Shown here in pieces: positions 1 to 64,000 of a stretch of 64,000 nt of DNA. The stretch comes from Verrucomicrobiales bacterium (lineage in GTDB: Bacteria > Verrucomicrobiota > Verrucomicrobiia > Limisphaerales > UBA9464): positions 124,001-188,000 of the forward strand of contig JAIYBC010000025.1 of NCBI GenBank assembly GCA_027488845.1. Direction: 5' to 3'. The position numbers and the translations under genes were made by a program. The number at the start of each line of letters is the position of its first letter. The stretch's first letter is position 1. A model generated the notes under the pieces. The model saw only the letters and a program-made list of their open reading frames with translations, did not search any database and was not told where the DNA came from.

Positions 1-496
1 ATTGGTAGCGGACGGCGGGCCACTGCTTCTTGGGGATGACCGGCCATGGGAGCCAGCCCATGTCCAACGCGAAGTTGTGGAGTCGGCGCAAGTAGACGTT
101 GGTGGACACCGTGCCGACTGCGAGGACGCGCAGGAAATGCTCGGCCTTGGTTTCCACGACGGGCAACTGGCGCAGCGGCGCGAAGGCGCGGTCCTTGATG
201 GCCGTGTCCCAACGGTGCCGGGTGTCGCCCTTCTTGGTCCGCACCAGTTCCGCCATGACGAACTGCCAATCGCGGGTGGCGGCGGCGGAATCCCCGGCCT
301 TCCAGTAGACGCGTGCCAGCTGGAGGCTGAAGGCGGGGGCGGTGTCGGTCTCGTTGCGCGCGGCGACGAGGCGGTAGGCCTCAGCCTTGTCGCGGGTGTG
401 GAGGGACTCCTGTTTCTTGGTTTCGAGATCCTCGACGTAGTAGGTGCCCCAGCCACGGCGAAAGACCCGGTATCGCTGTTTCATCTCGATTCGCAT
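1..496 (-). CDS. Tyrosine-type recombinase/integrase, N-terminal part (runs off the left edge)
   Basis: The reverse strand is open from an ATG at 496 to the first base of the window (165 codons, no stop). The product starts MRIEMKQRYRVFRRG, followed by a short beta-rich arm with a YYVEDLETKKQESLHTRDK-like stretch. From about residue 85 comes a helical SAM-like core-binding domain (TRDWQFVMAEL ... TKAEHFLRVLAVGTVSTNVYLRRLHNFAL). This arm plus core-binding layout is that of the site-specific integrases common in verrucomicrobial genomes. The catalytic domain (R..HxxR..Y) would lie outside the window, so activity cannot be judged. It faces away from the adjacent tRNA-Cys, the usual arrangement for an integrase inserted at a tRNA 3' end. 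Family assignment is good; the start codon is less certain. Confidence 0.83.
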   Translation of the reverse strand, partial: MRIEMKQRYRVFRRGWGTYYVEDLETKKQESLHTRDKAEAYRLVAARNETDTAPAFSLQLARVYWKAGDSAAATRDWQFVMAELVRTKKGDTRHRWDTAIKDRAFAPLRQLPVVETKAEHFLRVLAVGTVSTNVYLRRLHNFALDMGWLPWPVIPKKQWPAVRYQ

Positions 497-690
497 GGAT
501 TCGAGTATGGCCTGCGGTCCGAAACCCTGTGAACCCGTAGTGGGAGCGCGGTGAACGGGTAGTCGGGGTGTAGTGCCCGGGTAGCCGATTCACTGAAGAA
601 TCCACTGAAGGTTCGGCCTCCCGTTTGGCGTAACTCTCTTAATCACAGCAACTAAGAGTTGGAGGCGAGGGTCGGAATCGAACCGACGAA
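497..690. other. Probable island boundary / attachment site at the tRNA-Cys 3' end
   Basis: The integrase start (496) faces left and the tRNA 3' end (660) faces the integrase, so the junction of a tRNA-inserted element should lie within roughly 640-690. The attachment core is normally a copy of the tRNA 3' end. The second copy would be to the left of this window, so no direct repeat can be shown here. The 163 bases between integrase and tRNA carry no other recognisable gene. Confidence 0.4.
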
Positions 691-734
691 TGCAGCTTTT
701 GCAGAGCCGTGCCTTACCACTTGGCTACCCCGCC
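660..734 (-). tRNA. tRNA-Cys (GCA)
   Basis: On the reverse strand the 75 bases fold as a full cloverleaf. The acceptor stem is GGCGGGG with CCTCGCC, and the T arm carries GGTTCGATTCC. The anticodon stem CGGCT/AGCTG closes the loop CTGCAAA, giving anticodon GCA. The discriminator base is U, as expected for tRNA-Cys, and the 3' CCA is encoded (660-662). It lies 163 bases from the start of a divergent-facing integrase and is the probable insertion target. Confidence 0.95.
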
Positions 735-896
735 GCTCCAGAGCGATCCAATTAACGAGAGGATGGCCCGACCTGCAAGCAGGGTTTTTCTCGGCTGGCC
801 GACGCGCGTGGCCGGTGGGCCGTCGAGGGACGCAGTCGGAACATCGGCCGGCGTCATGGCCGGCCTCGCTTCGATCGGTCACCCGAGACGACCGGC

Positions 897-961
897 GACG
901 GACCATGGACCCACGGACAAAAGGCACGCCGCCCTGTGTCCTCCGCGCCTCCGTGGCCAAA
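897..961. repeat. Dispersed heptamer-type repeat, partial copy
   Basis: Contains GACGGACCATGGACCCACGGAC followed about 15 bases later by CTGTGTCCTCCGCGCCTCCGTGGCC. These are opposite-facing arms of the CACGGAC / CGCGGAG unit type seen elsewhere in the window (1739-1985, 32867-32921, 47490-47660). It lies between tRNA-Cys and a secreted-protein gene. Confidence 0.5.
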
Positions 962-969
962 AGCAGGCC

Positions 970-1653
970 CTACTGGACGACACGGAACAGCTTCGAGGCG
1001 GAGTCGACGGGCAACGTTGCCGTGAATCCGTTGAAGATCCGGGTCACTGCAGTCCAAGTACCGGCACCCAAGGCGGGGCGTGACTGGATTGCCAGGCCGC
1101 TTGGGAACGAAACCGCATCGCAGTTCAGGAACAGCCGGAACTGCCCGGTACCCGGATCGACTTCCGCCCGAAGCCGGATCGTCGTGTCCCCGGCGGAAAT
1201 GGGTTGGCCGGGATCCGGATTGTAGAAGACGCGGCTGGGCCAGCCGCCGGAGGCGAAGGAGGGCCGGCCCTGGAAGAGCGGGTTGGTGAGCTCCGTCCAG
1301 CCGTAGTGGACGCCCCGGCGTCCTTGGAAACGCAGACCGATTAGGCCGGTCGCGCTGATGCTGTCGCCCCAACCCGTGTCGGGTCCAACGACGGCTCCCA
1401 CGGACAAGGCGCTGGTGATGGCGTTCGTGGGATACCGCGTGGTGATCGCCTGGAAGGACGCGAAGAGCCCGCCTCCGAACGGGGGCGGTGCTCCGAAGGT
1501 GACCCCCTGGAACTCCGCCGTGGCATCGGCGTCCAGGTCCAGGCTCGGACCGGAGGCGAGGGCATGGACTCCGGGGAACAGGCCCGCCATGAGCAGGACT
1601 CCCAGGATGACGACGCGAGGATGCCGGCTGGTACGCACCGCGGGGATCTTCAT
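970..1653 (-). CDS. Secreted protein with verrucomicrobial Ig-like C-terminal tail
   Basis: 227 residues. The first ~33 residues form a signal peptide (basic n-region to R16, then VVILGVLLMAGLFPGVHALA). The mature part is glycine- and aromatic-rich with no catalytic motif that I can recognise. It has a middle stretch reading GLRFQGRRGVHYGWTELTN, a pattern common in verrucomicrobial secreted proteins of unknown role. The last ~50 residues (SRPALGAGTWTAVTRIF ... SASKLFRVVQ) match the short beta-sandwich tail found at the end of several other secreted proteins in this window. It is monocistronic, with the tRNA upstream on the same strand and a repeat element beyond its start. Function unknown. 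Confidence 0.75.
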   Translation of the reverse strand: MKIPAVRTSRHPRVVILGVLLMAGLFPGVHALASGPSLDLDADATAEFQGVTFGAPPPFGGGLFASFQAITTRYPTNAITSALSVGAVVGPDTGWGDSISATGLIGLRFQGRRGVHYGWTELTNPLFQGRPSFASGGWPSRVFYNPDPGQPISAGDTTIRLRAEVDPGTGQFRLFLNCDAVSFPSGLAIQSRPALGAGTWTAVTRIFNGFTATLPVDSASKLFRVVQ

Positions 1654-1738
1654 GGGATTGGACGCTGTTGAACCGGCCTCGGGAAGTCAACGGGTCCCAC
1701 TGGCGACGGACCGACACGGCCCTGTGCCAAAGGTGCAG

Positions 1739-1985
1739 ACGGGATCGGCACGCGGAGACGCGGAGAACGCGGAGGAATGGGAACACGATCCGAGGAAGAC
1801 TTTGGAGATCGTCGGTCTTCTCTCCGTGGCCTCCGCGCCTCCGCGTGCACTTCCCCTTGAACGGCGGCAGGACGACCAACTCAGGTCGGTTCTCTTCAGC
1901 AGAACACCCAGATGGGTCAGTGTCGGTTCTCCGCGTGTCGGTGTGAGATCCGTCTTCGCTCCATCTGGATCGTTCCGACTCAGGG
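1739..1985. repeat. Dispersed inverted repeat with GGGATYGGCACGC core (reference copy)
   Basis: Fills most of the 387-base gap 1654-2040. The left arm at 1748-1775 is three CGCGGAG-type units; the right arm at 1822-1848 is its near-perfect reverse complement, with about 46 bases between them. The left arm is preceded by GGGATCGGCACGC (1741-1753), a core also present near 6990 (reverse complement) and 46452. The flank at 1950-1961 (GTCTTCGCTCC) recurs as GTCTTTGCTCC near 46601. No protein is encoded that I would defend. Confidence 0.7.
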
Positions 1986-2040
1986 ACACCCCCTTTCCGC
2001 TTTCGCCGTCGGGCGCCCGGCCGCATCGTCCCGCCCGTCC

Positions 2041-3120
2041 ATGGGCAACACGTTTGGTCACCTGTTCCGCATCACCACCTGGGGCGAATCCCACGGGGGC
2101 GGCGTCGGCGTCGTCATCGACGGCTGCCCGCCGCGCGTGCCGCTCACGGAGGCGGACATCCAGCCGGATCTCGACCGCCGTCGCCCCGGCCAGTCGTCGA
2201 TCACCACGCCGCGCAAGGAGACGGACACGGTGAAGATCCTGTCGGGCACGTTCGAGGGACTGACCACGGGCACGCCGATCTCGATGTGGGTGAAGAACGA
2301 GGACTTCCGCTCGGAGGCCTACAACGAGATGTCGGAGAAGTTCCGTCCGAGCCATGCCGACTACACCTACCACGCGAAGTACGGGCATCGGGCGTGGCCC
2401 GGGGGCGGACGCACGAGCGCGCGGGAGACCATCGGACGGGTCGCCGCCGGCGCGTTGGCGAAGAAGATCCTCAAGGCCCGCTGGGGCGTGGAGGTGCTCG
2501 CGTGCGTGACGCAGGTGCAGCACCTGAAGGCGACGGTCGACGCGGACGCCTTCACGTCGGAGCAGGTGGAGGCGAACATCCTCCGCTGTCCGGACGCGGC
2601 GGCCGCGCCGGCGATGATCGAGCTGATCGAGCAGCGGCGCAGCGAGGGCGACAGCGTCGGCGGCATCGTGTTGGGCGTCGCCCGCAACGTCCCGGTCGGC
2701 TGGGGCGACCCGGTGTTCGACCGGCTCGAGGCCGACCTGGCGAAGGCGATGTTGTCGCTGCCGGCGACGAAGGGTTTCGAGGTGGGCTCGGGCTTCGAGG
2801 GCGTGCTGCTCACGGGCCTGCAGCACAACGACCCGTTCCGCAACGTGGACGGCGAGGTCGTGACGACGTCGAACCGTTCCGGCGGGATCCAAGGGGGCAT
2901 CTCGAACGGCGCGCCGATCCATTTCCGCGTCGCGTTCAAGCCGGTGGCCACGGTCATGCACGAGCAGGACACCGTGGACGTGCAGTACCGGGACACGACG
3001 CTGCGCGGTCGCGGCCGTCACGATCCGTGCGTGCTGCCACGTGCGGTGCCGATGGTGGAGGCGATGACCGCGCTGGTCTTGCTCGACCATGCGCTGCGTC
3101 ATGAGGCCCAGTGCCGCTGA
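2041..3120 (+). CDS. aroC: Chorismate synthase
   Basis: 359 residues, the usual length. It catalyses the last step of the shikimate pathway, converting EPSP to chorismate with reduced FMN. The start is fixed by the family N-terminus [19 protein letters not shown] at 2041; the 43 codons upstream in frame do not resemble the family. All signature blocks are present: [14 protein letters not shown], the [10 protein letters not shown] block, [33 protein letters not shown], and the C-terminal [19 protein letters not shown]. Single gene; the repeat element upstream separates it from neighbours. Confidence 0.97.
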
Positions 3121-3149
3121 TCCCGGCCCGTCCGCAGAGGAGCGGAAGG

Positions 3150-3257
3150 GGCTTCATCCGCAGGAGGAGCATCCGCAGATGACGCCGATGGCCGCGGATC
3201 CGGAAGGGCTCGGTTTCCGGACATCTGCGGGAATCTGGGACATCTGTGGATGAACCC
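3150..3257. repeat. Imperfect inverted repeat (ATCCGCAGATG / CATCTGCGG)
   Basis: The 208-base gap between aroC and the hydrolase gene contains GGCTTCATCCGCAG plus ATCCGCAGATG (about 3150-3181), matched in reverse by CATCTGCGG plus CATCTGTGGATGAACC (about 3222-3257). The arms are roughly 32-36 bases with a ~40-base loop. It could act as a transcript-end hairpin or be another small mobile or REP-like unit; there is no T-run to call a terminator. Confidence 0.55.
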
Positions 3258-3328
3258 TCGGTGGATCCCGTGCGGAGGATCTGCGGGCACTTGCGTCGGG
3301 GACGGGTCGCGGTTAATCGGTTCGCGAC

Positions 3329-4102
3329 ATGAAACGATTCTGGATCCTCCTCAGCCTGCTGCTGCCCACGGCCCTTTCCGGGGCGATCCGGACCCAGACG
3401 GTCGAGTATCGGGACGGCGACACGGTCCTCGAGGGATTCGCGGCCTGGGACGACGCCGTCACCGGCAAGCGTCCGGGGATCCTGGTGGTGCACCAGTGGA
3501 TGGGCCTCACGGACTACGAGCGCAAGCGCTGCGAGATGCTGGCGGGCCTGGGCTACGTGGCGTTCGCCGCGGACATCTACGGCAAGGGCGTGCGTCCGGC
3601 CAACCCCGGTGAGGCGGGCGGCGTGGCGGGCAGGTACAAGAACGACCGCCCGGTGCTGCGGGGTCGGGTGAACGCGGGCCTGGAGAAGCTGAAGGCGCTG
3701 GAGACCTGCGACGCCTCGAAGACCGCGGCCATCGGCTACTGTTTCGGAGGCACGACTGTCTTGGAGCTGGCGCGGAGCGGGGCCGAGGTGGCAGGTGTGG
3801 TGAGCTTCCACGGCGGACTCGGTTCCCCGACCCCGGCGGACGCCTCGAGGATCCGCGGCAAGGTGCTGGCCCTGCATGGCGCCGACGATCCGTTCGTTCC
3901 GGCGGCGGAGGTGGCGGGCTTCGAGAAGGAGATGCGCGACGCCAAGTGCGACTGGCAGCTGGTGGCCTACGGCGGCGCGGTGCACAGCTTCACCCATTGG
4001 ACCGCCGGCACCGACAACTCGAAGGGCGCGGCCTACAACGAGAAGGCCGACAAGCGTTCCTGGTCGGCGATGAAGGGTTTCTTCGAGGAACTCTTCCGCT
4101 GA
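3329..4102 (+). CDS. Secreted dienelactone hydrolase family protein
   Basis: 257 residues with a signal peptide over residues 1-18 (MKRFWILLSLLLPTALSGA), so the enzyme is exported. The alpha/beta-hydrolase fold shows the dienelactone-hydrolase nucleophile motif G-Y-C138-F-G-G, the acid in GADD (Asp186/187) and the histidine His219 in GGAVHSF. Cys instead of Ser as nucleophile is typical of this family. Known members hydrolyse lactones or esters; the substrate here is unknown. The KNDRPVLRGRVNAGLEKLKAL block is characteristic of the secreted subgroup often annotated simply as DLH. Free-standing gene, 52 bases before dop. Confidence 0.88.
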   Translation: MKRFWILLSLLLPTALSGAIRTQTVEYRDGDTVLEGFAAWDDAVTGKRPGILVVHQWMGLTDYERKRCEMLAGLGYVAFAADIYGKGVRPANPGEAGGVAGRYKNDRPVLRGRVNAGLEKLKALETCDASKTAAIGYCFGGTTVLELARSGAEVAGVVSFHGGLGSPTPADASRIRGKVLALHGADDPFVPAAEVAGFEKEMRDAKCDWQLVAYGGAVHSFTHWTAGTDNSKGAAYNEKADKRSWSAMKGFFEELFR

Positions 4103-4154
4103 GGTCCCAAGGACCCGGTCGCGGCCACGCGTCCCCCGCCTGCTCCCTTCATCC

Positions 4155-5687
4155 ATGAGTACCGAGGTGCGCATCCTGGCCGGGTTGGAGACCGAGTTCG
4201 GCATCACGCGCGACACGGAGCCGGGCGAGGAGTTGGACGTGGTGGCGGAGTCGATCGCGGTGGTCCGCGCGGCGGCCTGCGGCGGTGCCCGGATGTGCTG
4301 GGACTACCGGTGCGAGGATCCGCACCAGGACACGCGGGGATTCCGGGTGGACGCGCTGCGCCAGGACACAGACGAGTCGGGGTACCTCGAGCAGGATGCA
4401 CAGCGGCCGCTGACGTTCGCGGAGATCAAGAGCGACCGGGCGTTGACCAATGGCGGGCGCTTCTACAACGACCATGCGCATCCGGAGTACTGCACACCGG
4501 AATGCGCCGGGCCGGAGGACCTGGTGGCGCACGACCGCGCCGGCGAGCGTTGGGTGATGGACGGCGCCCGGCGTCTTGCCAAGGAACGCGGTCGCGCGGT
4601 GCGGATCCACAAGAACAACACGGACTACCTCGGGCACAGCTATGGGTGCCACGAGAACTACCTCCTTCCGCGTTCGCTGGACTGGGACGACCTGTGCGCG
4701 GGCATCGAGGCATTCCTGGTCACGAGGTCCGTCTTCTGCGGCGCCGGGAAGTTCGGCGTCGAGGACGAGGACCGGTTCGTCGGACCGGGATTCCAGCTGA
4801 GCCAGCGCGCGGACTTCTTCCGGGTCCGCCAGAGCGTGGACACCATGCAGGAGCGTCCGCTGATCAACACGCGGGACGAACCGCATGCGGATCCGACGCG
4901 CTGGAGGCGGTTCCATGTGATCCTGGGGGACTCGAACCTCTCCGGCTTCGCGACGCGGTTGAAGGTGGCGTCCACCGCGTTGGTGCTCGAGGCGTTGGTC
5001 CGCGATCCGGGACTCGTGCGCGGGCTGCCGCGGCTGGCCGATCCGCTGGCCGCGTTCCGGTCCATCTCGCGCGATCCGACCTTCCGCTGGGAGGTGGCCC
5101 TGGAAGGCGGAGGCGCCTCGACGGCGTTGGAAGTCCAGCGTGCCTACCTCGCGGCGGTCGTCGCCCGGGTGGATCCGTCGCGATCGGCCTGGGCGGAGGT
5201 GCTGGGCGACTGGGAAGCCGTGCTCGCGGACCTGGCCGCGGATCCGGGCCTCTGTTCCGACCGCCTGGACTGGGTGGCGAAGCGCGCCTTGATCCGGGCC
5301 TTCCAGGAGGAGGAAGGGATCGACGACGACGATCCGTGGCTGCGCAGCCTGGACCTCGCCTACTCGCTGTTGGACCCGGCGGACGGGTTGCATGCGGGGC
5401 TGGAGGCGTCGGGCTCGATGCGCATGCCGGTGGAGGAACACGCCGTGGAGGAGGCGATGCGTGAGGCCCCGCAGGACACGCGCGCAGCGGTCCGGGGCGC
5501 GTGCCTGGAACGGTTCCCGGAGGCGGTCCTGGCCGCGCAATGGGACCACGTCGTGTTGCGCACGAGCCGTGGACCGTTCCGCGTGGACCTGACGGGCCTT
5601 TTCGATCCCGCGGCCGTCCGCGAGCGGCTCCGCTGGATCCAAGCCGCGGCGGATCCCGACGCCCTGGCGGCGTCTTGGAATCCGTGA
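4155..5687 (+). CDS. dop: Dop (Pup/UBact deamidase-depupylase family)
   Basis: 510 residues, the usual Dop length. The fold is the carboxylate-amine-ligase type shared by PafA and Dop. Near the N-terminus GLETEFGI gives the nucleotide/Mg-binding Glu12 and Glu14. The active-site block TNGGRFYNDHAHPEY carries Asp106, the position of the catalytic Asp of Dop. Further family blocks are KNNTDYLGHSYGCHENYL, FQLSQRADFF, NTRDEPHAD and GDSNLSGFATRLK. Dop rather than PafA is favoured by the insertion at about 66-92 (Dop-loop position), WDY...TRGF before it, and GSMRM...EHAV near the C-terminus. Dop deamidates or removes a small ubiquitin-like tag. No tag gene, pafA, proteasome subunit or ATPase is nearby. 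Confidence 0.88.
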   Translation: MSTEVRILAGLETEFGITRDTEPGEELDVVAESIAVVRAAACGGARMCWDYRCEDPHQDTRGFRVDALRQDTDESGYLEQDAQRPLTFAEIKSDRALTNGGRFYNDHAHPEYCTPECAGPEDLVAHDRAGERWVMDGARRLAKERGRAVRIHKNNTDYLGHSYGCHENYLLPRSLDWDDLCAGIEAFLVTRSVFCGAGKFGVEDEDRFVGPGFQLSQRADFFRVRQSVDTMQERPLINTRDEPHADPTRWRRFHVILGDSNLSGFATRLKVASTALVLEALVRDPGLVRGLPRLADPLAAFRSISRDPTFRWEVALEGGGASTALEVQRAYLAAVVARVDPSRSAWAEVLGDWEAVLADLAADPGLCSDRLDWVAKRALIRAFQEEEGIDDDDPWLRSLDLAYSLLDPADGLHAGLEASGSMRMPVEEHAVEEAMREAPQDTRAAVRGACLERFPEAVLAAQWDHVVLRTSRGPFRVDLTGLFDPAAVRERLRWIQAAADPDALAASWNP

Positions 5688-5703
5688 GGATCCGGGCCGC
5701 GTT

Positions 5704-5727
5704 TGGACACGGATTCCACGGATTCGT
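5704..5727. repeat. Short dispersed repeat fragment (GGACACGGATTCCACGGATT)
   Basis: The sequence GGACACGGATTCCACGGATT occurs here and almost unchanged at 32867 (GGACATGGATTCCACGGATT). It belongs to the CACGGAC/CACGGAT unit class of the other intergenic repeats. The rest of the 167-base gap between dop and the AraC gene shows nothing else. Confidence 0.45.
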
Positions 5728-5854
5728 CCGGGGATATGGGTCGGGTCGGGGTCGGGTGCGGCGCGGCACCCTCACCCGGAGACCCATGGATGCCGGGTTC
5801 CGGTCGAACCCGGCTTGCGATCCCCGTGCGGCGTCCGGCAGGCTGCCAACGTAG

Positions 5855-6829
5855 ATGAAACCCGGATCGGAGGCGCAGGCGACGCTCACGAGGATCGCCG
5901 AAAGCGGCATCTTCGAGATGCACGACATCTCCGCGCACCTCGACGCCTCGGGGCTCTACCGGCTTCCGTTCCAGCGCGAGTTCCCGCTGTCGCTCCGGGC
6001 TTTCCGCTACCGGGCGGGGCTGTTCACCCAGGGCGCCACCTGGCACGAGCAGCTGGAGCTCTTCTGCGTGGTCGACGGCGCGGTCGACGTGCGCATGGGC
6101 AGCCAGACCGTGAAGCTGGGACCGGGCGACCTGCTGGTGGTGGACAACCAGAAGCTCCACCACGTGGTGGACCATCCCGGCCTGGACGCGCGGGTGATCG
6201 TGGTGAGCTTCCTGCCGGAACTCGTCTACAGCCTCGGATCGTCGTCGCACGACTACGCATTCCTGCTACCCTTCTACGCGCAGCTCGAGGAACGGCCCAA
6301 CGTGCTCCGGAGCACCGATCCCGCGGCGCAGGAGGCGGCGTCGGCCTTGGGACGGCTGGTCGCCGAGTTCTTCGCCCCGCCGGAGACGCCCTACCGCGAG
6401 GCGGCGTGCAAGGCCCGGCTGCTGGGGTTGCTCACGGTGTTGCTGCGACGGTTCCAGGACGCGGACGTGATGCGCTGGCAGTTCGAGCGGCGGCGGCAGA
6501 TGGCCCAGCGTTTCGTCCGGCTTCTGGAGCATCTGCGTCGGCCCGAGGCCGGGAAGCTGTCGCTGGGCGAGGCGGCGCGGATGTGCGGCATGAGCACGGC
6601 CAGCTTCACCCGCTCCTTCAAGCAGGTGGCCGGCATGCCCTATCTCGCCTACGTGACGCATCTACGGCTCGGCGAGGCGGCCCGGCTGCTGCGGATCGGC
6701 GACCGGTCGATCGCGGAGATCGCGGACGCCCTGGGGTTCGCGGACCAGAGCCACTTCGACCGGCGGTTCAAGCGGGCCTTCGGGACGACCCCGAGCCAGT
6801 TCCAGAGGCGGCATCGGCCCGAGGCCTGA
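5855..6829 (+). CDS. AraC-family transcriptional regulator (cupin + HTH)
   Basis: 324 residues. The N-terminal ~150 residues are a cupin-like sugar-sensing domain (GATWHEQLELFCVVDGAVDVRMG, GPGDLLVVDNQKLHHV). The C-terminal ~110 residues hold the two helix-turn-helix units of AraC proteins (LSLGEAARMCGMSTASFTRSFKQVAGMPYLAYVTHLRLGEAARLL, then SIAEIADALGFADQSHFDRRFKRAFGTTPSQF). It sits immediately upstream of, and in the same orientation as, the apiose operon that starts at 7080. A local activator of that operon responding to apiose is a reasonable inference but not shown. A 250-base gap with a repeat element separates the two. Confidence 0.93.
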   Translation: MKPGSEAQATLTRIAESGIFEMHDISAHLDASGLYRLPFQREFPLSLRAFRYRAGLFTQGATWHEQLELFCVVDGAVDVRMGSQTVKLGPGDLLVVDNQKLHHVVDHPGLDARVIVVSFLPELVYSLGSSSHDYAFLLPFYAQLEERPNVLRSTDPAAQEAASALGRLVAEFFAPPETPYREAACKARLLGLLTVLLRRFQDADVMRWQFERRRQMAQRFVRLLEHLRRPEAGKLSLGEAARMCGMSTASFTRSFKQVAGMPYLAYVTHLRLGEAARLLRIGDRSIAEIADALGFADQSHFDRRFKRAFGTTPSQFQRRHRPEA

Positions 6830-6861
6830 GCCTCCTACGATTCCGTGGAGCGGAGGAAGAG

Positions 6862-6990
6862 CCCCACGCAAACGCGCAAACGGGGTGCGGGGTCAAACGG
6901 ATGTACATCCTTCGGTGTTGGCTGCGGCACTCGAAACCAAAGGTCCGCCTTCCGTTCTTCAGTGGCTTTGCGGCTTTGCGTGCCGATCCC
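6862..6990. repeat. Dispersed inverted repeat with GGGATYGGCACGC core
   Basis: Left arm CCCCACGCAAACGCGCAAAC (6862-6881). Right arm GGCTTTGCGGCTTTGCGTGCC (6964-6984), followed by GATCCCTTCCCCATCG. The reverse complement of the right side, CGATGGGGAAGGGATCGGCACGC..., matches the copy at 46443 with only a few changes. It lies between the AraC gene and the first gene of the apiose operon, so the operon promoter must lie inside or beside it. Confidence 0.68.
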
Positions 6991-7079
6991 TTCCCCATCG
7001 TTCCGCGTGAGCAGAACGTTCCAGAGTTCTCCCCGCCCGTTCTAGCGGCGAAGGGTGTTCCCTGGGCACGATTCCAGGC

Positions 7080-8489
7080 ATGAAATCCCCGCTCCTGCTG
7101 GCGACGGCGCTCCTGTGCACCGGAACGGCGGTGTCCGGAGCCCTGCCGGCGCTCGAGGTCTCGGCGAACCGGCGGTTCCTGGTCACCGCGGACGGCAAGC
7201 CGTTCTTCTACCTGGGTGACACCACGTGGGAGCTGTTCCATCGGCTGGACCGGGCGCAGGCGGTGACGTTCCTCGACAACCGCGCGGCGAAGGGGTTCAA
7301 CGTGCTCCAGTCGGTCGCGATCGCCGAACTCGAGGGCCACACCGATCCGAATCCCTATGGACACCTGCCGTTCGTGGACCTCGACGTGACCCGTCCGGCG
7401 GTGAAGGACGGCCCGGAGAACGACTACTGGGACCACGTGGACTTCATCGTGGCGGAGGCCAACCGGCGCGGCCTCTACATCGGGTTCCTGCCGACCTGGG
7501 GGCGCTTCTGGCACGACACGAACGACGGCCGGCGGCCGCTCTTCGACGCCGCCAACGCGGCGGTCTACGGCGAATGGCTGGGACGGCGCTACAAGGATGC
7601 GGGACTGATCTGGATCCTGGGAGGCGACCGCGGCGTGGACACCGCGGAACAGAAGGAGGTCATCCGCGCCATGGCACGCGGTCTCCGCAAGGGCGACGGT
7701 GGCGCGCACCTGATGACGTTCCATCCGCCCGGAGGAAACGGTTCGTCCACCTGGTTCCACGACGACGACTGGCTCGACTTCAACATGCGCCAGAACGGGC
7801 ATGTCGCCGAGTTCACCGGCCGCTACGACAACACGCGCAAGGACTACGACCGCAGCCCCGTGAAGCCGGTGCTCGACGGCGAGCCGATCTACGAGGACCA
7901 CCCGGTGTCCTTCGACGCGAGGAAGCTCGGACATTCGATCGCGGCCGACGTCCGCCGCCCCCTGTACTGGAACCTCTTCAGCGGCGCCTTCGGGCACACC
8001 TACGGGCACCATTCGGTCTGGCAGATGTGGTCCCCGTCGAAGGGACCGATCAACAACCCGCTCATGCCATGGTCCGAGGCGATGGACCAGCCGGGCGCCT
8101 CCCAGATGCGGCACGGACGGGCGTTGATGGAGTCGCGGCCCTTCCTGAGCCGGATCCCGGACGACTCGGTGCTGGTGGAGGACCGCGTGCCGACGAGCGT
8201 GCCCGGCGCGGGACGCTACCGGTTCGCCGCCACGCGGGACACCGAGGGCACCTACGCGATGGTGTACGCGCCGGTCGGCCGCGGGTTCACGGTTCGCATG
8301 GAGGTGATCCGCGGTCCGCAGGTGAAGGCGTGGTGGTTCAATCCGCGCAACGGCGAGGCGACGCCGATCGGCACCTTCGCCAACGGAGGTCGGCGCGGGT
8401 TCACCCCGCCGGACAAGGGCGAGATGCTCGACTGGGTGCTGGTGTTGGACGACGCGGCGAAGGGCTATCCCGCCCCGGGAAGCCGATGA
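7080..8489 (+). CDS. Secreted GH140 apiosidase-like glycoside hydrolase (DUF4038)
   Basis: 469 residues. Signal peptide 1-20, then a TIM-barrel of the DUF4038/GH140 family ([30 protein letters not shown]). Asp183 in LGGDRG and Glu268 in LDGEPIYED sit where the catalytic pair of this family is expected. The last ~90 residues are the family's small beta-sandwich ('collagen-binding-like', [23 protein letters not shown] ... [10 protein letters not shown]). The characterised member releases D-apiose from the apiosyl side chains of rhamnogalacturonan II. It is the first gene of the operon that also encodes apiose oxidation, which supports the same activity here. Its TGA overlaps the next ATG by 4 bases. 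Confidence 0.88.
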
Positions 8490-10105
8490 ACCGGCTCCTT
8501 CTCCAACTGCTCGTGCTCCTCTGGGCCGTCCCGTCGTGGGCGGTGATTCCCGCGCACACGGTCCAGGAAGGCTTGGTCCGGATCCGGGGTGTCGGACCGG
8601 ACAACCCGATCCTCTACGACAACGACTTCTGGACCGACGTCCCCGACGCGGCCTACCTGTGGGCCAAGGCCTCGCTCGGCGAGGCGCGTCTGGTCGGGAA
8701 CGTGATCACCCGCTGCACCTATGGCTGGGAGGAGGGTTACGCCCACGGGCTGCCGCAGCAACGGGAGGAGGCGGCAAGGCTGATGCGCCTGGCGAAGGAG
8801 AGCGGCCTGCGGAACATCCCGGAACCGGTCGTCGGCTCGACGGTGGTCCTGCGCAAGCCGGCGAGCGGCGTGGTGTCGGAGACGCGGTTCGAGCGCACGG
8901 CGGGCAGCGCGCTCATCGTGTCGGAGGCGGGGAAGGCGACGCCGGAGAAGCCGCTGCTGGTGTTCGTCGGCGGTTCCTGCACGACCCTGGCCAGCGCGTT
9001 CCTCGAGCAGCCGTCGATCACCAACCGCGTCGTCGTGTTCCAGGTGGACGGCGGAGGCTACAACGGTTCGGACCGTTGGGCGTGGGACATCGCGATGCGG
9101 CACTTCCGCTTCGTGAACTGGGCCCAGGGCTACTTCTGGGACAAGGTGGGGGAATGGCATCCGGAGCGCTTCGCCGGGCTGCCGAAGAACCCGTTGTGCG
9201 ACTTCCTGCGCGAGTATTCGGCCACCGACCTGGGTCGGGCGAACCGGTGGGGCGACGGTGCGTGGCTCTTCCAGCTCTTCGCACCGGGCTGCATCACCGC
9301 GGTCGAGGAACACGACGGACTCGGCCTCACGGTCCCCCTCCGCGGCAACGTTCCTTTGGCGATGGAAGCGGAGTTCCTGCGCACCCTGGGACGGGTCGGC
9401 CGCGCAACCGAACCCGTCGGCGCCGGCCACCACGAACTCCGCATCTACAACGTGTCCTCGAACAAGATGGAGGCGGTGCTGGAACGCTTCCGCGGAACCG
9501 TGGAACCGGTGCGTCGGCGGCTCGGCATCGAAACGGTGGGCTGCTGGACCGCGCCGGGCACGACGAACGGCGGGACCTTCGCCTACATGGTGTCCGCAAG
9601 GAGCCTGGAAGAACTGGCGCGGCTGGAGAAGCTCTTCGGTTCCGATCCGGAGTTCCGGAAGGGCTACGCGGCATCGGAGGCACGTCACGGACGGACGGTG
9701 GATGGCATCGTTTCCCTCGCCCTGCCCACCGGCGAAATGGCGGGACCGGTGCCTGAATCGGCGGGAAAGACCCACGCCTTCGACCTGCGCATCTATTCGG
9801 TGGTGCCCGGGAAACTCGACGCATTCCGCGACCGCTGGCGCGACTTCGCCGTCCCGATCTACCGGCGTCATGGACTGCACTGCGTCGGCTGGTGGATCGC
9901 CGAGTCGAAGGACGCGGCCGGGCGGGACCAGTTCGTGTGCCTGCTCGCGGGCGAAAGCCTCGAGTCGATCCCGAAATCCATCGCCGCCTTCCACGCGGAC
10001 CCGGAATGGCGGCGCGTGGAATCCGAGACCGAGCGCGGCGGGAAACTCCGCGAGGGCGTGGTCGCCCACCGGCTGCTGCCCACCGACTTCTCCGCGCTGA
10101 AATGA
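8486..10105 (+). CDS. Secreted nucleoside-hydrolase-like protein fused to two NIPSNAP domains
   Basis: 539 residues. Signal peptide [19 protein letters not shown]. Residues ~25-310 resemble the inosine/uridine nucleoside hydrolase fold ([19 protein letters not shown], then an [12 protein letters not shown] block). The classical double-Asp calcium motif is degenerate (D-N-D-F-W-T-D), so catalysis is uncertain. The C-terminal third has two tandem NIPSNAP repeats: [21 protein letters not shown]...GCWTA and [20 protein letters not shown]...VGWWIAES. Other members of the nucleoside hydrolase fold cleave N-glycosidic bonds; NIPSNAP domains are small dimeric alpha/beta barrels of unclear role. The fusion is unusual. 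It is translationally coupled (ATGA) to genes on both sides. Function within apiose use is unknown. Confidence 0.72.
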
Positions 10106-12189
10106 GGGCGGCATCCCAGCTCGAATCCTTGGTGGCGCAGTCGCTCCTCGCCGTCGGCCTGCTGGTGGGGGTTTCCTCTCCACGGTCCCATGCCGAGGCC
10201 CCCAAGGACCCTCCAGGCCGCTACACCACCTCGTGGTTGGGGAACTCCTACATGGACACCCGGGGGCACCGGAACGTGACCGAGGCCCTCCACGACCTCT
10301 GCCTGGGTCCCGGCGGACGGATCTTCACGGCGGGCTATGCCGAATCGTGGGGCGGTGGCGCGGAGTACGACGCCAAGGATGGCGCCTTCATCGCCCGGTA
10401 CGACCGTTTCGATTCCGGCTTCGGCGATCCGGTCGCGGTCGTGGCCGCGGACGACACGCATGTCTATTTCGGCGCCGGGAAGCGAGGCCTCCTGAGGTCC
10501 AAGCACGGCGGCGGCGACGGCGGCTATGAGGCATTCCTGCCGGGCGTGGACGTGCAGGGCCTGCACCTCCGGGGACGGCGGCTCTACGTCAGCGACTTCG
10601 ACAACGGCCGGATCCGCGTCCTCGACCTGGCCACGATGTCCGAGACGGCCGGCTGGCCCTGCGAATCGCCGACCCGGCTGATCGTCGACGACACGGGGAG
10701 GGTGTGGGTGGTGGTCTTCGGATCCGACAGCGTCCAGAAGCCGTCGGAGGGTCCGATGTGGTGGGGACGAAAGGTGGTCTCCTTCGACGCGGCAGGCATC
10801 CCGGGACCGGAGATCGGCGACTTCGGGAAGCCCCTGTCGCTGGCGGTGGACCGGCGCGGCCGGCTGTTGGTCGGCGGTCTGAACGAGCACTCGCAGATCT
10901 GGCTTTATGACATCGCCGGGACGCCGAGGAAGGTGGGGACCTTCGGAAACCGGGGCGGCATCTTCTCGGGGACCTCCGGCGAGTTCACCCGCTCGGCGAA
11001 GCTGCATTGGATCAAGGCGATCGCGGTCGACGAGCAGGGCGACATCGTCACCGGCTGCACCTACGGGACCTTCTGGGGCAATTGCATCGAGAGGTGGGAT
11101 CCGGCCGGAGGGCTGCGATGGCGGCTGTTCGCGGGAACCTCCCTCGATGGCGCGGGGCTGGATCCGGAGGACGAGACCCAGGTCTATTCCAAGTACCACC
11201 ACTACGCGCTCGACTACTCCCGGACCACACCCGGATCGGAATGGTCCCTGAGGGGTTTCACGGTGAACCGCTTCAAGCATCCGGAAGATCCCAGGGTCGA
11301 CCAGAACACGGACGTCGGATCGCGTTCGCTGGGAGCCGGGGCGTTCCGGCTGGGGGGAAGGCTCTTCGTCGGACGCAGCAACCAGGAAGGGTACCGATTC
11401 GAACTGTTCCGCCAGGAGTCCGGTTCCGAGGGAGAGGTACTGGTCCCCTCGTTCAAGCTGGGCGCGGGGGGCGACGCCAACAACCACTTCTACGACCCCG
11501 CCACCCGGTCGTGGATCCGCCGTCCGAAGAAGGAGGGCCTCTACAACCAGTACTGGAACATCGCGAGGAACGGCGACCTGTTCACTGTCGGCGATCCCCA
11601 GACCGTCATCCACTACCGCTTCGGCGGGCTGGATCCCCTGGGGAATCCGATCTGGGACGCGACGAACGCCACGACGTCCGTGGTTTCGGCGCTCAAGCCG
11701 ATCCGACGCCTCGTCTACGACTCCGACTCCGACGTCATGTACATGGCCGGTGACGTGAAGGAGCAGAACTGGGGATCCTTCCTCCGGGTCAAGCGCTTCA
11801 AGGAATGGTCCAAGGGCAACCGCGTCCCGGACTTCACCGCGGAGCTTCCCTACCAGGACGCGGAGTACGCCGGTAACAGCAACTACGGCGGCGGGCAGCC
11901 GGCCTCATTCTCGGTGGCCGGCGAATACATCTTCGTCCTCTACGGCGTGGGCCACGTGCGCATCCTGGGCAAGGCCGACGGGAAGCTGGTCGGCACGCTG
12001 CGACAGGACGTGAACGGCTGGCGCGGAAGCGACGGACAGGTGGACGCGGCGTACGGGATGACGGCCTCGCTCAGGAAGAACGGCGAGTACGTGATCCTTT
12101 TCGAGAACGCCGCGTGGGCCAACATCATGATGACGCGTTGGTGTCCGGACGGCGATTGTCCGAACCCGACCACCGCACCGAAGCCGTGA
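10102..12189 (+). CDS. Secreted beta-propeller (NHL-like) protein, paralogue of 44694-46436
   Basis: 695 residues. N-terminal signal sequence to about residue 31, then repeated four-stranded blade motifs such as ALHDLCLGPGGRIFTAGYAES, SLAVDRRGRLLVGGLNE and AIAVDEQGDIVTGCTYG. These fit a beta-propeller of NHL/SMP-30-like type. The block FGNRGGIFSGTSGEFTRSAK closely matches FGERGGIGAGKPGEITPTK in the 44694 gene, so the two are paralogues. No catalytic motif is evident; surface carbohydrate binding or a lactonase-like activity are both possible. It begins with a 4-base overlap and ends 3 bases from a possible overlapping GTG of the next gene. Confidence 0.75.
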   Translation: MRAASQLESLVAQSLLAVGLLVGVSSPRSHAEAPKDPPGRYTTSWLGNSYMDTRGHRNVTEALHDLCLGPGGRIFTAGYAESWGGGAEYDAKDGAFIARYDRFDSGFGDPVAVVAADDTHVYFGAGKRGLLRSKHGGGDGGYEAFLPGVDVQGLHLRGRRLYVSDFDNGRIRVLDLATMSETAGWPCESPTRLIVDDTGRVWVVVFGSDSVQKPSEGPMWWGRKVVSFDAAGIPGPEIGDFGKPLSLAVDRRGRLLVGGLNEHSQIWLYDIAGTPRKVGTFGNRGGIFSGTSGEFTRSAKLHWIKAIAVDEQGDIVTGCTYGTFWGNCIERWDPAGGLRWRLFAGTSLDGAGLDPEDETQVYSKYHHYALDYSRTTPGSEWSLRGFTVNRFKHPEDPRVDQNTDVGSRSLGAGAFRLGGRLFVGRSNQEGYRFELFRQESGSEGEVLVPSFKLGAGGDANNHFYDPATRSWIRRPKKEGLYNQYWNIARNGDLFTVGDPQTVIHYRFGGLDPLGNPIWDATNATTSVVSALKPIRRLVYDSDSDVMYMAGDVKEQNWGSFLRVKRFKEWSKGNRVPDFTAELPYQDAEYAGNSNYGGGQPASFSVAGEYIFVLYGVGHVRILGKADGKLVGTLRQDVNGWRGSDGQVDAAYGMTASLRKNGEYVILFENAAWANIMMTRWCPDGDCPNPTTAPKP

Positions 12190-12212
12190 GCGCGACCGAT
12201 CCAATCCGGCGG

Positions 12213-13268
12213 ATGGACCGCCGAACCTTCCTCGCCGCGGCGGCGGTTTCCTCCGTCGCGACGCTGGGCGGCTGTGCCACCGGAGAAGCGACCGACGAAG
12301 GCGGCGTCATGACGGTCACCGGTCCGATCCGGCCGGCGGACCTGGGGCGGACGCTGATGCACGAACACATCGTCGTGGACTTCATCGGCGCGGCCAAGGC
12401 CACGCCGGCGCGCGTCGACGCGGAACTGGCTTTCCAGACCGCGCTGCCGCACCTCCGGAAGCTCCGGGAGCGCGGCGTGCGGTCGCTGGTGGAGTGCACG
12501 CCGAGGCACATCGGCCGGAGCGTGGCCTTGCTCCGACGGCTGTCCGAAGCGAGCGGACTGCAGATCCTCACCAACACGGGCTGGTATGCGGCGGTGGATC
12601 ACAAGTTCCTGCCCCCGGAGGCCGCATCCGATTCCGCGTCACGGATCGCCGAGACCTGGCTGAAGGAATGGCGGAACGGGATCGATGGAACCGGTATCCG
12701 GCCGGGTTTCCTCAAGCTCGGGACCGGAAACGGTCCGCTGCCGCAGATCGATGCCAAGCTCGTCCGGGCGGCCGCCGAGGTCCACCGCCGAACCGGAGCG
12801 ACACTCTTCATCCACACGGGCGACGGGGCGGCGGCGCTCGACGAGATCCGCCTGCTCCGCGAGGAAGGCGTCGCCCCGGCCGCGCTCATCTGGGTCCACG
12901 CCATGAACGACCCCGGGCCCGTCCAGATCGAGGCGGCCCGGCTCGGAGCCTGGGTCAGCCTCGACGGATACTCCCTGGCGCCGCAGAACGTCCTCCGCTT
13001 TCCGCGGTTCCTGGAAGCGCACCGTGTGGCGGGGACGTTGAACCGGGTGCTGCTTTCCCACGACGACGGCTGGGCTGTCGAAGGCAACGGTCCCCGCGGT
13101 TCCGGCTTCGGGCTCTTCGGCAACGGAAACACCGCGCCCTTCGAGTCGCTGTTCACCCGGCTGCTGCCGGACCTCCGCGCGAAGGGCTTCTCCGAGGCCG
13201 ACCTCGATCTTCTCCTCGTCGCCAATCCCCGCGAGGCGCTGACGCCCCGGCGCCGACTCCTCTCATGA
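12213..13268 (+). CDS. Tat-exported lipoprotein of the phosphotriesterase family
   Basis: 351 residues from the ATG at 12213. The N-terminus MDRRTFLAAAAVSSVATLGG-C combines a twin-arginine motif (RRTFL) with a lipobox ending at Cys21, so the protein is probably folded in the cytoplasm and then lipid-anchored outside. The metal-binding set of phosphotriesterase-like amidohydrolases is complete: His50-x-His52, a bridging Lys168 in FLKLGTG, His201 in FIHTG, His229 in WVHAMND and Asp284 in LSHDDG. Relatives hydrolyse lactones or organophosphates. A GTG at 12186 overlaps the preceding stop (GTGA) and is an alternative start adding 9 residues. Within this operon a lactonase is a natural guess, but ApnL already fills that step. 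Confidence 0.85.
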   Translation: MDRRTFLAAAAVSSVATLGGCATGEATDEGGVMTVTGPIRPADLGRTLMHEHIVVDFIGAAKATPARVDAELAFQTALPHLRKLRERGVRSLVECTPRHIGRSVALLRRLSEASGLQILTNTGWYAAVDHKFLPPEAASDSASRIAETWLKEWRNGIDGTGIRPGFLKLGTGNGPLPQIDAKLVRAAAEVHRRTGATLFIHTGDGAAALDEIRLLREEGVAPAALIWVHAMNDPGPVQIEAARLGAWVSLDGYSLAPQNVLRFPRFLEAHRVAGTLNRVLLSHDDGWAVEGNGPRGSGFGLFGNGNTAPFESLFTRLLPDLRAKGFSEADLDLLLVANPREALTPRRRLLS

Positions 13269-13308
13269 CCGCATCCACTGCACCCGGAGAAACACCGCTC
13301 CACCCAGA

Positions 13309-14139
13309 ATGACCACCATCACACTCGTCGGCGCCGGCGGAAAGATGGGCTGCCGCCTGACCGACAACTTCCTCAGGACCCGGTACCGCCTCCACTACCT
13401 CGAGGTCTCGCCCAAGGGACTCGAGAACCTCCATCAACGGGGCGTCGCCACGTCGGACGCGGAGACCGCGATACCCGAGTCGGACGTCGTCATCCTGGCC
13501 GTGCCCGACGTCGCCATCGGCGCCGTGGCCCGCGACGTCGTCCCGCGGATGAAGCCGGGCGCGCTCCTGATGACGCTCGACCCGGCCGCGCCGCTGGACA
13601 ACCAGCTCCCCCGCCGCGAGGACATCGGCTGCGTGATCGCCCATCCCTGCCATCCCGGCGTCTTCAACTGGGAGCCGACCGAGGCCGCCTTCCGCGACTT
13701 CTATGGCGGCATCTCCGCGAAGCAGGGAATCGTCGTCGCGCTGATGTGGGGAGGGGAGGGCTACTACGATCTCGGCCTCGAGGTGGCGACCGCGATGTAC
13801 GCCCCGGTGAGCCGGGCCCATCGGGTGACGCTGGAGCAGATGGCGATGCTCGAGCCCGCGTTGGTCGAGACGTTGGCGCAGACCTGCATGGAGGTGGTGA
13901 AGGAAGGGCACGACCGCCTGGTGGCCGCCGGCGTTCCGAAGGAGGCGGTGCGCGACTTCGTGCTCGGCCACCTGCGGATCCAGATCGCGGTCCTCTTCGG
14001 CGAGGTGAACGGCACCTTCTCCGACGCCGCCTACAAGATCAGCAAACGCGCGAAGCCGATCCTCTTCCGCGAGGGCTGGCAGAAGATCTTCGAACTGGAC
14101 GACATCCGCGAACAGGTCCGCGACATCACCCAAAAATGA
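13309..14139 (+). CDS. apnO: D-apionate oxidoisomerase (ApnO-like)
   Basis: 276 residues. An N-terminal NAD-binding Rossmann fold (LVGAGGKMG, residues 6-14) is followed by the all-helical phosphogluconate-dehydrogenase-like C-terminal domain. The motif A-H112-P-C-H115-P-G-V-F matches the HPCHP block of ApnO as I remember it. ApnO converts D-apionate to 3-oxo-isoapionate with NAD. The assignment rests on this motif, on the C-terminal block HRVTLEQMAMLEPALVETL...GVPKEAVRDFVLGH, and above all on the direct linkage to apsD, apnL and an apiosidase. Other sugar-acid dehydrogenases of the same fold are the alternative. It overlaps the next gene by 4 bases (ATGA). Confidence 0.8.
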   Translation: MTTITLVGAGGKMGCRLTDNFLRTRYRLHYLEVSPKGLENLHQRGVATSDAETAIPESDVVILAVPDVAIGAVARDVVPRMKPGALLMTLDPAAPLDNQLPRREDIGCVIAHPCHPGVFNWEPTEAAFRDFYGGISAKQGIVVALMWGGEGYYDLGLEVATAMYAPVSRAHRVTLEQMAMLEPALVETLAQTCMEVVKEGHDRLVAAGVPKEAVRDFVLGHLRIQIAVLFGEVNGTFSDAAYKISKRAKPILFREGWQKIFELDDIREQVRDITQK

Positions 14140-14948
14140 TCCTCGGGCTCGGCAGCTACACCTACGGATGGGCGGTCGGCGTGCCCGGACACGCTCCCGC
14201 GCGTCCGATGGACGAGATGGACCTGCTCGACCGCGCGCGTCTCCACGACGTGCGGCTGGTGCAGGTCTGCGACAACCTGCCGTTGCTCCGGCTGTCCCCG
14301 GAACGGCTCGGCCGCTTCGCCGACCGTGCCTCCGCGGAAGGCGTCCGCATCGAGGTCGGATCACGTGGCCTGACGCCGGCGCATGCCACCGAGATGATCG
14401 GCCTGGCCCGCCGTGTCGGCGCCGACCTCGTGCGCTTCGTCGTGGACGGACCGGACTTCCATCCGACGCCGGCGGAGATCGTGGGGATCCTGCGCGAGGT
14501 CGTCCCGCGGCTTGGGGAAGCGCGTCTGGGGATCGAGAACCACGACCGCCTGAAGGCGGCGGTGCTCCGGTCGATCGTCGAGGAAGTCGGATCCGACCGC
14601 ATCGGCATCTGCCTCGACACGGCGAACTCGCTCGGGGCGGGCGAGGGGATCGACGTCGTGCTCGCCGAATTGGGACCCCACACCTTCAACCTCCACATCA
14701 AGGATTTCCAGGTCGCCCGGCTTCCGCACCAGATGGGCTTCACCGTGGAAGGCAGGCCGGCCGGCGCGGGGATGCTGGATGTTCCCGGTCTCATCACGGA
14801 CCTGCGTCGTCATGGCCGCTGCGGTTCCGCGGTACTGGAGTTGTGGACGCCGCCCGGGGCGTCGATCGGGGAAACCGTCGCCCGCGAGGAGGATTGGGCC
14901 GCGAGAAGCCTGGCGTACCTGAGGCCACTGTTTGGAGGAGGACGATGA
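14136..14948 (+). CDS. oiaC: Probable 3-oxo-isoapionate decarboxylase (xylose isomerase-like TIM barrel; OiaC-like)
   Basis: 270 residues, a sugar isomerase/AP-endonuclease-2 type TIM barrel. Likely metal ligands are Glu134 (GIENHD), Asp161 (CLDTANS), His187 (NLHIKD) and Glu235 (LELWTP), the usual set for this fold. The N-terminus SYTYGWAVGVPG is distinctive. In the non-phosphorylative apionate route an enzyme of this fold, OiaC, decarboxylates 3-oxo-isoapionate to L-erythrulose. Its position between apnO and apsD makes that role likely; a generic isomerase/epimerase cannot be excluded from sequence alone. ATGA overlaps join it to the genes on both sides. Confidence 0.68.
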   Translation: MILGLGSYTYGWAVGVPGHAPARPMDEMDLLDRARLHDVRLVQVCDNLPLLRLSPERLGRFADRASAEGVRIEVGSRGLTPAHATEMIGLARRVGADLVRFVVDGPDFHPTPAEIVGILREVVPRLGEARLGIENHDRLKAAVLRSIVEEVGSDRIGICLDTANSLGAGEGIDVVLAELGPHTFNLHIKDFQVARLPHQMGFTVEGRPAGAGMLDVPGLITDLRRHGRCGSAVLELWTPPGASIGETVAREEDWAARSLAYLRPLFGGGR

Positions 14949-15976
14949 AACCCCTGCGATTCGCGATCTTCGGGGCCGGCTTCTGGGCCCGCGTGCAGCT
15001 GGCCGCCTGGCGGGAGGTCGGCGGGACCGAATGCGTCGCCGTGTACAACCGCTCGCGGGATCGCGCCGAGGCGTTCGCCCGGGACCTCGGGGTGCCGGCC
15101 GTCCACGACGACCCGGAGACGCTGCTCCGCGAGGTGAGGCCGGACTTCGTGGACAACATCACCGAGATCGGCGGGCACAAGCCGCTGTCGCTGCTCTGTG
15201 CGCGGCACCGGGTGCCGTGCATCGTGCAGAAGCCGATGGCGGCGACGCTCCAGGACGCGCGGCGGATGGTCGAGGCGTTCGCCAAGACGGGCACGCCGTT
15301 CCTGGTGCACGAGAACTGGCGGTGGCAGGCGCCGATGCGCGCGCTGGTGGAGACCCTGCGGGCGGGGACGATCGGCACGCCGTTCCGAGCGCGGTTCACC
15401 ATGGTCTCCGGCTTCGACGTCTGGGCCAACCAGCCGGCGTTGCGCGGACTGGAGCGCTTCATCCTGATGGACCTCGGCACGCACCTGCTCGACACCGCCC
15501 GCGCGTGCTTCGGCGAGGCCCGGTCCCTCTACTGCCAGCTCCACCGGACCCTTCCGGACGTGAAGGGGGACAACGTCGCGACCCTGTTGCTCTCGATGGG
15601 AAAGGCGCGGACCTCGGTGGCGGTGGAGCTGGGCTACGCGAGGACGCCCCTGGAACGGGAGGCGTTCCCGCAGACCCTGGCGTTCGTCGAAGGGCCGCTC
15701 GGCAGCATCCAGGTCGCGGACAACTACCGTCTCCACGTCACAACCCGGGAGGGCACCGTAGTCCGCCGCCACGCACCGCCGCGGCACGACTGGGCGGATC
15801 CGCGCTACGAGGTGGCCCAGGCCAGCCTGGTGCCGTGCCTGCGGGACCTCCTCGGGGCCCTTCGCGGCGAAGGACCGGCGGAGACCACCGGAGCGGACAA
15901 CCTGAAGACCCTGGAGCTGGTCTTCGCGGCCTACGATTCCGCGAGGAAGGACCGGGTGGAAAGGTTCCATCCATGA
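14945..15976 (+). CDS. apsD: D-apiose dehydrogenase (Gfo/Idh/MocA family; ApsD-like)
   Basis: 343 residues. N-terminal NAD(P) fold with FAIFGAGFWARVQLAAW (Gly10-x-Gly12), then the family Q-K96-P97 motif and the substrate-site histidine in D176-L-G-T-H180. ApsD oxidises D-apiose to apionolactone. Blocks I regard as typical of ApsD rather than of general Gfo/Idh proteins are DFVDNITEIGGHKP, LVHENWRWQAPMRA, SGFDVWANQP and ADNLKTLELVFAAYDSA. A good ribosome-binding sequence GGAGGA lies at 14934-14939. Cytoplasmic, following import by the ABC transporter encoded downstream. Confidence 0.82.
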   Translation: MKPLRFAIFGAGFWARVQLAAWREVGGTECVAVYNRSRDRAEAFARDLGVPAVHDDPETLLREVRPDFVDNITEIGGHKPLSLLCARHRVPCIVQKPMAATLQDARRMVEAFAKTGTPFLVHENWRWQAPMRALVETLRAGTIGTPFRARFTMVSGFDVWANQPALRGLERFILMDLGTHLLDTARACFGEARSLYCQLHRTLPDVKGDNVATLLLSMGKARTSVAVELGYARTPLEREAFPQTLAFVEGPLGSIQVADNYRLHVTTREGTVVRRHAPPRHDWADPRYEVAQASLVPCLRDLLGALRGEGPAETTGADNLKTLELVFAAYDSARKDRVERFHP

Positions 15977-17871
15977 CCGCCGAAGGGGACCACGGGATCC
16001 ATTCGGCCGCGGAGCCGTCCGCGTCGACATGGCTCCAGGCCGGACCGCTGACGGCCCTGTTCGCCGACGGCGACCTGAGGCGGATCGCGTGGCAGGGACG
16101 CGAGGTCGTCCGACGAGTCCACGGAGCGGTGCGGGACCGCGACTGGGGGACGGTGCCGGGCGTGGTCCGGGACCTCGGGATCGAGAGTTCGGCGACGTCC
16201 TTCCGCATCGGATACCTCCGTGAGCACCGCCTGGGTGGGATCCACTTAGAATGGCGGGCGGAGATCCGCGGGGACGACGACGGGACGATCCGCTTCGAAT
16301 TCGACGGCGTGGCGAAGTCCGACTTCCTGGCGAATCGAATCGGCCTTTGCCTGCTGCATCCGATCCGGGAGTGCGCCGGGGCAGCCTGCCGAACGCGCCA
16401 TGCGGACGGCTCGGCCGTGGAGAGGACGTTTCCGGAACACGTGGCGGCGGAGCAGCCGATACCGGGATTCACCGACCTCGCGGGGGTCGCTCATGAAGTG
16501 GAGCCGGGCGTCTGGCTCGAGGTCCTCTTCGAGGGCGACGTCTTCGAGACCGAGGACCAGCGCAACTGGATCGACGCCAGCTTCAAGACGTACTCGACCC
16601 CGCTGAGGCTTCCCTTCCCCGTCGCGGTCCGTTCCGGCACGCGCATCCGCCAGGCCGTGGTGCTCCGCCTCCGCGGACCGCAAGGAAGGGTTGCTCCGTC
16701 GCCGCGTCCTGCTGGATCCCGGGATCCCGCTTCGATCTCGTTGGCCGGGACCGGGGAGGTGCCGGTGCCGGGGATCGGACTGGGAATCCCCTCGCCGTCG
16801 GTGCGGACCGGGACGCAACAGGCGCGACGCCTCGCCGGAATGGGGCTTTCCCACCTGAGGGCGGACCTGCACCTCGCCCGGGTGGATTGGGCGGAACACC
16901 TCGCCGTCGCGGTCCGGGAGGCGGGGGATCTGGGCACGGCCTTGGAACTGGCGCTGCATCTTCCGCCCCATGGCGCGGACCGCCTGGACGAGGTCGCCTG
17001 GGAACTCCGGTGGCACGGCGTGGGCTGCCGCCGGGCGTTGATCCTGCGGGAGGGCTGCCGGTCGACCCGCCCGGGAGACCTGGAGGCCGCGCGCCGCGAA
17101 CTTCCCCTCCACGCGGAGGCGATCGGGACGGGGACAGCCGCGGACCTCTACCAGTTCCACCTGGAGCCCCCGCCGCTGGACGGGGCCTTCCTGTGCTGGT
17201 CCATGAATCCGCAGGTCCATGCGACGGACGACATGAGCCTGTTCGAGACACCGGAGGCCGCCGCACATCAGATGGCCACGCTGCACCGACGTCATCCCGG
17301 CCTGCCGCGCGTCGTGTCGCCGATCACACTCAGGCCGCGCTCCAATCCGGTCGCCACATCCATCGAGGCGGAGGCCGGAGGGGGACCGACGCGGATCGAC
17401 CCACGCCAGCCGACCCTGCTCGCCGCGGCGTGGACCGTGGCGATGTTCAAGTCCCTGGCCGAGGGCGGGGCCGCCGCGCTGACCTTCTTCGAGACCACGG
17501 GGCCGCTCGGGGTGATGGAGTCGGGATCCGGACGTGTCTTCCCGGTCTATCACGTCCTCGCGGACATCGGGGAGTTCGCGCGGGGCCACATCGTTCCCAC
17601 TCGGAGCGGGGATCCGGCGGCCCTGCACCCGTTGCTGCTCCGACGCGACGGCATGCACCGGCTGCTGGTCGCCAACGGCACCCCCGGCACGCTGGGCGTG
17701 TCCCTTCCCCGGCGATTGGAAGGGGCCCGGATCCGGACCTTGGACGAATCGACGGCCGAGTCGGCGATGGCCCGGCCCGAGCGGTTCCGGTCCGGTTGGG
17801 AACCCTTTGGAGGGGACCGCCTGGAATTGCGGCCCTACGCGATCGCCACCCTTGATTTCACGGAAGACTGA
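15973..17871 (+). CDS. apnL: D-apionate lactonase (ApnL-like)
   Basis: 632 residues with the three-part layout of ApnL. An N-terminal beta-sandwich covers about 1-260 (VRDRDWGTVPGVVRDL, NRIGLCLLHPIRECAG, DQRNWIDASFKTYSTPL). A TIM-barrel-like middle covers about 270-540 (FLCWSMNPQVHATDDMSLFET, SPITLRPRSNP, ALTFFETTGPLGVM), and a small C-terminal beta-domain follows. ApnL opens apionolactone, the product of ApsD, to D-apionate. The N-terminal blocks are distinctive and I regard the identity as strong. No signal peptide, so cytoplasmic. Its ATG overlaps the apsD stop by 4 bases. Confidence 0.86.
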   Translation: MTAEGDHGIHSAAEPSASTWLQAGPLTALFADGDLRRIAWQGREVVRRVHGAVRDRDWGTVPGVVRDLGIESSATSFRIGYLREHRLGGIHLEWRAEIRGDDDGTIRFEFDGVAKSDFLANRIGLCLLHPIRECAGAACRTRHADGSAVERTFPEHVAAEQPIPGFTDLAGVAHEVEPGVWLEVLFEGDVFETEDQRNWIDASFKTYSTPLRLPFPVAVRSGTRIRQAVVLRLRGPQGRVAPSPRPAGSRDPASISLAGTGEVPVPGIGLGIPSPSVRTGTQQARRLAGMGLSHLRADLHLARVDWAEHLAVAVREAGDLGTALELALHLPPHGADRLDEVAWELRWHGVGCRRALILREGCRSTRPGDLEAARRELPLHAEAIGTGTAADLYQFHLEPPPLDGAFLCWSMNPQVHATDDMSLFETPEAAAHQMATLHRRHPGLPRVVSPITLRPRSNPVATSIEAEAGGGPTRIDPRQPTLLAAAWTVAMFKSLAEGGAAALTFFETTGPLGVMESGSGRVFPVYHVLADIGEFARGHIVPTRSGDPAALHPLLLRRDGMHRLLVANGTPGTLGVSLPRRLEGARIRTLDESTAESAMARPERFRSGWEPFGGDRLELRPYAIATLDFTED

Positions 17872-17892
17872 ACGGCAAATCCCAGGAATCCC

Positions 17893-18939
17893 ATGAGCCG
17901 GTACACAGCCCTTCCACGGGCGCTCCTCAACGTCCTCCTCGCGGCGTTCATCACGTTGCTCCTCTCCGGCTGCGGAAAGCCGGAATCGGCCGACGCCACG
18001 TCGGACTCGAAGCCATCCGGCGAGGGCGTCCGGACCATCGGCGTGGCCTTCGAGACGCTGCAGACCGAGTTCTGGGTGGCCGGGTTCGACCGGCTGAAGG
18101 CCGACTGCGCGGCCCAGGGCATCACGATGCTCGAGGGGGTGGCGGACGGTGACGCGAGCCGCCAGTTCGACCAGGTGAAGAACTTCATCAACCGCCGTGT
18201 GGACGGGATCATCATCGTGCCCAAGGACGGCAAGACGGTCATCCCGATGATCAAGGCGGCGAACGCGGCGGGGATCCCGGTCGTGCTGTACAACCGTCCC
18301 GCGGACCCGACCGAGGCGAAGCACACGGCCGTCGCACCGGACAACTTCGCGATCACGAAGGAGACGGTGGAGCACCTGGTCTCGCTCGCGCGGAAGACGG
18401 GCAGGAAGCAGAAGGCGATGATCCTCCTGGGCGACCTGAGCGACGTGAACGCCATCGGCCGTCGCGACGGCTTCGAGGCCGCGGTGCGGGAGGCGGGCGA
18501 CGCGGTGGAGGTGGTGGCGCGGATCCCGACCGACTGGAACCAGGAGAAGGCACTGGCCGGCGTGCAGGGCGCGATGCAGGCGAATCCCGACATCGGGCTC
18601 ATCTTCACGTCGAGCGACTTCATGTTCCCCAGCATCAAGTCGGTGCTCAGCAACCTCGGGAAGTGGAAGCGGCACGACGAACCCGGGCATGTCATCCTCG
18701 GCGGCTTCGACGGCGACGCCACCGCCTACCAGCTGATGGCCGAGGGCTACGTCGACGCGACCGGTGTCCAGGACGTCTACTGGGAAGCCGAGCAGGCGAT
18801 CCGCGTCCTCGTCGAGGCCAAGGCCGGCAAGGCGGTGCCGGCGCGGATCGACGACAAGGGCTTCGCGATCACGCAGGCCAACCTGAAGGAGAAGGAGTCC
18901 CGGATGTGGGGCGCGGTGGTGGCGAGGAAGGGGAAATGA
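17893..18939 (+). CDS. Sugar ABC transporter substrate-binding lipoprotein (ribose/xylose type)
   Basis: 348 residues. Lipoprotein signal with lipobox LLSG-Cys27. The mature protein is a periplasmic-binding-protein type I fold (TIGVAFETLQTEFWVAGFDRLKADC, DGIIIVPKDGKTVIPMIKAANAAGIPVVLYNR, GFDGDATAYQLMAEGYVDATGVQD). It captures a monosaccharide for the permeases and ATPase encoded next; by operon context the substrate should be D-apiose. It follows apnL by 21 bases and overlaps the downstream permease start by 4 bases. Confidence 0.93.
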   Translation: MSRYTALPRALLNVLLAAFITLLLSGCGKPESADATSDSKPSGEGVRTIGVAFETLQTEFWVAGFDRLKADCAAQGITMLEGVADGDASRQFDQVKNFINRRVDGIIIVPKDGKTVIPMIKAANAAGIPVVLYNRPADPTEAKHTAVAPDNFAITKETVEHLVSLARKTGRKQKAMILLGDLSDVNAIGRRDGFEAAVREAGDAVEVVARIPTDWNQEKALAGVQGAMQANPDIGLIFTSSDFMFPSIKSVLSNLGKWKRHDEPGHVILGGFDGDATAYQLMAEGYVDATGVQDVYWEAEQAIRVLVEAKAGKAVPARIDDKGFAITQANLKEKESRMWGAVVARKGK

Positions 18940-19940
18940 GCGCGGCTTCCGCCATCGACCGCGGAGAGTCTCGCCTCCTGAGACGTCTGCTCGGATCCGA
19001 ACACCTCGTCCTCGCGCTCTGCGGGGTCGTGTTCCTCGGCCTGCTCCCCTTCACCCCGGGCTTCGGCTCCCCGTCCAACCTGTCCAACGTCCTCGTCGCC
19101 GCCCTGCCGCTGCTGCTGCTGGCGACCGGCCAGACGCTGGTGCTCATCACGGGGGGGATCGACCTCTCGGTGACCGCCACGGTCGGCTTGGGAAGCGTCG
19201 TCGGAGCCCTGGTGATGGGAGGGGAGGCTGGGTGGCTGCGCGGGAGTCCCGCTGCGGTCCCGGCCGCCGTCGCGGCGACGCTCGCCACCGGCGCGTTGGT
19301 CGGCCTGTTCAACGGGGCCTGCATCGCACGGCTTCGGATGCCGGCCTTCATGGTCACGCTGACCTCGACGATGTTCTTCGGCGGACTCGCGGTCTGGCTG
19401 GCGAAGCGGGTGGTCGACGCGGAAAGCATCTACGGCCTGCCGCCGGCCTTCCTCGCCCTCGGCGGCGGGACCTGGACCCCGGCGTTGATTGCGGCATCGG
19501 CCACCCTCGCCGCACACCTCCTGCTGACCCGGACACTGGCGGGACGCTGGATGCAGGCCGTCGGACACAATCCCCGCACCGCGCTGGTCTCCGGGGTGCC
19601 CGTGGGAGCCGTCACCGCAGGCGCCTACGTCCTCAGCGGCGTCTTCGCCGCGACCGCCTCGATCCTCATCACGGCACGCCTCGAGACCGGGTCGCCGAAC
19701 CACGGCCGATCCCTGCTGCTCGACGTCATCGGCGCCTCCGTGATCGGTGGGACAAGCCTGTTCGGCGGCAAGGGCAAGGTCGCCTGGACGATCCAGGGCG
19801 TGCTCTTCCTCGCCCTGCTCGGCAACGGACTGAACCTGCTCAACCTCTCCGACTTCCTGATCACCATCGTCAAGGGTCTCGTCATCCTGGTCGCCGCCCT
19901 GCTGGACGTGTGGCGGACGCAGTCGACACGCGGCTCCTAG
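18936..19940 (+). CDS. Sugar ABC transporter permease (RbsC/BPD_transp_2 family), first
   Basis: 334 residues with about nine hydrophobic segments. Family signatures are GQTLVLITGGIDLSVTATVGLGSVV near residue 65 and GASVIGGTSLFGGKGKV near 270, the cytoplasmic coupling region. The long N-terminal cytosolic stretch SAASAIDRGESRLLRRLLG is ordinary. It pairs with the second permease at 21534 to form the heteromeric channel of a ribose-type importer. ATGA overlap with the binding protein upstream. Confidence 0.93.
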   Translation: MSAASAIDRGESRLLRRLLGSEHLVLALCGVVFLGLLPFTPGFGSPSNLSNVLVAALPLLLLATGQTLVLITGGIDLSVTATVGLGSVVGALVMGGEAGWLRGSPAAVPAAVAATLATGALVGLFNGACIARLRMPAFMVTLTSTMFFGGLAVWLAKRVVDAESIYGLPPAFLALGGGTWTPALIAASATLAAHLLLTRTLAGRWMQAVGHNPRTALVSGVPVGAVTAGAYVLSGVFAATASILITARLETGSPNHGRSLLLDVIGASVIGGTSLFGGKGKVAWTIQGVLFLALLGNGLNLLNLSDFLITIVKGLVILVAALLDVWRTQSTRGS

Positions 19941-19959
19941 CCCCGGATCCAAGGAGCCC

Positions 19960-21537
19960 ATGGAAGCGTCCCAGAACCCCTCTCCCGCCGTCTCCTTCCA
20001 GGACGTCTCGAAATCCTTCTTCGGCGTGAAGGTCCTCAACGGGGTCTCGTTCGAGGTCGGCCGCGGCCGAATCACCGGCCTGGTCGGCGAGAACGGCGCG
20101 GGGAAGTCCACGCTCATGAACCTGCTCGGGGGCAACCTCCGTCCGGACTCCGGCAGCCTGGAGGTCCTCGGCCGGCCCCACCTGCCGGCCAGTCCCGGGG
20201 ACGCCCGTGCGGCGGGCATCGCGTTCGTCCACCAGGAGCTGAACCTCTTCCCCAACCTGACCATCGCGGAGAACCTCTTCCTGCCCGCGTTTCCGCTGCT
20301 CGGCGACGGGGAACCGGGGACGCGGGGAGGCTCCCTCCGGCTCCCGTTCATCGACCGTTCCCGGCTGGCCGCGCTGGCGCGGGGCAGGCTCGCCGCCGTC
20401 GGGCTGGACCGGGATCCGGCGACGCCGGTCGGACAGCTGTCCGCGGGCGAGAGGCAACTCGTGGAGATCGCACGATGCGTCGACGGGTCGGCGAAGGTGG
20501 TGATCCTCGACGAACCCACCACGTCGCTCTCCGCCGCCGAGTGCGGACGCCTCTTCGCGCTCCTGCGCCGGATGCGCGACGACGGCTATGCGCTCATCTA
20601 CATCTCGCATGCGCTCGGGGACGTCCTGGGTCTCTGCGACGACCTCGTCGTGCTCCGTGACGGCGAGCTGGTCGGCCGCGGTCCCGTCGCAGGGTTCCCG
20701 CAGGACCGTCTCGTCTCGCTGATGGTGGGTCGGGAGCTGAAGCGCCTCTATCCGGAGCGGGCGGAACGGTCCGGGGACGAACCGCCGGCCGGGGGATCGC
20801 CCCCGGCGCTGGAGGTCACCGGACTGTCCCAGCCGGGCGTGACCCACGACATCACGTTCACCCTCGGTGCGGGCGAGGTGCTGGGCATCGCAGGCATGAT
20901 GGGGGCCGGCCGCTCCGAGCTGGCGCGGATCCTCTTCGGCCTCGATCCGCATTCCGAAGGCGGAATCCGGATCGCCGGCAAGCCGCTCCGGGGCGGTCCG
21001 CGCGACCGAATCCGGCAGGGCCTGGCCTTCCTCACCGAGGACCGACGTCAGGAAGGACTCTTCATGGAGGCGTCCATCGCCGACAACATGGCGTTGGTGA
21101 CCCTGGCCCGGCATGGCCGAACGCCGGTTCGCTGGTTGGACCTGGGTGGCATCGCGGAGGCCATTCGGCGGATGCGCGAAGCCGTGAGGCTCTCGCCCAA
21201 GGCCTCGGACGACCAGGCGGTCCGCACCCTGAGCGGCGGCAACCAGCAGAAGGTCGTCCTCGGCAAATGGCTGCTCGCCGAACCGGCCGTGTTGATCCTC
21301 GACGAGCCGACCCGTGGCATCGACGTCGGCGCGCGGTTCGAGATCTACCAGCTCATCCACCGCCTGGCAGACCGGGGAACGGGCGTGCTGGTCATCTCCT
21401 CGGAGATCGAGGAGCTGACCGGGATCTGCGACCGGATCCTGGTCCTGTGCGGGGGCCGCATCACCGCCGGGTTCCGGCGCGGCGAATTCGAGCGGGAACG
21501 CATCCTCGCCGCGGCCCTGCCGTCTTCCAGGTCATGA
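19960..21537 (+). CDS. Sugar ABC transporter ATP-binding protein (tandem ATPase, RbsA/MglA type)
   Basis: 525 residues with two ABC domains. The first has an intact Walker A (GENGAGKST, 43-51), signature LSAGERQLVEIAR and Walker B VVILDEPTTSL. The second has the relaxed Walker A GMMGAGRSE usual for this family, signature LSGGNQQKVVLGKWL and LILDEPTRGIDVG. It energises import through the two permeases. Start supported by AAGGAG at 19951-19956. Its stop overlaps the next ATG. Confidence 0.95.
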   Translation: MEASQNPSPAVSFQDVSKSFFGVKVLNGVSFEVGRGRITGLVGENGAGKSTLMNLLGGNLRPDSGSLEVLGRPHLPASPGDARAAGIAFVHQELNLFPNLTIAENLFLPAFPLLGDGEPGTRGGSLRLPFIDRSRLAALARGRLAAVGLDRDPATPVGQLSAGERQLVEIARCVDGSAKVVILDEPTTSLSAAECGRLFALLRRMRDDGYALIYISHALGDVLGLCDDLVVLRDGELVGRGPVAGFPQDRLVSLMVGRELKRLYPERAERSGDEPPAGGSPPALEVTGLSQPGVTHDITFTLGAGEVLGIAGMMGAGRSELARILFGLDPHSEGGIRIAGKPLRGGPRDRIRQGLAFLTEDRRQEGLFMEASIADNMALVTLARHGRTPVRWLDLGGIAEAIRRMREAVRLSPKASDDQAVRTLSGGNQQKVVLGKWLLAEPAVLILDEPTRGIDVGARFEIYQLIHRLADRGTGVLVISSEIEELTGICDRILVLCGGRITAGFRRGEFERERILAAALPSSRS

Positions 21538-22478
21538 AGCCATCCGGAGCCACCTCCATTTCCCGTCTGCTCGACCTCGCCCCGGTCGCCCTGTTCGTCC
21601 TGGTGCTGGGCGTGTTCGGCTCGATGTCGCGGACGTTCCTGACCGCGGACAACCTCACGCAGATCCTGGTGCAGTCGGCCTCCACCGTGGTGGTCGGCAC
21701 CGGGATGACCTTCGTCCTGATCGCCGGCGGCGTGGACCTCTCCGTGGGTGCGGTCATGTTCGTGGGCGCCGCGATAGCAGGGAAGATGATCCTGGCCGGC
21801 CAGCCGCTGACCCTCTGCCTGCTGGCCATGTTGGCCGTCGGCGCCGCGGGCGGTGCGGTCAACGCCTTCCTCGTGACCCGTCTCCACCTCGTCGCATTCC
21901 TGGCGACCCTGGCGACGCTCTACATCGGCCGGGGTGTGGGACGCTGGATCACGCAGACCCGGGCGATGAACCTTCCCGACTCCTTCCTCGCGCTCGGTTC
22001 CTCGAAATGGCTGGGCATCCCGATGCCGCTCTGGATCGCGGGTACGGTCGTCGTCGTCGCGCAGCTCGTGCTTTCCCACACGCCCTTCGGCCGGCGGCTC
22101 TTCGCCGTGGGAAGCCATGCCGAGGCGGCGAGGAAGGCAGGCCTCCGGCCCGGTCGCATCCTCGCCGTCGTCCATGTGCTCTGCGGGGTGTGCGCCGGGG
22201 CCGGAGGCATCCTCGCCCTCTCCCAGCTCGGATCGGTCTCCCCCAAGTTCGGCGAGCTCTACGAGTTCGACGCGATCACGGCCGCGGTCCTCGGCGGCAC
22301 GAGCCTCTTCGGCGGACGCGGAAACGTCTTCCCCGGAACCGTGCTCGGAGCGGTCCTGCTCAAGGCCGTCTTCAACGGCCTCGTGATCGTGCAGGCCGAT
22401 CCGTATCTCTATCCGCTGATCACCAGCACGATCATCTTCGGCGCCGTGCTCCTGGACGGGTTGCGGCGGAAGCGGTAG
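21534..22478 (+). CDS. Sugar ABC transporter permease (RbsC/BPD_transp_2 family), second
   Basis: 314 residues, about nine membrane segments. Signatures GTGMTFVLIAGGVDLSVGAVMFVG and ITAAVLGGTSLFGGRGNVFPGT are those of ribose-type permeases. It is the last gene of the 12-gene apiose operon; the next gene, at 22527, is convergent. The 48-base gap shows no convincing hairpin with a T-run. Confidence 0.93.
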   Translation: MKPSGATSISRLLDLAPVALFVLVLGVFGSMSRTFLTADNLTQILVQSASTVVVGTGMTFVLIAGGVDLSVGAVMFVGAAIAGKMILAGQPLTLCLLAMLAVGAAGGAVNAFLVTRLHLVAFLATLATLYIGRGVGRWITQTRAMNLPDSFLALGSSKWLGIPMPLWIAGTVVVVAQLVLSHTPFGRRLFAVGSHAEAARKAGLRPGRILAVVHVLCGVCAGAGGILALSQLGSVSPKFGELYEFDAITAAVLGGTSLFGGRGNVFPGTVLGAVLLKAVFNGLVIVQADPYLYPLITSTIIFGAVLLDGLRRKR

Positions 22479-22526
22479 GGCGGTCTTCGTCTTCGGCGGG
22501 GAACGACGGCGACTTGGAGGAGGCCG

Positions 22527-24929
22527 CTACTCGGCGCGGAGGGCGACCATGGGGTCCACGCGCGAGGCCCGTCGGGCCGGGATCCAGCAGGCGACCAGCG
22601 CGACGAGGGCCAGAAGCAGCGGCACGAGGCCGAAGGTGACCGGATCCATCGGCTCGATCCCGAAGAGCAGGCTCCGCAGGAGCCGGCTGCCGGCCAGCGC
22701 GCCGAGCCAGCCCAGGGCGATGCCGGCCGACGTCAGCGCAGCGCCGCGCCGGAGGACCAGGCCCAACAGGCCCGACCGCTGGGATCCGAGGGCGAGCCGG
22801 ATGCCCAGCTCACGCGTCCGGGCCGTGACTCCGCTGCTCATCACCCCGTAGAGGCCCAGGGCCGCCAACAGCACCGCCGTCCCCGCGAACACCCCGAGCA
22901 CGGTCACCGTGAACCGCCGTTGCGCGGTCTGTTCCTCGACGATCTGCGTCATCGGCTTCAGCAGGTGCAGGGGCTGGGCGCGGTCCAGCTTCCACACCGC
23001 CTGGCGGATCCCCTCGGCCAGGGCCGCCGGATCCCCGCGTCCGCGCACGACGAGGCTCAGCGCCGGGCTTCCCCGCAGCACGCCCTCCTGTTGCCGGAGC
23101 GGCACGAAGACCTGCTCGTCCGGCTGCGCCTCCAGCGACGGCCCCTTCGTGTCGGTCACCACCCCGACGATCTCCAGCCACGCCGGCGGTTCGCTGAAGC
23201 CGACCTCCACGCGGCGTCCCACCGGATCGCGGTCGCCGAAGAACTTCCGGGCGAACGCCCGGTTCACCACGGCCACCTTCACCGAGTCCTCGCGATCGGC
23301 TTCGGTGAACCCACGACCCTGGACCAACGGCATTCCCATGGTGTTGAAGTACGTCGGCGAGATGCCCTGGTAGCCGGTGCTGGGCGCGTCGCTGACGCGG
23401 ACGTCCGCCTTCTCCTCCAGCCGGAGGATGTAGCGCGGCCAACCCTGCAGCGGCAGGAAGGTCGTGGCTGCGGCCGCCTCCACGCCGGGCGTCGCGGCGA
23501 GCCCATGGAGCACCTCCTCCGCGAACTGTTCCCGGCGATGGTCCGCGCCGTAGCGGATCGGCGGCAGTTCCAGGCGCACGGTCATCCGGTGTTCCGGGTC
23601 GAAGCCGAGTTCCTGGCGCATCAGCCGGTCGAGGCTGCGCAGGAGGAGCCCCGTTGCGAGCAGCACCGAGAGCGCCGCGCCGACCTGCACCACGACCAGT
23701 CCGTGGCGGAGCCAGCCGACGGAGGCGGTCGCCCGGCCGCCGACCTGGCGGAGGACGTCCAAGGGGTTCACCTGCGACAACTGCCAGGCCGGGAGCAGGC
23801 CGAAGAAGAGCCCGGTCAGGACGCAGGCTCCGGCGGTGAAGGCGAGGGCCGTGCCGTTGAGCCGGATCGACTCCAGCCGCGGCAGGCTGGCCGGTGCCAT
23901 GGCGAGCAACGCGGAGAGGAGACCCTGGGCAAGGAGGAGCCCGACCAGTCCGCCGAGGCCGGTGAGCAGCAGGCCTTCCAGGAGCAGCTGGCGCATCAGC
24001 CGGGCGCGATCGGCCCCGAGGGCCGCCCTCACGGAGAGTTCGCCCTGCCGGACCATGCCGCGGGCCAGCGCCAGGCCGGCCACGTTCAGGCACGCCAGCA
24101 GCAGCACCATCGCCACCGCCGCCAACAGGGTGAACAGGGTCGGACGCAGCGGACCCGCCACGTCCTCCAGGGCGGGATGCGCGTCGACATCCCAGCCCGT
24201 GAGGACGTCCGGATGTCCGTCCCGCAGGCCGGCGAAGAGCGTCCGCAGCTCCGACCGCGCCTGTTCCGGCGACGCGCCGTCGACGAGGCGGCCGAACACC
24301 GAAAGGGACTTCAGGTCGCGGTCCTCCTTCTCGAAGGCGGAGAAGACCTTGGGCACCCAGAAGCGCGCCTTGGCCGGCGTCTGGAAACCCGGCGGCAACA
24401 CGCCGGAGACGACGCGTGTCCGGCCGTTGATGAGAATGGGTTTGCCGACCACGTCGGGCCGCCCGCCAAAGGTCTCCATCCACACGCCGTGGCCGATCAG
24501 CACGACGCCGTCCTTGCCCGCCTCGAACTGCTCCGATTGGAAGCCGCGTCCGAGGATCGGCGCGACTCCGACGACCTTCAGGAAGTCCTCGGTGACCAGG
24601 GCGCCCTGGTGGCGTTCGGGCGTGCCGTCCTCGGGCGCGAGGTTCACCGCGGCGGGGTTCCATCCGGCGAGCGCCTGGAACGACTTCGCATCCCGGCGGA
24701 TGTCGAGGAACTGGGCCGGTGCCATCGGGGTGCGGGAGTGTCCCTTGGTGGGATTGCCTTCCCAAAGGCTGAGGACACGGTGGGAATCGGGCCATGGCAG
24801 CGGCTGCAGGAGGATGCCGTCGACCACGGTGAACACGGCGGTGTTGGCTCCGATGCCGAGCGCGAGCGTGAGCACCGCCACGAGGGTGAAGCCCGGGGAC
24901 TTCAGCAGCTGCCGGAGGGTGGATTTCAT
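22527..24929 (-). CDS. ADOP-type ABC transporter permease (duplicated MacB/FtsX)
   Basis: 800 residues. Start chosen at MKSTLRQLLKSPGFTLVAVLTLALGIGANTAVFTVVDG, the hallmark N-terminus of 'acidobacterial duplicated orphan permease' proteins. Order: membrane anchor, MacB periplasmic core domain, three-helix FtsX domain (~residues 300-400), a second core domain (~430-650) and a second FtsX domain ending in WIPARRASRVDPMVALRAE. No ATPase or membrane-fusion partner is adjacent, as usual for orphan ADOPs. Such proteins belong to the MacB-like export or mechanotransmission group; substrate unknown. Confidence 0.93.
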   Translation of the reverse strand: MKSTLRQLLKSPGFTLVAVLTLALGIGANTAVFTVVDGILLQPLPWPDSHRVLSLWEGNPTKGHSRTPMAPAQFLDIRRDAKSFQALAGWNPAAVNLAPEDGTPERHQGALVTEDFLKVVGVAPILGRGFQSEQFEAGKDGVVLIGHGVWMETFGGRPDVVGKPILINGRTRVVSGVLPPGFQTPAKARFWVPKVFSAFEKEDRDLKSLSVFGRLVDGASPEQARSELRTLFAGLRDGHPDVLTGWDVDAHPALEDVAGPLRPTLFTLLAAVAMVLLLACLNVAGLALARGMVRQGELSVRAALGADRARLMRQLLLEGLLLTGLGGLVGLLLAQGLLSALLAMAPASLPRLESIRLNGTALAFTAGACVLTGLFFGLLPAWQLSQVNPLDVLRQVGGRATASVGWLRHGLVVVQVGAALSVLLATGLLLRSLDRLMRQELGFDPEHRMTVRLELPPIRYGADHRREQFAEEVLHGLAATPGVEAAAATTFLPLQGWPRYILRLEEKADVRVSDAPSTGYQGISPTYFNTMGMPLVQGRGFTEADREDSVKVAVVNRAFARKFFGDRDPVGRRVEVGFSEPPAWLEIVGVVTDTKGPSLEAQPDEQVFVPLRQQEGVLRGSPALSLVVRGRGDPAALAEGIRQAVWKLDRAQPLHLLKPMTQIVEEQTAQRRFTVTVLGVFAGTAVLLAALGLYGVMSSGVTARTRELGIRLALGSQRSGLLGLVLRRGAALTSAGIALGWLGALAGSRLLRSLLFGIEPMDPVTFGLVPLLLALVALVACWIPARRASRVDPMVALRAE

Positions 24930-25351
24930 CGGGTTCGGAATCCGTGGGGACGATCGACCGGCCCGGCGGCGTCGGAAGGCGTCGGAGGCGCCAGCAGGGT
25001 CCGCGGACCCGGTCGGAGGGACGGTTGCAGAGCCCATGCCACGGAGGCCCGGCCCGTCGATTCCGCATCCCCACGGAGGGATTCAACGGCCGAGACCGCT
25101 GGGGACTCTCCGGGACATCTCACCGCTGGGACGCCGGTGTCCCAATCCTGGGACGCCTAGGCCCGAGCGAAGTGAACCGAGGATTTCCACTGGCAGGACC
25201 GAAACCCGAATCGAGTCATCCTATCCGTTCCAGGTTCGGCGCTCCGGTGGCGTCATGGCGATTGGGCAAGAGGTCCCTTCCCGGATCCCGGATCGGGGAA
25301 TGGAAACGGGACGGCAGCCTGGCAGCCGCGGCCACGGACCACGGACCACGG
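24930..25351. other. 422-base intergenic stretch with a short dispersed repeat
   Basis: No gene that I can support. Near its right end, at about 25332-25356, is GGCCACGGACCACGGACCAC followed by GGCTACG, the CACGGAC unit repeated in tandem and matching the copy near 47622-47660. The left part should contain the ADOP gene's promoter, but no clear -35/-10 pair is visible. Confidence 0.5.
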
Positions 25352-26029
25352 CTACGCGACCCGGCGGCGGCGCCAGACGGCGAAGCCGACCAGCACACCG
25401 CCACCCAACGTGGCCCAGGCACCGGGCTCCGGGACCGCCGAGTACTCGTTCCCCACCAGCTCCAGGCTCCAGCTGTTCAAGACCATCGTGCCGCCACGGC
25501 TCAGGTCCGCCAGGTTCAGGTACCAGGTCCCGTTCCCCGTCATCCCGTTGAACACCGCCAACTGCGCGTCGCGGGCCGTGTCCGTCGGGCTCAGCCGTCC
25601 GTCCGGCTGGTGCGTTCCCGTCAGCACGCCGCTCGACAACGTCACCCCGTGGATGTCCGCCGCCGCGTCGTCCCTCAACGTGACGTTCCAACCGTCGTAG
25701 CCGTGGCCGGCCGCGTTCCCGGCCGTCACACCCACCTGGTTCAGCAGCACCGACGTCTGGCTTCCAAGGTCCCGGTTCAACGCCACGTACAGGTCCCCGG
25801 CCCAACCCACGCCGGTGGCCGTTCCGGTCAGGTGCAATCCCACCCGCACCGACGTCAGCGTCTCGATCTGCGAGCCGCTGATGGTCTGGCTGTAGATCGC
25901 CGTGAGGCCCGTGTCGGGGATGTTCCCGGTCGGACTGCCGACGGTGTAGCTGTAGTTCTCGGTCACGATGGCCGCGGTCGCGGTCAGCGCGGTGGCCATC
26001 AGGCAGGCGGTTTGGACAAACGTCTTCAT
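25352..26029 (-). CDS. PEP-CTERM surface protein with P-domain-like fold
   Basis: 225 residues from the ATG at 26029. Signal peptide MKTFVQTACLMATALTATAA. The middle reads like a proprotein-convertase P-domain beta-sandwich (IETLTSVRVGLHLTGTATGVGWAGDLYVALN ... NGTWYLNLADLSRGGTMVLNSWSLEL). The C-terminus is a full PEP-CTERM sorting signal: VPEPGAW, hydrophobic stretch, then RRRRVA, so it should be handled by an exosortase. A longer in-frame start at 26107 overlaps the upstream gene's stop (ATGA) and would add 26 residues before the signal peptide; coupling favours it, signal-peptide shape favours the shorter form. Confidence 0.82.
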   Translation of the reverse strand: MKTFVQTACLMATALTATAAIVTENYSYTVGSPTGNIPDTGLTAIYSQTISGSQIETLTSVRVGLHLTGTATGVGWAGDLYVALNRDLGSQTSVLLNQVGVTAGNAAGHGYDGWNVTLRDDAAADIHGVTLSSGVLTGTHQPDGRLSPTDTARDAQLAVFNGMTGNGTWYLNLADLSRGGTMVLNSWSLELVGNEYSAVPEPGAWATLGGGVLVGFAVWRRRRVA

Positions 26030-26103
26030 GGGCATCTTCAGGAGGCGGAAAGTGTCGTGCTTCGGGATCGAACGGAGGGCGGCGGCGGAATCGGTGGGTC
26101 GTT

Positions 26104-28224
26104 TCATGGGCGGAGGACGACCCGGTACAGGCGCACCGGATCCGCGGGGTTGACGTCGATGTGGGACAGGACGCCGCTGGCCGGGGCCACCAGGCTCACC
26201 GGGCTCCCGAACTCGTTCCAGGTGTACGGCGGCGTGGTGTTCGCGGTGTATTGGACCCCGTAGGTCCGTCCCGGCACCCCGAGGAAGCGCAGGTGCATGT
26301 CGGCCCCGACCGAGGTCAGTCGGGCGGAGTTCGGCGCCGAGGTCCCCGGACCGGCTCCGTTCTCCGTCACCGTCACCGTGGCGGTGGAGGTGAGGGCGCC
26401 GTCGCTCAGGCTGTAGGTGAAGCTCCCCGACCCGGCGTCCGACGACGACGCGGTGTACACCACGAAGTTGCCGATGATTTCCACCGTCGCCCCGGCGGGC
26501 AGGGCGTTGGCCACGCCGGTGATGCTCACGGCATCGCCGTCCGGGTCGCTGTCGTTGGCCAGCAGGGTCGAGAGCAGCACCTTCGTCACCCGGGTCGTGT
26601 CGGGACGGGTGACCGTTTCGGCCACCGCGACCGGGGCCCGCGGGATGATCTCCAGCGTCGCGCCGTTGAGGTAGGGGTCCTGGTTGAGGAACGGGACAGA
26701 GACGACGTCGGTCCCGTCCAGGACGATGTTCAAGGTGGTTCCGGTGGCCGTGAACTCATGCACCACCGCCGAACCGGCCTTCACGCAGTACGCAGCGCCT
26801 TGGGCGACGGCCGGGGCGAAGTCGTCCACGATCCGGGTTCCCCCCACCGACACGTCGAAGCGGCGGCCGGCCGCTCCCGCCTCGCCGAAGAGCAGCTGCA
26901 GCTTGTAGCGCCGTCCCACCAGGAGGTTGGCGAGGTCCACCCTCAGGGTCCTGGCCTCCGCGGTTCCGGCAAGGTGGTCGGCCCAGCGGATGGACTGGTA
27001 GACGGTCTCGAGGACGTTGTCCGAGGCCGTGGACCCGAAGCTCGGGTTGTTCCAGACGGCGATCGGGTTGTTGGGCGCGTGGACGGTGATGCCGGATGCG
27101 TCGTCCGCGGTGAAGTTGGCGTCCCCCGCCTGACCGGCGGCGCCGACCGGTCCCACATTGAAGGCGTGGACGAAGGTGCCGGCGAGATCGAGTCCGCGGG
27201 CGGCGCCGAAGCCCAGCACCCGCTCGATGCGGGTCGTGCCAGGCGTGCTGGCCGCGGAATTCGGGTTGGAACCGTTGAGGTTCTCGGTCGCGTCGTTGAA
27301 GCCGTCGTTGTCGCTGTCGACCGAGAGCGGATTCGTCCCAAGGACGGCCTCCTGCTCGGTGGTGAGGAGGTCTCCGTCCGGGTCGTTGTTGCCGACGACG
27401 TCCTGGAAGAGGTCGCCGACGCGGATCTCGTCGACGGTGAATCCGGTGCTGCCCAACAGGGCGACGCGATCCAGCGCCTCCAGGGTGAAGGCCACGCTTT
27501 GGTTCGGTGAACCCAGGGGCTGGGTCAGGTCGGGATCCAGGTAGACGTGCATGGTCAGTGCCGTCGTGCTGGAGTAGTCGAGGTGAACGAGGATGAGCCG
27601 CGTCCTGCCAATCGCCGCCTCGGGCGTCACCGGGTCGTTCACCGAGACCGCAAAGCCGGAGGCCAGGCCGATGGTGAGGCGGGAAGTGGCACCTCCGCTG
27701 CCGATCCGGAGGCCGCCGGTTCCCGGAAGGCCGAAAAAGGAAACGGCGCCGGAACCGATGACCAGGTTGGCGTCGCCGTTGTCCGAGCTGTCGCGCCGGA
27801 AGAGGAAGGCCACCCAGGTGTCCGTGCCGGCCCGGTTGGCGAAGGAGCGGTAGGTGCCGGCGACGGACGCGGAACCGACGGTGGCCGAGCCGGCCGAGCC
27901 GGCGGGCAGGTTGGCGTAGGAGAGGCCGGTGCCGCTGGCCGTGACCCCGGATTCCGCGACCCAGTTGGCGGAAAAGCCGCTGCCACCGCTCGCGCCATTC
28001 AGGGCGGAGCCGTTGGAATAGCCGAATCCCTCGTAGCCCACCAGGGAAGCGGCGGCGTCGAAGCCGTGGAAACCGGTGACGACCAGGAGGAATGTGGCCA
28101 GCAGACGGCGAAGGAAGAGGGCTGCCGGGACCGTCTGGACCGGGCGGGACGGACTTGGGCCCATGTGGCCCTGCCCCATGGCAAGGCGCCCGATGAACCG
28201 GAAGGGCAGGAAGCGATTCTCCAT
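26104..28224 (-). CDS. Large secreted multidomain protein (LamG-like, Ca-repeat, malectin-like, cadherin-like)
   Basis: 706 residues; hydrophobic signal segment at about 33-58 (AALFLRRLLATFLLVVTGFHGFDAA), so the true start may be an internal Met (16 or 21). Order: a LamG-like beta-sandwich (~60-285), an Asp-rich thrombospondin-3-like Ca-binding stretch (NNDPDGDLLTTEQEAVLGTNPLSVDSDNDGFND), a malectin-like carbohydrate-binding domain (~350-510), and a cadherin/Ig-like module with LLANDSDPDGDAVSITG. The C-terminal module is PGRTYGVQYT...RLYRVVLRP. No catalytic domain, so a surface or carbohydrate-binding role is likely. Operonic with the PEP-CTERM gene downstream. Confidence 0.78.
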   Translation of the reverse strand: MENRFLPFRFIGRLAMGQGHMGPSPSRPVQTVPAALFLRRLLATFLLVVTGFHGFDAAASLVGYEGFGYSNGSALNGASGGSGFSANWVAESGVTASGTGLSYANLPAGSAGSATVGSASVAGTYRSFANRAGTDTWVAFLFRRDSSDNGDANLVIGSGAVSFFGLPGTGGLRIGSGGATSRLTIGLASGFAVSVNDPVTPEAAIGRTRLILVHLDYSSTTALTMHVYLDPDLTQPLGSPNQSVAFTLEALDRVALLGSTGFTVDEIRVGDLFQDVVGNNDPDGDLLTTEQEAVLGTNPLSVDSDNDGFNDATENLNGSNPNSAASTPGTTRIERVLGFGAARGLDLAGTFVHAFNVGPVGAAGQAGDANFTADDASGITVHAPNNPIAVWNNPSFGSTASDNVLETVYQSIRWADHLAGTAEARTLRVDLANLLVGRRYKLQLLFGEAGAAGRRFDVSVGGTRIVDDFAPAVAQGAAYCVKAGSAVVHEFTATGTTLNIVLDGTDVVSVPFLNQDPYLNGATLEIIPRAPVAVAETVTRPDTTRVTKVLLSTLLANDSDPDGDAVSITGVANALPAGATVEIIGNFVVYTASSSDAGSGSFTYSLSDGALTSTATVTVTENGAGPGTSAPNSARLTSVGADMHLRFLGVPGRTYGVQYTANTTPPYTWNEFGSPVSLVAPASGVLSHIDVNPADPVRLYRVVLRP

Positions 28225-28411
28225 ATGCCCTCGTTCTTACCGGTTGTGGTGCGATCCTTACCTGGATTGGTGAAGTTTCTTGAAGGTGGACACGGATCCC
28301 ACCGGTTCCAGCGGATCGGGGATGGGGAAGGGAGAACGCACGGCGTCCGAGGGGAAGGGCTCTCCACGACCTTCGGGGCCCCGTTGGCCAGGGTGTTCCG
28401 AAGACTCCGCC

Positions 28412-31400
28412 CTACCAGCGGTGCCAGTCGGGATGCCGGGTCCGGAACTCCCGCCATCGCCTGAGCCAGGACGCCGCGTTGAGAGGTTCCAGCCCGCCGT
28501 TCCGGATCTCCGCCGCCGCATCGATCTCGGCAAGCAGGCGGGCGTCGCTGGGAGGCAGCTCCGACTTGGGAAACACGGTGGCCAGGTCGTAGAGCAGCAG
28601 GCTGGTGCCCCCGGAATTGCCGCAGATCAGCGTGCGTCCATCCGGCGTGGTCGCCAGCTGCAGCACCCGGTTGTCGGGTTTCAACGGGGAACGCAGCGGG
28701 AGGCCGGTCCGACGGTCCCAGAACCAGATCTTGAGGTCCAAGCCGCCGGTCACCAGCCATTCGGTGCCGGGCACGAAGACGCCGGCGAAGATCTCGTCCT
28801 CGTGTCGGAGAGCGGGAAACTTCGTCACCCCTTCCCGCCAATTCCACACGCGTGCCGTCTTGCCCCGGCCGCCGCTCAGGAACAGGTCGCCCTCGGGACT
28901 GAAGCGTCCGAGGAACACCCAGTCGCTCTCCTCGATCGGCGGCCGCGCCGGCCGGGCGTCCGGCAGCGAGAGGAACTCCAGGCGGGATTGCACGGACACC
29001 ATGGACAGGATTCCGCCGTGGAAATCCACGCCGGCGACCTGGGTGGGACCGGCGGGTTGCGCGGGCACCAGGTCCTCCTTCACACGATCCCACAGGACGG
29101 GGACCGCGCGCATGGCCCAGCCGATGAGGAAGCGGCCGTCGGGACTGTATCGGCAGTCGCCGTTGGAATAGACGTCCGAGGAATAGTGGCTCCGCGAGGT
29201 GGCGTGCAGCACGCGGATGCGTCGGGTGGCCACCTCGATTTCCAGCAGTTCCCGCTTGGCGGTGTAGCAGGCGACCCAGCGTCCCGACGGATGCACGGCC
29301 AGTCCGCGCGGTTCGGCGGGAAGCGTCAGCGGCTCGCCGAGACGTCGGCCGGTGCGGAAGTCCCAGAACTGGAGGTTCCCGGAGCCGCCGTCGTTGGCGA
29401 AGACCTCGTCGGCGCGGTTGGTCAGGCCGCTGCAGATCAGGGCCACCCACGAGGCGTCCGGGGCGAACACGGCGTTCATGATGGCCCCGCCGGGAACCAG
29501 TTCCGGCCCGGCCGGTTCGCCGTCGGACACCGAATGCACGCGGGTCCTTTCCAGGCGGGCATAGGACATGGTGATCCCGGAAGGCATCACCCATCGGCCA
29601 TCGTCCGAGAGCCGGAAGCCGGTGTCGCCGGCAACGGGGATCCGGAGCGGCTCCGGCTGCATGCCGAGGCGCCAGACGCGGATCAGGTTCCCGCCCGCCT
29701 GGGAGGTGGCGACGTGCCGCCGGTCCGGGGAGATCGCCACGCCCATCGCGCCCTCCTGATGCCATCCGATGTTCCGGACCGGCTTTCCGCCGGGCAACGG
29801 CACGAGACGCACGACGCTGTCGTAGCAGGCGGTGGCCAGCAGAGTGCCGTCCCGGCTGAAGTCCCCCTGCTCGATCCGGTTGGAGTGTTCCGGGAACCGG
29901 GTGAACCCGGTCGTCCGATCGATGACCGGCGCGAGGCTGGTCACGATGAAGCGTCCATCGGGACTTCCGAAGAGGGGCGTGCTCTCGACCGACAGGTTGG
30001 ACACATGTCCTTCCACCTCGCGTCCGCCGACGGCATCCATGACCGACACGACGCCGTCGACCATGCGGGTGTAGAATCGGTCGTTGCCGAGGAAACCCGG
30101 TGTGGTCGGCGGCAGGCAGGCCACCGGTGGGAACAGGAACTTCTCCGGGGCGTCGATGGAGCAGACCCCAACCCTGTTGCCGGCGCACACCAACACCGAC
30201 CGGCCGTCGCCGCTGAATTCCAGCAGACGCGGAACGCGCAGGGTGGTTGGCAGCGGTCTCCTCCGGCCTCCGGCCACCTCCCAGAGGAACGGCGCATCGC
30301 CGCCGACCGCGATCCAGCGGTCATCGCGGCTCACCGACAGGACCGGGGCCTGGGGCGGACACGGGGTCTCGGCGAGGACGCGGCCGGACGGATGATCGGT
30401 CCGGCGCAGCGTTCCCGCGGAAACCGAGACGAACCAATCCGCCTGGTTGGCCCAGGCGGCGTCCTCGATCCCGGAGGTGGACTCGGGCCGCCAGCGGGAC
30501 TCGGTGGCGACATCGAAGAGGGCGGCCCGGTGCTCGTGGCTCCGGGCGATCAGCGCGGTCTGGGCGCGGTTCCAGGAGAGCCGGTGGATGGGGCCGATGT
30601 CCGACTCGAAGGCGCGCACCGGCACGACGCTCTCGTTCCGCCAGGCCGCCTGGCGGGCCAGGTTCTCTTCCCGCCGACCGGGATCCAAGGCCGCCTCAGC
30701 CGCCTTGGCGAACCACAGCGCGGCCCGGGTGGAGTCCTCCTGTTGGGAGGCGGTGAGGCCGGAATGCTCATAGAGGTCCACCACGGTGGCCGTGACCTGG
30801 GCCAGCGCCTGGCTTTCCCCCAGACGCGCCCGTTCGGCGTTCCGCCATTGCCAGGCGATCCCGACGACACCGGCCACCACGGAGGCGGCGCTCAGCGCGA
30901 GCAGGGCGGCGACCTGGGGCCGGCGCTGCGCCCAACGCCAGCCCGTCTGCAACGCGGTGAGCGGCACGGCCGAGACCGGTTCCCCGCGGGTGAATCGCTC
31001 CAGGTCGTCGGCCAAGGCCGACGCGGACCGGTAACGGCGGGCCGGGTCCTTCTCGAGGCACTTGAGACAGACCGTCGCGAGATCCCTGGGAACGCCGGTC
31101 AACGGTTCCGGCGCCTGCTCCGCGGCCTTGCGGATGGTGTCGAGCGCGGAGGAACCCCGGAACGGCGGCCGGCCCGCCAGCAGTTCGTAGAGCACCGCAC
31201 CGAGTCCATAGACGTCGGTGGCGGTGGTGATCTCCGTGTTCCGGCCTCCGGCCTGCTCCGGCGCCATGTAGTTCGGGCTGCCGAAGACCCGCGCCGAGAC
31301 CGTCAGCGAGCCGTCCGTCTCGTCCAGGAGCTTCGCGAGGCCGAAGTCGGTGACCTGCGGCCCGGCGGTGTCATCCCACAGGATGTTCGACGGCTTGAGG

Positions 31401-31966
31401 TCCCGGTGGAGCACGCCGTGGCTGTGGGCGAACGCGACGGCGCGGGCGGCCTGTGCGGTGGCACTGGCCAGCGACTTCCATTGGCCGCGACGGGTGGCCG
31501 CCCAATCGGCGATGGTGCGTCCTTCCGGGACCAGCCGCATGGTGAAGAAGTGCTGCAGCTCGTGTTCCCCGATCTCGTAGACCGGCACGATGTTCGGATG
31601 GTGCAGCTGGGCCGCGGCATGGGCCTCGCGCCGGAACATGCGGAGCGAATCGGGTCCGGCCAGTTCGCCGGCGAGGATCATCTTGAGCGCGACCTCGCGG
31701 TTCAGCGCCGGTTGACGTGCCCGGTAGACAACGCCCATTCCGCCACGGGCAATCTCCTCCAGCAGCTCGTAGCCGCTGAATGGACGGGACTGGAAGCCCG
31801 TGGAGCCCGCCATGCGGTCGGAGGGCGAGTCCGCGGCGGTGGAGTCCGCGGCCAGGCCCAGCAGGCACCGGGGACAATGGCCACCCAACTGCGCCGCCAG
31901 CCGGGTGCCGCAGGTCGCGCAGGCGATCGTGGACATACCGGCATGGGTGGGATCGGGCGGCGACAT
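28412..31966 (-). CDS. Transmembrane Ser/Thr protein kinase with WD40 sensor domain
   Basis: 1184 residues. A short zinc-ribbon-like CATC...CPRC motif opens the protein (residues 16-34). Kinase domain ~64-335 with all key elements: GGMGVVY, Lys95 (VALK), HRD189LKPSN, DFG 207-209 and APE 235-237. A single membrane helix follows at ~380-400 (VAALLALSAASVVAGVVGIAW). The remaining ~780 residues are WD40-like blades (FSRDGTLLATACYDSVVRLVPLP, ISPDRRHVATSQAGGNLIRVWRL, FSPEGDLFLSGGRGKTARVWNW). This architecture is abundant in Planctomycetes and Verrucomicrobia. A sigma factor gene lies 38 bases upstream and is probably its partner. Catalytically complete by motif. Confidence 0.93.
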   Translation of the reverse strand: MSPPDPTHAGMSTIACATCGTRLAAQLGGHCPRCLLGLAADSTAADSPSDRMAGSTGFQSRPFSGYELLEEIARGGMGVVYRARQPALNREVALKMILAGELAGPDSLRMFRREAHAAAQLHHPNIVPVYEIGEHELQHFFTMRLVPEGRTIADWAATRRGQWKSLASATAQAARAVAFAHSHGVLHRDLKPSNILWDDTAGPQVTDFGLAKLLDETDGSLTVSARVFGSPNYMAPEQAGGRNTEITTATDVYGLGAVLYELLAGRPPFRGSSALDTIRKAAEQAPEPLTGVPRDLATVCLKCLEKDPARRYRSASALADDLERFTRGEPVSAVPLTALQTGWRWAQRRPQVAALLALSAASVVAGVVGIAWQWRNAERARLGESQALAQVTATVVDLYEHSGLTASQQEDSTRAALWFAKAAEAALDPGRREENLARQAAWRNESVVPVRAFESDIGPIHRLSWNRAQTALIARSHEHRAALFDVATESRWRPESTSGIEDAAWANQADWFVSVSAGTLRRTDHPSGRVLAETPCPPQAPVLSVSRDDRWIAVGGDAPFLWEVAGGRRRPLPTTLRVPRLLEFSGDGRSVLVCAGNRVGVCSIDAPEKFLFPPVACLPPTTPGFLGNDRFYTRMVDGVVSVMDAVGGREVEGHVSNLSVESTPLFGSPDGRFIVTSLAPVIDRTTGFTRFPEHSNRIEQGDFSRDGTLLATACYDSVVRLVPLPGGKPVRNIGWHQEGAMGVAISPDRRHVATSQAGGNLIRVWRLGMQPEPLRIPVAGDTGFRLSDDGRWVMPSGITMSYARLERTRVHSVSDGEPAGPELVPGGAIMNAVFAPDASWVALICSGLTNRADEVFANDGGSGNLQFWDFRTGRRLGEPLTLPAEPRGLAVHPSGRWVACYTAKRELLEIEVATRRIRVLHATSRSHYSSDVYSNGDCRYSPDGRFLIGWAMRAVPVLWDRVKEDLVPAQPAGPTQVAGVDFHGGILSMVSVQSRLEFLSLPDARPARPPIEESDWVFLGRFSPEGDLFLSGGRGKTARVWNWREGVTKFPALRHEDEIFAGVFVPGTEWLVTGGLDLKIWFWDRRTGLPLRSPLKPDNRVLQLATTPDGRTLICGNSGGTSLLLYDLATVFPKSELPPSDARLLAEIDAAAEIRNGGLEPLNAASWLRRWREFRTRHPDWHRW

Positions 31967-32004
31967 GGCTTCCAGGAGGGGTCTAACCGGAAAATCCGCC
32001 GACC

Positions 32005-32805
32005 TTACCGGGATCCCGACGAGGAGGGGACGGTCGAGACGACCATCAGGAGGTGCCTCAATTCATCGTGGGCCTCTTCCGGCGTGGCGACGGTGGCGGC
32101 GATCTCCTCGCGCAGGAACTCGCCATAGCGTCGACGCATGCGGTGCATGGCCACGGCCACGGTACCCTCGCTGAGTCCGACCTGGCGGCCCAGCTCGGCG
32201 TAGCCGGGTCCCCGGGAGCCGCCGGTCAGGCTCGGCTGCAACGCCTCGAAGAGTTCCAGCCTTCCCGCCACGGCGTACTCGTCGCGCAACCGGGCCAGGA
32301 CGCGTTCCAACAACGCCAGCGCCCAACTGCGCTCGTAGTGGAATTCCGGGGTCATCCCGTCGCTGAGGCCGCGGACGATGGCCTCCTCCGCCTCGTCCTG
32401 GATGGAAACCGGCACCTCTCCGCCACCCCGCTTCTGGGCGGTCCTTTCCCGCCGCTGGTTGGAGAGGTGGTTGCAGAAGGCGGCCAGCAGGAACGTGCGG
32501 AAGCGCCCCCTCGAGGGATCGGCCCGGGAAAGCGAGTTGCCGGCCAGAAGTTCCGCCAAGAAGCCCTGGGTGAGATCCTGTGCGTCGTGCTCGGTGTGTC
32601 CGCGTCGGCGGGCGAAGACGTAGAGCGGCTGCCAGTACTGCCGGCAGAGACGCTCAAGGGCCGCGGCCGACTCGGATTCCGATCCGCTTCCGGCACGGAG
32701 GACGACGCTCCATAGCGTGCTGGCGAAGAGCCGCGCGGGGCCCGATTCCGCAGGGATCCCCGGGTGGGAATCCATGGGGTCCTTGGTGTCGCCGGGGTCG
32801 TTCAT
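32005..32805 (-). CDS. ECF-like RNA polymerase sigma factor
   Basis: About 266 residues from an ATG at 32805; ATGs at 32814 and 32775 are also possible. Sigma-2 region: YWQPLYVFARRRGHTEHDAQDLTQGFLAELL, the typical ECF core. Sigma-4 helix-turn-helix: YAELGRQVGLSEGTVAVAMHRMRRRYGEFLREEI. The insertion between the regions (AIVRGLSDGMTPEFHYERSWALALLERVL) is typical of sigma factors encoded next to WD40 Ser/Thr kinases. It is followed 38 bases later by such a kinase, so phosphorylation-linked control is plausible but unproven. Confidence 0.9.
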   Translation of the reverse strand: MNDPGDTKDPMDSHPGIPAESGPARLFASTLWSVVLRAGSGSESESAAALERLCRQYWQPLYVFARRRGHTEHDAQDLTQGFLAELLAGNSLSRADPSRGRFRTFLLAAFCNHLSNQRRERTAQKRGGGEVPVSIQDEAEEAIVRGLSDGMTPEFHYERSWALALLERVLARLRDEYAVAGRLELFEALQPSLTGGSRGPGYAELGRQVGLSEGTVAVAMHRMRRRYGEFLREEIAATVATPEEAHDELRHLLMVVSTVPSSSGSR

Positions 32806-32866
32806 GTCCAACATCCGACAGGCTGAATCGGTGACGCGGGTCACCCAAGCGCGTTTTCGGGATTCG

Positions 32867-32921
32867 GACATGGATTCCACGGATTGGGATTGGCCACGGA
32901 GCCACGGAGGACACGGAGTGG
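32867..32921. repeat. Dispersed repeat copy (CCACGGAG units)
   Basis: GGACATGGATTCCACGGATT at 32867 repeats the motif at 5704. It is followed by GGCCACGGAGCCACGGAGGA and ACACGGAGTGG, three units of the CACGGAG type. It lies between the divergent sigma-factor and beta-helix genes. Confidence 0.5.
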
Positions 32922-32975
32922 AACGGCGACCACGTTTCGCTGGCGGCGGCGGTGGGGTGGGCGAGGATCGTCCGC

Positions 32976-34844
32976 ATGATGGGTTGTTCCAGGTCGCGCC
33001 GGGGGAGTTGGCTGTCGGAGCTGGTCCTCCTCGTACAGGTCCTGCTTGTCCCCGCTTCCGCGGCGGGGGGCTTTCCGGACAACCCGGCGGTCGTCGACGT
33101 GACCCGTCCGCCGTTCAACGCCAAGGGCGACGGCAAGACGGACGACACGGAGGCGCTCCAGGCGGCGATGAACGAGTCGGTCGGCCGCAACCGCCTGCTG
33201 TACCTTCCCGAGGGCACCTACCTCGTGAGCCGCACGTTGACCTGGCCGAAGCGGTGGAAGGACCGGGACAACTGGGGCTTCACCTGGCTCCGTGGACAGG
33301 ACCGCGAACGGACGGTGCTGCGGCTGCGCGACGGCTGCTTCACCAACACCGCGAAGCCGCAGGCGATCCTGTGGTGCGGTGGCTTCGGTTCCGCGGACTG
33401 GTTCCACAACTACGTCGAGAACCTGACCTTCGACGTCGGCTCCGGGAATCCGGGCGCGGTGGGACTCCAGTTCTACTCCAACAACTCCGGAGCGGTGCGG
33501 GACTGCCGCTTCGTGGCGGGGGAAGGCAGCGGCTGGATCGGGCTGGACCTCGCCCACCGCGACATGAACGGACCGCTGCTGGTGCGGAACTGCGAGGTGG
33601 TCGGATTCCGCCGCGGGATCGCGACCGGCCACTCCGTCAACAGCCAGACCTTCGAGCACGTGCGTCTGAGCGGGCAGTCCGAGTTCGGCTTCGACAACGC
33701 GGGCCAGACGATCAGCGTGCGCCGCCTGGTCAGCGAGAACGCGGTGCCGGCCGTGCGCACCTACGGCGCCTTCACGCTCGTCGAATCGACGCTGCGGGGT
33801 GTGCGGGGCGCCTCGAACGCCCCGGCGGTGATCAACTACAACGGCGGGAGGATCTTCGTGGACGGTGTCGACGCCCCCGGCTACCGGCGCGCGCTCGCGG
33901 ACGTCGCCACGCCGGACTTCGCGGCCGCGTTCCGGGTCCAGGGCGAGGACCGCAAGGGAAGCCTGGGTCCCTCCGTCTCGGGCTACTGCTCGCACCCGGC
34001 TTCGAGCGCCTTTGCGGCGGCCGGCGAACGCGCACGGATCCCCGTGAAGGAAACGCCGGAGAGCCCGCAGGATCCGCCGGCGGCGTGGGCGGACGTCGAC
34101 CGTTTCGGGGCGGATCCGACCGGCAACGCGGACTCCTCGGCGGCCATCCAGGCGGCGATCGACTCCGGCGCGAAGACGGTGTTCCTGCCGGGCAGCTATC
34201 GGCTTTTGAAGACGGTGGTGATCCGCGGCGAGGTCCGGCGCCTGGTCGGGCTCGGTGGCTCGATCAACTACGGCAAGGGGTTGAAGCCCGACCTGCGGCT
34301 CGAGGACGGCCCGGCGCCGGTGGTCCACTTCGAACACTTCTCCAACATCCATGGCGGGATGGACGTCGACACCGCGCGCTCGCTGGTGATGCGGAGCGTC
34401 TCCGACTGCACGTTGCGGTTCACCGCGCGGGCCGAGGGCGGCGAGGTCTTCGCGGAGGACTTCGTGACCCACGGGCTGCGGCTCCGGAAGCAGCGGATGT
34501 GGGCGCGGCAGCTGAACGTCGAGAACGAAGGAACACACCTGCTGAACGACGCCGGTGACGTCTGGGTGCTGGGCTACAAGACGGAGCGCGGCGGCACGTT
34601 GCTGCACACGCGGGCCGGCGGAAGGAGCGAGGTGCTCGGCGGCTTCAGCTACACCACCACCGCGGGGAAGCTGGCACCGATGTTCGTGACCGAGGATGCA
34701 GGACTCTTCGCGCTGTTCACCGAGGTCTGCTACAACGGGGATCCCTTCGCGGTGATCCTGCGCGAGACCCACGGTGCCGAGACGCGCGCGGTGGCGCGGA
34801 GCCAAGCGTCGCCGTGGTTCCTGCGCGGAGGCGTGCCGCATTGA
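32976..34844 (+). CDS. Secreted tandem beta-helix protein (pectate lyase superfamily / GH55-like layout)
   Basis: 622 residues from the ATG at 32976; a GTG at 32952 is possible. Signal peptide to about residue 30. Two copies of the beta-helix entry motif are present: VVDVTRPPFNAKGDGKTDDTEALQAAM near residue 40 and WADVDRFGADPTGNADSSAAIQAAIDSG near residue 370. Each is followed by LYLPEGTYLVS / VFLPGSYRLLK. Two successive parallel beta-helices is the layout of the pectate_lyase_3 superfamily as seen in GH55 glucanases. No catalytic residue can be assigned, so it may be a lyase, hydrolase or binding protein for plant or algal polysaccharide. Single gene, followed 34 bases later by the cytochrome gene. 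Confidence 0.82.
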   Translation: MMGCSRSRRGSWLSELVLLVQVLLVPASAAGGFPDNPAVVDVTRPPFNAKGDGKTDDTEALQAAMNESVGRNRLLYLPEGTYLVSRTLTWPKRWKDRDNWGFTWLRGQDRERTVLRLRDGCFTNTAKPQAILWCGGFGSADWFHNYVENLTFDVGSGNPGAVGLQFYSNNSGAVRDCRFVAGEGSGWIGLDLAHRDMNGPLLVRNCEVVGFRRGIATGHSVNSQTFEHVRLSGQSEFGFDNAGQTISVRRLVSENAVPAVRTYGAFTLVESTLRGVRGASNAPAVINYNGGRIFVDGVDAPGYRRALADVATPDFAAAFRVQGEDRKGSLGPSVSGYCSHPASSAFAAAGERARIPVKETPESPQDPPAAWADVDRFGADPTGNADSSAAIQAAIDSGAKTVFLPGSYRLLKTVVIRGEVRRLVGLGGSINYGKGLKPDLRLEDGPAPVVHFEHFSNIHGGMDVDTARSLVMRSVSDCTLRFTARAEGGEVFAEDFVTHGLRLRKQRMWARQLNVENEGTHLLNDAGDVWVLGYKTERGGTLLHTRAGGRSEVLGGFSYTTTAGKLAPMFVTEDAGLFALFTEVCYNGDPFAVILRETHGAETRAVARSQASPWFLRGGVPH

Positions 34845-34878
34845 CCCCCGGAGACGACGACGTTAGGTCTCCCCGCCT

Positions 34879-35877
34879 GTGAAACGTCTGCTTCCAAGCG
34901 GCCCGGGTACGGCGGCGAAGTTCCGTGGCGCGCTGCGTGGGGCGATCGGGTTGGCGATCTGGACGGCGGATCTCGGCGTCCGCCCAGTCACCGTGGCCGC
35001 GGCCGACACCGCGGCCCCGATCGCCCCGGCGATCTCGACGGGAACGGGCCTCCTGCTGGAACCGCCGCTGGACCTCACGCAGTTCACGCGCGCCTGGTTC
35101 GAGAAGGACTCGGCCACCGTCGGCGCGCATCGGATCCGGCGGCCGTGGACGAATCCCGTGGTCAGCCTGCCGCCGCATCCGCGTTCCGACGTCCGGGGAC
35201 TCACGTTGGACGAGGTGAAGGCCTACATGGTGGACGCGAAGGCGCGCTTCGAGCGGGGCGAGGCGGTTCCGGTCTCGGACGTGGGCCTGGTGAGCACGCA
35301 GGAGGACGTCGTCCGCCAGCCGATGCTGAACCACATCGCCGGCTTCTCGAACGACGTGGTGCGGGTGTACCTGCTGGTGCAGAAGACGGCGACGGACACG
35401 GGATGGAGCCACTTCTCGATCGTGCAGGACCTGACCCGGAAACCGGTGTTGGACTACTACGCGGAACTGAAGCCGACGGGGCCGAAGTTCGAGGCGCACA
35501 GCTGCCACAAGTGCCATTCGTCCGGTCCGTTCGCGATCCATCCGGCGCGCGAGGACCTGGTGCTCGACGCGCCGCTGGCGGCGGCGTTGAGCCGGCACAT
35601 CGCGGAGCAGCCGCGTTCGGAGATGTACTTCCCGCCGGACCAGCCCCGTGGCGAGTACGGTCCGGCGATGCCGATGAAGGCCTGTGCGCGCTGCCATTCC
35701 GAGGACGGCGACCGTGGTCCGCTGTACCGGGAGAACTCGCATCCGATCCGGGTGATGGTGGACTTCGGCTACATGCCGCCGAACCGCCGCCTGAAGCCCG
35801 AGGAGGTCGCGGAGCTGAAGGCGTGGCTGGAGGGGAAGGAAGGGACCGCACGTCCCGGCTCCACGGCGAAGCCCTGA
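34879..35877 (+). CDS. Secreted diheme c-type cytochrome-like protein
   Basis: 332 residues beginning with a GTG at 34879. The N-terminus is a weak signal sequence (basic start, then GAIGLAIWTADLGVRPVTVAAA). Two CxxCH heme sites: Cys209-H-K-Cys212-His213 and Cys269-A-R-Cys272-His273. The C-terminal tail DFGYMPPNRRLKPEEVAELKAWL is the last helix of a cytochrome c domain. A region before the first heme (~140-200) has no recognised fold. It may form part of a periplasmic electron chain; partner unknown. Confidence 0.82.
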   Translation: MKRLLPSGPGTAAKFRGALRGAIGLAIWTADLGVRPVTVAAADTAAPIAPAISTGTGLLLEPPLDLTQFTRAWFEKDSATVGAHRIRRPWTNPVVSLPPHPRSDVRGLTLDEVKAYMVDAKARFERGEAVPVSDVGLVSTQEDVVRQPMLNHIAGFSNDVVRVYLLVQKTATDTGWSHFSIVQDLTRKPVLDYYAELKPTGPKFEAHSCHKCHSSGPFAIHPAREDLVLDAPLAAALSRHIAEQPRSEMYFPPDQPRGEYGPAMPMKACARCHSEDGDRGPLYRENSHPIRVMVDFGYMPPNRRLKPEEVAELKAWLEGKEGTARPGSTAKP

Positions 35878-35950
35878 ACCGTCGGCAGCCTGCGGACCGC
35901 GCAGACCCCTCCCCCGCCCCCCAGCCGGAAAGGACCAGGCCGGTCGATGT

Positions 35951-37306
35951 TCACCGCGGTTGGACGAGGCAGCTCCGGAACCCGCCCGTAAGGGCCTCCC
36001 GATCGAGGTTGCGTCCGATGAAGACCAGCCGGTTGAACCTCTCCTCGCCCGGTTTCCAAGGCCGGTCGCTGTTCGCCTCGAGCAGCATGTGGACGCCCTG
36101 GAACACGACGCGGCGGTCTGAGCCCTGGACGTGGAGAACCCCCTTGCTGCGGAAGAGGTCGGCGCCACGGGTCTGGAGCAGCTCCGAGAGCCACGCGTTG
36201 ACCCGCTTGGAGTCCACGGGCGCCTTCTCTTCGATGCCAACGCTGGTGACGCTGCTGTCGTGCTCGTGTCCATGGCCCCCGAACTCGGAGGTGACCGCGG
36301 GTTCGATCCCCTGGACACCGTCGTCGAGGGTCATGCCGAATTCGTCGGGCCCGTGTTGGGTGAAGAGGGCGAAGGCCCCTGCAGCGGGAACACGGAGACG
36401 GAGACGGGCCGGCTGGTCGTTCGAGAGGTCGACCCGGTAGCGATGTCCATCCGGGCCGATCGAGGCGGTGTCCCCGATGGCGACCGGCTTGCCGGCGAAG
36501 CGTCGCAGTGCAGCGAGCCGGGCTTCGTGAAGGGTGGCCTCGGACGTGTCCGAGACCGGCAGGACCACCAGGTCCAGCGATGGGTCGGGGCCCGGCTGGA
36601 AGGTGAGGTTCGAGACGCCGCCGGCGAGTCGGAAGATCCCACCCCACTCGAACGGGAGCTCCTCGGTGAGGAACTCCGCGTCCTGGGCCACCTTCGCCGC
36701 GAGATCGAAGGCCCGGATGTCGAGAACCTGGTCCAGCGGCAGCTCCGCCTGTCGCGTTCGATGGAAACGTGCGGCGACATTCATCGACCGGAGCCGGCGC
36801 TCCAGCGCCTGCAGCTCGTCCGATGGGACGAGGTCCGTCTTGTTCACGAGGATCACGTCGGCGAAGGCCACCTGCTTGCGGCAGTCGTCGCTCGTCTCCA
36901 GATGCCGTCCGATGTGGAAGGCGTCCACCAGGGTGACGATGCCGTCGAGGCGGAAGGACTCCTTGATCTCGTCGTCGACGATGAAGGTCTGCGCCACCGG
37001 ACCCGGATCGGCGAGGCCGGTGGTCTCGACGAGGATGTAGTCGAAGCGGTCGCGGCGACGGAGGAGCTGGCCGAGGATCCGGATGAGGTCGCCGCGGACG
37101 GTGCAGCAGATGCAGCCGTTGTTCATCTCGAAGATCTCCTCCTCGGCGTTGACGACGAGCTCGTTGTCCACGCCGACCTCGCCGAATTCGTTTTCGATCA
37201 CGGCGATGCGTTTGCCGTGGTGTTCGGAAAGGATGCGGTTGAGGAGGGTCGTCTTGCCGGATCCGAGGAATCCGGTGAGGACGGTGACGGGAATGCGTTG
37301 GTCCAT
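35951..37306 (-). CDS. COG0523/CobW-family GTP-binding metal chaperone (first)
   Basis: 451 residues. Start at [20 protein letters not shown] (37306). P-loop GFLGSGKTT (12-20), the metal-binding G-C65-I-C67-C68 motif that defines COG0523, switch residues in ETTGLADP and the G-domain NKTDLV. The CobW C-terminal domain follows, with [10 protein letters not shown] and [13 protein letters not shown] histidine-rich patch FGGHGHEHD lies in the linker near residue 345. Family members deliver zinc (or cobalt) to client enzymes. Last gene of the - strand metal operon, 44 bases after the MerC-like gene. Confidence 0.93.
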
Positions 37307-37350
37307 GGTCGGAAGGTTCAGGGGTGGCGGTGAGGCATCGGAAAAGGGGC

Positions 37351-37734
37351 TCAGGTGCGTGAGTGCCAGTAGGCGAGGCTGCGGTTGAGTTGGTGGGCGA
37401 CGACGAGGAGGACCGAGGCCAGCAGCGTGACCAGGACTTCGCCGACCTCGCCGAGTCCGGTGCCGGATCCGAATCGGGCCGCGGAGAGCAGGATCCAGCC
37501 GGCGGCGACCCACGGCACCACGCGTCCCGAACGGTGGCGTCCCCAGCCCCGGACGGTGGCGACGAGGCTCGTCACCGCGAGGAACGCGGCAAAGATGCCG
37601 TGCGCGGCACCGCCGGCGATGGATGACATCCGCGGCGGCAGCCACGGGGCCACGAGGCAATGCAGGGAGACGGCCACCGCCAGCAGCACGCAGGCGCGGT
37701 CGATCCGGTTGGCGTCGTCGGGTCCGGTCAGCAT
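37351..37734 (-). CDS. MerC-domain membrane protein
   Basis: 127 residues from ATG 37734. About four membrane segments: [57 protein letters not shown] and [21 protein letters not shown]. The SLHCLVAP motif is the short helix found in MerC-like metal transporters, though only one Cys is present. MerC-like genes often accompany COG0523 GTPases, suggesting a role in metal uptake rather than mercury resistance. It is packed 7 bases after the PepSY gene. Confidence 0.8.
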
Positions 37735-37741
37735 GGGAGGT

Positions 37742-38893
37742 TCAGCGGGTTTCCGGGCGGACTTGCGGATTCGAAGCGGGGGCCGTGGACCTCCGGCGCG
37801 CGTTCCAGAGGGCGAGGGAGGAGGCGAAGAGGACGAGCGGGACGAATCCGAGCAGCAGCCAGAGGACCCGTGTGGCCGTGCCGCCGAAGGTCCCGACATG
37901 GAGCGGGAACATCGACCTCAACACACGTTGGGCGGGTGTGCGTTCGGAATGGAGATCGGCCCTCAGCAGACGTCCGTCGAACGGATCGACATGGAGATGG
38001 TTTGCGCCCTCGCGTCTCCATTCGCCGGGGAGCCGCTTGCGGACCGTGAATTGGGCATCCTCGTCCCCGGGAAGATGGATCCAGTTGGGCGGCGCCTTGG
38101 GAAGCACGGCGGACGAGACCTCAAGGACCCGGTCGAGGGAGATCCAAGGCGTGGTGCCGGTCCGCGGACCGGGAGGCGGGGAATCCTCGGCGGCGGACGA
38201 CCGGGTGAGGGTGGAGGCCAGCCAGCGGAAGGGCTCCTTGAAGGGGAAGTAGGCCCCGGTCACGACCACGACCAGCAGGGGGATGAAGGTCCACATGCCG
38301 ACGGCCCGGTGCAGGTCGAAGGTGCGCCGACGCCATCCGGCGTTGCCCATCACCCGCAAACCTTCGGCCCAGGCGCGCCCGCGGTTCGGGATCCAGAGCA
38401 GGACCCCCGAGACGAGCAGCACCGTCCAGGCCAGCGATCCGAGGCCGTTGACCTGCTCGCCCACGCCGCCGCCGAGCAGTTGGGCGTGGAACAGGTAGAG
38501 CCATTCCGTGACGTTCCGGTCGGCGGGCCGGGAGCCGAGAAGACGCCCGGTGTAGGGGTCCGCATAGACGTGGAACGAACGTCCTTCGCGGTCGTGTCCC
38601 CAGAACGAGATCGCCCGATCGGCCGATTCGGGGAGGTTCACCGTCTGGAACACGGCGCCGGGATGTTCGTGGAGTGCCCGGTCGTACATCGGCTGCAGCG
38701 CGGTTCTGGGGCCGTTCGGGGCCACCCGGGTGAGTCCGCCGTGGATGAAGTCCTCGATCTCGTCACGGAACACGATCAGCCCGCCGCTGAGGGAGACGAG
38801 CACCAGCCAGGTCCCGAGAACGAGGCCGATCCACCGGTGCAGGAGACGGAATCCTCCGCGGAGGTTGGACGACGTGGAACAGCGGGTTTCCAT
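37742..38893 (-). CDS. PepSY-associated transmembrane protein
   Basis: 383 residues from ATG 38893. The N-terminus GGFRLLHRWIGLVLGTWLVLVSLSGGLIVFRDEIE is the first helix of the PepSY_TM family. Further helices are at WLYLFHAQLL...AWTVLLVSGVLLWIP, FDLHRAVGMWTFIPLLVVVVTGAYFPF and VLWLLLGFVPLVLFASSLALW. The conserved His residues (HRW, FHAQ, DLHR) are typical of the group related to FecR/iron-siderophore-associated and ferric-reductase-like proteins. A PepSY-like loop (FHVYADPYTGRLLG) lies between helices. Its place between metal-chaperone genes points to metal reduction or uptake. Confidence 0.87.
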   Translation of the reverse strand: METRCSTSSNLRGGFRLLHRWIGLVLGTWLVLVSLSGGLIVFRDEIEDFIHGGLTRVAPNGPRTALQPMYDRALHEHPGAVFQTVNLPESADRAISFWGHDREGRSFHVYADPYTGRLLGSRPADRNVTEWLYLFHAQLLGGGVGEQVNGLGSLAWTVLLVSGVLLWIPNRGRAWAEGLRVMGNAGWRRRTFDLHRAVGMWTFIPLLVVVVTGAYFPFKEPFRWLASTLTRSSAAEDSPPPGPRTGTTPWISLDRVLEVSSAVLPKAPPNWIHLPGDEDAQFTVRKRLPGEWRREGANHLHVDPFDGRLLRADLHSERTPAQRVLRSMFPLHVGTFGGTATRVLWLLLGFVPLVLFASSLALWNARRRSTAPASNPQVRPETR

Positions 38894-38899
38894 GGGCAA

Positions 38900-39169
38900 T
38901 CAGGTCAGGCCTTCGAAGTCCGCACGGGTGACCTCGGCGAGAGGCTTGGCGACGCGCAGCCGAAGGGGCGGGTTCCCGGCCCGGAAGACGACCACCACGG
39001 TCTCGACGTCGGAGCAGCCGGGGTCCGCGCAGGCGACCTCGTTGACGGAAACCGTGTCGGACTCGGAGAGCCGAAGGCGCTCGAAGACCCATCCACGGAG
39101 CCTGCGGGATTCCGGCCGCGTCCCGCGTGCACGGCGGGCCGGTGGGTCCAGGCGGATCAGGTTCCTCAT
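38900..39169 (-). CDS. Small conserved protein of the metal-chaperone cluster
   Basis: 89 residues from ATG 39169, which overlaps the stop of the upstream CobW gene by 4 bases (ATGA), so it is almost certainly translated. Basic N-terminus with many Arg, then [23 protein letters not shown] with a Cys-x4-Cys pair, and a C-terminal [19 protein letters not shown] know no assigned function. The paired cysteines and constant company with COG0523 genes make a metal-handling or redox role plausible; this is inference. Confidence 0.7.
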
Positions 39170-40446
39170 GGTTCGGCGCGGTGCGTCTCCGCGGATGGGC
39201 GGATCGTGGTTGGAATCTCCTCGGGATCGGAGGGACCCTCCGAGACCCAGGGAGCGAACGGGTCTGGCAGGCGTGCCCAGGCCTCGGGACCGGTCTGCAT
39301 CTCGGCATCGGTGAGGAGGCAGGCGTCGAGACGCGCGTTCATCGCATCGGGATCGGCGCCCTGCCCGATGAGGACGATCTCCTGGCGTCGGTCTCCCCAG
39401 GGCTTCCTCCACTCCCGGAGGATCTCGCGGACCTCCTCGTCGTCGTCGGGCCACTGGTTCTTCGGTGCGGCGGCCCACCAGAGTCCCGCACCCTCGGTGC
39501 GGCATGCGGGACCGGCCTGGCTCCAGGAGCCGGCCCAGTCGTTGCGTGAGGCGAGCCAGAAGAGACCCTTGCTGCGCAGGATCCCGGGCCACTCGGACTC
39601 GATGCAGGCCTGGAAGCGCTGCGGGTGGAAGGGCCGACGGGCCCGGTACACCCAGTTTCGGATGCCGTATTCCTCTGTTTCCGGGGTGTGTTCTCCGCGG
39701 AGTTCCCTCAGCCAGCCCGGAGCCCGCTGCGCCTCCTCGAAGTCGAAGAGCCCCGTGCCCACGACCTCCTTGAGCGGAACCTTTCCGAAGCGGCTCACGA
39801 CCTGTTTCGCCCTCGGGTTGAGAGCGCGGAGGATGCCGGCCAACCGATCGAGTTCTTCCCGGGCGACAAGGTCGGCCTTGTTCAGCACGAGGACGTCGGC
39901 GAACTCGACCTGTTCGATCAGCAGGTCGACCACACACCGCTCGTCGTCCTCGGCGCGCGCCTGCCGACGATCGGCGAGCGTGTCCATCGACGCGTAGTCG
40001 TGGAGGAAGCGGAGCGCGTCGACGACGGTGACCAGGGTGTCCAGGCGGGCGATGTCGCCGAGGCACTGGCCGTTCTCGTCGGTGAAGGTGAACGTCTCGG
40101 CGACCGGCATCGGTTCGGAGATGCCGGTGCTTTCGATGACGAGGCAGTCGAAACGTCCCTGGCGGGCGAGCGACGCGACCTCGCGGAGGAGGTCCTCCCG
40201 GAGCGTGCAGCAGATGCAGCCGTTGGACATCTCGACGAGCGTCTCCTCGGTCCTCCGGAGTTCCGCACCTCCCTGCCGGACGAGGCGGGCGTCGACGTTG
40301 ACCTCGCTCATGTCGTTGACGATGAGCGCCACCCGGAGGTTCTCGCGGTTGTTGAGGAGATGGTTCAGCAGCGTCGTCTTGCCGGCGCCGAGGAAGCCCG
40401 ACAACACGGTCACCGGAAGCCTGGGATGGGTTGGGGAAGCGTCCAT
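39166..40446 (-). CDS. COG0523/CobW-family GTP-binding metal chaperone (second, YciC/ZigA type)
   Basis: 426 residues. P-loop GFLGAGKTT, metal motif G-C77-I-C79-C80, ESTGISEP and NKADLV are all present. The longer C-terminal part with [29 protein letters not shown] and the [16 protein letters not shown] block is that of the YciC/ZigA subgroup, which in other bacteria is produced under zinc limitation. The two COG0523 proteins in this operon are of different subgroups, so they are not a recent duplication. It starts 1 base after the stop of the upstream secreted protein. Confidence 0.93.
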
Positions 40447-40447
40447 G

Positions 40448-42406
40448 TCAGGGGTTGGAAGGAGTCACACGGTGGAACCCGGCCGGACGCTCCGGCAGGT
40501 CCAGGAGGACGGCTGCGGAGGGATCCGGGACGACGACGTTGGTCCATGCGGACCAGGTCATCAGGTCCGGGGAGGACTCGAGCCGGTAGGCGGCACCGGG
40601 AAAGCCTCCGACGCGCAAGGCCAGACCCGGCTGGGCACGAACCAACTGCAACCTGGCGGTGGGAACCGCGTAGAAGCTGCGGTTCTTGTTGGCCGCGTCC
40701 TTGTAGCGTCCGACGAGGACTCGGTTGTCGTTGATGTCGTAGACCCGGACGCCGGCGTGGCCCGGCAGGTTGATCACCTGTGTCGAGCCGTCGGCCCAGC
40801 GGACGAACGGGATGTTGGCGCTGGTGAGGTTCGGCTTGAACTCGCCGACGATGTCTCCGCGGTTGTTGATGCCGTAGAGGGTGGTCTGGGCCGCGCCGGG
40901 ATAGTTCCAGATGGTCGCCGTGTTGTTCGTCAGGTTGTAGACGAGGCCGTTGGGAGTGTCGAAGAAGCCCGGCCAAGCCGCGCCGACGACCACGCCGTGG
41001 TCGTTCATTCCGAAGGCGCCGTTGACCTGGAATCCGGGAACGTTGAACACGGTGAACGTCCTGTTCGTGTTCCAGACCCATGCCGTGTTGTTGCCGCCGC
41101 CGGCGACGCGGCCGTGCTCGTCGATGTCAACGGTGAAGCCGAAGTCGGGATCGCCGGACCAGGTGATGGCGGTGTGGTTCCCGCTGCGGTCGCGCGTGAA
41201 GGCGCGGTAGGTCCCGAAGGTCGGATCCGCGGGATCCGCATAGTAGCCCGCGAGCGTTCCGGTCGACGTGAGGCCACCCCATTCGGTGTAGTCGGATCCG
41301 GGATATCCCTCCCGTTCCGTCTCCTGACCGGTCGTGGTGTCGAAGAGATAGCCGCGGGTCACGCCGTCGGTGCCATCCACCGTGCCGGTGACCTGGCCTC
41401 GGTCGTTGATCTTGTTGGCGCTGCTGCTCGCAGAGTTGGTCAGGGCGATCCGGTGGACGAGGAAGTCCACCTCGGCCTTCGGTGTCGCCACGAACGCGGT
41501 CACCGCATTCGAGTTGCTCGCATCGTTGTAGGTGCCGGAGATCTGGCCGGCGTTGTTGATCGTCCGACCCGAGCCGGGCAACTCCGGATAGCTGAACGTC
41601 CCGCTGGCCGACATGACCCACGTCTTGGTGACGTTGTTGGTGTTCCGGTAGGTGCCCAGAACCATCCCGTTGTCGCTGATGTTGAACGCGAGCGCGGAGA
41701 CCAGTCCGTCCGGCGAACCGGTGGGAACGATCTCGGAATAGGAGCCGTTTCGGAGCAGGAAGGGCCGGTTGACCGAGTCCTCCAACTGATACTGGCCCAC
41801 GATGTCGCCGGCGTCGTTGATGCCGTAGGCGCGGCTCAACACGGCCCCGGGGAAGTGGATCTCGGCCGAGACGCCGTTGGTGTGGACGAAGCCGCGAGTC
41901 AGTCCGAACGACGTCAGGTCGCTGCGGGTTTCGCCGACCATGTGGCCGAGGTTGTTGATGTCGGAGATCGCCGTGCTGGCCACGCCCGGATAGTCGAACG
42001 GTTCAAAGGTTCCGTCGGCCCGGCGGATAAACCCGCGTGTCTGGTTGGCCGGTTGGCCGTTCGTCCGGTAGCGACCGACCACTTCGCCGCGGTCGTTGAT
42101 TCCCTGGGCCAACATGCCGGGCGTCGAGGTCGCCACGTTCACATTGGTGATCTCCACATGGGAGGCGTGGAAGTTGTCCGCGAAGAGGAACGAGCGGACG
42201 AGGCTGGTCGTGACCACGCGGCCCCGGTTGTCCATCCCGTAGGGATAGCCGCCGGTCTGCGCGGGGTTGCCCACCTTCACGTAGGTGTAGTCGACGGCGA
42301 GGGTCGCGGTCGGGGCCAACAGGAGCCACCCGGCGCAGGCGGCTGATCGGAACGGGCGTAGGCCGGAACGGCCGGGATCGGAGGTGCGATTCGGTGCTGT
42401 TTTCAT
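40448..42406 (-). CDS. Secreted HAF-repeat protein with Ig-like tail
   Basis: 652 residues. Signal peptide region ~20-37 ([19 protein letters not shown]). Ten copies of the HAF repeat (G-I-N-D-x-G-x-V-V-G type): [120 protein letters not shown]. These should fold as beta-propeller blades. The C-terminal 60 residues carry the [16 protein letters not shown]...FHRVTPSNP module shared with its neighbours. Located 42 bases after the preceding secreted-protein gene and 1 base before a zinc-chaperone gene. Confidence 0.85.
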
Positions 42407-42448
42407 GGGGGTCCTTCTGAAGGGGAGCAGGGGCAGTGGAATCGGGGT

Positions 42449-43198
42449 TCAGTTGTCCAAGACGATGCGGGCGCGGAAGAATCGGCGGTCGCCGGACGGC
42501 TCCACGGGGACCGACCCCGTGGTGTCGGCGCCCACGACGGGATCGCCCAGGCGGGTCCATGGTCCGGACGCCTCGGGCGCCGCCTCGATCTGGTAGGCGA
42601 GGCCGACACGGGCGTGGAACGAGATCGTCAGGCCGGACCCGATGCGGGACAGCTCCAGTCGGGCGGAGACGGGTGCGAAGGTCAGGGAGTATTCCGGCGA
42701 CGGGAGGAGACTGGCCGTGCCGAGATCGATGAGGCGGAACCGGACGGTGCGCGTGCCGTCGAAGGCGACGCCGACCACCGAGCGGTCGATGAAGACGATC
42801 GGGTGGTTGTGGAGATTGCCGGTGGAGCCGATCCGCAGGCTTTCGCCGGGTTCGTCGGCGAAGACCTGGGCGGGCGCGGTGAAGGAACGCAGCGAAAGCC
42901 CGGGATCGATCGACACCACCTCGAGATGCACGTTGGCCCCGGCGGCGAGCGGTTTGACCGCATTGGCGACGTTGGTCACGACCACGGCGTCGAAGCCCAG
43001 GACCGTGCTGGACCATCCTTGGAACGGACCCGAGGAGACCGGGGAAAGGTGGAGGGTCCGTGTCGGAAGATTCGTCGCGTCCAGGCGCATCGAGGAGGTC
43101 TGGCCGATGAGAATGTCGCCCTCATGCTGGGCGCGGGCCGAGGCCGCGAGACCCAGGAGGAGCCCGAGGATGAAGCAGGCTCGTTCTGCGGACTTCAT
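42449..43198 (-). CDS. Secreted protein of the metal operon with mature His-containing N-terminus
   Basis: 249 residues from ATG 43198, overlapping the upstream stop by 4 bases. Signal peptide MKSAERACFILGLLLGLAASARA; the predicted mature end reads QHEGDILIG. Central beta-rich part with GNLHNHPIVFIDRSVVGVAF, and the C-terminal Ig-like tail VGLAYQIEAAPEASGPWTRLGDP...RRFFRARIVLDN. The His/Asp-rich start and the H-N-H segment resemble the pattern I recall in Zur-repressed surface proteins of other phyla; family identity is not certain. Probably a cell-surface metal-binding or substrate-binding protein. Confidence 0.75.
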   Translation of the reverse strand: MKSAERACFILGLLLGLAASARAQHEGDILIGQTSSMRLDATNLPTRTLHLSPVSSGPFQGWSSTVLGFDAVVVTNVANAVKPLAAGANVHLEVVSIDPGLSLRSFTAPAQVFADEPGESLRIGSTGNLHNHPIVFIDRSVVGVAFDGTRTVRFRLIDLGTASLLPSPEYSLTFAPVSARLELSRIGSGLTISFHARVGLAYQIEAAPEASGPWTRLGDPVVGADTTGSVPVEPSGDRRFFRARIVLDN

Positions 43199-44190
43199 GG
43201 GGCCTTGACGCGGAAGAAGCGGTGGGAGGCGGTCGGGAGGACAGGGAGGTCCCGTTGTCCGCCCGTTCCCGGGAACAGAGAGCCTTCGTCGTTCCAGGGG
43301 CCGGCGGGTGTGGATGCGGACTGCAGTTGGTTCGTCCTTCCCTCCACCGTGTACAGGGACAGCGCGAGCGCGCCGTCGGTGTTGCACACCCACGTCAGGC
43401 GCAGATCCTGGGCGGCGGTGAATTGCTCGACCGCGCCGGCGAATCCGGGTTCATCGAGCCCGTTGTTGAACACGAGGTGCACCGGCGGTGCGGAGGCGTA
43501 TTGCGGCGAGCGCAAGGTCAGCGGGAACGTGTAGGCTCCCACCGCCGGCGCGACGCCGTTGGTCGTGCGCAGGATGAAGACGAAGTGGGTGTGCAGGGTT
43601 CCGCGGGTCCCGATCTGGGCGATCCGGTAACCCGAAGCGAAGACCGTGTCCTTGCGGATCGTGACGGCGTTCAGGTGATTCCCGAAGGGTCCGGGTTCCA
43701 CGAACTCCATGAACTCGGGCCCGATGTTCGCGGAGGACCAGTTCGTTCCATTCCACCGCTTCAACGGCCCGGTGACGTCGAAGAGAATCTCGTCGTCGAA
43801 CCTGAAACCGTTCCCCGCGAATCCGGGATTGTCGGTGGCGTACACGGTTCCGTTGCCGAGGACGTCGTTCTCGCGAACGTTCACCGAATGGACGGCGGCA
43901 TCCACCTGGAGGGCCCCGTCCGCACGTGAAACCAGGACGTCCGAATGCGTCGCCAGGAGACGCGTTGCCACAAGGAGCGGGAACAGCGCGGAGACCCTGG
44001 ACCATCCCCTTCGGACTGGAGGGGCGCCGGCAGCGCCATCCAGGGCTTGAGATCCTCGAGGAGCTTCATCGAGGGGATGCCGTTGGGACCGCGGCCGCGT
44101 CGCACACCCGCTTCCCAGCGCCGGACCCACTTGAGAAGGCGAGCCCGGCAACGGAGGACAGAATTCGGGATGGAGTATTGACCGGTACAT
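43195..44190 (-). CDS. Secreted protein, first gene of the metal operon; start unresolved
   Basis: About 331 residues if started at ATG 44190. The only hydrophobic signal-like segment (WSRVSALFPLLVATRLLATHS) lies ~64 residues inside, so the true start may be a rare codon further in, or there may be a frame error. An overlapping frame contains a tidy MKLLEDLKPWMALPAPL start (44066) that would need a shift to join. The mature part begins HSDVLVSRADGALQVD, with GTLHTHFVFIL further on, parallel to the next protein (QHEGDIL..., GNLHNHPIVFI). It ends in the TNQLQSASTPAGPWNDEGS...HRFFRVKAP tail. The two genes are likely distant paralogues. Confidence 0.6.
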   Translation of the reverse strand: MYRSILHPEFCPPLPGSPSQVGPALGSGCATRPRSQRHPLDEAPRGSQALDGAAGAPPVRRGWSRVSALFPLLVATRLLATHSDVLVSRADGALQVDAAVHSVNVRENDVLGNGTVYATDNPGFAGNGFRFDDEILFDVTGPLKRWNGTNWSSANIGPEFMEFVEPGPFGNHLNAVTIRKDTVFASGYRIAQIGTRGTLHTHFVFILRTTNGVAPAVGAYTFPLTLRSPQYASAPPVHLVFNNGLDEPGFAGAVEQFTAAQDLRLTWVCNTDGALALSLYTVEGRTNQLQSASTPAGPWNDEGSLFPGTGGQRDLPVLPTASHRFFRVKAP

Positions 44191-44203
44191 ATCGCGAACC
44201 TGC

Positions 44204-44253
44204 TTCAACCGTTGAATCAAGGAGTTGGGTCCAACAATGCAAAGCGTTTGCAT
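44204..44253. promoter_or_regulatory. Cluster of three palindromes before the metal operon
   Basis: Within 50 bases: TTCAAC-C-GTTGAA (44204-44216), GTTGG-GT-CCAAC (44224-44235) and ATGCAAA-GCG-TTTGCAT (44237-44253). The last resembles the box at 44398 and could be a weaker site for the same regulator. They lie just upstream of the most probable start of the first operon gene, in a stretch visibly richer in A/T than its surroundings. Confidence 0.45.
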
Positions 44254-44396
44254 CACAGTGGCCGAAGAATGCGTGCGTTTGACTCTCTGTTTAACGTGTT
44301 GATAGGAGCGCGTTTATGCAGTCCGCAGAATCGGGGAGCCCGATTTCTGAAGTCGGCCAATCCGAAGCGCCCACAGAGTACGATCCTCGGTCTATG

Positions 44397-44415
44397 AATG
44401 CAAATGATTTGCATT
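44397..44415. promoter_or_regulatory. Candidate Fur/Zur-type box (TGCAAAT-G-ATTTGCA)
   Basis: The 19 bases AATGCAAATGATTTGCATT form a perfect inverted repeat; the core is 7-1-7, TGCAAAT-G-ATTTGCA. This is the geometry and outline (TGnnAAT-n-ATTnnCA) of binding sites for Fur-superfamily metalloregulators, including Zur. It sits in the 437-base divergent gap between the metal-chaperone operon and the beta-propeller gene at 44694. The gap holds no convincing gene. Confidence 0.5.
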
Positions 44416-44693
44416 TCAGGTCTCCGATCCAGAATCTCCGAAGCGTGGTCGTCGGTGGACTGGAGTGGAGGGTCGGGATGGGTTTCCCGGTCCACCAACG
44501 GGCGCAAGCCTGCCAAACAGCCATTCCAACCGCCGGCGACCCGATCGTTTCCACCGGTTTGGCGGGTTCGGATTTCGAATGGGCACCGTCGCCCGGCCGT
44601 CGACGACTCCGGTCAGGGGATTTCACGGGGACTCCGGGCAATTCCTGGTCTTCGTGAATGGGGGCCGATGGAACAGGACCAACACCCAACACC

Positions 44694-46436
44694 ATGCGCT
44701 TCGTTTTCTCCTCCACCATTCTATCGGCTTTGTCCTTGGCGGGATACGGACTGCTGGGGGCGGCTCCGTTGGATTGCCGGGTCACCTGGGTCGGCAACTC
44801 GTTCGGCGGGGCCTCGAACCGCTGGGTCCAGAACTTCTTCATCCACACCGCGGTTCAGCCGGACGGCACGGTGAACACCTGGAGCCACTGGGACGAAGGC
44901 GGACGGAAGTTCGGCGTGTACCGCGACGGCGACGTCGTTGGTAACACGAACGTGAATCCCAACAGCCTCGAGACCCGGGACCGCGCCGGACGGCTCTGGA
45001 CGCTGGAAGTGCGGTACACGGATCCGAAGCACCAGGAGTGGGAATTCGAACCGGTCGGCATCCGGTGTGACGGCAAGACGGTGACCTTCCCGGAGCTGCA
45101 TCAGCCGACGGCCTTGGCGATGGCGAACGACGGTTCGCTGATGGTGGCCGACTCCGGCACCGGGCCGCGCCAGCAGGTGCTCTTCTACGATGTCGCCGAC
45201 GCGACGCGGCCGCGTCTGGTGAAGGCCTTCGGCGAACGCGGCGGCATCGGTGCGGGCAAACCGGGCGAGATCACGCCGACGAAGTTCTGGGGGATCCGGG
45301 GCTTGGGCATGGATGCCGCGGGCAACCTCTATGTGGCCCAGAGCGAGCAGGGATCGGTGCTGCGGAGCTTCGATCCCGAGGGGCGTCTGCGCTGGGAACT
45401 GCATGGGGAGTTCTTCTGCGACGTCGCGGTGCCCGATCCCTCGGACGACGGCGCCACGTTCTGGGGGATCCAGGAGCGGTACGCGATGGATTGGAGGAAG
45501 CCGCCCGGAAAGGACTCGCGGTGGACCGGATACACCCTGCATCGGAACCGGTATCCGAACGATCCGCGCGGGCTGATGCACGTGAAGCAGCAGGGAGAAC
45601 ACGGGCTGACGTCGCCGCAGGTGGTGGTGCTGGGCGGAAGGCGGCTGCTGTTCGTGGGCGGCATGTTCGCGAGCAACTTCATCAACATCTTCCGCTTCGA
45701 CGGGGACATCGCGGTGCCGTCGGGCCTGGTGCTGCAATGGGGCCACGGGCTGTACAACACGGACCTGAAGTGGCCGCCGCACAAACCGGAGGGCGTGTCG
45801 TTGTGGCGGGACCGGAACGGCGACGGCGACTACCAGGCCGACGAGTTCGAAGCGAACACCCCGCGCGTGAAGCCGGGGCCGTTCCATGTCGACGGGCGGG
45901 GCAACATCTGGATGGCCTACGGGTTTTTCCGATACGACTTCCAGGGTTTCGACGCCCACGGCAACCCCATCTACTCGGCGGACAAGACGACGGTGTTGGA
46001 GAAGCCCGAGGGCGTCGGGACGGTGGCCCGGGTGGTGTACCTCGATGCGAGCGACACGCTGGTCGTGGCCGAGGAGGGATCCGACATGCGGCACATCGGA
46101 AGGGTGCACGTCTGCCGCGGCTACATGGCGGGAAACCGGAAGACCGTCTCGTTCCTTCCGGGCGCCGGGAAGGAGGCGGCCTGTGTCGCGGCGGCCGGGG
46201 ACCACGTGTTCACGGGGGGCTGGAAGGAACGTGGGCGGGTCTGGGTGAACCGGATGTCGGACGGGGCGGAGGTGGGAACCTTCGAACCGGGACCGACGGT
46301 GGGCGGCGTGGACAACACGGGCTGGATCGACCTGCTGACCGGGATCCACGCGCATCGGCGTGCGGACGGCGAGTACCTCGTGTCGGTGGAGGAGAACTAC
46401 AAGGCCAAGTGCCTCATCTACCGCTGGCGTCCTTAG
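44694..46436 (+). CDS. Secreted beta-propeller protein, paralogue of 10102-12189
   Basis: 580 residues from ATG 44694. Signal peptide MRFVFSSTILSALSLAGYGLLGAA. Blade motifs include TALAMANDGSLMVADSGTGPRQQVLFYDV, GLGMDAAGNLYVAQSEQGSVLRSFDPEGRLRWEL, a WRDRNGDGDYQADEFE EF-hand-like Ca-binding loop, and a final AHRRADGEYLVSVEENYKAKCLIYRWRP. The FGERGGIGAGKPGEITPTKFWGI block identifies the paralogy with the apiose-operon gene. No catalytic residues recognised. It faces away from the metal operon and may share its regulatory gap. Confidence 0.78.
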   Translation: MRFVFSSTILSALSLAGYGLLGAAPLDCRVTWVGNSFGGASNRWVQNFFIHTAVQPDGTVNTWSHWDEGGRKFGVYRDGDVVGNTNVNPNSLETRDRAGRLWTLEVRYTDPKHQEWEFEPVGIRCDGKTVTFPELHQPTALAMANDGSLMVADSGTGPRQQVLFYDVADATRPRLVKAFGERGGIGAGKPGEITPTKFWGIRGLGMDAAGNLYVAQSEQGSVLRSFDPEGRLRWELHGEFFCDVAVPDPSDDGATFWGIQERYAMDWRKPPGKDSRWTGYTLHRNRYPNDPRGLMHVKQQGEHGLTSPQVVVLGGRRLLFVGGMFASNFINIFRFDGDIAVPSGLVLQWGHGLYNTDLKWPPHKPEGVSLWRDRNGDGDYQADEFEANTPRVKPGPFHVDGRGNIWMAYGFFRYDFQGFDAHGNPIYSADKTTVLEKPEGVGTVARVVYLDASDTLVVAEEGSDMRHIGRVHVCRGYMAGNRKTVSFLPGAGKEAACVAAAGDHVFTGGWKERGRVWVNRMSDGAEVGTFEPGPTVGGVDNTGWIDLLTGIHAHRRADGEYLVSVEENYKAKCLIYRWRP

Positions 46437-46443
46437 CCAAAGC

Positions 46444-46611
46444 GATGCGGAAGGGATTGGCACGCGAAGCCGCAAAGCCGCTGGGGAGCAAGCAAGAACG
46501 GCCAAAGTCCCGAAGCGGAACCGCAAACCGAACGGCGATCGCAATCTCGGTCCCGGATCGGGCACCCCGTTTGGCGTCTTGGCGTTCTTGCGTGAGGTCG
46601 GTCTTTGCTCC
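46444..46611. repeat. Dispersed inverted repeat with GGGATYGGCACGC core
   Basis: Left side GCGATGCGGAAGGGATTGGC (46442-46461), then ACGCGAAGCCGCAAAGCC. Right side GGCGTCTTGGCGTTCTTGCG (46573-46592), then TGAGGTCGGTCTTTGCTCC. The left core matches the copies at 1741 and 6990 (reverse). It fills most of the 212-base gap to the prepilin-like gene. Confidence 0.68.
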
Positions 46612-46648
46612 TAATGAACCGTCCCGGCTCAGCACCTGAAACCGGCAG

Positions 46649-47368
46649 TCACTGGAGGCCGGCGGCGATGTTCATGCCACCGGGGCCGGAGGTGTTGTCG
46701 GTGGGGAACCAGAAGCGCTTCTTCCTCTCCACGGCGAGGCTCTGCTTCGCGTTCAGCCGTTCGACATGGCCATCGGTCATGAGGTCGTGTCCACGGCCGT
46801 TGTGGCGGATCGAGAGGGTGCGGCTGCCGAAGGTGGGACCGGCCTGGCCGGAGTAGTCGTTGGTGGCCATGACGGCCTCCATGAGGAGCATCGTCTCCGA
46901 CGGTGCGATGAAGGTGCCCATCTCCTCCTCGTGGCAGAGGCCGCAGTTCATGGCGTAGCTGTAGTCACGCCGCGCGTTCCTAGAGCCGCCGGGACGACCG
47001 CCGGTGTTGGGAACCGCGATGCGCTTGCGGGCCGCCATCTCGGCTTCGTCGGTGGGACACAGGAACGTCTTCTTGGCGCCGACGAACGGGAAGAGGCGGC
47101 CGGTGGTGAGGTCGCCGGTGCGGACACAGAGCCAGTTGCGGAACGAGGGAAGGCGGCCGCGATGGTCGTTGGCGTACAGGAGCGAGCCGAGGCCGAGCTG
47201 CTTGAGGTTGTTGTTGCAGGCCGCGGCCCGGGCGGTCTCGCGGGCCTTGCCCAGCGTGGGAAGGAGCAGGCCGGCGAGAATCGCGATGATGGCGATGACC
47301 ACCAGCAGTTCGATCAGCGTGAAGGCCCGTATACGGGAGGGGCTCCGGATGATCTGGGTGGCGGGCAT
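46649..47368 (-). CDS. Prepilin-like protein (N-terminal methylation site, H-x9-DG type)
   Basis: 239 residues. After a 15-residue basic leader, the type IV prepilin sequence starts at Phe16: [20 protein letters not shown] with Glu at +5, followed by [39 protein letters not shown]. That helix plus CNNNLKQLG block is the pattern greatly expanded in Verrucomicrobia, Lentisphaerae and Planctomycetes. The C-terminal region has the H-x9-DG-like element [20 protein letters not shown]. Processed by prepilin peptidase and probably exposed at the surface; it is a pseudopilin-like scaffold rather than proven pilus subunit. Confidence 0.92.
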
Positions 47369-47489
47369 CTTGTCGGGGATCCGACAACCGTCTATGCCGG
47401 TGATGGGAACGGGGCAAGGAGAGAACCGGAAAGGGAACCGGATGCCCGAAAGGTGTTGGGAGGATGGATGCGATCACCCGCGGCCGGGC

Positions 47490-47660
47490 GCCCTCGGCTA
47501 CGGACTAACGGACACGGACAAGACGCGGATCCTCCGTGTCTCCGTGGCGGATCAGGCAGAGTTTCAAGTTTTCAGTTTTCAGCTGGGGAATATGGGAATG
47601 GGGCGGCGATGTCCGCGGCCTGGCGGCTACGGACAACGGACCACTGGCCACGGACGAAAC
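47490..47660. repeat. Dispersed repeat, two CACGGAC-type tracts
   Basis: In the 313-base gap 47369-47681. CTCGGCTACGGACTAACGGA-CACGGAC at ~47493-47519 faces CCTCCGTGTCTCCGTGG (47531-47547). A second tract GGCTACGGACAACGGACCAC-TGGCCACGGAC lies at ~47622-47652. Same unit as at 25332 and 903. Nothing else recognised in this gap. Confidence 0.5.
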
Positions 47661-47681
47661 GCCGCTTCTCCCTGGGCCAGC

Positions 47682-50600
47682 TCAGCGAATGCGGCGGCGG
47701 ATGGCCCAGAAGAGGAGACCGAGGCCGGCAAGGCCGGCCCATTCGGCGGGCTCGGGCACGGGCGTGAATCCGGAGTAGGCCAACAACAGGGAGTCTCCGG
47801 CCTGGGTCACGAACCAAAGGCCGTCATGGGCGTTGGAGAATCCGGCGAGATCGATCTGGAAGGCGTCGGGATTGAAGCCGGTGATGCCGCCAGTGGCGTT
47901 CACCAAGGTCCAGTAGAAGGTGTCGCCGGTGGTGAAGTTCGAGGCGTTGCCGGCGACGTTGCCGGCGGCGAGGGAGGTGACCTGGACCTGGAACGGGGAG
48001 ATGTCGGTCGCGGTGATGGACAGCGTGCCGTTGACCTGGAGGAGGTCCCATCCGGTTCCCGCGGTGGCCGTGGCGTCGCGGAGGTTGAAGTCGAGGATGC
48101 CACCGGTGCCGAAGGTCGTGTTGCCGACGGAGAGCGTCGAGGCGCCAAGGGTGAGTCCCGGGGAGACGACGCCACCGGACTGGATGGCGACGGAGCCGGA
48201 GTGGCTGCCGTTGCCGGCGAGGGTGCCACCGGACTGCACCGTGACGGCGCTGGTGCCGAGGGCGCTGCCGGAAAGGTTGGCGAGCACCATGGCACCGCCT
48301 CCGATCACCGTGGCGCCGGAGAAGGTGTTGGCGGCGCTCACCGTGAGGCGGCCGGGGCCGTTGAACTGGATGCCACCGGCACCCGCGATGGTGCCCGCGG
48401 CGGTGGAATCGGAAGCCTGGTTGAGAGTGAGCGTGTGTCCGCCGGCGAGGTTCAGCGTGGTGCCGCCGGCGCTGGTCAAGCCGGAGAGCGTCTGGGCGGT
48501 GGCGTTCAGGGTCGCCGTACCGCCGTTCAGGGTGAGTGTGCCGCTGGACAACCTGCCGGAGCCGGACGTGGAGACGGTGCCGGCGTCGATGGTGGTGGAA
48601 CCGGTCCCGGTGTTCGCACCGGTCAGCGACAGCGTTCCGGCCCCGGCCTTGGTGAGGTTCCCGGAGCCGCTCACCCCACCGTTCCAGGTGGAGTTGAACG
48701 CACCGGTGTCGATGGTGCCTCCGGAGCCGCCGAGGACAAGGGCGCGGCTGGTGGTGATCCCGGCGGAGGTGGCGAGCGTGCCGCCGTTGAGGGTCAGTGC
48801 ACCTCCGGAGCCGCCAAGGCCGGCGTCCGATCCGACCGACAAGGTGCCACCCAACACGCTCGCGCCGCCGGTGAAGGTGTTCACCCCCGCCAAGGCGAGC
48901 GTGCCGGAGCCCGACTTGACCAGCGCTCCGGTGCCGGCGAGCACGGAGGAGAGCGTGGAGGAACCCGACTGGTCGGCGGTCAGCACGTGGCCGGAGCCGA
49001 GGGTGATGGTGCCGGAGGTGCCGGCGAGCTGGGAGACGGTCTGGGAGACCTGGTTGAGGTTGAGCGCACCGCCGTTGACGGTGAGGGAACCGGTGCCGAT
49101 CCGACCGGAGCCGTTGACGGTGAGCGTGCCGGCGGAGAGCAGGGTGCCGCCGGTCCAGGTGTTCGCCCCGGTGAGCGTCAGGGTTCCGGTGCCCGACTTG
49201 GTGAGCGTACCGGCACCGCTGACGACCCCGCTCCACGTCGAATTGAAGGTCCCGGCGTTGAAGGTGCCGCCGGAGGCACCCAGGACGAGGGAGCGGGCGG
49301 AGGCCGTGGCGGCGGTGGTGAGCAGGGAGCCGCCGTCCAGGGTCAGCGTCGAGGCGACGTTCCCGAGCTGGTTGTCGTTGCCGTAGGAGATGGTGCCCGC
49401 GGAGATCGTCAGTCCGCCGGTGAAGGTGTTCACGCCACCGAGGGTGAGCGTCCCCACACCCGACTTGATCCAGCCACCGCTGCCGGCGATCACGCCGGAG
49501 ACGGCGGTGGAGGAGGCGGTGTTGACGGTGAGCGTGTGTCCGGCGCCGAGGGTCAGCGTGGTGCCGCCGGAGGTGGTGAGGCCGGAGACGGCCTGGGCGG
49601 CGTTGTTCAGGTTGACCGAGCCCGAGGAGAGCGTGAGGGCGCCGGTGCCGAGGCTGGCGCCGCTGGCGACCGTCAGGTTGCCGCCGCCGACCGTGGTGCC
49701 GCCGGTGAGCGAGTTGGCGGTGCCCAAGGTCAGGGTCCCGGAACCGGACTTGGTCAGGAGACCCGAGCCGGACACGGCGCCGTTGAGGGCGACGTTGCCG
49801 GAACCGGTGACGGTCAGGGCGTTGGCGGCGGCCGTGAGGTTGCCGGAGAGGGTGAGGGTTCCGGAGGAGGAACCGACCGTGGTGGCGCCCGCCAGGGTGA
49901 TGTTTCCGGAGTGGCTGTTGTTGCCGCTGACATTGCGCAGGGCGCCGGCGGAACCGACACCGACACCGTTCAGGGAAAGGGCCTCGGCGCCGAGGGCGAC
50001 GTTGCCTTGGAGACCCAGCGTCGCGCCGCTGGAGACCGAGGTGCCGGCGGAGGTCGTGCCGAGGGCCTCCGCGGAGGCGGCGATGAGCGTCCCCGCGGCG
50101 ACGATGTTCGTCGCGGTGTGGGTGTTGGCGCCGGAAAGGACCAGGGTGCCGTTGCCGGACTTGACCAGGTTGCCGGAGCCGGAGATCCCGCCGTTCCAAG
50201 TGGAGGTGCCGGTGGCGAAGTTCAGCGTGCCGCCCGCGGTCCCGAGGGTGATCGACCGGGCCGAGGTGACGGCGGCGCTGGCCAGCAGCGTTCCGGAATT
50301 CAGGGTCACACCGCCACCGAGGGCGCCGAGGCGATCGTCGTTGGCGAAGGAGACCGTGCCGCCGCCGATGGCGAGGCCGCCGGAGAAGGAGTTGGCCGTG
50401 CCGAGGGTGAGGGTGCCGGTGCCGGTCTTGGTGAGGGCGCCAACACCGCCGATGGCGCCGTTCCAGGTCGAATTCACCGTGCCGGCGCCGAAGGTTCCGC
50501 CGGAAGCCCCGAGGGTCATGGTCCGGGTCGAGGTGATCCCGGAGGAGGTGGCCAGCGTGCCGCCATTGAGCGTGATGCCGACGCCGGAGGCCCCAAGGCG

Positions 50601-53600
50601 GTTGTCGTTGGCGATGGAGACGCTGCCGGCGTTGATGGTGAGGCCGCCGGTGAATCCGTTGACACCGGAAAGGGTCAGCGTCGCGGCGCCCGTCTTCACC
50701 ACGGCGCCATCGCCGTTGATAGAACCGGTGGCGGTGGTGTTGCCCGAGTTGGTGACCGTGAGGGTCGTGCCGGCGGCCAGGTTGAGCGTCGTGCCCGAGC
50801 TGGTGGTGAGACCGTTCACGGTCTGGGCCGTGTTGTTCAGGTTCACCGTTCCGGAGGAGATGGTGAGCAGGCCCGTTCCGAGACCGGAACCGAGGGAGAC
50901 GTCGACCGCTCCACCGGAAACCGTGGTGGCGCCGGTTCGGGTGTTGGCACCGGAGAGGGTGAGCGTGCCCGTGCCGGATTTGGTCAGGGTCCCACTGCCG
51001 CTGACCACGCCGGACAGCGCCACTTGGCCGGCACCGAGGACGGCCAGCGCGCGGGTTCCGCCGGCAATCGCACCGGACAGCGTCAGCGTCCCGGAGGCGG
51101 AACCGAGGCTGGTGTCGCCGGCGAGGGTGACGTTGCCGGCGACAGAATTGTCGCCGGACGCATTGCGGAGGGCGCCCGTGGAGCCGACTCCGGTGCCGCT
51201 CAGGGAAAGGTTCTCGGCCCCGATGGCGATGCCGCCGGTCAGTTCCAAGGCCGCTCCACTGGCGACGGTCGTGCCGGCGGCGGTGGATCCCAGCGCCGAG
51301 GCGTTGGAGACGCTGAGCACGCCGGCCGAGACGGTGGTGGCGCCCGAATAGGTGTTGGCACCGGAGACCGAGAGCGTGCCCGTGCCCGACTTGGTCAGCT
51401 GGCCGGCCCCGGCGATCACGCCGGACCAGGTGGAGTTGAAGGCACCTGAATTGAAGGTGCCGCCGCCGGTTCCGAGGGTGAGTCCACGGGCGGTGACGAT
51501 CGCCGCGGTGGTCAACATCGAGCCACCGCCACTGAGGGAAACCGTGTTCGAGAGGTCGCCCAACGCGGTGTCGGCGCCCAGGGAAACGGTGCCGGCGGTG
51601 ATGGAGAGGGAACCGGTCCAGGTGTTCACCCCACCCAAGGTCAACGTCCCGGAACCGGCCTTCGTCAGGGTGCCGGAGCCGGAGACGATCCCGTTCCACG
51701 CGGAGGTGCCGGTGGCGAGGTTCAACGTGCCGCCGGAACCGGAAAGGAACAGTGACCGGGCCGAGGTGATCGCGGCGCTCGCGAGGAGGGAGCCGCCGTT
51801 GAGGGTCACCCCGCCGGACACGTTGCCGAGCCGGTTGTCATTGGCGATGGAGACCGTGCCGGCGCTGATGGTGAGGCCGCCGGAGAAGGTGTTCACCCCG
51901 CCGAGCGTCAGGGTGCCCGTGCCCGTCTTGGTCAGGCCGCCGACACCGCCGACGACACCGTTCCAAGTCGAACTCTGGGTGCCTGCGGCGAAGGTGCCAC
52001 CGGAAGCGCCGAGCGTCAGGGTCCGCGACGAGGTGATTCCCGACGAGGTGGCCAAGCTGCCGCCGTCGAGGACAATCCCGACTCCGCTGGATCCCAGCTG
52101 GTTGTCGTTGGAGACGGAAACGGCGCCGCCCTGGACGCTGAGTCCACCCGAGAAGCTGTTGGCCGCCCCGAGCGTCAGCGTCCCGGAACCCGTCTTGACC
52201 AGCGAACCGGAGCCGGTGACGGCCCCGGAGACGGTGGTGTTGGCGCTGGAATTGACGGTCAGCACATGGCCGGTGCCGAGTCCGAGGGTCGTGCCGGAGG
52301 AGGTGGCGAGACTGGAGACGGTCTGGGTGGCGTTGCTGAACGACAGGGTGCCAGCGCCGACGGAAAGGGGACCCGCCCAGGTGTTGGCGCCGGAAAGAGT
52401 GACCGCGCCGGCACCGACCTTGGTGAGCGTGGCCGAACCGCTCAGGGCGCCGGAAAGGGTGAGCGTTCCCGCAACGGACCCGATGGAGGAGGCGGCGGCC
52501 AAGCTGACCGGACCGGCGAGGGAGTTGTTGCCCGAGGTGTTGCGAAGCGCGCCCGTGGAGCTGACGCCGGCACCGCTGATGGTGACCGGTTCGGCCCCGA
52601 TCGCGATGCCTCCGCTGAGCGTGAGGGTGGCGCCGTTGCTGACGATCGTGCCGCCCAGGGTGGAACCGAGAGCGGTCGCGGAGGCGGCCTGGAGGTACCC
52701 CGCTCCCACGCGCAGTTCGCCATCGAAGGTGTTGGGCCCGCTGAGCGTGAGGGTACCGGCGCCGAGCTTGGTCAGCGGACCGGATCCGGAGACGGCTCCG
52801 GACCAGGTCGAGTTGAAGTTGCCGGCGTTGAAGGTACCGCCTGCGGCACCGAGCACCATCGAGCGGGTGGAAGTGATCCCGGCGCTGGTGAGCAGCGTCC
52901 CACCATCGAGGGTGAGTGCACCGGCGGTGTTGCCGAGCCGGTTGTCGTTCCCGATCGAGACCGTTCCACCGAGGATGGTGAGTCCGCCACCGAAGGTGTT
53001 CACGCCGCCCAGGGTCAGCGTGCCCGTGCCGGTCTTGGTCAGCGAACCCGAGCCGCTGATCACGCCGTTCCAGGTGGAACTCTGCGTCCCGGCCGCGAAG
53101 GTTCCGCCGGAGGCCCCGAGCACCATCGAGCGGGCGGAAGTGAAACCGGTGGTCGTCGAAAGACTGCCGCCGTCGAGGGTGAGCGGGCCGGCGACGTTTC
53201 CGAGCCGGGCGTCGCTGGAGACGGCGACCGTGCCACCGTTGACGGTGATGCCGCCGGTCAGGGTGTTGTTGGCACCGAGGGTCAACGTGCCGGTTCCTTG
53301 CTTCACCAGGCTGCCGTTGCCGGCGAGCAGCGCGCCCAACGTGGTGTTGGTCCCGTTCTGGTTGACGGTGAGGGCGGTGCCGTTGGTGAGGTTGAGCGTG
53401 CCGCCGGTGCCTTGGAGTTGGCTGACGGTCTGTGCGCCGTTGTAGAGGACGACCGTGCCGCCGTTGACCGCCAGCGTGCCGGTGCCGATGGCGCTGCCGT
53501 TGGTGGCCACCAGTGTTCCTTGGGAGGCGGTGGTTCCGCCGGTCCAGGTATTGGCGCCACCCAACACGAGGCTGCCGGTACCGGTCTTCGTGAGCGTGCC

Positions 53601-54893
53601 GGTGCCGCCGATGACGCCACCCCAGGTCGAGACAAAGTTGCCGGTGTTGAAGGTGCCGCCGGAGGCGCCAAGGGTGAGGCCCCGCAGGGAATTGACCCCG
53701 GCGGAAGTGGTCACCGTTCCGCCGTTCAGGGTCAACGTCCCGGCCACGTCACCCAAGGCGGAATCGGTGCCGATCGCCACGGTGCCGGCATTGATCGAAA
53801 GTCCGCCGGTCCAGGTGTTCACCCCCGTCAGGCTGAGCGTTCCCGTTCCAAGCTTGGTCAACTGGCCGGTGCCGGAAATGACCCCGGACCACGTGGCCGT
53901 CCGCGAGCCGGTGTCCAACGTGCCGCCGCCGCCCTGCACCGCAATCCCTCGGGCGCTGTTGAAGTTGGCGGACCAGAACAACCGGCCACCGTTGAAGGTC
54001 AGGCCGCCTGCGGCGTTGCCGAAGCGGGAATCGGCGCCGACGGAGAGCGTTCCCTGGTTCAGGAACACCCCCCCGCTGAAGGTGTTGGCACCGCCGAGCG
54101 CCAGGGTTCCGGCCCCTTCCTTGGTGAGGGAACCGGTGCCGCCGATCACCCCGCTCAACGTCAGGGTCGTCGCCGATTCGCTCACGTCGAAGATCCCGCC
54201 ACCCGCTCCGAGCGAGAAGAGCCGGGACGACGCATCGTTGCCGCCCGAAAAGCGGAAACGTCCGCCGCCATTGATCGTTGTGGTCAACGCACCGCCGCCC
54301 AGTCCGCTCGCGGTGTTGGCGTTGGCCACGTCGTAGGCGGTGTAGTTGCCGCCGGAGATCGTGACGCCTCCCGTGAAGGTGTTGAGACCGGTGGCGATGA
54401 AGTTGCCGGTCACGTTGAGCGATCCCGCCCCGGAGATGACGCCGCTGATGGTGGTGCTTCCGGCACCGGCGATGTTGAGGGCGGATCCGATCGACACCGG
54501 ACCGGTGAGATTCAGGTTCCCGACTGCGGCGTTCAGTGTGGCCCCACCGGCGGCCAGTCCCACACCAAGGGTCTGCGTCTCCGCCGAGTTGTTCTGCAAC
54601 GTGCCCGTCAGCGTGAGCGAATTGCCCGAGACGTTGAACGCGCCCGCACCGGCATCGAAGGTGATGCCTCCCACCGAGAGACCCACCGCGTTGTTCTGGT
54701 TGGTCGTCTGGACCGACCCGGTAAAAAGGAGGAGGTCACCGGCGACCGGGTAAACATCCCAGTTCCCGGAGGTGCTCCAAAGAGCATCACCTCCAAGTCC
54801 CTGCCATGTGGACGTCGCACCGGACAGCGGGAGAAACCCGCTGACAGCCAGTGCTATTCCATTGATGGCGTTCCATTTGCCTTTGAAAGGCAT
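47682..54893 (-). CDS. Giant PEP-CTERM protein with 22 autotransporter-associated beta-strand repeats
   Basis: 2403 residues from ATG 54893 (an upstream GTG at 54950 is less likely). Signal region MPFKGKWNAINGIALAVSGFLPLSGA. The body is a run of Gly/Thr/Ser/Asn-rich repeats; I count 22 copies of the motif G-V-I-S-G-x-G-x-L-T-K-x-G-x-G-T-L-T-L, then G-x-N-T-F-S-G. They are interspersed with NDNRLGN...LTLNGGSL and ALGSTxxGTxVSSGA modules. These fold as a long right-handed beta-helix. There is no autotransporter beta-barrel; instead the C-terminus has VPEPAEW, a hydrophobic helix and RRRIR, so it is an exosortase-sorted surface fibre or adhesin. Repeats are near-identical at DNA level, prone to recombination and assembly error. 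Confidence 0.92.
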   Translation of the reverse strand: MPFKGKWNAINGIALAVSGFLPLSGATSTWQGLGGDALWSTSGNWDVYPVAGDLLLFTGSVQTTNQNNAVGLSVGGITFDAGAGAFNVSGNSLTLTGTLQNNSAETQTLGVGLAAGGATLNAAVGNLNLTGPVSIGSALNIAGAGSTTISGVISGAGSLNVTGNFIATGLNTFTGGVTISGGNYTAYDVANANTASGLGGGALTTTINGGGRFRFSGGNDASSRLFSLGAGGGIFDVSESATTLTLSGVIGGTGSLTKEGAGTLALGGANTFSGGVFLNQGTLSVGADSRFGNAAGGLTFNGGRLFWSANFNSARGIAVQGGGGTLDTGSRTATWSGVISGTGQLTKLGTGTLSLTGVNTWTGGLSINAGTVAIGTDSALGDVAGTLTLNGGTVTTSAGVNSLRGLTLGASGGTFNTGNFVSTWGGVIGGTGTLTKTGTGSLVLGGANTWTGGTTASQGTLVATNGSAIGTGTLAVNGGTVVLYNGAQTVSQLQGTGGTLNLTNGTALTVNQNGTNTTLGALLAGNGSLVKQGTGTLTLGANNTLTGGITVNGGTVAVSSDARLGNVAGPLTLDGGSLSTTTGFTSARSMVLGASGGTFAAGTQSSTWNGVISGSGSLTKTGTGTLTLGGVNTFGGGLTILGGTVSIGNDNRLGNTAGALTLDGGTLLTSAGITSTRSMVLGAAGGTFNAGNFNSTWSGAVSGSGPLTKLGAGTLTLSGPNTFDGELRVGAGYLQAASATALGSTLGGTIVSNGATLTLSGGIAIGAEPVTISGAGVSSTGALRNTSGNNSLAGPVSLAAASSIGSVAGTLTLSGALSGSATLTKVGAGAVTLSGANTWAGPLSVGAGTLSFSNATQTVSSLATSSGTTLGLGTGHVLTVNSSANTTVSGAVTGSGSLVKTGSGTLTLGAANSFSGGLSVQGGAVSVSNDNQLGSSGVGIVLDGGSLATSSGITSSRTLTLGASGGTFAAGTQSSTWNGVVGGVGGLTKTGTGTLTLGGVNTFSGGLTISAGTVSIANDNRLGNVSGGVTLNGGSLLASAAITSARSLFLSGSGGTLNLATGTSAWNGIVSGSGTLTKAGSGTLTLGGVNTWTGSLSITAGTVSLGADTALGDLSNTVSLSGGGSMLTTAAIVTARGLTLGTGGGTFNSGAFNSTWSGVIAGAGQLTKSGTGTLSVSGANTYSGATTVSAGVLSVSNASALGSTAAGTTVASGAALELTGGIAIGAENLSLSGTGVGSTGALRNASGDNSVAGNVTLAGDTSLGSASGTLTLSGAIAGGTRALAVLGAGQVALSGVVSGSGTLTKSGTGTLTLSGANTRTGATTVSGGAVDVSLGSGLGTGLLTISSGTVNLNNTAQTVNGLTTSSGTTLNLAAGTTLTVTNSGNTTATGSINGDGAVVKTGAATLTLSGVNGFTGGLTINAGSVSIANDNRLGASGVGITLNGGTLATSSGITSTRTMTLGASGGTFGAGTVNSTWNGAIGGVGALTKTGTGTLTLGTANSFSGGLAIGGGTVSFANDDRLGALGGGVTLNSGTLLASAAVTSARSITLGTAGGTLNFATGTSTWNGGISGSGNLVKSGNGTLVLSGANTHTATNIVAAGTLIAASAEALGTTSAGTSVSSGATLGLQGNVALGAEALSLNGVGVGSAGALRNVSGNNSHSGNITLAGATTVGSSSGTLTLSGNLTAAANALTVTGSGNVALNGAVSGSGLLTKSGSGTLTLGTANSLTGGTTVGGGNLTVASGASLGTGALTLSSGSVNLNNAAQAVSGLTTSGGTTLTLGAGHTLTVNTASSTAVSGVIAGSGGWIKSGVGTLTLGGVNTFTGGLTISAGTISYGNDNQLGNVASTLTLDGGSLLTTAATASARSLVLGASGGTFNAGTFNSTWSGVVSGAGTLTKSGTGTLTLTGANTWTGGTLLSAGTLTVNGSGRIGTGSLTVNGGALNLNQVSQTVSQLAGTSGTITLGSGHVLTADQSGSSTLSSVLAGTGALVKSGSGTLALAGVNTFTGGASVLGGTLSVGSDAGLGGSGGALTLNGGTLATSAGITTSRALVLGGSGGTIDTGAFNSTWNGGVSGSGNLTKAGAGTLSLTGANTGTGSTTIDAGTVSTSGSGRLSSGTLTLNGGTATLNATAQTLSGLTSAGGTTLNLAGGHTLTLNQASDSTAAGTIAGAGGIQFNGPGRLTVSAANTFSGATVIGGGAMVLANLSGSALGTSAVTVQSGGTLAGNGSHSGSVAIQSGGVVSPGLTLGASTLSVGNTTFGTGGILDFNLRDATATAGTGWDLLQVNGTLSITATDISPFQVQVTSLAAGNVAGNASNFTTGDTFYWTLVNATGGITGFNPDAFQIDLAGFSNAHDGLWFVTQAGDSLLLAYSGFTPVPEPAEWAGLAGLGLLFWAIRRRIR

Positions 54894-55224
54894 CCCCAGA
54901 TTCCTCCCCACTACTCCAAGGCGGGTCGTCACTACTCTTTGTCCGGGCACTCCTCCCCTGCCCGGCCTTGACCACCTCGAAGTGGGGAATCCTTACAGCA
55001 TCAATTGGAGATACGCAAGGGATCGGGTGTGGATTCATTAGGGTGAACACCCTACTCACCAAACGGTGAACCTTACCCAAAAACGCTGACAGACCATCCC
55101 GGGGGATGGACGCCGAAGCGCGCTTCCCATCCCGTTTCCTCGGGGTTGGGCGCCTTGGAGTGAGGATTTCCAAGGTGGAGGTCGGCTCAGGCCGTCGCTG
55201 CTGGGGGGAATCGCCTCCGGAGCC
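54894..55224. other. 331-base upstream region of the giant surface protein
   Basis: Noticeably richer in A/T around 54990-55075 than flanking genes. It contains the palindromes listed at 55040-55069. The part 55100-55224 is high-GC and empty of recognisable features; it lies beyond the end of the FAD-oxidoreductase gene (stop at 55225), which runs in the same direction. Confidence 0.4.
55040..55069. promoter_or_regulatory. Paired palindromes upstream of the giant PEP-CTERM gene
   Basis: AGGGTG-AA-CACCCT (55040-55053) and TCACC-AAAC-GGTGA (55056-55069) stand 2 bases apart, sharing GGTGA half-sites; GGTGAAC occurs twice as a direct repeat. About 150 bases before the ATG at 54893. Shape suggests an operator or a short 5'-leader hairpin; no regulator can be named. 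Confidence 0.38.
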
Positions 55225-56775
55225 TCAGCCCGTCCACCGACCTATCGCGAGGAGCGCATGAAGCAGGGATCGGCTCCGCGGAGTGAGACGGGTTCGCTGG
55301 TATTGGTCGCCCAGCTTCCGAAGCACCTCGGAGCGGGTGGGGTAGGGGTGGATCGTCGCGGCGATGGCGGACAATCCCAAGCCGGCGCGCAGCGCCAGCG
55401 TCAGTTCCGAAACGAGTTCTCCGGCACCGGTGCCGACGAGCGTCGCTCCGAGCATCCGATCGGTACCCCGCGCAACCCAGACCCGCGCGAAGCCTCCTGT
55501 TTCGTCTTCGGTGATCGACCGGTCCACGGAGGCGAACGGAACGGTGAAGACGTCGAAGGCCGTCTTCCCGGCCTGGATCTCGCGGACGCCGAGTCCGACT
55601 TGGGCGATCTCCGGATCCGTGTAGGTCACCCTCGGAACCACGAGGTCGGACACCCTTCTTCTCCCCAACGGTCCCAGTGCAAACAACGCGTTCTGGATGA
55701 CGATGCGGGCGCTGAAATCCGCCACATGGGTGAACTTGGATTCGAGGCAGACATCTCCGCAGGCGTAGATCCGGGAGTTGCGGGTCCTCAAGTGGTCGTC
55801 CACTTCCACGCCTCGCACCGGATCCCATTTCACCCCCACCGACTCCAGTCCCAGTCCCTCGACATTCGGGGCGCGGCCGGTGGCCACCAACAGCGCATCG
55901 GCTTCCAGGGTCCAGCGGCTGGAACCGGGACCTTGGATCCGTAGGCATGTGACGTCGCCAGTCTTCGAAACCCCTTCAACCCGGGCTTCAGCGAGGACGC
56001 GGATGCCGTCGGACTCCAGGGACGAGCGCACGACGGCGGCGGCTTCCGGATCCTCCCGGTCGAGGATCTGCGCCTTGTTGTGGACGAGCGTGACCATTGA
56101 GCCGAGCCGGGCGAAGGCCTGCGCCATCTCGCAACCGATGGGACCGCCACCCAGCACCACCATCCGGGCCGGCAGCGCGGTCAGGTTGAAGACGTTCTCG
56201 TTGGTCAGCGCCCCGCAGTCGGCCAATCCCGGGAGGTCCGGCAACCGCGCTCGCGCCCCGGTCGCGACCACCGCACGGCGGAATCGCAGACGCCGTCCGT
56301 CGACTTCGACGTGCCGGTCGTCGACGAACCGGGCGTGCCCGAAGAAGACGTCGACGCCAAGTCCCTGGAAGCGTCGGGCGCCGTCGTGGGGAGCGATGCC
56401 GGCGCGGATGCGGCGAAGCCGTTCCATGACCGCGGCGAAATCGACGTGGGCCGATTCGGCACCGTGGATTCCGTAACGTCCGGCCCTGCGGACATCCGCG
56501 ACGCGATGCGCGCTGGAGAGGAGCGACTTCGAGGGGACGCAGCCGACATTGAGGCAGTCGCCACCCATGCGGTGCTTCTCGACCAAGGCGACACGGGCGC
56601 CCAGTCCGGCGGCCCCGGCGGCGGTGACGAGGCCGGCGGTTCCGGCTCCCAACACGACCAGGTCGTAGCACTCCTTCGGAGGAGGAGGCTGCCAATCCGC
56701 AGGACCCACGGCCTCGATCCAGGAACGGTTGTGCTCATCGCACGGTTCCCCGGGTGATTTCGACGTCGGGTTCAT
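55225..56775 (-). CDS. Pyridine nucleotide-disulfide oxidoreductase (mercuric reductase-like, no Hg-binding ends)
   Basis: 516 residues from ATG 56775. FAD fold LVVLGAGTAGLVTAAGAAG, redox-active pair GGDCLNVGCVPSKS, NAD fold MVVLGGGPIGCEMAQAFARLG, and the dimer-partner active-site motif HPYPTRSEVLRKLGD near the C-terminus. It lacks the N-terminal heavy-metal domain and the C-terminal Cys pair of true mercuric reductases. This subgroup is commonly found coupled to a VTT-domain membrane protein, as here: its ATG overlaps the stop of the 56772-57488 gene. It probably reduces a small disulfide or quinone-like substrate at the membrane. Confidence 0.9.
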   Translation of the reverse strand: MNPTSKSPGEPCDEHNRSWIEAVGPADWQPPPPKECYDLVVLGAGTAGLVTAAGAAGLGARVALVEKHRMGGDCLNVGCVPSKSLLSSAHRVADVRRAGRYGIHGAESAHVDFAAVMERLRRIRAGIAPHDGARRFQGLGVDVFFGHARFVDDRHVEVDGRRLRFRRAVVATGARARLPDLPGLADCGALTNENVFNLTALPARMVVLGGGPIGCEMAQAFARLGSMVTLVHNKAQILDREDPEAAAVVRSSLESDGIRVLAEARVEGVSKTGDVTCLRIQGPGSSRWTLEADALLVATGRAPNVEGLGLESVGVKWDPVRGVEVDDHLRTRNSRIYACGDVCLESKFTHVADFSARIVIQNALFALGPLGRRRVSDLVVPRVTYTDPEIAQVGLGVREIQAGKTAFDVFTVPFASVDRSITEDETGGFARVWVARGTDRMLGATLVGTGAGELVSELTLALRAGLGLSAIAATIHPYPTRSEVLRKLGDQYQRTRLTPRSRSLLHALLAIGRWTG

Positions 56776-57488
56776 TTGGAATCGGATGACCCCACCACGA
56801 GACTGCGGTCGAGGGCGCGACGGGCCATGCGGGTGATGAGGACGGTGACCAAAACCGTGGCGGCCAACCCGGCCGCGTAGAAGGACCACTCCCATGCCGT
56901 GCGGACGCGGGTGCCGGTCGCCGACTGGGCGAGGGAGCCGACGTACACGTAGAGGACCGTCCCCGGCATCATCCCGATCCACGAGGCGATGACGTATTCG
57001 CCGAGGCGGACGCGTGTGATCCCGAAGGCGTAGTTGAGCAGGGCGAAGGGAAAGACCGGGGACAGACGGGCGAGTCCGACGATACGCCAACCCTGTTCGG
57101 CCACCGCCTGATCGATGGCCGCGAAGCGGGGGAAGGCGGAGAGCCTGCGTTCGACGGCATCGCGGGTCAGGTGGCGTCCGACGAGGAACGCCGCGGTCGC
57201 TCCCAAGGTGGAGCCGATCGACACATAGACCGAGCCCCAGACGACGCCGAAGACCGCTCCGGCGCCCAGGGTCAGGATGGAACCCGGAAGGAAGAAGACG
57301 GTGGCCAGGACGTAGAGGACGACGAAGAGGACAGGAGCCCATGCGCCGAGGTCGGCAACGCGTTGCAAGGCGCCGCGGAGGATTTCCTGAAGCGGAAGGA
57401 AGCGCCCCAACGCCAACACCGCGACGATGACCAAGATGCCGACCACAAGGCGTCCACCTCGGGGCTTGTGATCGGCATTCGTGTTCAT
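56772..57488 (-). CDS. TVP38/TMEM64 (VTT/SNARE-associated) family membrane protein
   Basis: 238 residues from ATG 57488. About six hydrophobic segments. The conserved core of the family is FFLPGSILTLGAGAVFGVVWGSVYVSIGSTLGATAAFLVGRHL, followed by LARLSPVFPFALLNYAFGITRVRLGEYVIASWIGMMPGTVLYVYVGS. Members are DedA-like membrane proteins, possibly lipid scramblases or flippases. Translational coupling with the FAD oxidoreductase suggests a joint function. Confidence 0.92.
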   Translation of the reverse strand: MNTNADHKPRGGRLVVGILVIVAVLALGRFLPLQEILRGALQRVADLGAWAPVLFVVLYVLATVFFLPGSILTLGAGAVFGVVWGSVYVSIGSTLGATAAFLVGRHLTRDAVERRLSAFPRFAAIDQAVAEQGWRIVGLARLSPVFPFALLNYAFGITRVRLGEYVIASWIGMMPGTVLYVYVGSLAQSATGTRVRTAWEWSFYAAGLAATVLVTVLITRMARRALDRSLVVGSSDSK

Positions 57489-57604
57489 CGCGGCGGTACC
57501 AACCGGCCCTTCGTCCCTGACAGCGGACCGCTCGCGGCTTTGGGGGAACGGCGGCTCACACAAGATGGAGCCATCTTGGCCACGTTCCTATTCCCAAGAT
57601 CCGT

Positions 57605-58483
57605 TCACCAACGGACCGATTCGAGGTACTTCAGCGTCTGCGGGATGTGTTCCACGCTCCACGCGGATTCGTCCTCGATGAAGTAGTGCTTCACGCCGGA
57701 CTTCTTGGCGGCCTTCAGGATCTTCGGCCAATCCATCTGGCCGGTGCCGAGAACGACGTCGTTGTTGGGGTCCGTGCCCCCGTTGTGGAATCCGATGGCG
57801 ACACCCTTCTTGAGGTCCTTGAGATGGATCAGCTCCCAACGGCCGGGGTACTTGGCCAACCAGGCGGCGGGATCCTCGCCCGGGAAGAACACCCAGAGGA
57901 TGTCCATCTCGAAGGTCACGTAGCGCGGGTCGGTCTCCTGGATGAGGATGTCCATCGGGGTGCGACCCTGGGCGTCCTTGTGCTTAAACTCGTAGCCGTG
58001 GCAGTGGTAGAAGGCCTTGATGCCATGGGCGGCTAGGACCTTGCCCGCGGCGTTGAAGGTCTTCGCCGCCTCGTGGGCGACCTCGGGAGTGAACTCGCCG
58101 GAACCCTTGATCCATGCGGTTCCCGCGTATTTCAGGCCGAGTTCCTTCGCATCCTTCGCAAGGCCTTCGGGATCCTTGCTGAACCGGTCCCAACCGAAGT
58201 GGGCGGCCACCGGCTTCAGCCCCGCGTCGGCCATCATGCGGACGAACGCGTCGTTCTTCATGTTGTAGGTGCCGGCCAGCTCCACCTCGTGGATGCCGAA
58301 GTCCTGCACCGTCTTCACCGTCGCGGGAACGTTCCGCGTGAACTGCGCGCGCAGGCTGTAGAGCTGGAGTCCAACGGGTCCCTTGAAATGGGAACCGGTG
58401 CCGACGGCAGGAGGAGGCGTCGAACAGCCCGCGAGGACGATCGACGTCACGAGGGCCACGAGGAGACGGGGACGGAGCTTCAT
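57605..58483 (-). CDS. Sugar phosphate isomerase/epimerase-like lipoprotein
   Basis: 292 residues from ATG 58483. Lipoprotein signal MKLRPRLLVALVTSIVLAG-C, so anchored outside the cytoplasmic membrane. The rest is a xylose-isomerase-like TIM barrel (GLQLYSLRAQFTRNVPATVKTVQDFGIHEVELAGTY). Likely metal ligands are a His in FYHCHGYEF, FEMDILWV and LIHLKDL, and the terminal YFIEDES. Exported TIM barrels of this kind are frequent in Verrucomicrobia and Bacteroidetes; substrates are mostly unknown, though some act on keto-sugars. Confidence 0.87.
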   Translation of the reverse strand: MKLRPRLLVALVTSIVLAGCSTPPPAVGTGSHFKGPVGLQLYSLRAQFTRNVPATVKTVQDFGIHEVELAGTYNMKNDAFVRMMADAGLKPVAAHFGWDRFSKDPEGLAKDAKELGLKYAGTAWIKGSGEFTPEVAHEAAKTFNAAGKVLAAHGIKAFYHCHGYEFKHKDAQGRTPMDILIQETDPRYVTFEMDILWVFFPGEDPAAWLAKYPGRWELIHLKDLKKGVAIGFHNGGTDPNNDVVLGTGQMDWPKILKAAKKSGVKHYFIEDESAWSVEHIPQTLKYLESVRW

Positions 58484-58590
58484 GGTGGAGACCGGATTGA
58501 ATCGCGGAATCCGACCGTTAGGCAAACGAAGTGTTTCGGACTGGACCGTCCGTCAGGCGGATCGGGGAATGCGATGCGATGCCGGGAGGG

Positions 58591-58720
58591 GCCTCACGCC
58601 AAAACGCAAAGTGAATTGGGATGCGACGCCGAGGTCGTCGACGCAAGGAGTGCCGCCCGGGTGTGGCGGACTCCTCCAAGGCCTCGGTTTTCCCTCGGCT
58701 TTGCGCCTTTGCGGGAGCCT
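58591..58720. repeat. Dispersed inverted repeat (ACGCAAA units)
   Basis: Left CCTCACGCCAAAACGCAAAG (58592-58611), right CGGCTTTGCGCCTTTGCGGG (58696-58715). The arms are reverse complements of the TTTGCG unit type seen at 6964. It fills the gap between the lipoprotein and dnaN. Confidence 0.6.
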
Positions 58721-58735
58721 CCCCCGATTTCGGGA

Positions 58736-59851
58736 TCAGCTCATGCGCATGGGCATGATCACGTAGAGGAACGGCTCGTTCGTCTTGACCACGCCCGGGC
58801 TCAATTCGTCGATGAGCTCGAAGAACACCTCATCGTTTTCCAACGCCTTGAGCGGATCCATGAGGTACCCGGGGTTGAAGGCGATCGCGAAGTCCTTGCC
58901 CTGGTATTTGATGGCCACGGTCTGACGCGCCTCGCCGACCTCGGGGGAGTTGGCGGTGATGGCGAGCTGGTTCCTGCTGAAGGTGAGCTTCACCGAGTTC
59001 TGCTTGTCGGTGGTCATGATCTCCGCGAGGCGGAGGGCCTTGAAGAACTCCTCTCGGTTCAGCGGGATCCGCTCCTGCGGCGAGGCCGGGATGACCTGCC
59101 GGTAGTTCGGGTAGTTGCCGTCGACGAGCTTGGTGATCAACACCGCGGAGAATGCGCCTTCACCGGCGGCCTGGACGCCGAAGCTGGCCTGGTTCTCGGT
59201 GAACTTGATGTCCACAGCGCTGCCAGGATGCAGGAGTCGGGTCAGCTCGTTGATCGCCTTGGTCGGAACGATGAAGTCGGCCTGGTTCTCGGAACCGACC
59301 TCGGCTTCCTCCTCGCACAACGCGAGACGGCGTCCGTCGGTGGCCACGAGGATGAGCTTGTTTTCCTTGAGGCTGAAAAGAATGCCGTTGAGGACGTAGC
59401 GGCTCTCGTCGGTCGAGACGGCGAAGGACGTCTTGCGGAGCATCGCCTTGAGCTTCTCCTGCTGGACCGAGATGGAGCGGTTCTTGGCGAAGACGGGCAG
59501 CGGGGGGAACTCCTCGGCGGCGAGGCCGTTGACCTTGAAGTAGGCGCTACCGGCCTTGATGGTCGCCACGGCCTTCTCATCGATCTCGATGGCCAGCTCG
59601 TTCGCGGTGAGTTCGCGGGCGATGTCGACGAACTTCTTCACCGGCAGGGTCGCCCGGCCCGGTTCCTCGACCGTGGCGGCCACGGAGCAGGTGATCGTCA
59701 CGTCGAGATCCGTGGCCGTCAGTTCCAGGCGGCCGTCGCCGGCAGCCAGGAGGACGTTCGAGAGGATCGGCAGGGTGGTGCGAGCCCCGACGACGTTCTG
59801 GACGGCCTGAAGCCCGAGGAGCAGCTGCTCCTTGGCGATCGTGAGTTTCAT
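58736..59851 (-). CDS. dnaN: DNA polymerase III beta subunit (sliding clamp)
   Basis: 371 residues, the standard length. Start at MKLTIAKEQLLLGLQAVQNVVGARTTLPILSNVLL (59851). Three clamp domains follow, with the second starting at ISVQQEKLKAMLRKTSFAVSTDESRYVLNGILF and the third ending PGVVKTNEPFLYVIMPMRMS, the canonical clamp C-terminus. It tethers the replicative polymerase to DNA. No dnaA, recF or gyrB is next to it, so this is not the classical dnaA-dnaN replication origin locus. A TACAAT hexamer (reverse of 59862-59867) about 11 bases before the ATG could be part of a promoter. Confidence 0.97.
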   Translation of the reverse strand: MKLTIAKEQLLLGLQAVQNVVGARTTLPILSNVLLAAGDGRLELTATDLDVTITCSVAATVEEPGRATLPVKKFVDIARELTANELAIEIDEKAVATIKAGSAYFKVNGLAAEEFPPLPVFAKNRSISVQQEKLKAMLRKTSFAVSTDESRYVLNGILFSLKENKLILVATDGRRLALCEEEAEVGSENQADFIVPTKAINELTRLLHPGSAVDIKFTENQASFGVQAAGEGAFSAVLITKLVDGNYPNYRQVIPASPQERIPLNREEFFKALRLAEIMTTDKQNSVKLTFSRNQLAITANSPEVGEARQTVAIKYQGKDFAIAFNPGYLMDPLKALENDEVFFELIDELSPGVVKTNEPFLYVIMPMRMS

Positions 59852-60121
59852 TGCCCTGACTATTGTAAGAGAGATTTGAAAGAGGAAGTCCTTAGTAAGG
59901 GGTGTGGACAATAGGCACAAGCGCATCGCAGCCAATGAATCCGGGGCTTCCATGCGGGTCGTGTCTGTGAGGAATTCCGTGCAGAACCCCGGGCACTTCG
60001 ACGAAGCCCGGTTGTTGGCCGGTTATCGGACATCGAATTCCCGGTTGTTGGCAGACGCCTGCGAAGAAGTCCCCATGTAGCGGCCTTGCCCGACCCCGGG
60101 ACTCGGATAGGCTGCCGGCCC
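59852..60121. other. 270-base divergent gap between dnaN and the M2 peptidase gene
   Basis: Somewhat A/T-richer near 59855-59920. It includes one near-match to a DnaA box (TTGTCCACA on the reverse strand at ~59906-59914) and a duplicated CCCGGTTGTTGG (60007 and 60040). No gene recognised. It should carry promoters for both neighbours. Confidence 0.4.
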
Positions 60122-61918
60122 ATGCAGATCCGTGGCCGCCTTCTCCTTCTCTTCCTCCTGGGCTACCTCGTGTTTTCCGCTTCCGGCCAAGCCCAGTCGC
60201 CGGGCGAACGGGCCGACCGGTTCCTGGAGATGGTCAATCTCGGCTATCAGGCCCTGTATCGGGCCAACAGCGAGGCCCAATGGCTCGCAGCGACGGACGT
60301 CAGCCCGGAGCATGACCGCAAGGCCGAGGCCGCAGGCAAGGCGGTGGCGTCGTTCAACGGAAACCCGGCTTTCATCCAGGAAGCCAAGGACCTCCTGAAG
60401 GCCAAGGATTCCCTCACTGAGATCCAAGTCCTTCAGCTCCAGAAGGTTCTGCTGAACGCAGCCGAAGGTCCCATGACCTCGCCGAAACTCGTCGCCGACC
60501 GCGTCGCCGCCGAGACAGCCCAGGCTTCGGCGATGAACGGCTTCCGATTCCAGCTCGGCGGCAGCAACGTCATCGCAAACGATATCGATAGGATTCTTCG
60601 GGAATCCCGGGACCTGGGAGCGAGGAAAGCGGCCTGGGAGTCATCGAAGGAGATCGGGCGTCCTTTGAAGCCGGGTTTGGTCCGGCTGAGGGATCTGCGG
60701 AACGGATGTGCCCGGGAGCTGGGACACGAGGACTACCTCGCATTGCAGGTGGCCCGCTATGGGATGGGCGCGGAGGAAATGGTGCGGTTGAACGAGGAGT
60801 TCCTGCGGGAACTGACGCCCTTGTACCGCCAGCTGCACACCTGGACGAAGCACCAGTTGGCCAAGCGTTATGGACAGCCGGTTCCCAAGAAGATCCCGGC
60901 CCATTGGATCAACAACCGGTGGGGCCAGGAGTGGGGGCAGCTGGTGGATTCGGTGGACTTGGACGGGCTCTTCGTGGGCAAGCAGGCGGACTGGGTGACC
61001 AAGGCCGCGGAGGACTTCTACGTCGGGATGGGATTCCCGCGGTTGCCGCAGACGTTCTGGAGCCGGTCGGACCTGTTTCCGACCAAGCCCGGCGAGGACC
61101 GTCGGAAGAACGCCCATGCGTCGTGCTGGCATCTGGATCTGGAAAACGACATCCGGTCTCTGATGAGCGTGGAGCCGAACGCGTGGTGGTGGACCACGGC
61201 GCACCACGAGTTGGGACATGGGTACTACTTCATGGCCTACACGAGGCCGGAGGTGCCGCCGCTGCTGCGTGACGGTGCGAACCCGGCGTTCCACGAAGGC
61301 ATCGGGGAACTGATCGGGATGGCGTCGGTGCAGACACCCTATCTGAAGCACCTCGCCCTGATGCCCGCGGACCAGAAGGTGGACGAGATCGGTTCGCAAC
61401 TCGACTTCGCGCTGGTCCACGCCGTTCCGTTCCTGTTCTGGAGCAGCGGCACGATGTTGCACTGGGAGGCGGACGTGTATCGGGGCGGGCTTCCGCCGGA
61501 GCAGTGGAACCGTCGTTGGTGGGAACACGTGGAGAAGTTCCAGGGCATCGAGGCGCCGGGCGGATCCGGCAGCCGTGGCGAGGAATGGTGCGACGCCGCC
61601 ACGAAGACCCACATCAATGACAACCCCTGCTACTACTACAGCTATGCGGTCGCGTTCGTCCTGAAGTTCCAGCTGCACGACCACATCGCCCGGAAGATCC
61701 TCCATCAGCCGCCTCAGGCCTGCGACTACGCGGGCAACAAGGAGGTGGGCGCATTCCTCCAGAAGATCCTGGCCCCCGGGGCGACCCGCGATTGGCGGGC
61801 CATCCTGCGTGAGGCCACCGGGGAGGACCTCAGCACCCGGGCGTTGAAGGAGTACTTCAAGCCGTTGATGTCCTGGCTCGAGAAGGAGAACGCGGGCCGC
61901 GAGATCGGCTGGGACTGA
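60122..61918 (+). CDS. M2-family (ACE-like) zinc metallopeptidase
   Basis: 598 residues from ATG 60122. Signal peptide MQIRGRLLLLFLLGYLVFSASGQA, so periplasmic or secreted. Zinc site H362-E363-L-G-H366 with the third ligand Glu392 in FHEGIGE, the arrangement of angiotensin-converting-enzyme peptidases. Other family blocks: KPGEDRRKNAHASCWHLDLENDIR, AVPFLFWSSGTMLHWEADVYRGGL and YYYSYAVAFVLKFQLHDHIAR. Bacterial members are dipeptidyl carboxypeptidases. Single gene, divergent from dnaN. Confidence 0.95.
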   Translation: MQIRGRLLLLFLLGYLVFSASGQAQSPGERADRFLEMVNLGYQALYRANSEAQWLAATDVSPEHDRKAEAAGKAVASFNGNPAFIQEAKDLLKAKDSLTEIQVLQLQKVLLNAAEGPMTSPKLVADRVAAETAQASAMNGFRFQLGGSNVIANDIDRILRESRDLGARKAAWESSKEIGRPLKPGLVRLRDLRNGCARELGHEDYLALQVARYGMGAEEMVRLNEEFLRELTPLYRQLHTWTKHQLAKRYGQPVPKKIPAHWINNRWGQEWGQLVDSVDLDGLFVGKQADWVTKAAEDFYVGMGFPRLPQTFWSRSDLFPTKPGEDRRKNAHASCWHLDLENDIRSLMSVEPNAWWWTTAHHELGHGYYFMAYTRPEVPPLLRDGANPAFHEGIGELIGMASVQTPYLKHLALMPADQKVDEIGSQLDFALVHAVPFLFWSSGTMLHWEADVYRGGLPPEQWNRRWWEHVEKFQGIEAPGGSGSRGEEWCDAATKTHINDNPCYYYSYAVAFVLKFQLHDHIARKILHQPPQACDYAGNKEVGAFLQKILAPGATRDWRAILREATGEDLSTRALKEYFKPLMSWLEKENAGREIGWD

Positions 61919-61999
61919 GGGGAACCGGAAGCCTGACATCCACACCCGCCGCCTGACGTCCATTTGCGTCAGGACGATCTTCGGGCGAAGGATGGTCCG

Positions 62000-62314
62000 A
62001 TGAAGAAGCTGAGCGCTGCCGCTCTGGAAGAGGGCCTGAAGGAGATTCCGACGTGGACCCGGAAGGGTGAAGTCCTTGAGAAGACCTTCGAGTTCCCCGC
62101 ATTCGGAACCGCGATCACCTTCGTGACCAAGGTCGCCTGGGCGGCCGAGAAGGTGAACCATCATCCGGACATCGACATCCGGTGGAACAAGGTGCGTTTG
62201 AGCCTGACGACCCACGACGCCGGCGGATTGACCGACCTGGATCTCGGCTTGGCAGCCAAATGCGACACTTTGGCCGGACAGGTGGTCCGGGTGCGCAAGA
62301 CGCCGGCGGCCTGA
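62000..62314 (+). CDS. Pterin-4a-carbinolamine dehydratase
   Basis: 104 residues from ATG 62000, the usual length. Catalytic motif VNHHPDIDIRWNKVRLSLTTHDAGGLTDLDLGLA with the essential His pair and the later His. It dehydrates 4a-hydroxytetrahydropterin, recycling the cofactor of aromatic amino acid hydroxylases; some bacterial members have other uses. No hydroxylase gene is adjacent. It follows the peptidase by 81 bases. Confidence 0.95.
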   Translation: MKKLSAAALEEGLKEIPTWTRKGEVLEKTFEFPAFGTAITFVTKVAWAAEKVNHHPDIDIRWNKVRLSLTTHDAGGLTDLDLGLAAKCDTLAGQVVRVRKTPAA

Positions 62315-62362
62315 GGAGCTGGGGCGTCTTGGGCCTGAGTCCCGGCTGTTCTGGCTGGGCTT

Positions 62363-63367
62363 CTACTTGGAGAGGAAGAACCCCCGCTGCTTTTCGCTGA
62401 TCGGGTAACCGACCCGCTCCATGGCGAGCATCATGTCCTCCCAGACCTTCCGCTTCTCCGTGATGGCCTGGTTCCGCAGCAGGTACGCCGGATGGTAGGT
62501 GGGCATGACCGGGATCCCCCGGTAATCCTGCCAGGTCCCGCGGAGCCGGGTGATGCCGAGGGCGTTTTTGCCCAGCAGACCCTCCATGGCGGTGGCGCCG
62601 AGGGCGACCATGGCCTGCGGCTGGATGATCTCGATCTGCTTCTCGAGCCAGGGGATGCAGGTGTCCATCTCGTCGGGCCTCGGCTTGCGGTTGCCGGCGG
62701 TCTGTCCGGGGGTGTCGGGACGGCACTTCAGGATGTTCGCGATGAACACCGTGTCCCGGGAAAGACCCATCGCGGTGATGATCTTGGTCAGCAGTTCCCC
62801 CGCCTTGCCGACGAACGGTTCCCCTTGGAGGTCCTCGTCGGCCCCCGGCGCCTCGCCCACGAACAGGAGCCGAGCGTCGACGTCGCCGACACCGAAGACC
62901 ACGGTGTTCCGAGAGGCGACGAGGTTGGGACAGCGGACGCAGGCGAGCACCTGTGTGCGCAACCCGGCGAGTGCGGCCTGTTTCGCTTCCCGGGTGAGCG
63001 GAGGCGGCAACGGCAGCGGCGGCTTGGAAGGAACTGGGTTGGACGGCATGGGCGCTGCGGCTTTGGACCAGCGGGAGCGGGCGGCGGCGGAAGGGACGGT
63101 GGACGGCTTCGCCGCCGAGACCGAAGGGTAACCGACCGAATCGGCGAAGGTCGGTCGGACAGCGGTGGTGGAAGCGGGAACCTTGGGCCGTTCGGAAACG
63201 GGTCCCGGCCCGGGCCTCTCAGGTGGCCGGGTGGCACGGACAACCGGCTTGGCCGACAGTGCGGCCAAGGTCTCCGATCGGACCGGCACGTGTTCGACAC
63301 CCTGAGACTTCAGGATCTCCAGGTGCCGGATCGTGGCGTCGAGCAATTGGTGGTACGCGTCGGACAT
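62363..63367 (-). CDS. Uracil-DNA glycosylase, family 4-type, iron-sulfur, with long N-terminal extension
   Basis: 334 residues from ATG 63367. Catalytic domain from about residue 125: iron-sulfur ligands Cys143 and Cys146 (CVRCPNL), Cys215 (LKCRPD) and Cys237 (MDTCIPWL), active-site motif GEAPGADEDLQGEPFVGKAG and HPAYLLRN near the end. It excises uracil from DNA. The first ~125 residues are a low-complexity Pro/Ala/Ser/Arg-rich region after a short N-terminal helix (MSDAYHQLLDATIRHLEILKSQG), longer than in most members and possibly a tether. Divergent from pyruvate kinase. Confidence 0.95.
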   Translation of the reverse strand: MSDAYHQLLDATIRHLEILKSQGVEHVPVRSETLAALSAKPVVRATRPPERPGPGPVSERPKVPASTTAVRPTFADSVGYPSVSAAKPSTVPSAAARSRWSKAAAPMPSNPVPSKPPLPLPPPLTREAKQAALAGLRTQVLACVRCPNLVASRNTVVFGVGDVDARLLFVGEAPGADEDLQGEPFVGKAGELLTKIITAMGLSRDTVFIANILKCRPDTPGQTAGNRKPRPDEMDTCIPWLEKQIEIIQPQAMVALGATAMEGLLGKNALGITRLRGTWQDYRGIPVMPTYHPAYLLRNQAITEKRKVWEDMMLAMERVGYPISEKQRGFFLSK

Positions 63368-63472
63368 CCGGGTCCCGGAAGACTTTCCCTTTGCGGTCAC
63401 CTTGCCAAGGCCGCAGCGGATCGGCGACCGGTGGCTGGACGAAATTCCCCGATGGTCCACGATGGGTGCGCC

Positions 63473-64000
63473 ATGGCGTACCCGACCACCCGGAAGACGA
63501 AGATCATCGCCACTCTCGGCCCCGCCACCGAATCCCCCGAGATGCTCGGTCGGCTTCTGAAGGCGGGGGTGAACGTGTTCCGGCTGAACATGAGCCACGC
63601 GAAGACCGAGTGGGTCCGGCGTGTCGTCCGCGACATCCGGCACATCGCCGAGTCCGAGGGCATCGCCGCCGGCATCCTGCTCGACACCCAGGGACCCTCG
63701 ATCCGCACCGGGGACGTCGACGGGAAGATCCCCCTCGCCGTGGGCGACACGTTCTATTTCACGGTGAAGGGCGATTCCGTTCCCGGCGCGAAGTGGACCA
63801 GCGTCGGCTACGACCAGTTCGCGGACGACGTGAACACGGGCGACACGCTCATCGTGGACAACGGGGAGCTGAAGATGCGCATCCGGGCGAAGACCCCGAC
63901 GCGTGTGGAGTGCGAGGTCCTCACCGAGGGCAGCATCGGAAGCCGACGCCACATCAACCTGCCCGGCGTCCATGTCTCCCTGCCGGCGCTGACCGAGAAG
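63473..64000 (+). CDS. pyk: Pyruvate kinase, N-terminal part (runs off the right edge)
   Basis: 176 codons to the window end without a stop. Start ATG at 63473: MAYPTTRKTKIIATLGPATES. Family blocks: NVFRLNMSHAKTEW with the catalytic Arg, then GILLDTQGPSIRTGDVDG and the beginning of the B domain (VNTGDTLIVDNGELKMRI, RRHINLPGVHVSLPALTEK). It makes pyruvate and ATP from phosphoenolpyruvate in glycolysis. The gap to the uracil glycosylase gene is 105 bases and must hold both promoters. Confidence 0.97.
   Translation, partial: MAYPTTRKTKIIATLGPATESPEMLGRLLKAGVNVFRLNMSHAKTEWVRRVVRDIRHIAESEGIAAGILLDTQGPSIRTGDVDGKIPLAVGDTFYFTVKGDSVPGAKWTSVGYDQFADDVNTGDTLIVDNGELKMRIRAKTPTRVECEVLTEGSIGSRRHINLPGVHVSLPALTEK

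Follow-up and report, generated by a model that had tools for sequence, protein, structure and literature searches.

The locus described here raises the question of why a gene for a Dop-type enzyme stands without any proteasome or tag gene beside it. The window, i.e. the whole stretch of 64,000 nucleotides that was analysed, lies on contig C25 of the draft genome of a Verrucomicrobiales bacterium (5.39 Mb in 69 contigs, 95% complete). A preliminary description of it had reported a lone dop far from its usual partners, and had proposed that either the system is scattered or this Dop has another job. The tag UBact has been proposed for several Gram-negative phyla. For the Pup system, Barandun et al. 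2012 (PMC3511204) give the gene order dop-pup-prcB-prcA-pafA with mpa/arc and call it "rigidly conserved"; they also state that Dop deamidates PupQ and strips Pup from lysines, whereas PafA acts as the ligase. Section 5 of the same text admits unrelated genes before pafA and a nearby separate ATPase operon.

The open reading frame is predicted to encode a Dop that is ordinary as an enzyme. In profile searches the protein matches the Pfam family PF03136 (Pup_ligase) with 491 bits, and the NCBIfam model for Dop (TIGR03688, depupylase_Dop) with 430 bits versus 318 bits for the PafA model (TIGR03686). Both scores are below the curated NCBI cut-offs of 492 and 551 bits, respectively, which marks the protein as a divergent Dop. 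The TIGR03688 equivalog cut-off serves as a naming threshold and, since it is not reached, the protein is described here as a Dop-type enzyme of the UBact system and not as an equivalog of actinobacterial Dop. Among PDB sequences the best match is Dop 4b0r, presumably from Acidothermus, with 354 bits, versus 212 bits for PafA 4b0t. The alignment to 4b0r spans its residues 8–468 and includes the N-terminal loop. It places Glu12, Glu14 and Asp106 on the residues listed in Table 1, of which Asp94 of 4b0r is taken to be catalytic. These three residues and the two loop motifs are invariant in all 12 Dops aligned, out of the 18 found among relatives, so that the Dop-type active site and Dop loop claimed in the preliminary description are confirmed by both alignments. 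The Dops of three congeners are 97–98% identical to the window Dop and share its N-terminus. An AlphaFold model (mean pLDDT 73, below 50 for residues 23–111) was built on a shallow alignment and is given no weight. In PMC9556782 a WDYEV element of the Dop loop was deleted.

Table 1. Position of dop and of its conserved elements in the window.
Feature	Position	Strand	Remarks
dop	4155..5687	+	510 aa, ATG start; carboxylate-amine ligase family; depupylase type, UBact system
E12-T13-E14 codons of dop	4188..4196	+	aligned with E8-T9-E10 of Dop 4b0r; invariant in 12 aligned Dops
Dop loop conserved core, W49-D50-Y51 ... R61-G62-F63	4299..4343	+	4b0r alignment; 12-Dop alignment
D106 codon of dop	4470..4472	+	aligned with D94 of Dop 4b0r; invariant in 12 aligned Dops

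A search of the window genome reveals two Pup_ligase matches, the window dop and a gene on contig C28. Together with the searches for proteasome, ARC and UBact genes this gives one match per part, distributed over four contigs: dop on C25, UBact-prcB on C51, prcA-pafA on C28 and ARC on C32. None of the other parts thus lies inside the window. Judged from the contig ends, dop is at least 128 kb away from all of them, and ARC and pafA are separated from each other by at least about 12 kb. The UBact protein of 57 residues ends in RQRTGE and scores 70.7 bits against NF033388 (cut-off 35); the stop codon of its gene overlaps the start of prcB as ATGA. PrcB matches TIGR03690 with 140 bits, below the cut-off of 192. 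PrcA scores 39.9 bits against TIGR03691, also below the cut-off, and has no Pfam match at an E-value of 0.01, for which reason its structure was modelled. The best matches of the model (mean pLDDT 84.6) among solved structures are chains of the Mycobacterium tuberculosis 20S proteasome (E-value 2.5e-13, TM-score 0.78; the listing gives no alpha or beta type), and by this model PrcA is present with a predicted 20S fold. ARC matches PF17758 and PF16450 above the cut-offs. The Pup_ligase protein encoded on C28 is ambiguous by score (251 bits with the Dop model versus 236 bits with the PafA model; 213 bits with 4b0r versus 195 bits with 4b0t). It is named PafA because it aligns without the Dop loop and because its gene directly follows prcA, the usual position of pafA. 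Dop, PafA, PrcA and PrcB of this genome are all under the NCBI curated cut-offs.

The genes for which a genome search had been proposed, i.e. pafA, prcA/prcB, the ATPase and a tag ending in Gly-Glu or Gly-Gln, all have matches at three loci other than that of dop, with the C28 gene as putative pafA. The suggestion that the system is scattered is borne out. The description of a lone dop is correct locally, as the other parts are on other contigs, but misleading for the genome as a whole, where each part of the system has a match. A search of the genome, which is 95% complete, for a conventional cluster with a better-matched dop, which would have made the window copy a diverged paralogue, gave no such cluster, and the Pup_ligase search found no second dop.

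The surroundings of dop are as described before, with a dienelactone hydrolase gene upstream, itself preceded by aroC (chorismate synthase), and a gene for an AraC-type regulator downstream. The dop gene starts 52 bp after the hydrolase gene and is 128 kb and 162 kb away from the two ends of its contig. Only weak, short repeats are present around dop, and no promoter-like or terminator-like sites occur in positions 1900–6000, a number as low as expected by chance. The order aroC-hydrolase-dop was observed in the four carriers of the window genus alone. An aroC locus is available for 24 other genomes; two of these (G004 and G024), with less than 1 kb downstream of aroC, were left out, and in none of the remaining 22 is the hydrolase gene found downstream of aroC. 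As a consequence, an empty site at the aroC-hydrolase locus is not definable.

The same arrangement is found in close relatives. In one congener (G013) all four pieces recur together with their flanks, i.e. aroC-hydrolase-dop, UBact-prcB, prcA-pafA and ARC. In two others (G012 and G005) the dop, UBact-prcB and ARC pieces have the same flanks as in the window genome; no match to pafA is present in G012, whose prcA lies at a contig end, and neither pafA nor prcA is found in G005, which is 67% complete. The flank of UBact-prcB in this genus is a divergently oriented semialdehyde dehydrogenase gene. The breaks between the pieces lie within contigs, with other genes around them. The scattering is therefore real, and the system occupies four separate loci. 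The AroC proteins of the four carriers are at least 98% identical, compared to 86–89% in the 13 further congeners for which AroC was matched (93% for a fragment in G004). The four carriers thus form one tight clade and their agreement represents one event.

The layout of the operon was read in 25 carriers, comprising 18 relatives and seven more genomes from a draw across the phylum. The full order ARC-dop-UBact-prcB-prcA-pafA is present on one contig in G019, G026, G047, G048, G053, G066 and G100, and G032 and G051 are consistent with this order across contig ends; G112, G130 and G210 were judged from the positions of dop, UBact and pafA only. ARC is displaced in G027 (after pafA) and G056 (other contig), pafA is on another contig in G021 and G038, and ARC-dop is separate from UBact-prcB-prcA-pafA in G040, G055 and G050. 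In G050 UBact was not seen; the contig ends just upstream of prcB. Three pieces, ARC-dop, UBact-prcB-prcA and pafA, are present in G071 and G224 of a second family, and four pieces in G000 and G013, as well as in G005 and G012 as far as readable. The operon thus breaks at differing joints among relatives. Apparent splits in G051, where prcA is cut by two contig ends, and in G032, where contig ends cut ARC, were rejected as contig breaks. One joint is kept throughout: wherever both genes were read, UBact adjoins prcB, in 21 of 21 genomes (17 relatives and four of the phylum draw). Separation of prcB from prcA is limited to the window genus among the genomes read. In six genomes, i.e. the four of the window genus, G071 and G224, neither dop nor pafA accompanies UBact within the 6 to 19.5 kb that were read.

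Of the 21 UBact proteins read, 10 end in Glu and 11 in Gln, and both endings occur even within one family (Gln in G071, Glu in G224). The idea that dop was freed because a UBact ending in Glu needs no deamidation is unsupported as a rule, since these 21 proteins show no pattern of ending versus linkage: UBacts encoded on the same contig as dop end in Glu in five cases and Gln in eight, those encoded apart from dop in Glu in five (from two lineages only) and Gln in three.

In the trees of dop, pafA and ARC, the window genus groups with G021 and G027 of its own family. In the dop tree the group has a support of 83/61, and the pairing of G027 with the window genus one of 93/94. The value is 100/99 in the pafA tree and likewise in the ARC tree, in which G047 also joins the group; the prcB and prcA trees do not settle the place of the window genus. 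The dop, pafA and ARC trees fit a descent of the pieces from one family operon, followed by fission of this ancestral operon. The window genus has a long stem in all five protein trees (0.72–1.44). Its distance from G021 exceeds that of G027 by 6–8 identity points in dop, prcB, prcA and ARC, compared to two points in AroC and one in pafA; either relaxed constraint or a change of partner might lie behind this extra divergence. A different history is apparent for a second genus of the family, g2 (G019, G026 and G032), whose Dop, PafA, PrcB and PrcA group with those of G053, a member of another family, and not with the window genus, as does the ARC of G019 and G026. This grouping suggests horizontal transfer of the cluster.

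Across genomes, Dop and the tag are found together. Pup_ligase matches are present in 19 of 59 relatives, the window genome included; 18 of these carry the system and the remaining one is G028, discussed below. Among the 18 carriers, UBact is found in 17, ARC in 18, prcB in 18 and prcA in 17, the prcA search having covered only the 19 genomes with Pup_ligase. None of the 40 relatives that lack PF03136 has a match to UBact, ARC or prcB. Among the 240 genomes of the phylum draw, which also included the window genome, the same eight have PF03136 and UBact above the cut-off; G287 has one UBact match below the cut-off and no Pup_ligase. The genomes are related, which makes these counts weaker than they appear. 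As Dop tracks the tag so closely, an unrelated job for Dop is not expected.

Taken together, the window gene is very probably the dop, and the only one found, of a UBact-proteasome system, the ancestral operon of which has been broken into four pieces in this lineage. The order ARC-dop-UBact-prcB-prcA-pafA would have given rise to ARC, dop, UBact-prcB and prcA-pafA, whose products would still work together. PafA would attach UBact, through the side chain of its C-terminal Glu, to lysines of the targets, and ARC would unfold the tagged proteins into the 20S core formed by PrcA and PrcB. Dop, by cutting the isopeptide bond, would rescue targets and recycle UBact. Because UBact is encoded here with a terminal Glu, the conversion of Gln to Glu by Dop should be unneeded, leaving only removal of the tag.

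Three other readings of the scattered layout were considered. An assembly or binning artefact, by which the pieces of one operon ended up on wrong contigs, might be suspected because all compared genomes of the genus are drafts, in 69 to 980 contigs. However, the position of the breaks inside contigs and the recurrence of the flanks in congeners argue against it, as does the dispersal in G071 and G224, assembled in 20 and 10 contigs, respectively, and such an artefact is extremely improbable. A system in decay, on its way to loss by dispersal and with parts that have ceased to cooperate, would agree with the long stem branches and with the finding that 15 of the 18 congeners searched, several of them incomplete genomes, have no match to Pup_ligase, UBact, ARC or prcB. 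Nevertheless, the dN/dS values of the six system genes, calculated against three congeners (against only one for pafA and prcA), are as low as 0.08–0.24, although somewhat above those of the neighbours aroC and hydrolase (0–0.11), and the system-gene matches of the four carriers contain no internal stop. Decay is therefore considered very unlikely.

The remaining reading is that of a repurposed Dop, which has left the tagging system for another substrate, e.g. one linked to the neighbouring hydrolase. The isolated position between aroC/hydrolase and the AraC-type regulator would fit such a change, and the extra divergence of the window genus, in dop as well as in prcB, prcA and ARC, leaves room for a changed function. 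A scan of public genomes points in the same direction: among the best 80 of at least 584 confirmed Dop relatives, 79 loci contain at least one partner gene in the flank read (at most 10 kb per side, often less), and the sole partnerless locus, L171, encodes a Dop 97% identical to that of the window and apparently belongs to the window genus. On the other hand, the genome holds the tag, a second ligase-type enzyme, the ATPase and the core, and no dop other than this one was found in it. The window Dop agrees in active site and loop with Dops encoded in clusters, the parts co-occur with PF03136 in both genome samples, and the order aroC-hydrolase-dop was observed in the four carriers alone, the hydrolase being absent from the 22 other aroC loci. 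The proposal of another job is thus unsupported, and repurposing has hardly any likelihood. With the broken UBact operon as the preferred reading, the dispersal itself might be functional. As UBact is already in the Glu form, production of Dop need not be coupled to that of tag and ligase, and separate control, with dop placed behind the hydrolase gene, could set the lifetime of the tag independently of tagging, with UBact-prcB as the one joint kept by selection; this is a rather doubtful proposal, with a small chance of being correct.

The scan also brought up two MAG records with unexpected titles: L171 is titled Akkermansia muciniphila, and L182, with a Dop 62% identical to that of the window, is titled Klebsiella pneumoniae, a name which looks wrong.

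Compared to the clustered UBact systems (NF033388; G047, G048, G066 and G100), the window genome has the same six genes, related proteins and a tag of the type RQRTG[E/Q], but it differs in its four loci, in the separation of prcB from prcA and in the position of UBact beside neither dop nor pafA. With the actinobacterial Pup system it shares homologous Dop, ARC, PrcA and PrcB, a homologous putative PafA, the G[E/Q] end of the tag and the same ancestral order. Unlike in that system, the tag belongs to the UBact family and lacks the ending QKGG[E/Q], ARC ends in Val or Ile instead of GQYL, and the order has been lost. The window Dop matches Dop 4b0r/4b0s in the active-site Glu and Asp residues and in the Dop loop; its substrate is presumably UBact and not Pup. 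The scattering departs from the published statements on gene order. The system is a known one in what appears to be a new layout; the literature search yielded no primary paper on UBact. Searches that require a cluster will miss scattered systems or take their components for isolated genes, and lineages with broken operons provide a natural series for asking which gene pairs must stay together.

Some loci outside the system described above deserve mention. In a Chloroflexi locus (L224, JAJDVX010000005.1), dop and pafA are adjacent, and within about 10 kb the models recognise no proteasome, ATPase or tag gene. G028, a member of the window's family, has a different Pup-type locus (L140, 4130–12199) without 20S genes, and the genome search found no UBact, PF17758 or PF00227 match despite its Pup_ligase genes. 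The locus contains genes for a JAB-like protein (just below the cut-off), an AAA ATPase with a proteasomal OB domain and a Pup_ligase homologue, a 66-residue open reading frame ending in SGGQ, and genes for a second Pup_ligase homologue, in which TPR is matched weakly, and for a peptidase of family M50. This organisation is reminiscent of the loci without proteasome genes in Rhodopirellula and Plesiocystis (PMC2588565).

The ARC proteins of all 18 carriers end in Val or Ile (e.g. SGVV, SGIV or HGVI), without a penultimate Tyr. The same holds for the ending of all 18 ARCs from L173, L175–L178, L181–L186, L188, L189, L207, L251, L254, L257 and L258, a set which partly overlaps with the carriers; a UBact-type tag is present in the same locus for 11 of these 18. 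Most other ARCs of the L-series, mainly actinobacterial, end in GQYL, and that of L187 (a Nitrospirae record), ending in AIE, was left out of the classing. Since genomes with a Val/Ile-tailed ARC have 20S genes where these were looked for, such ARCs may dock on the core by a different tail.
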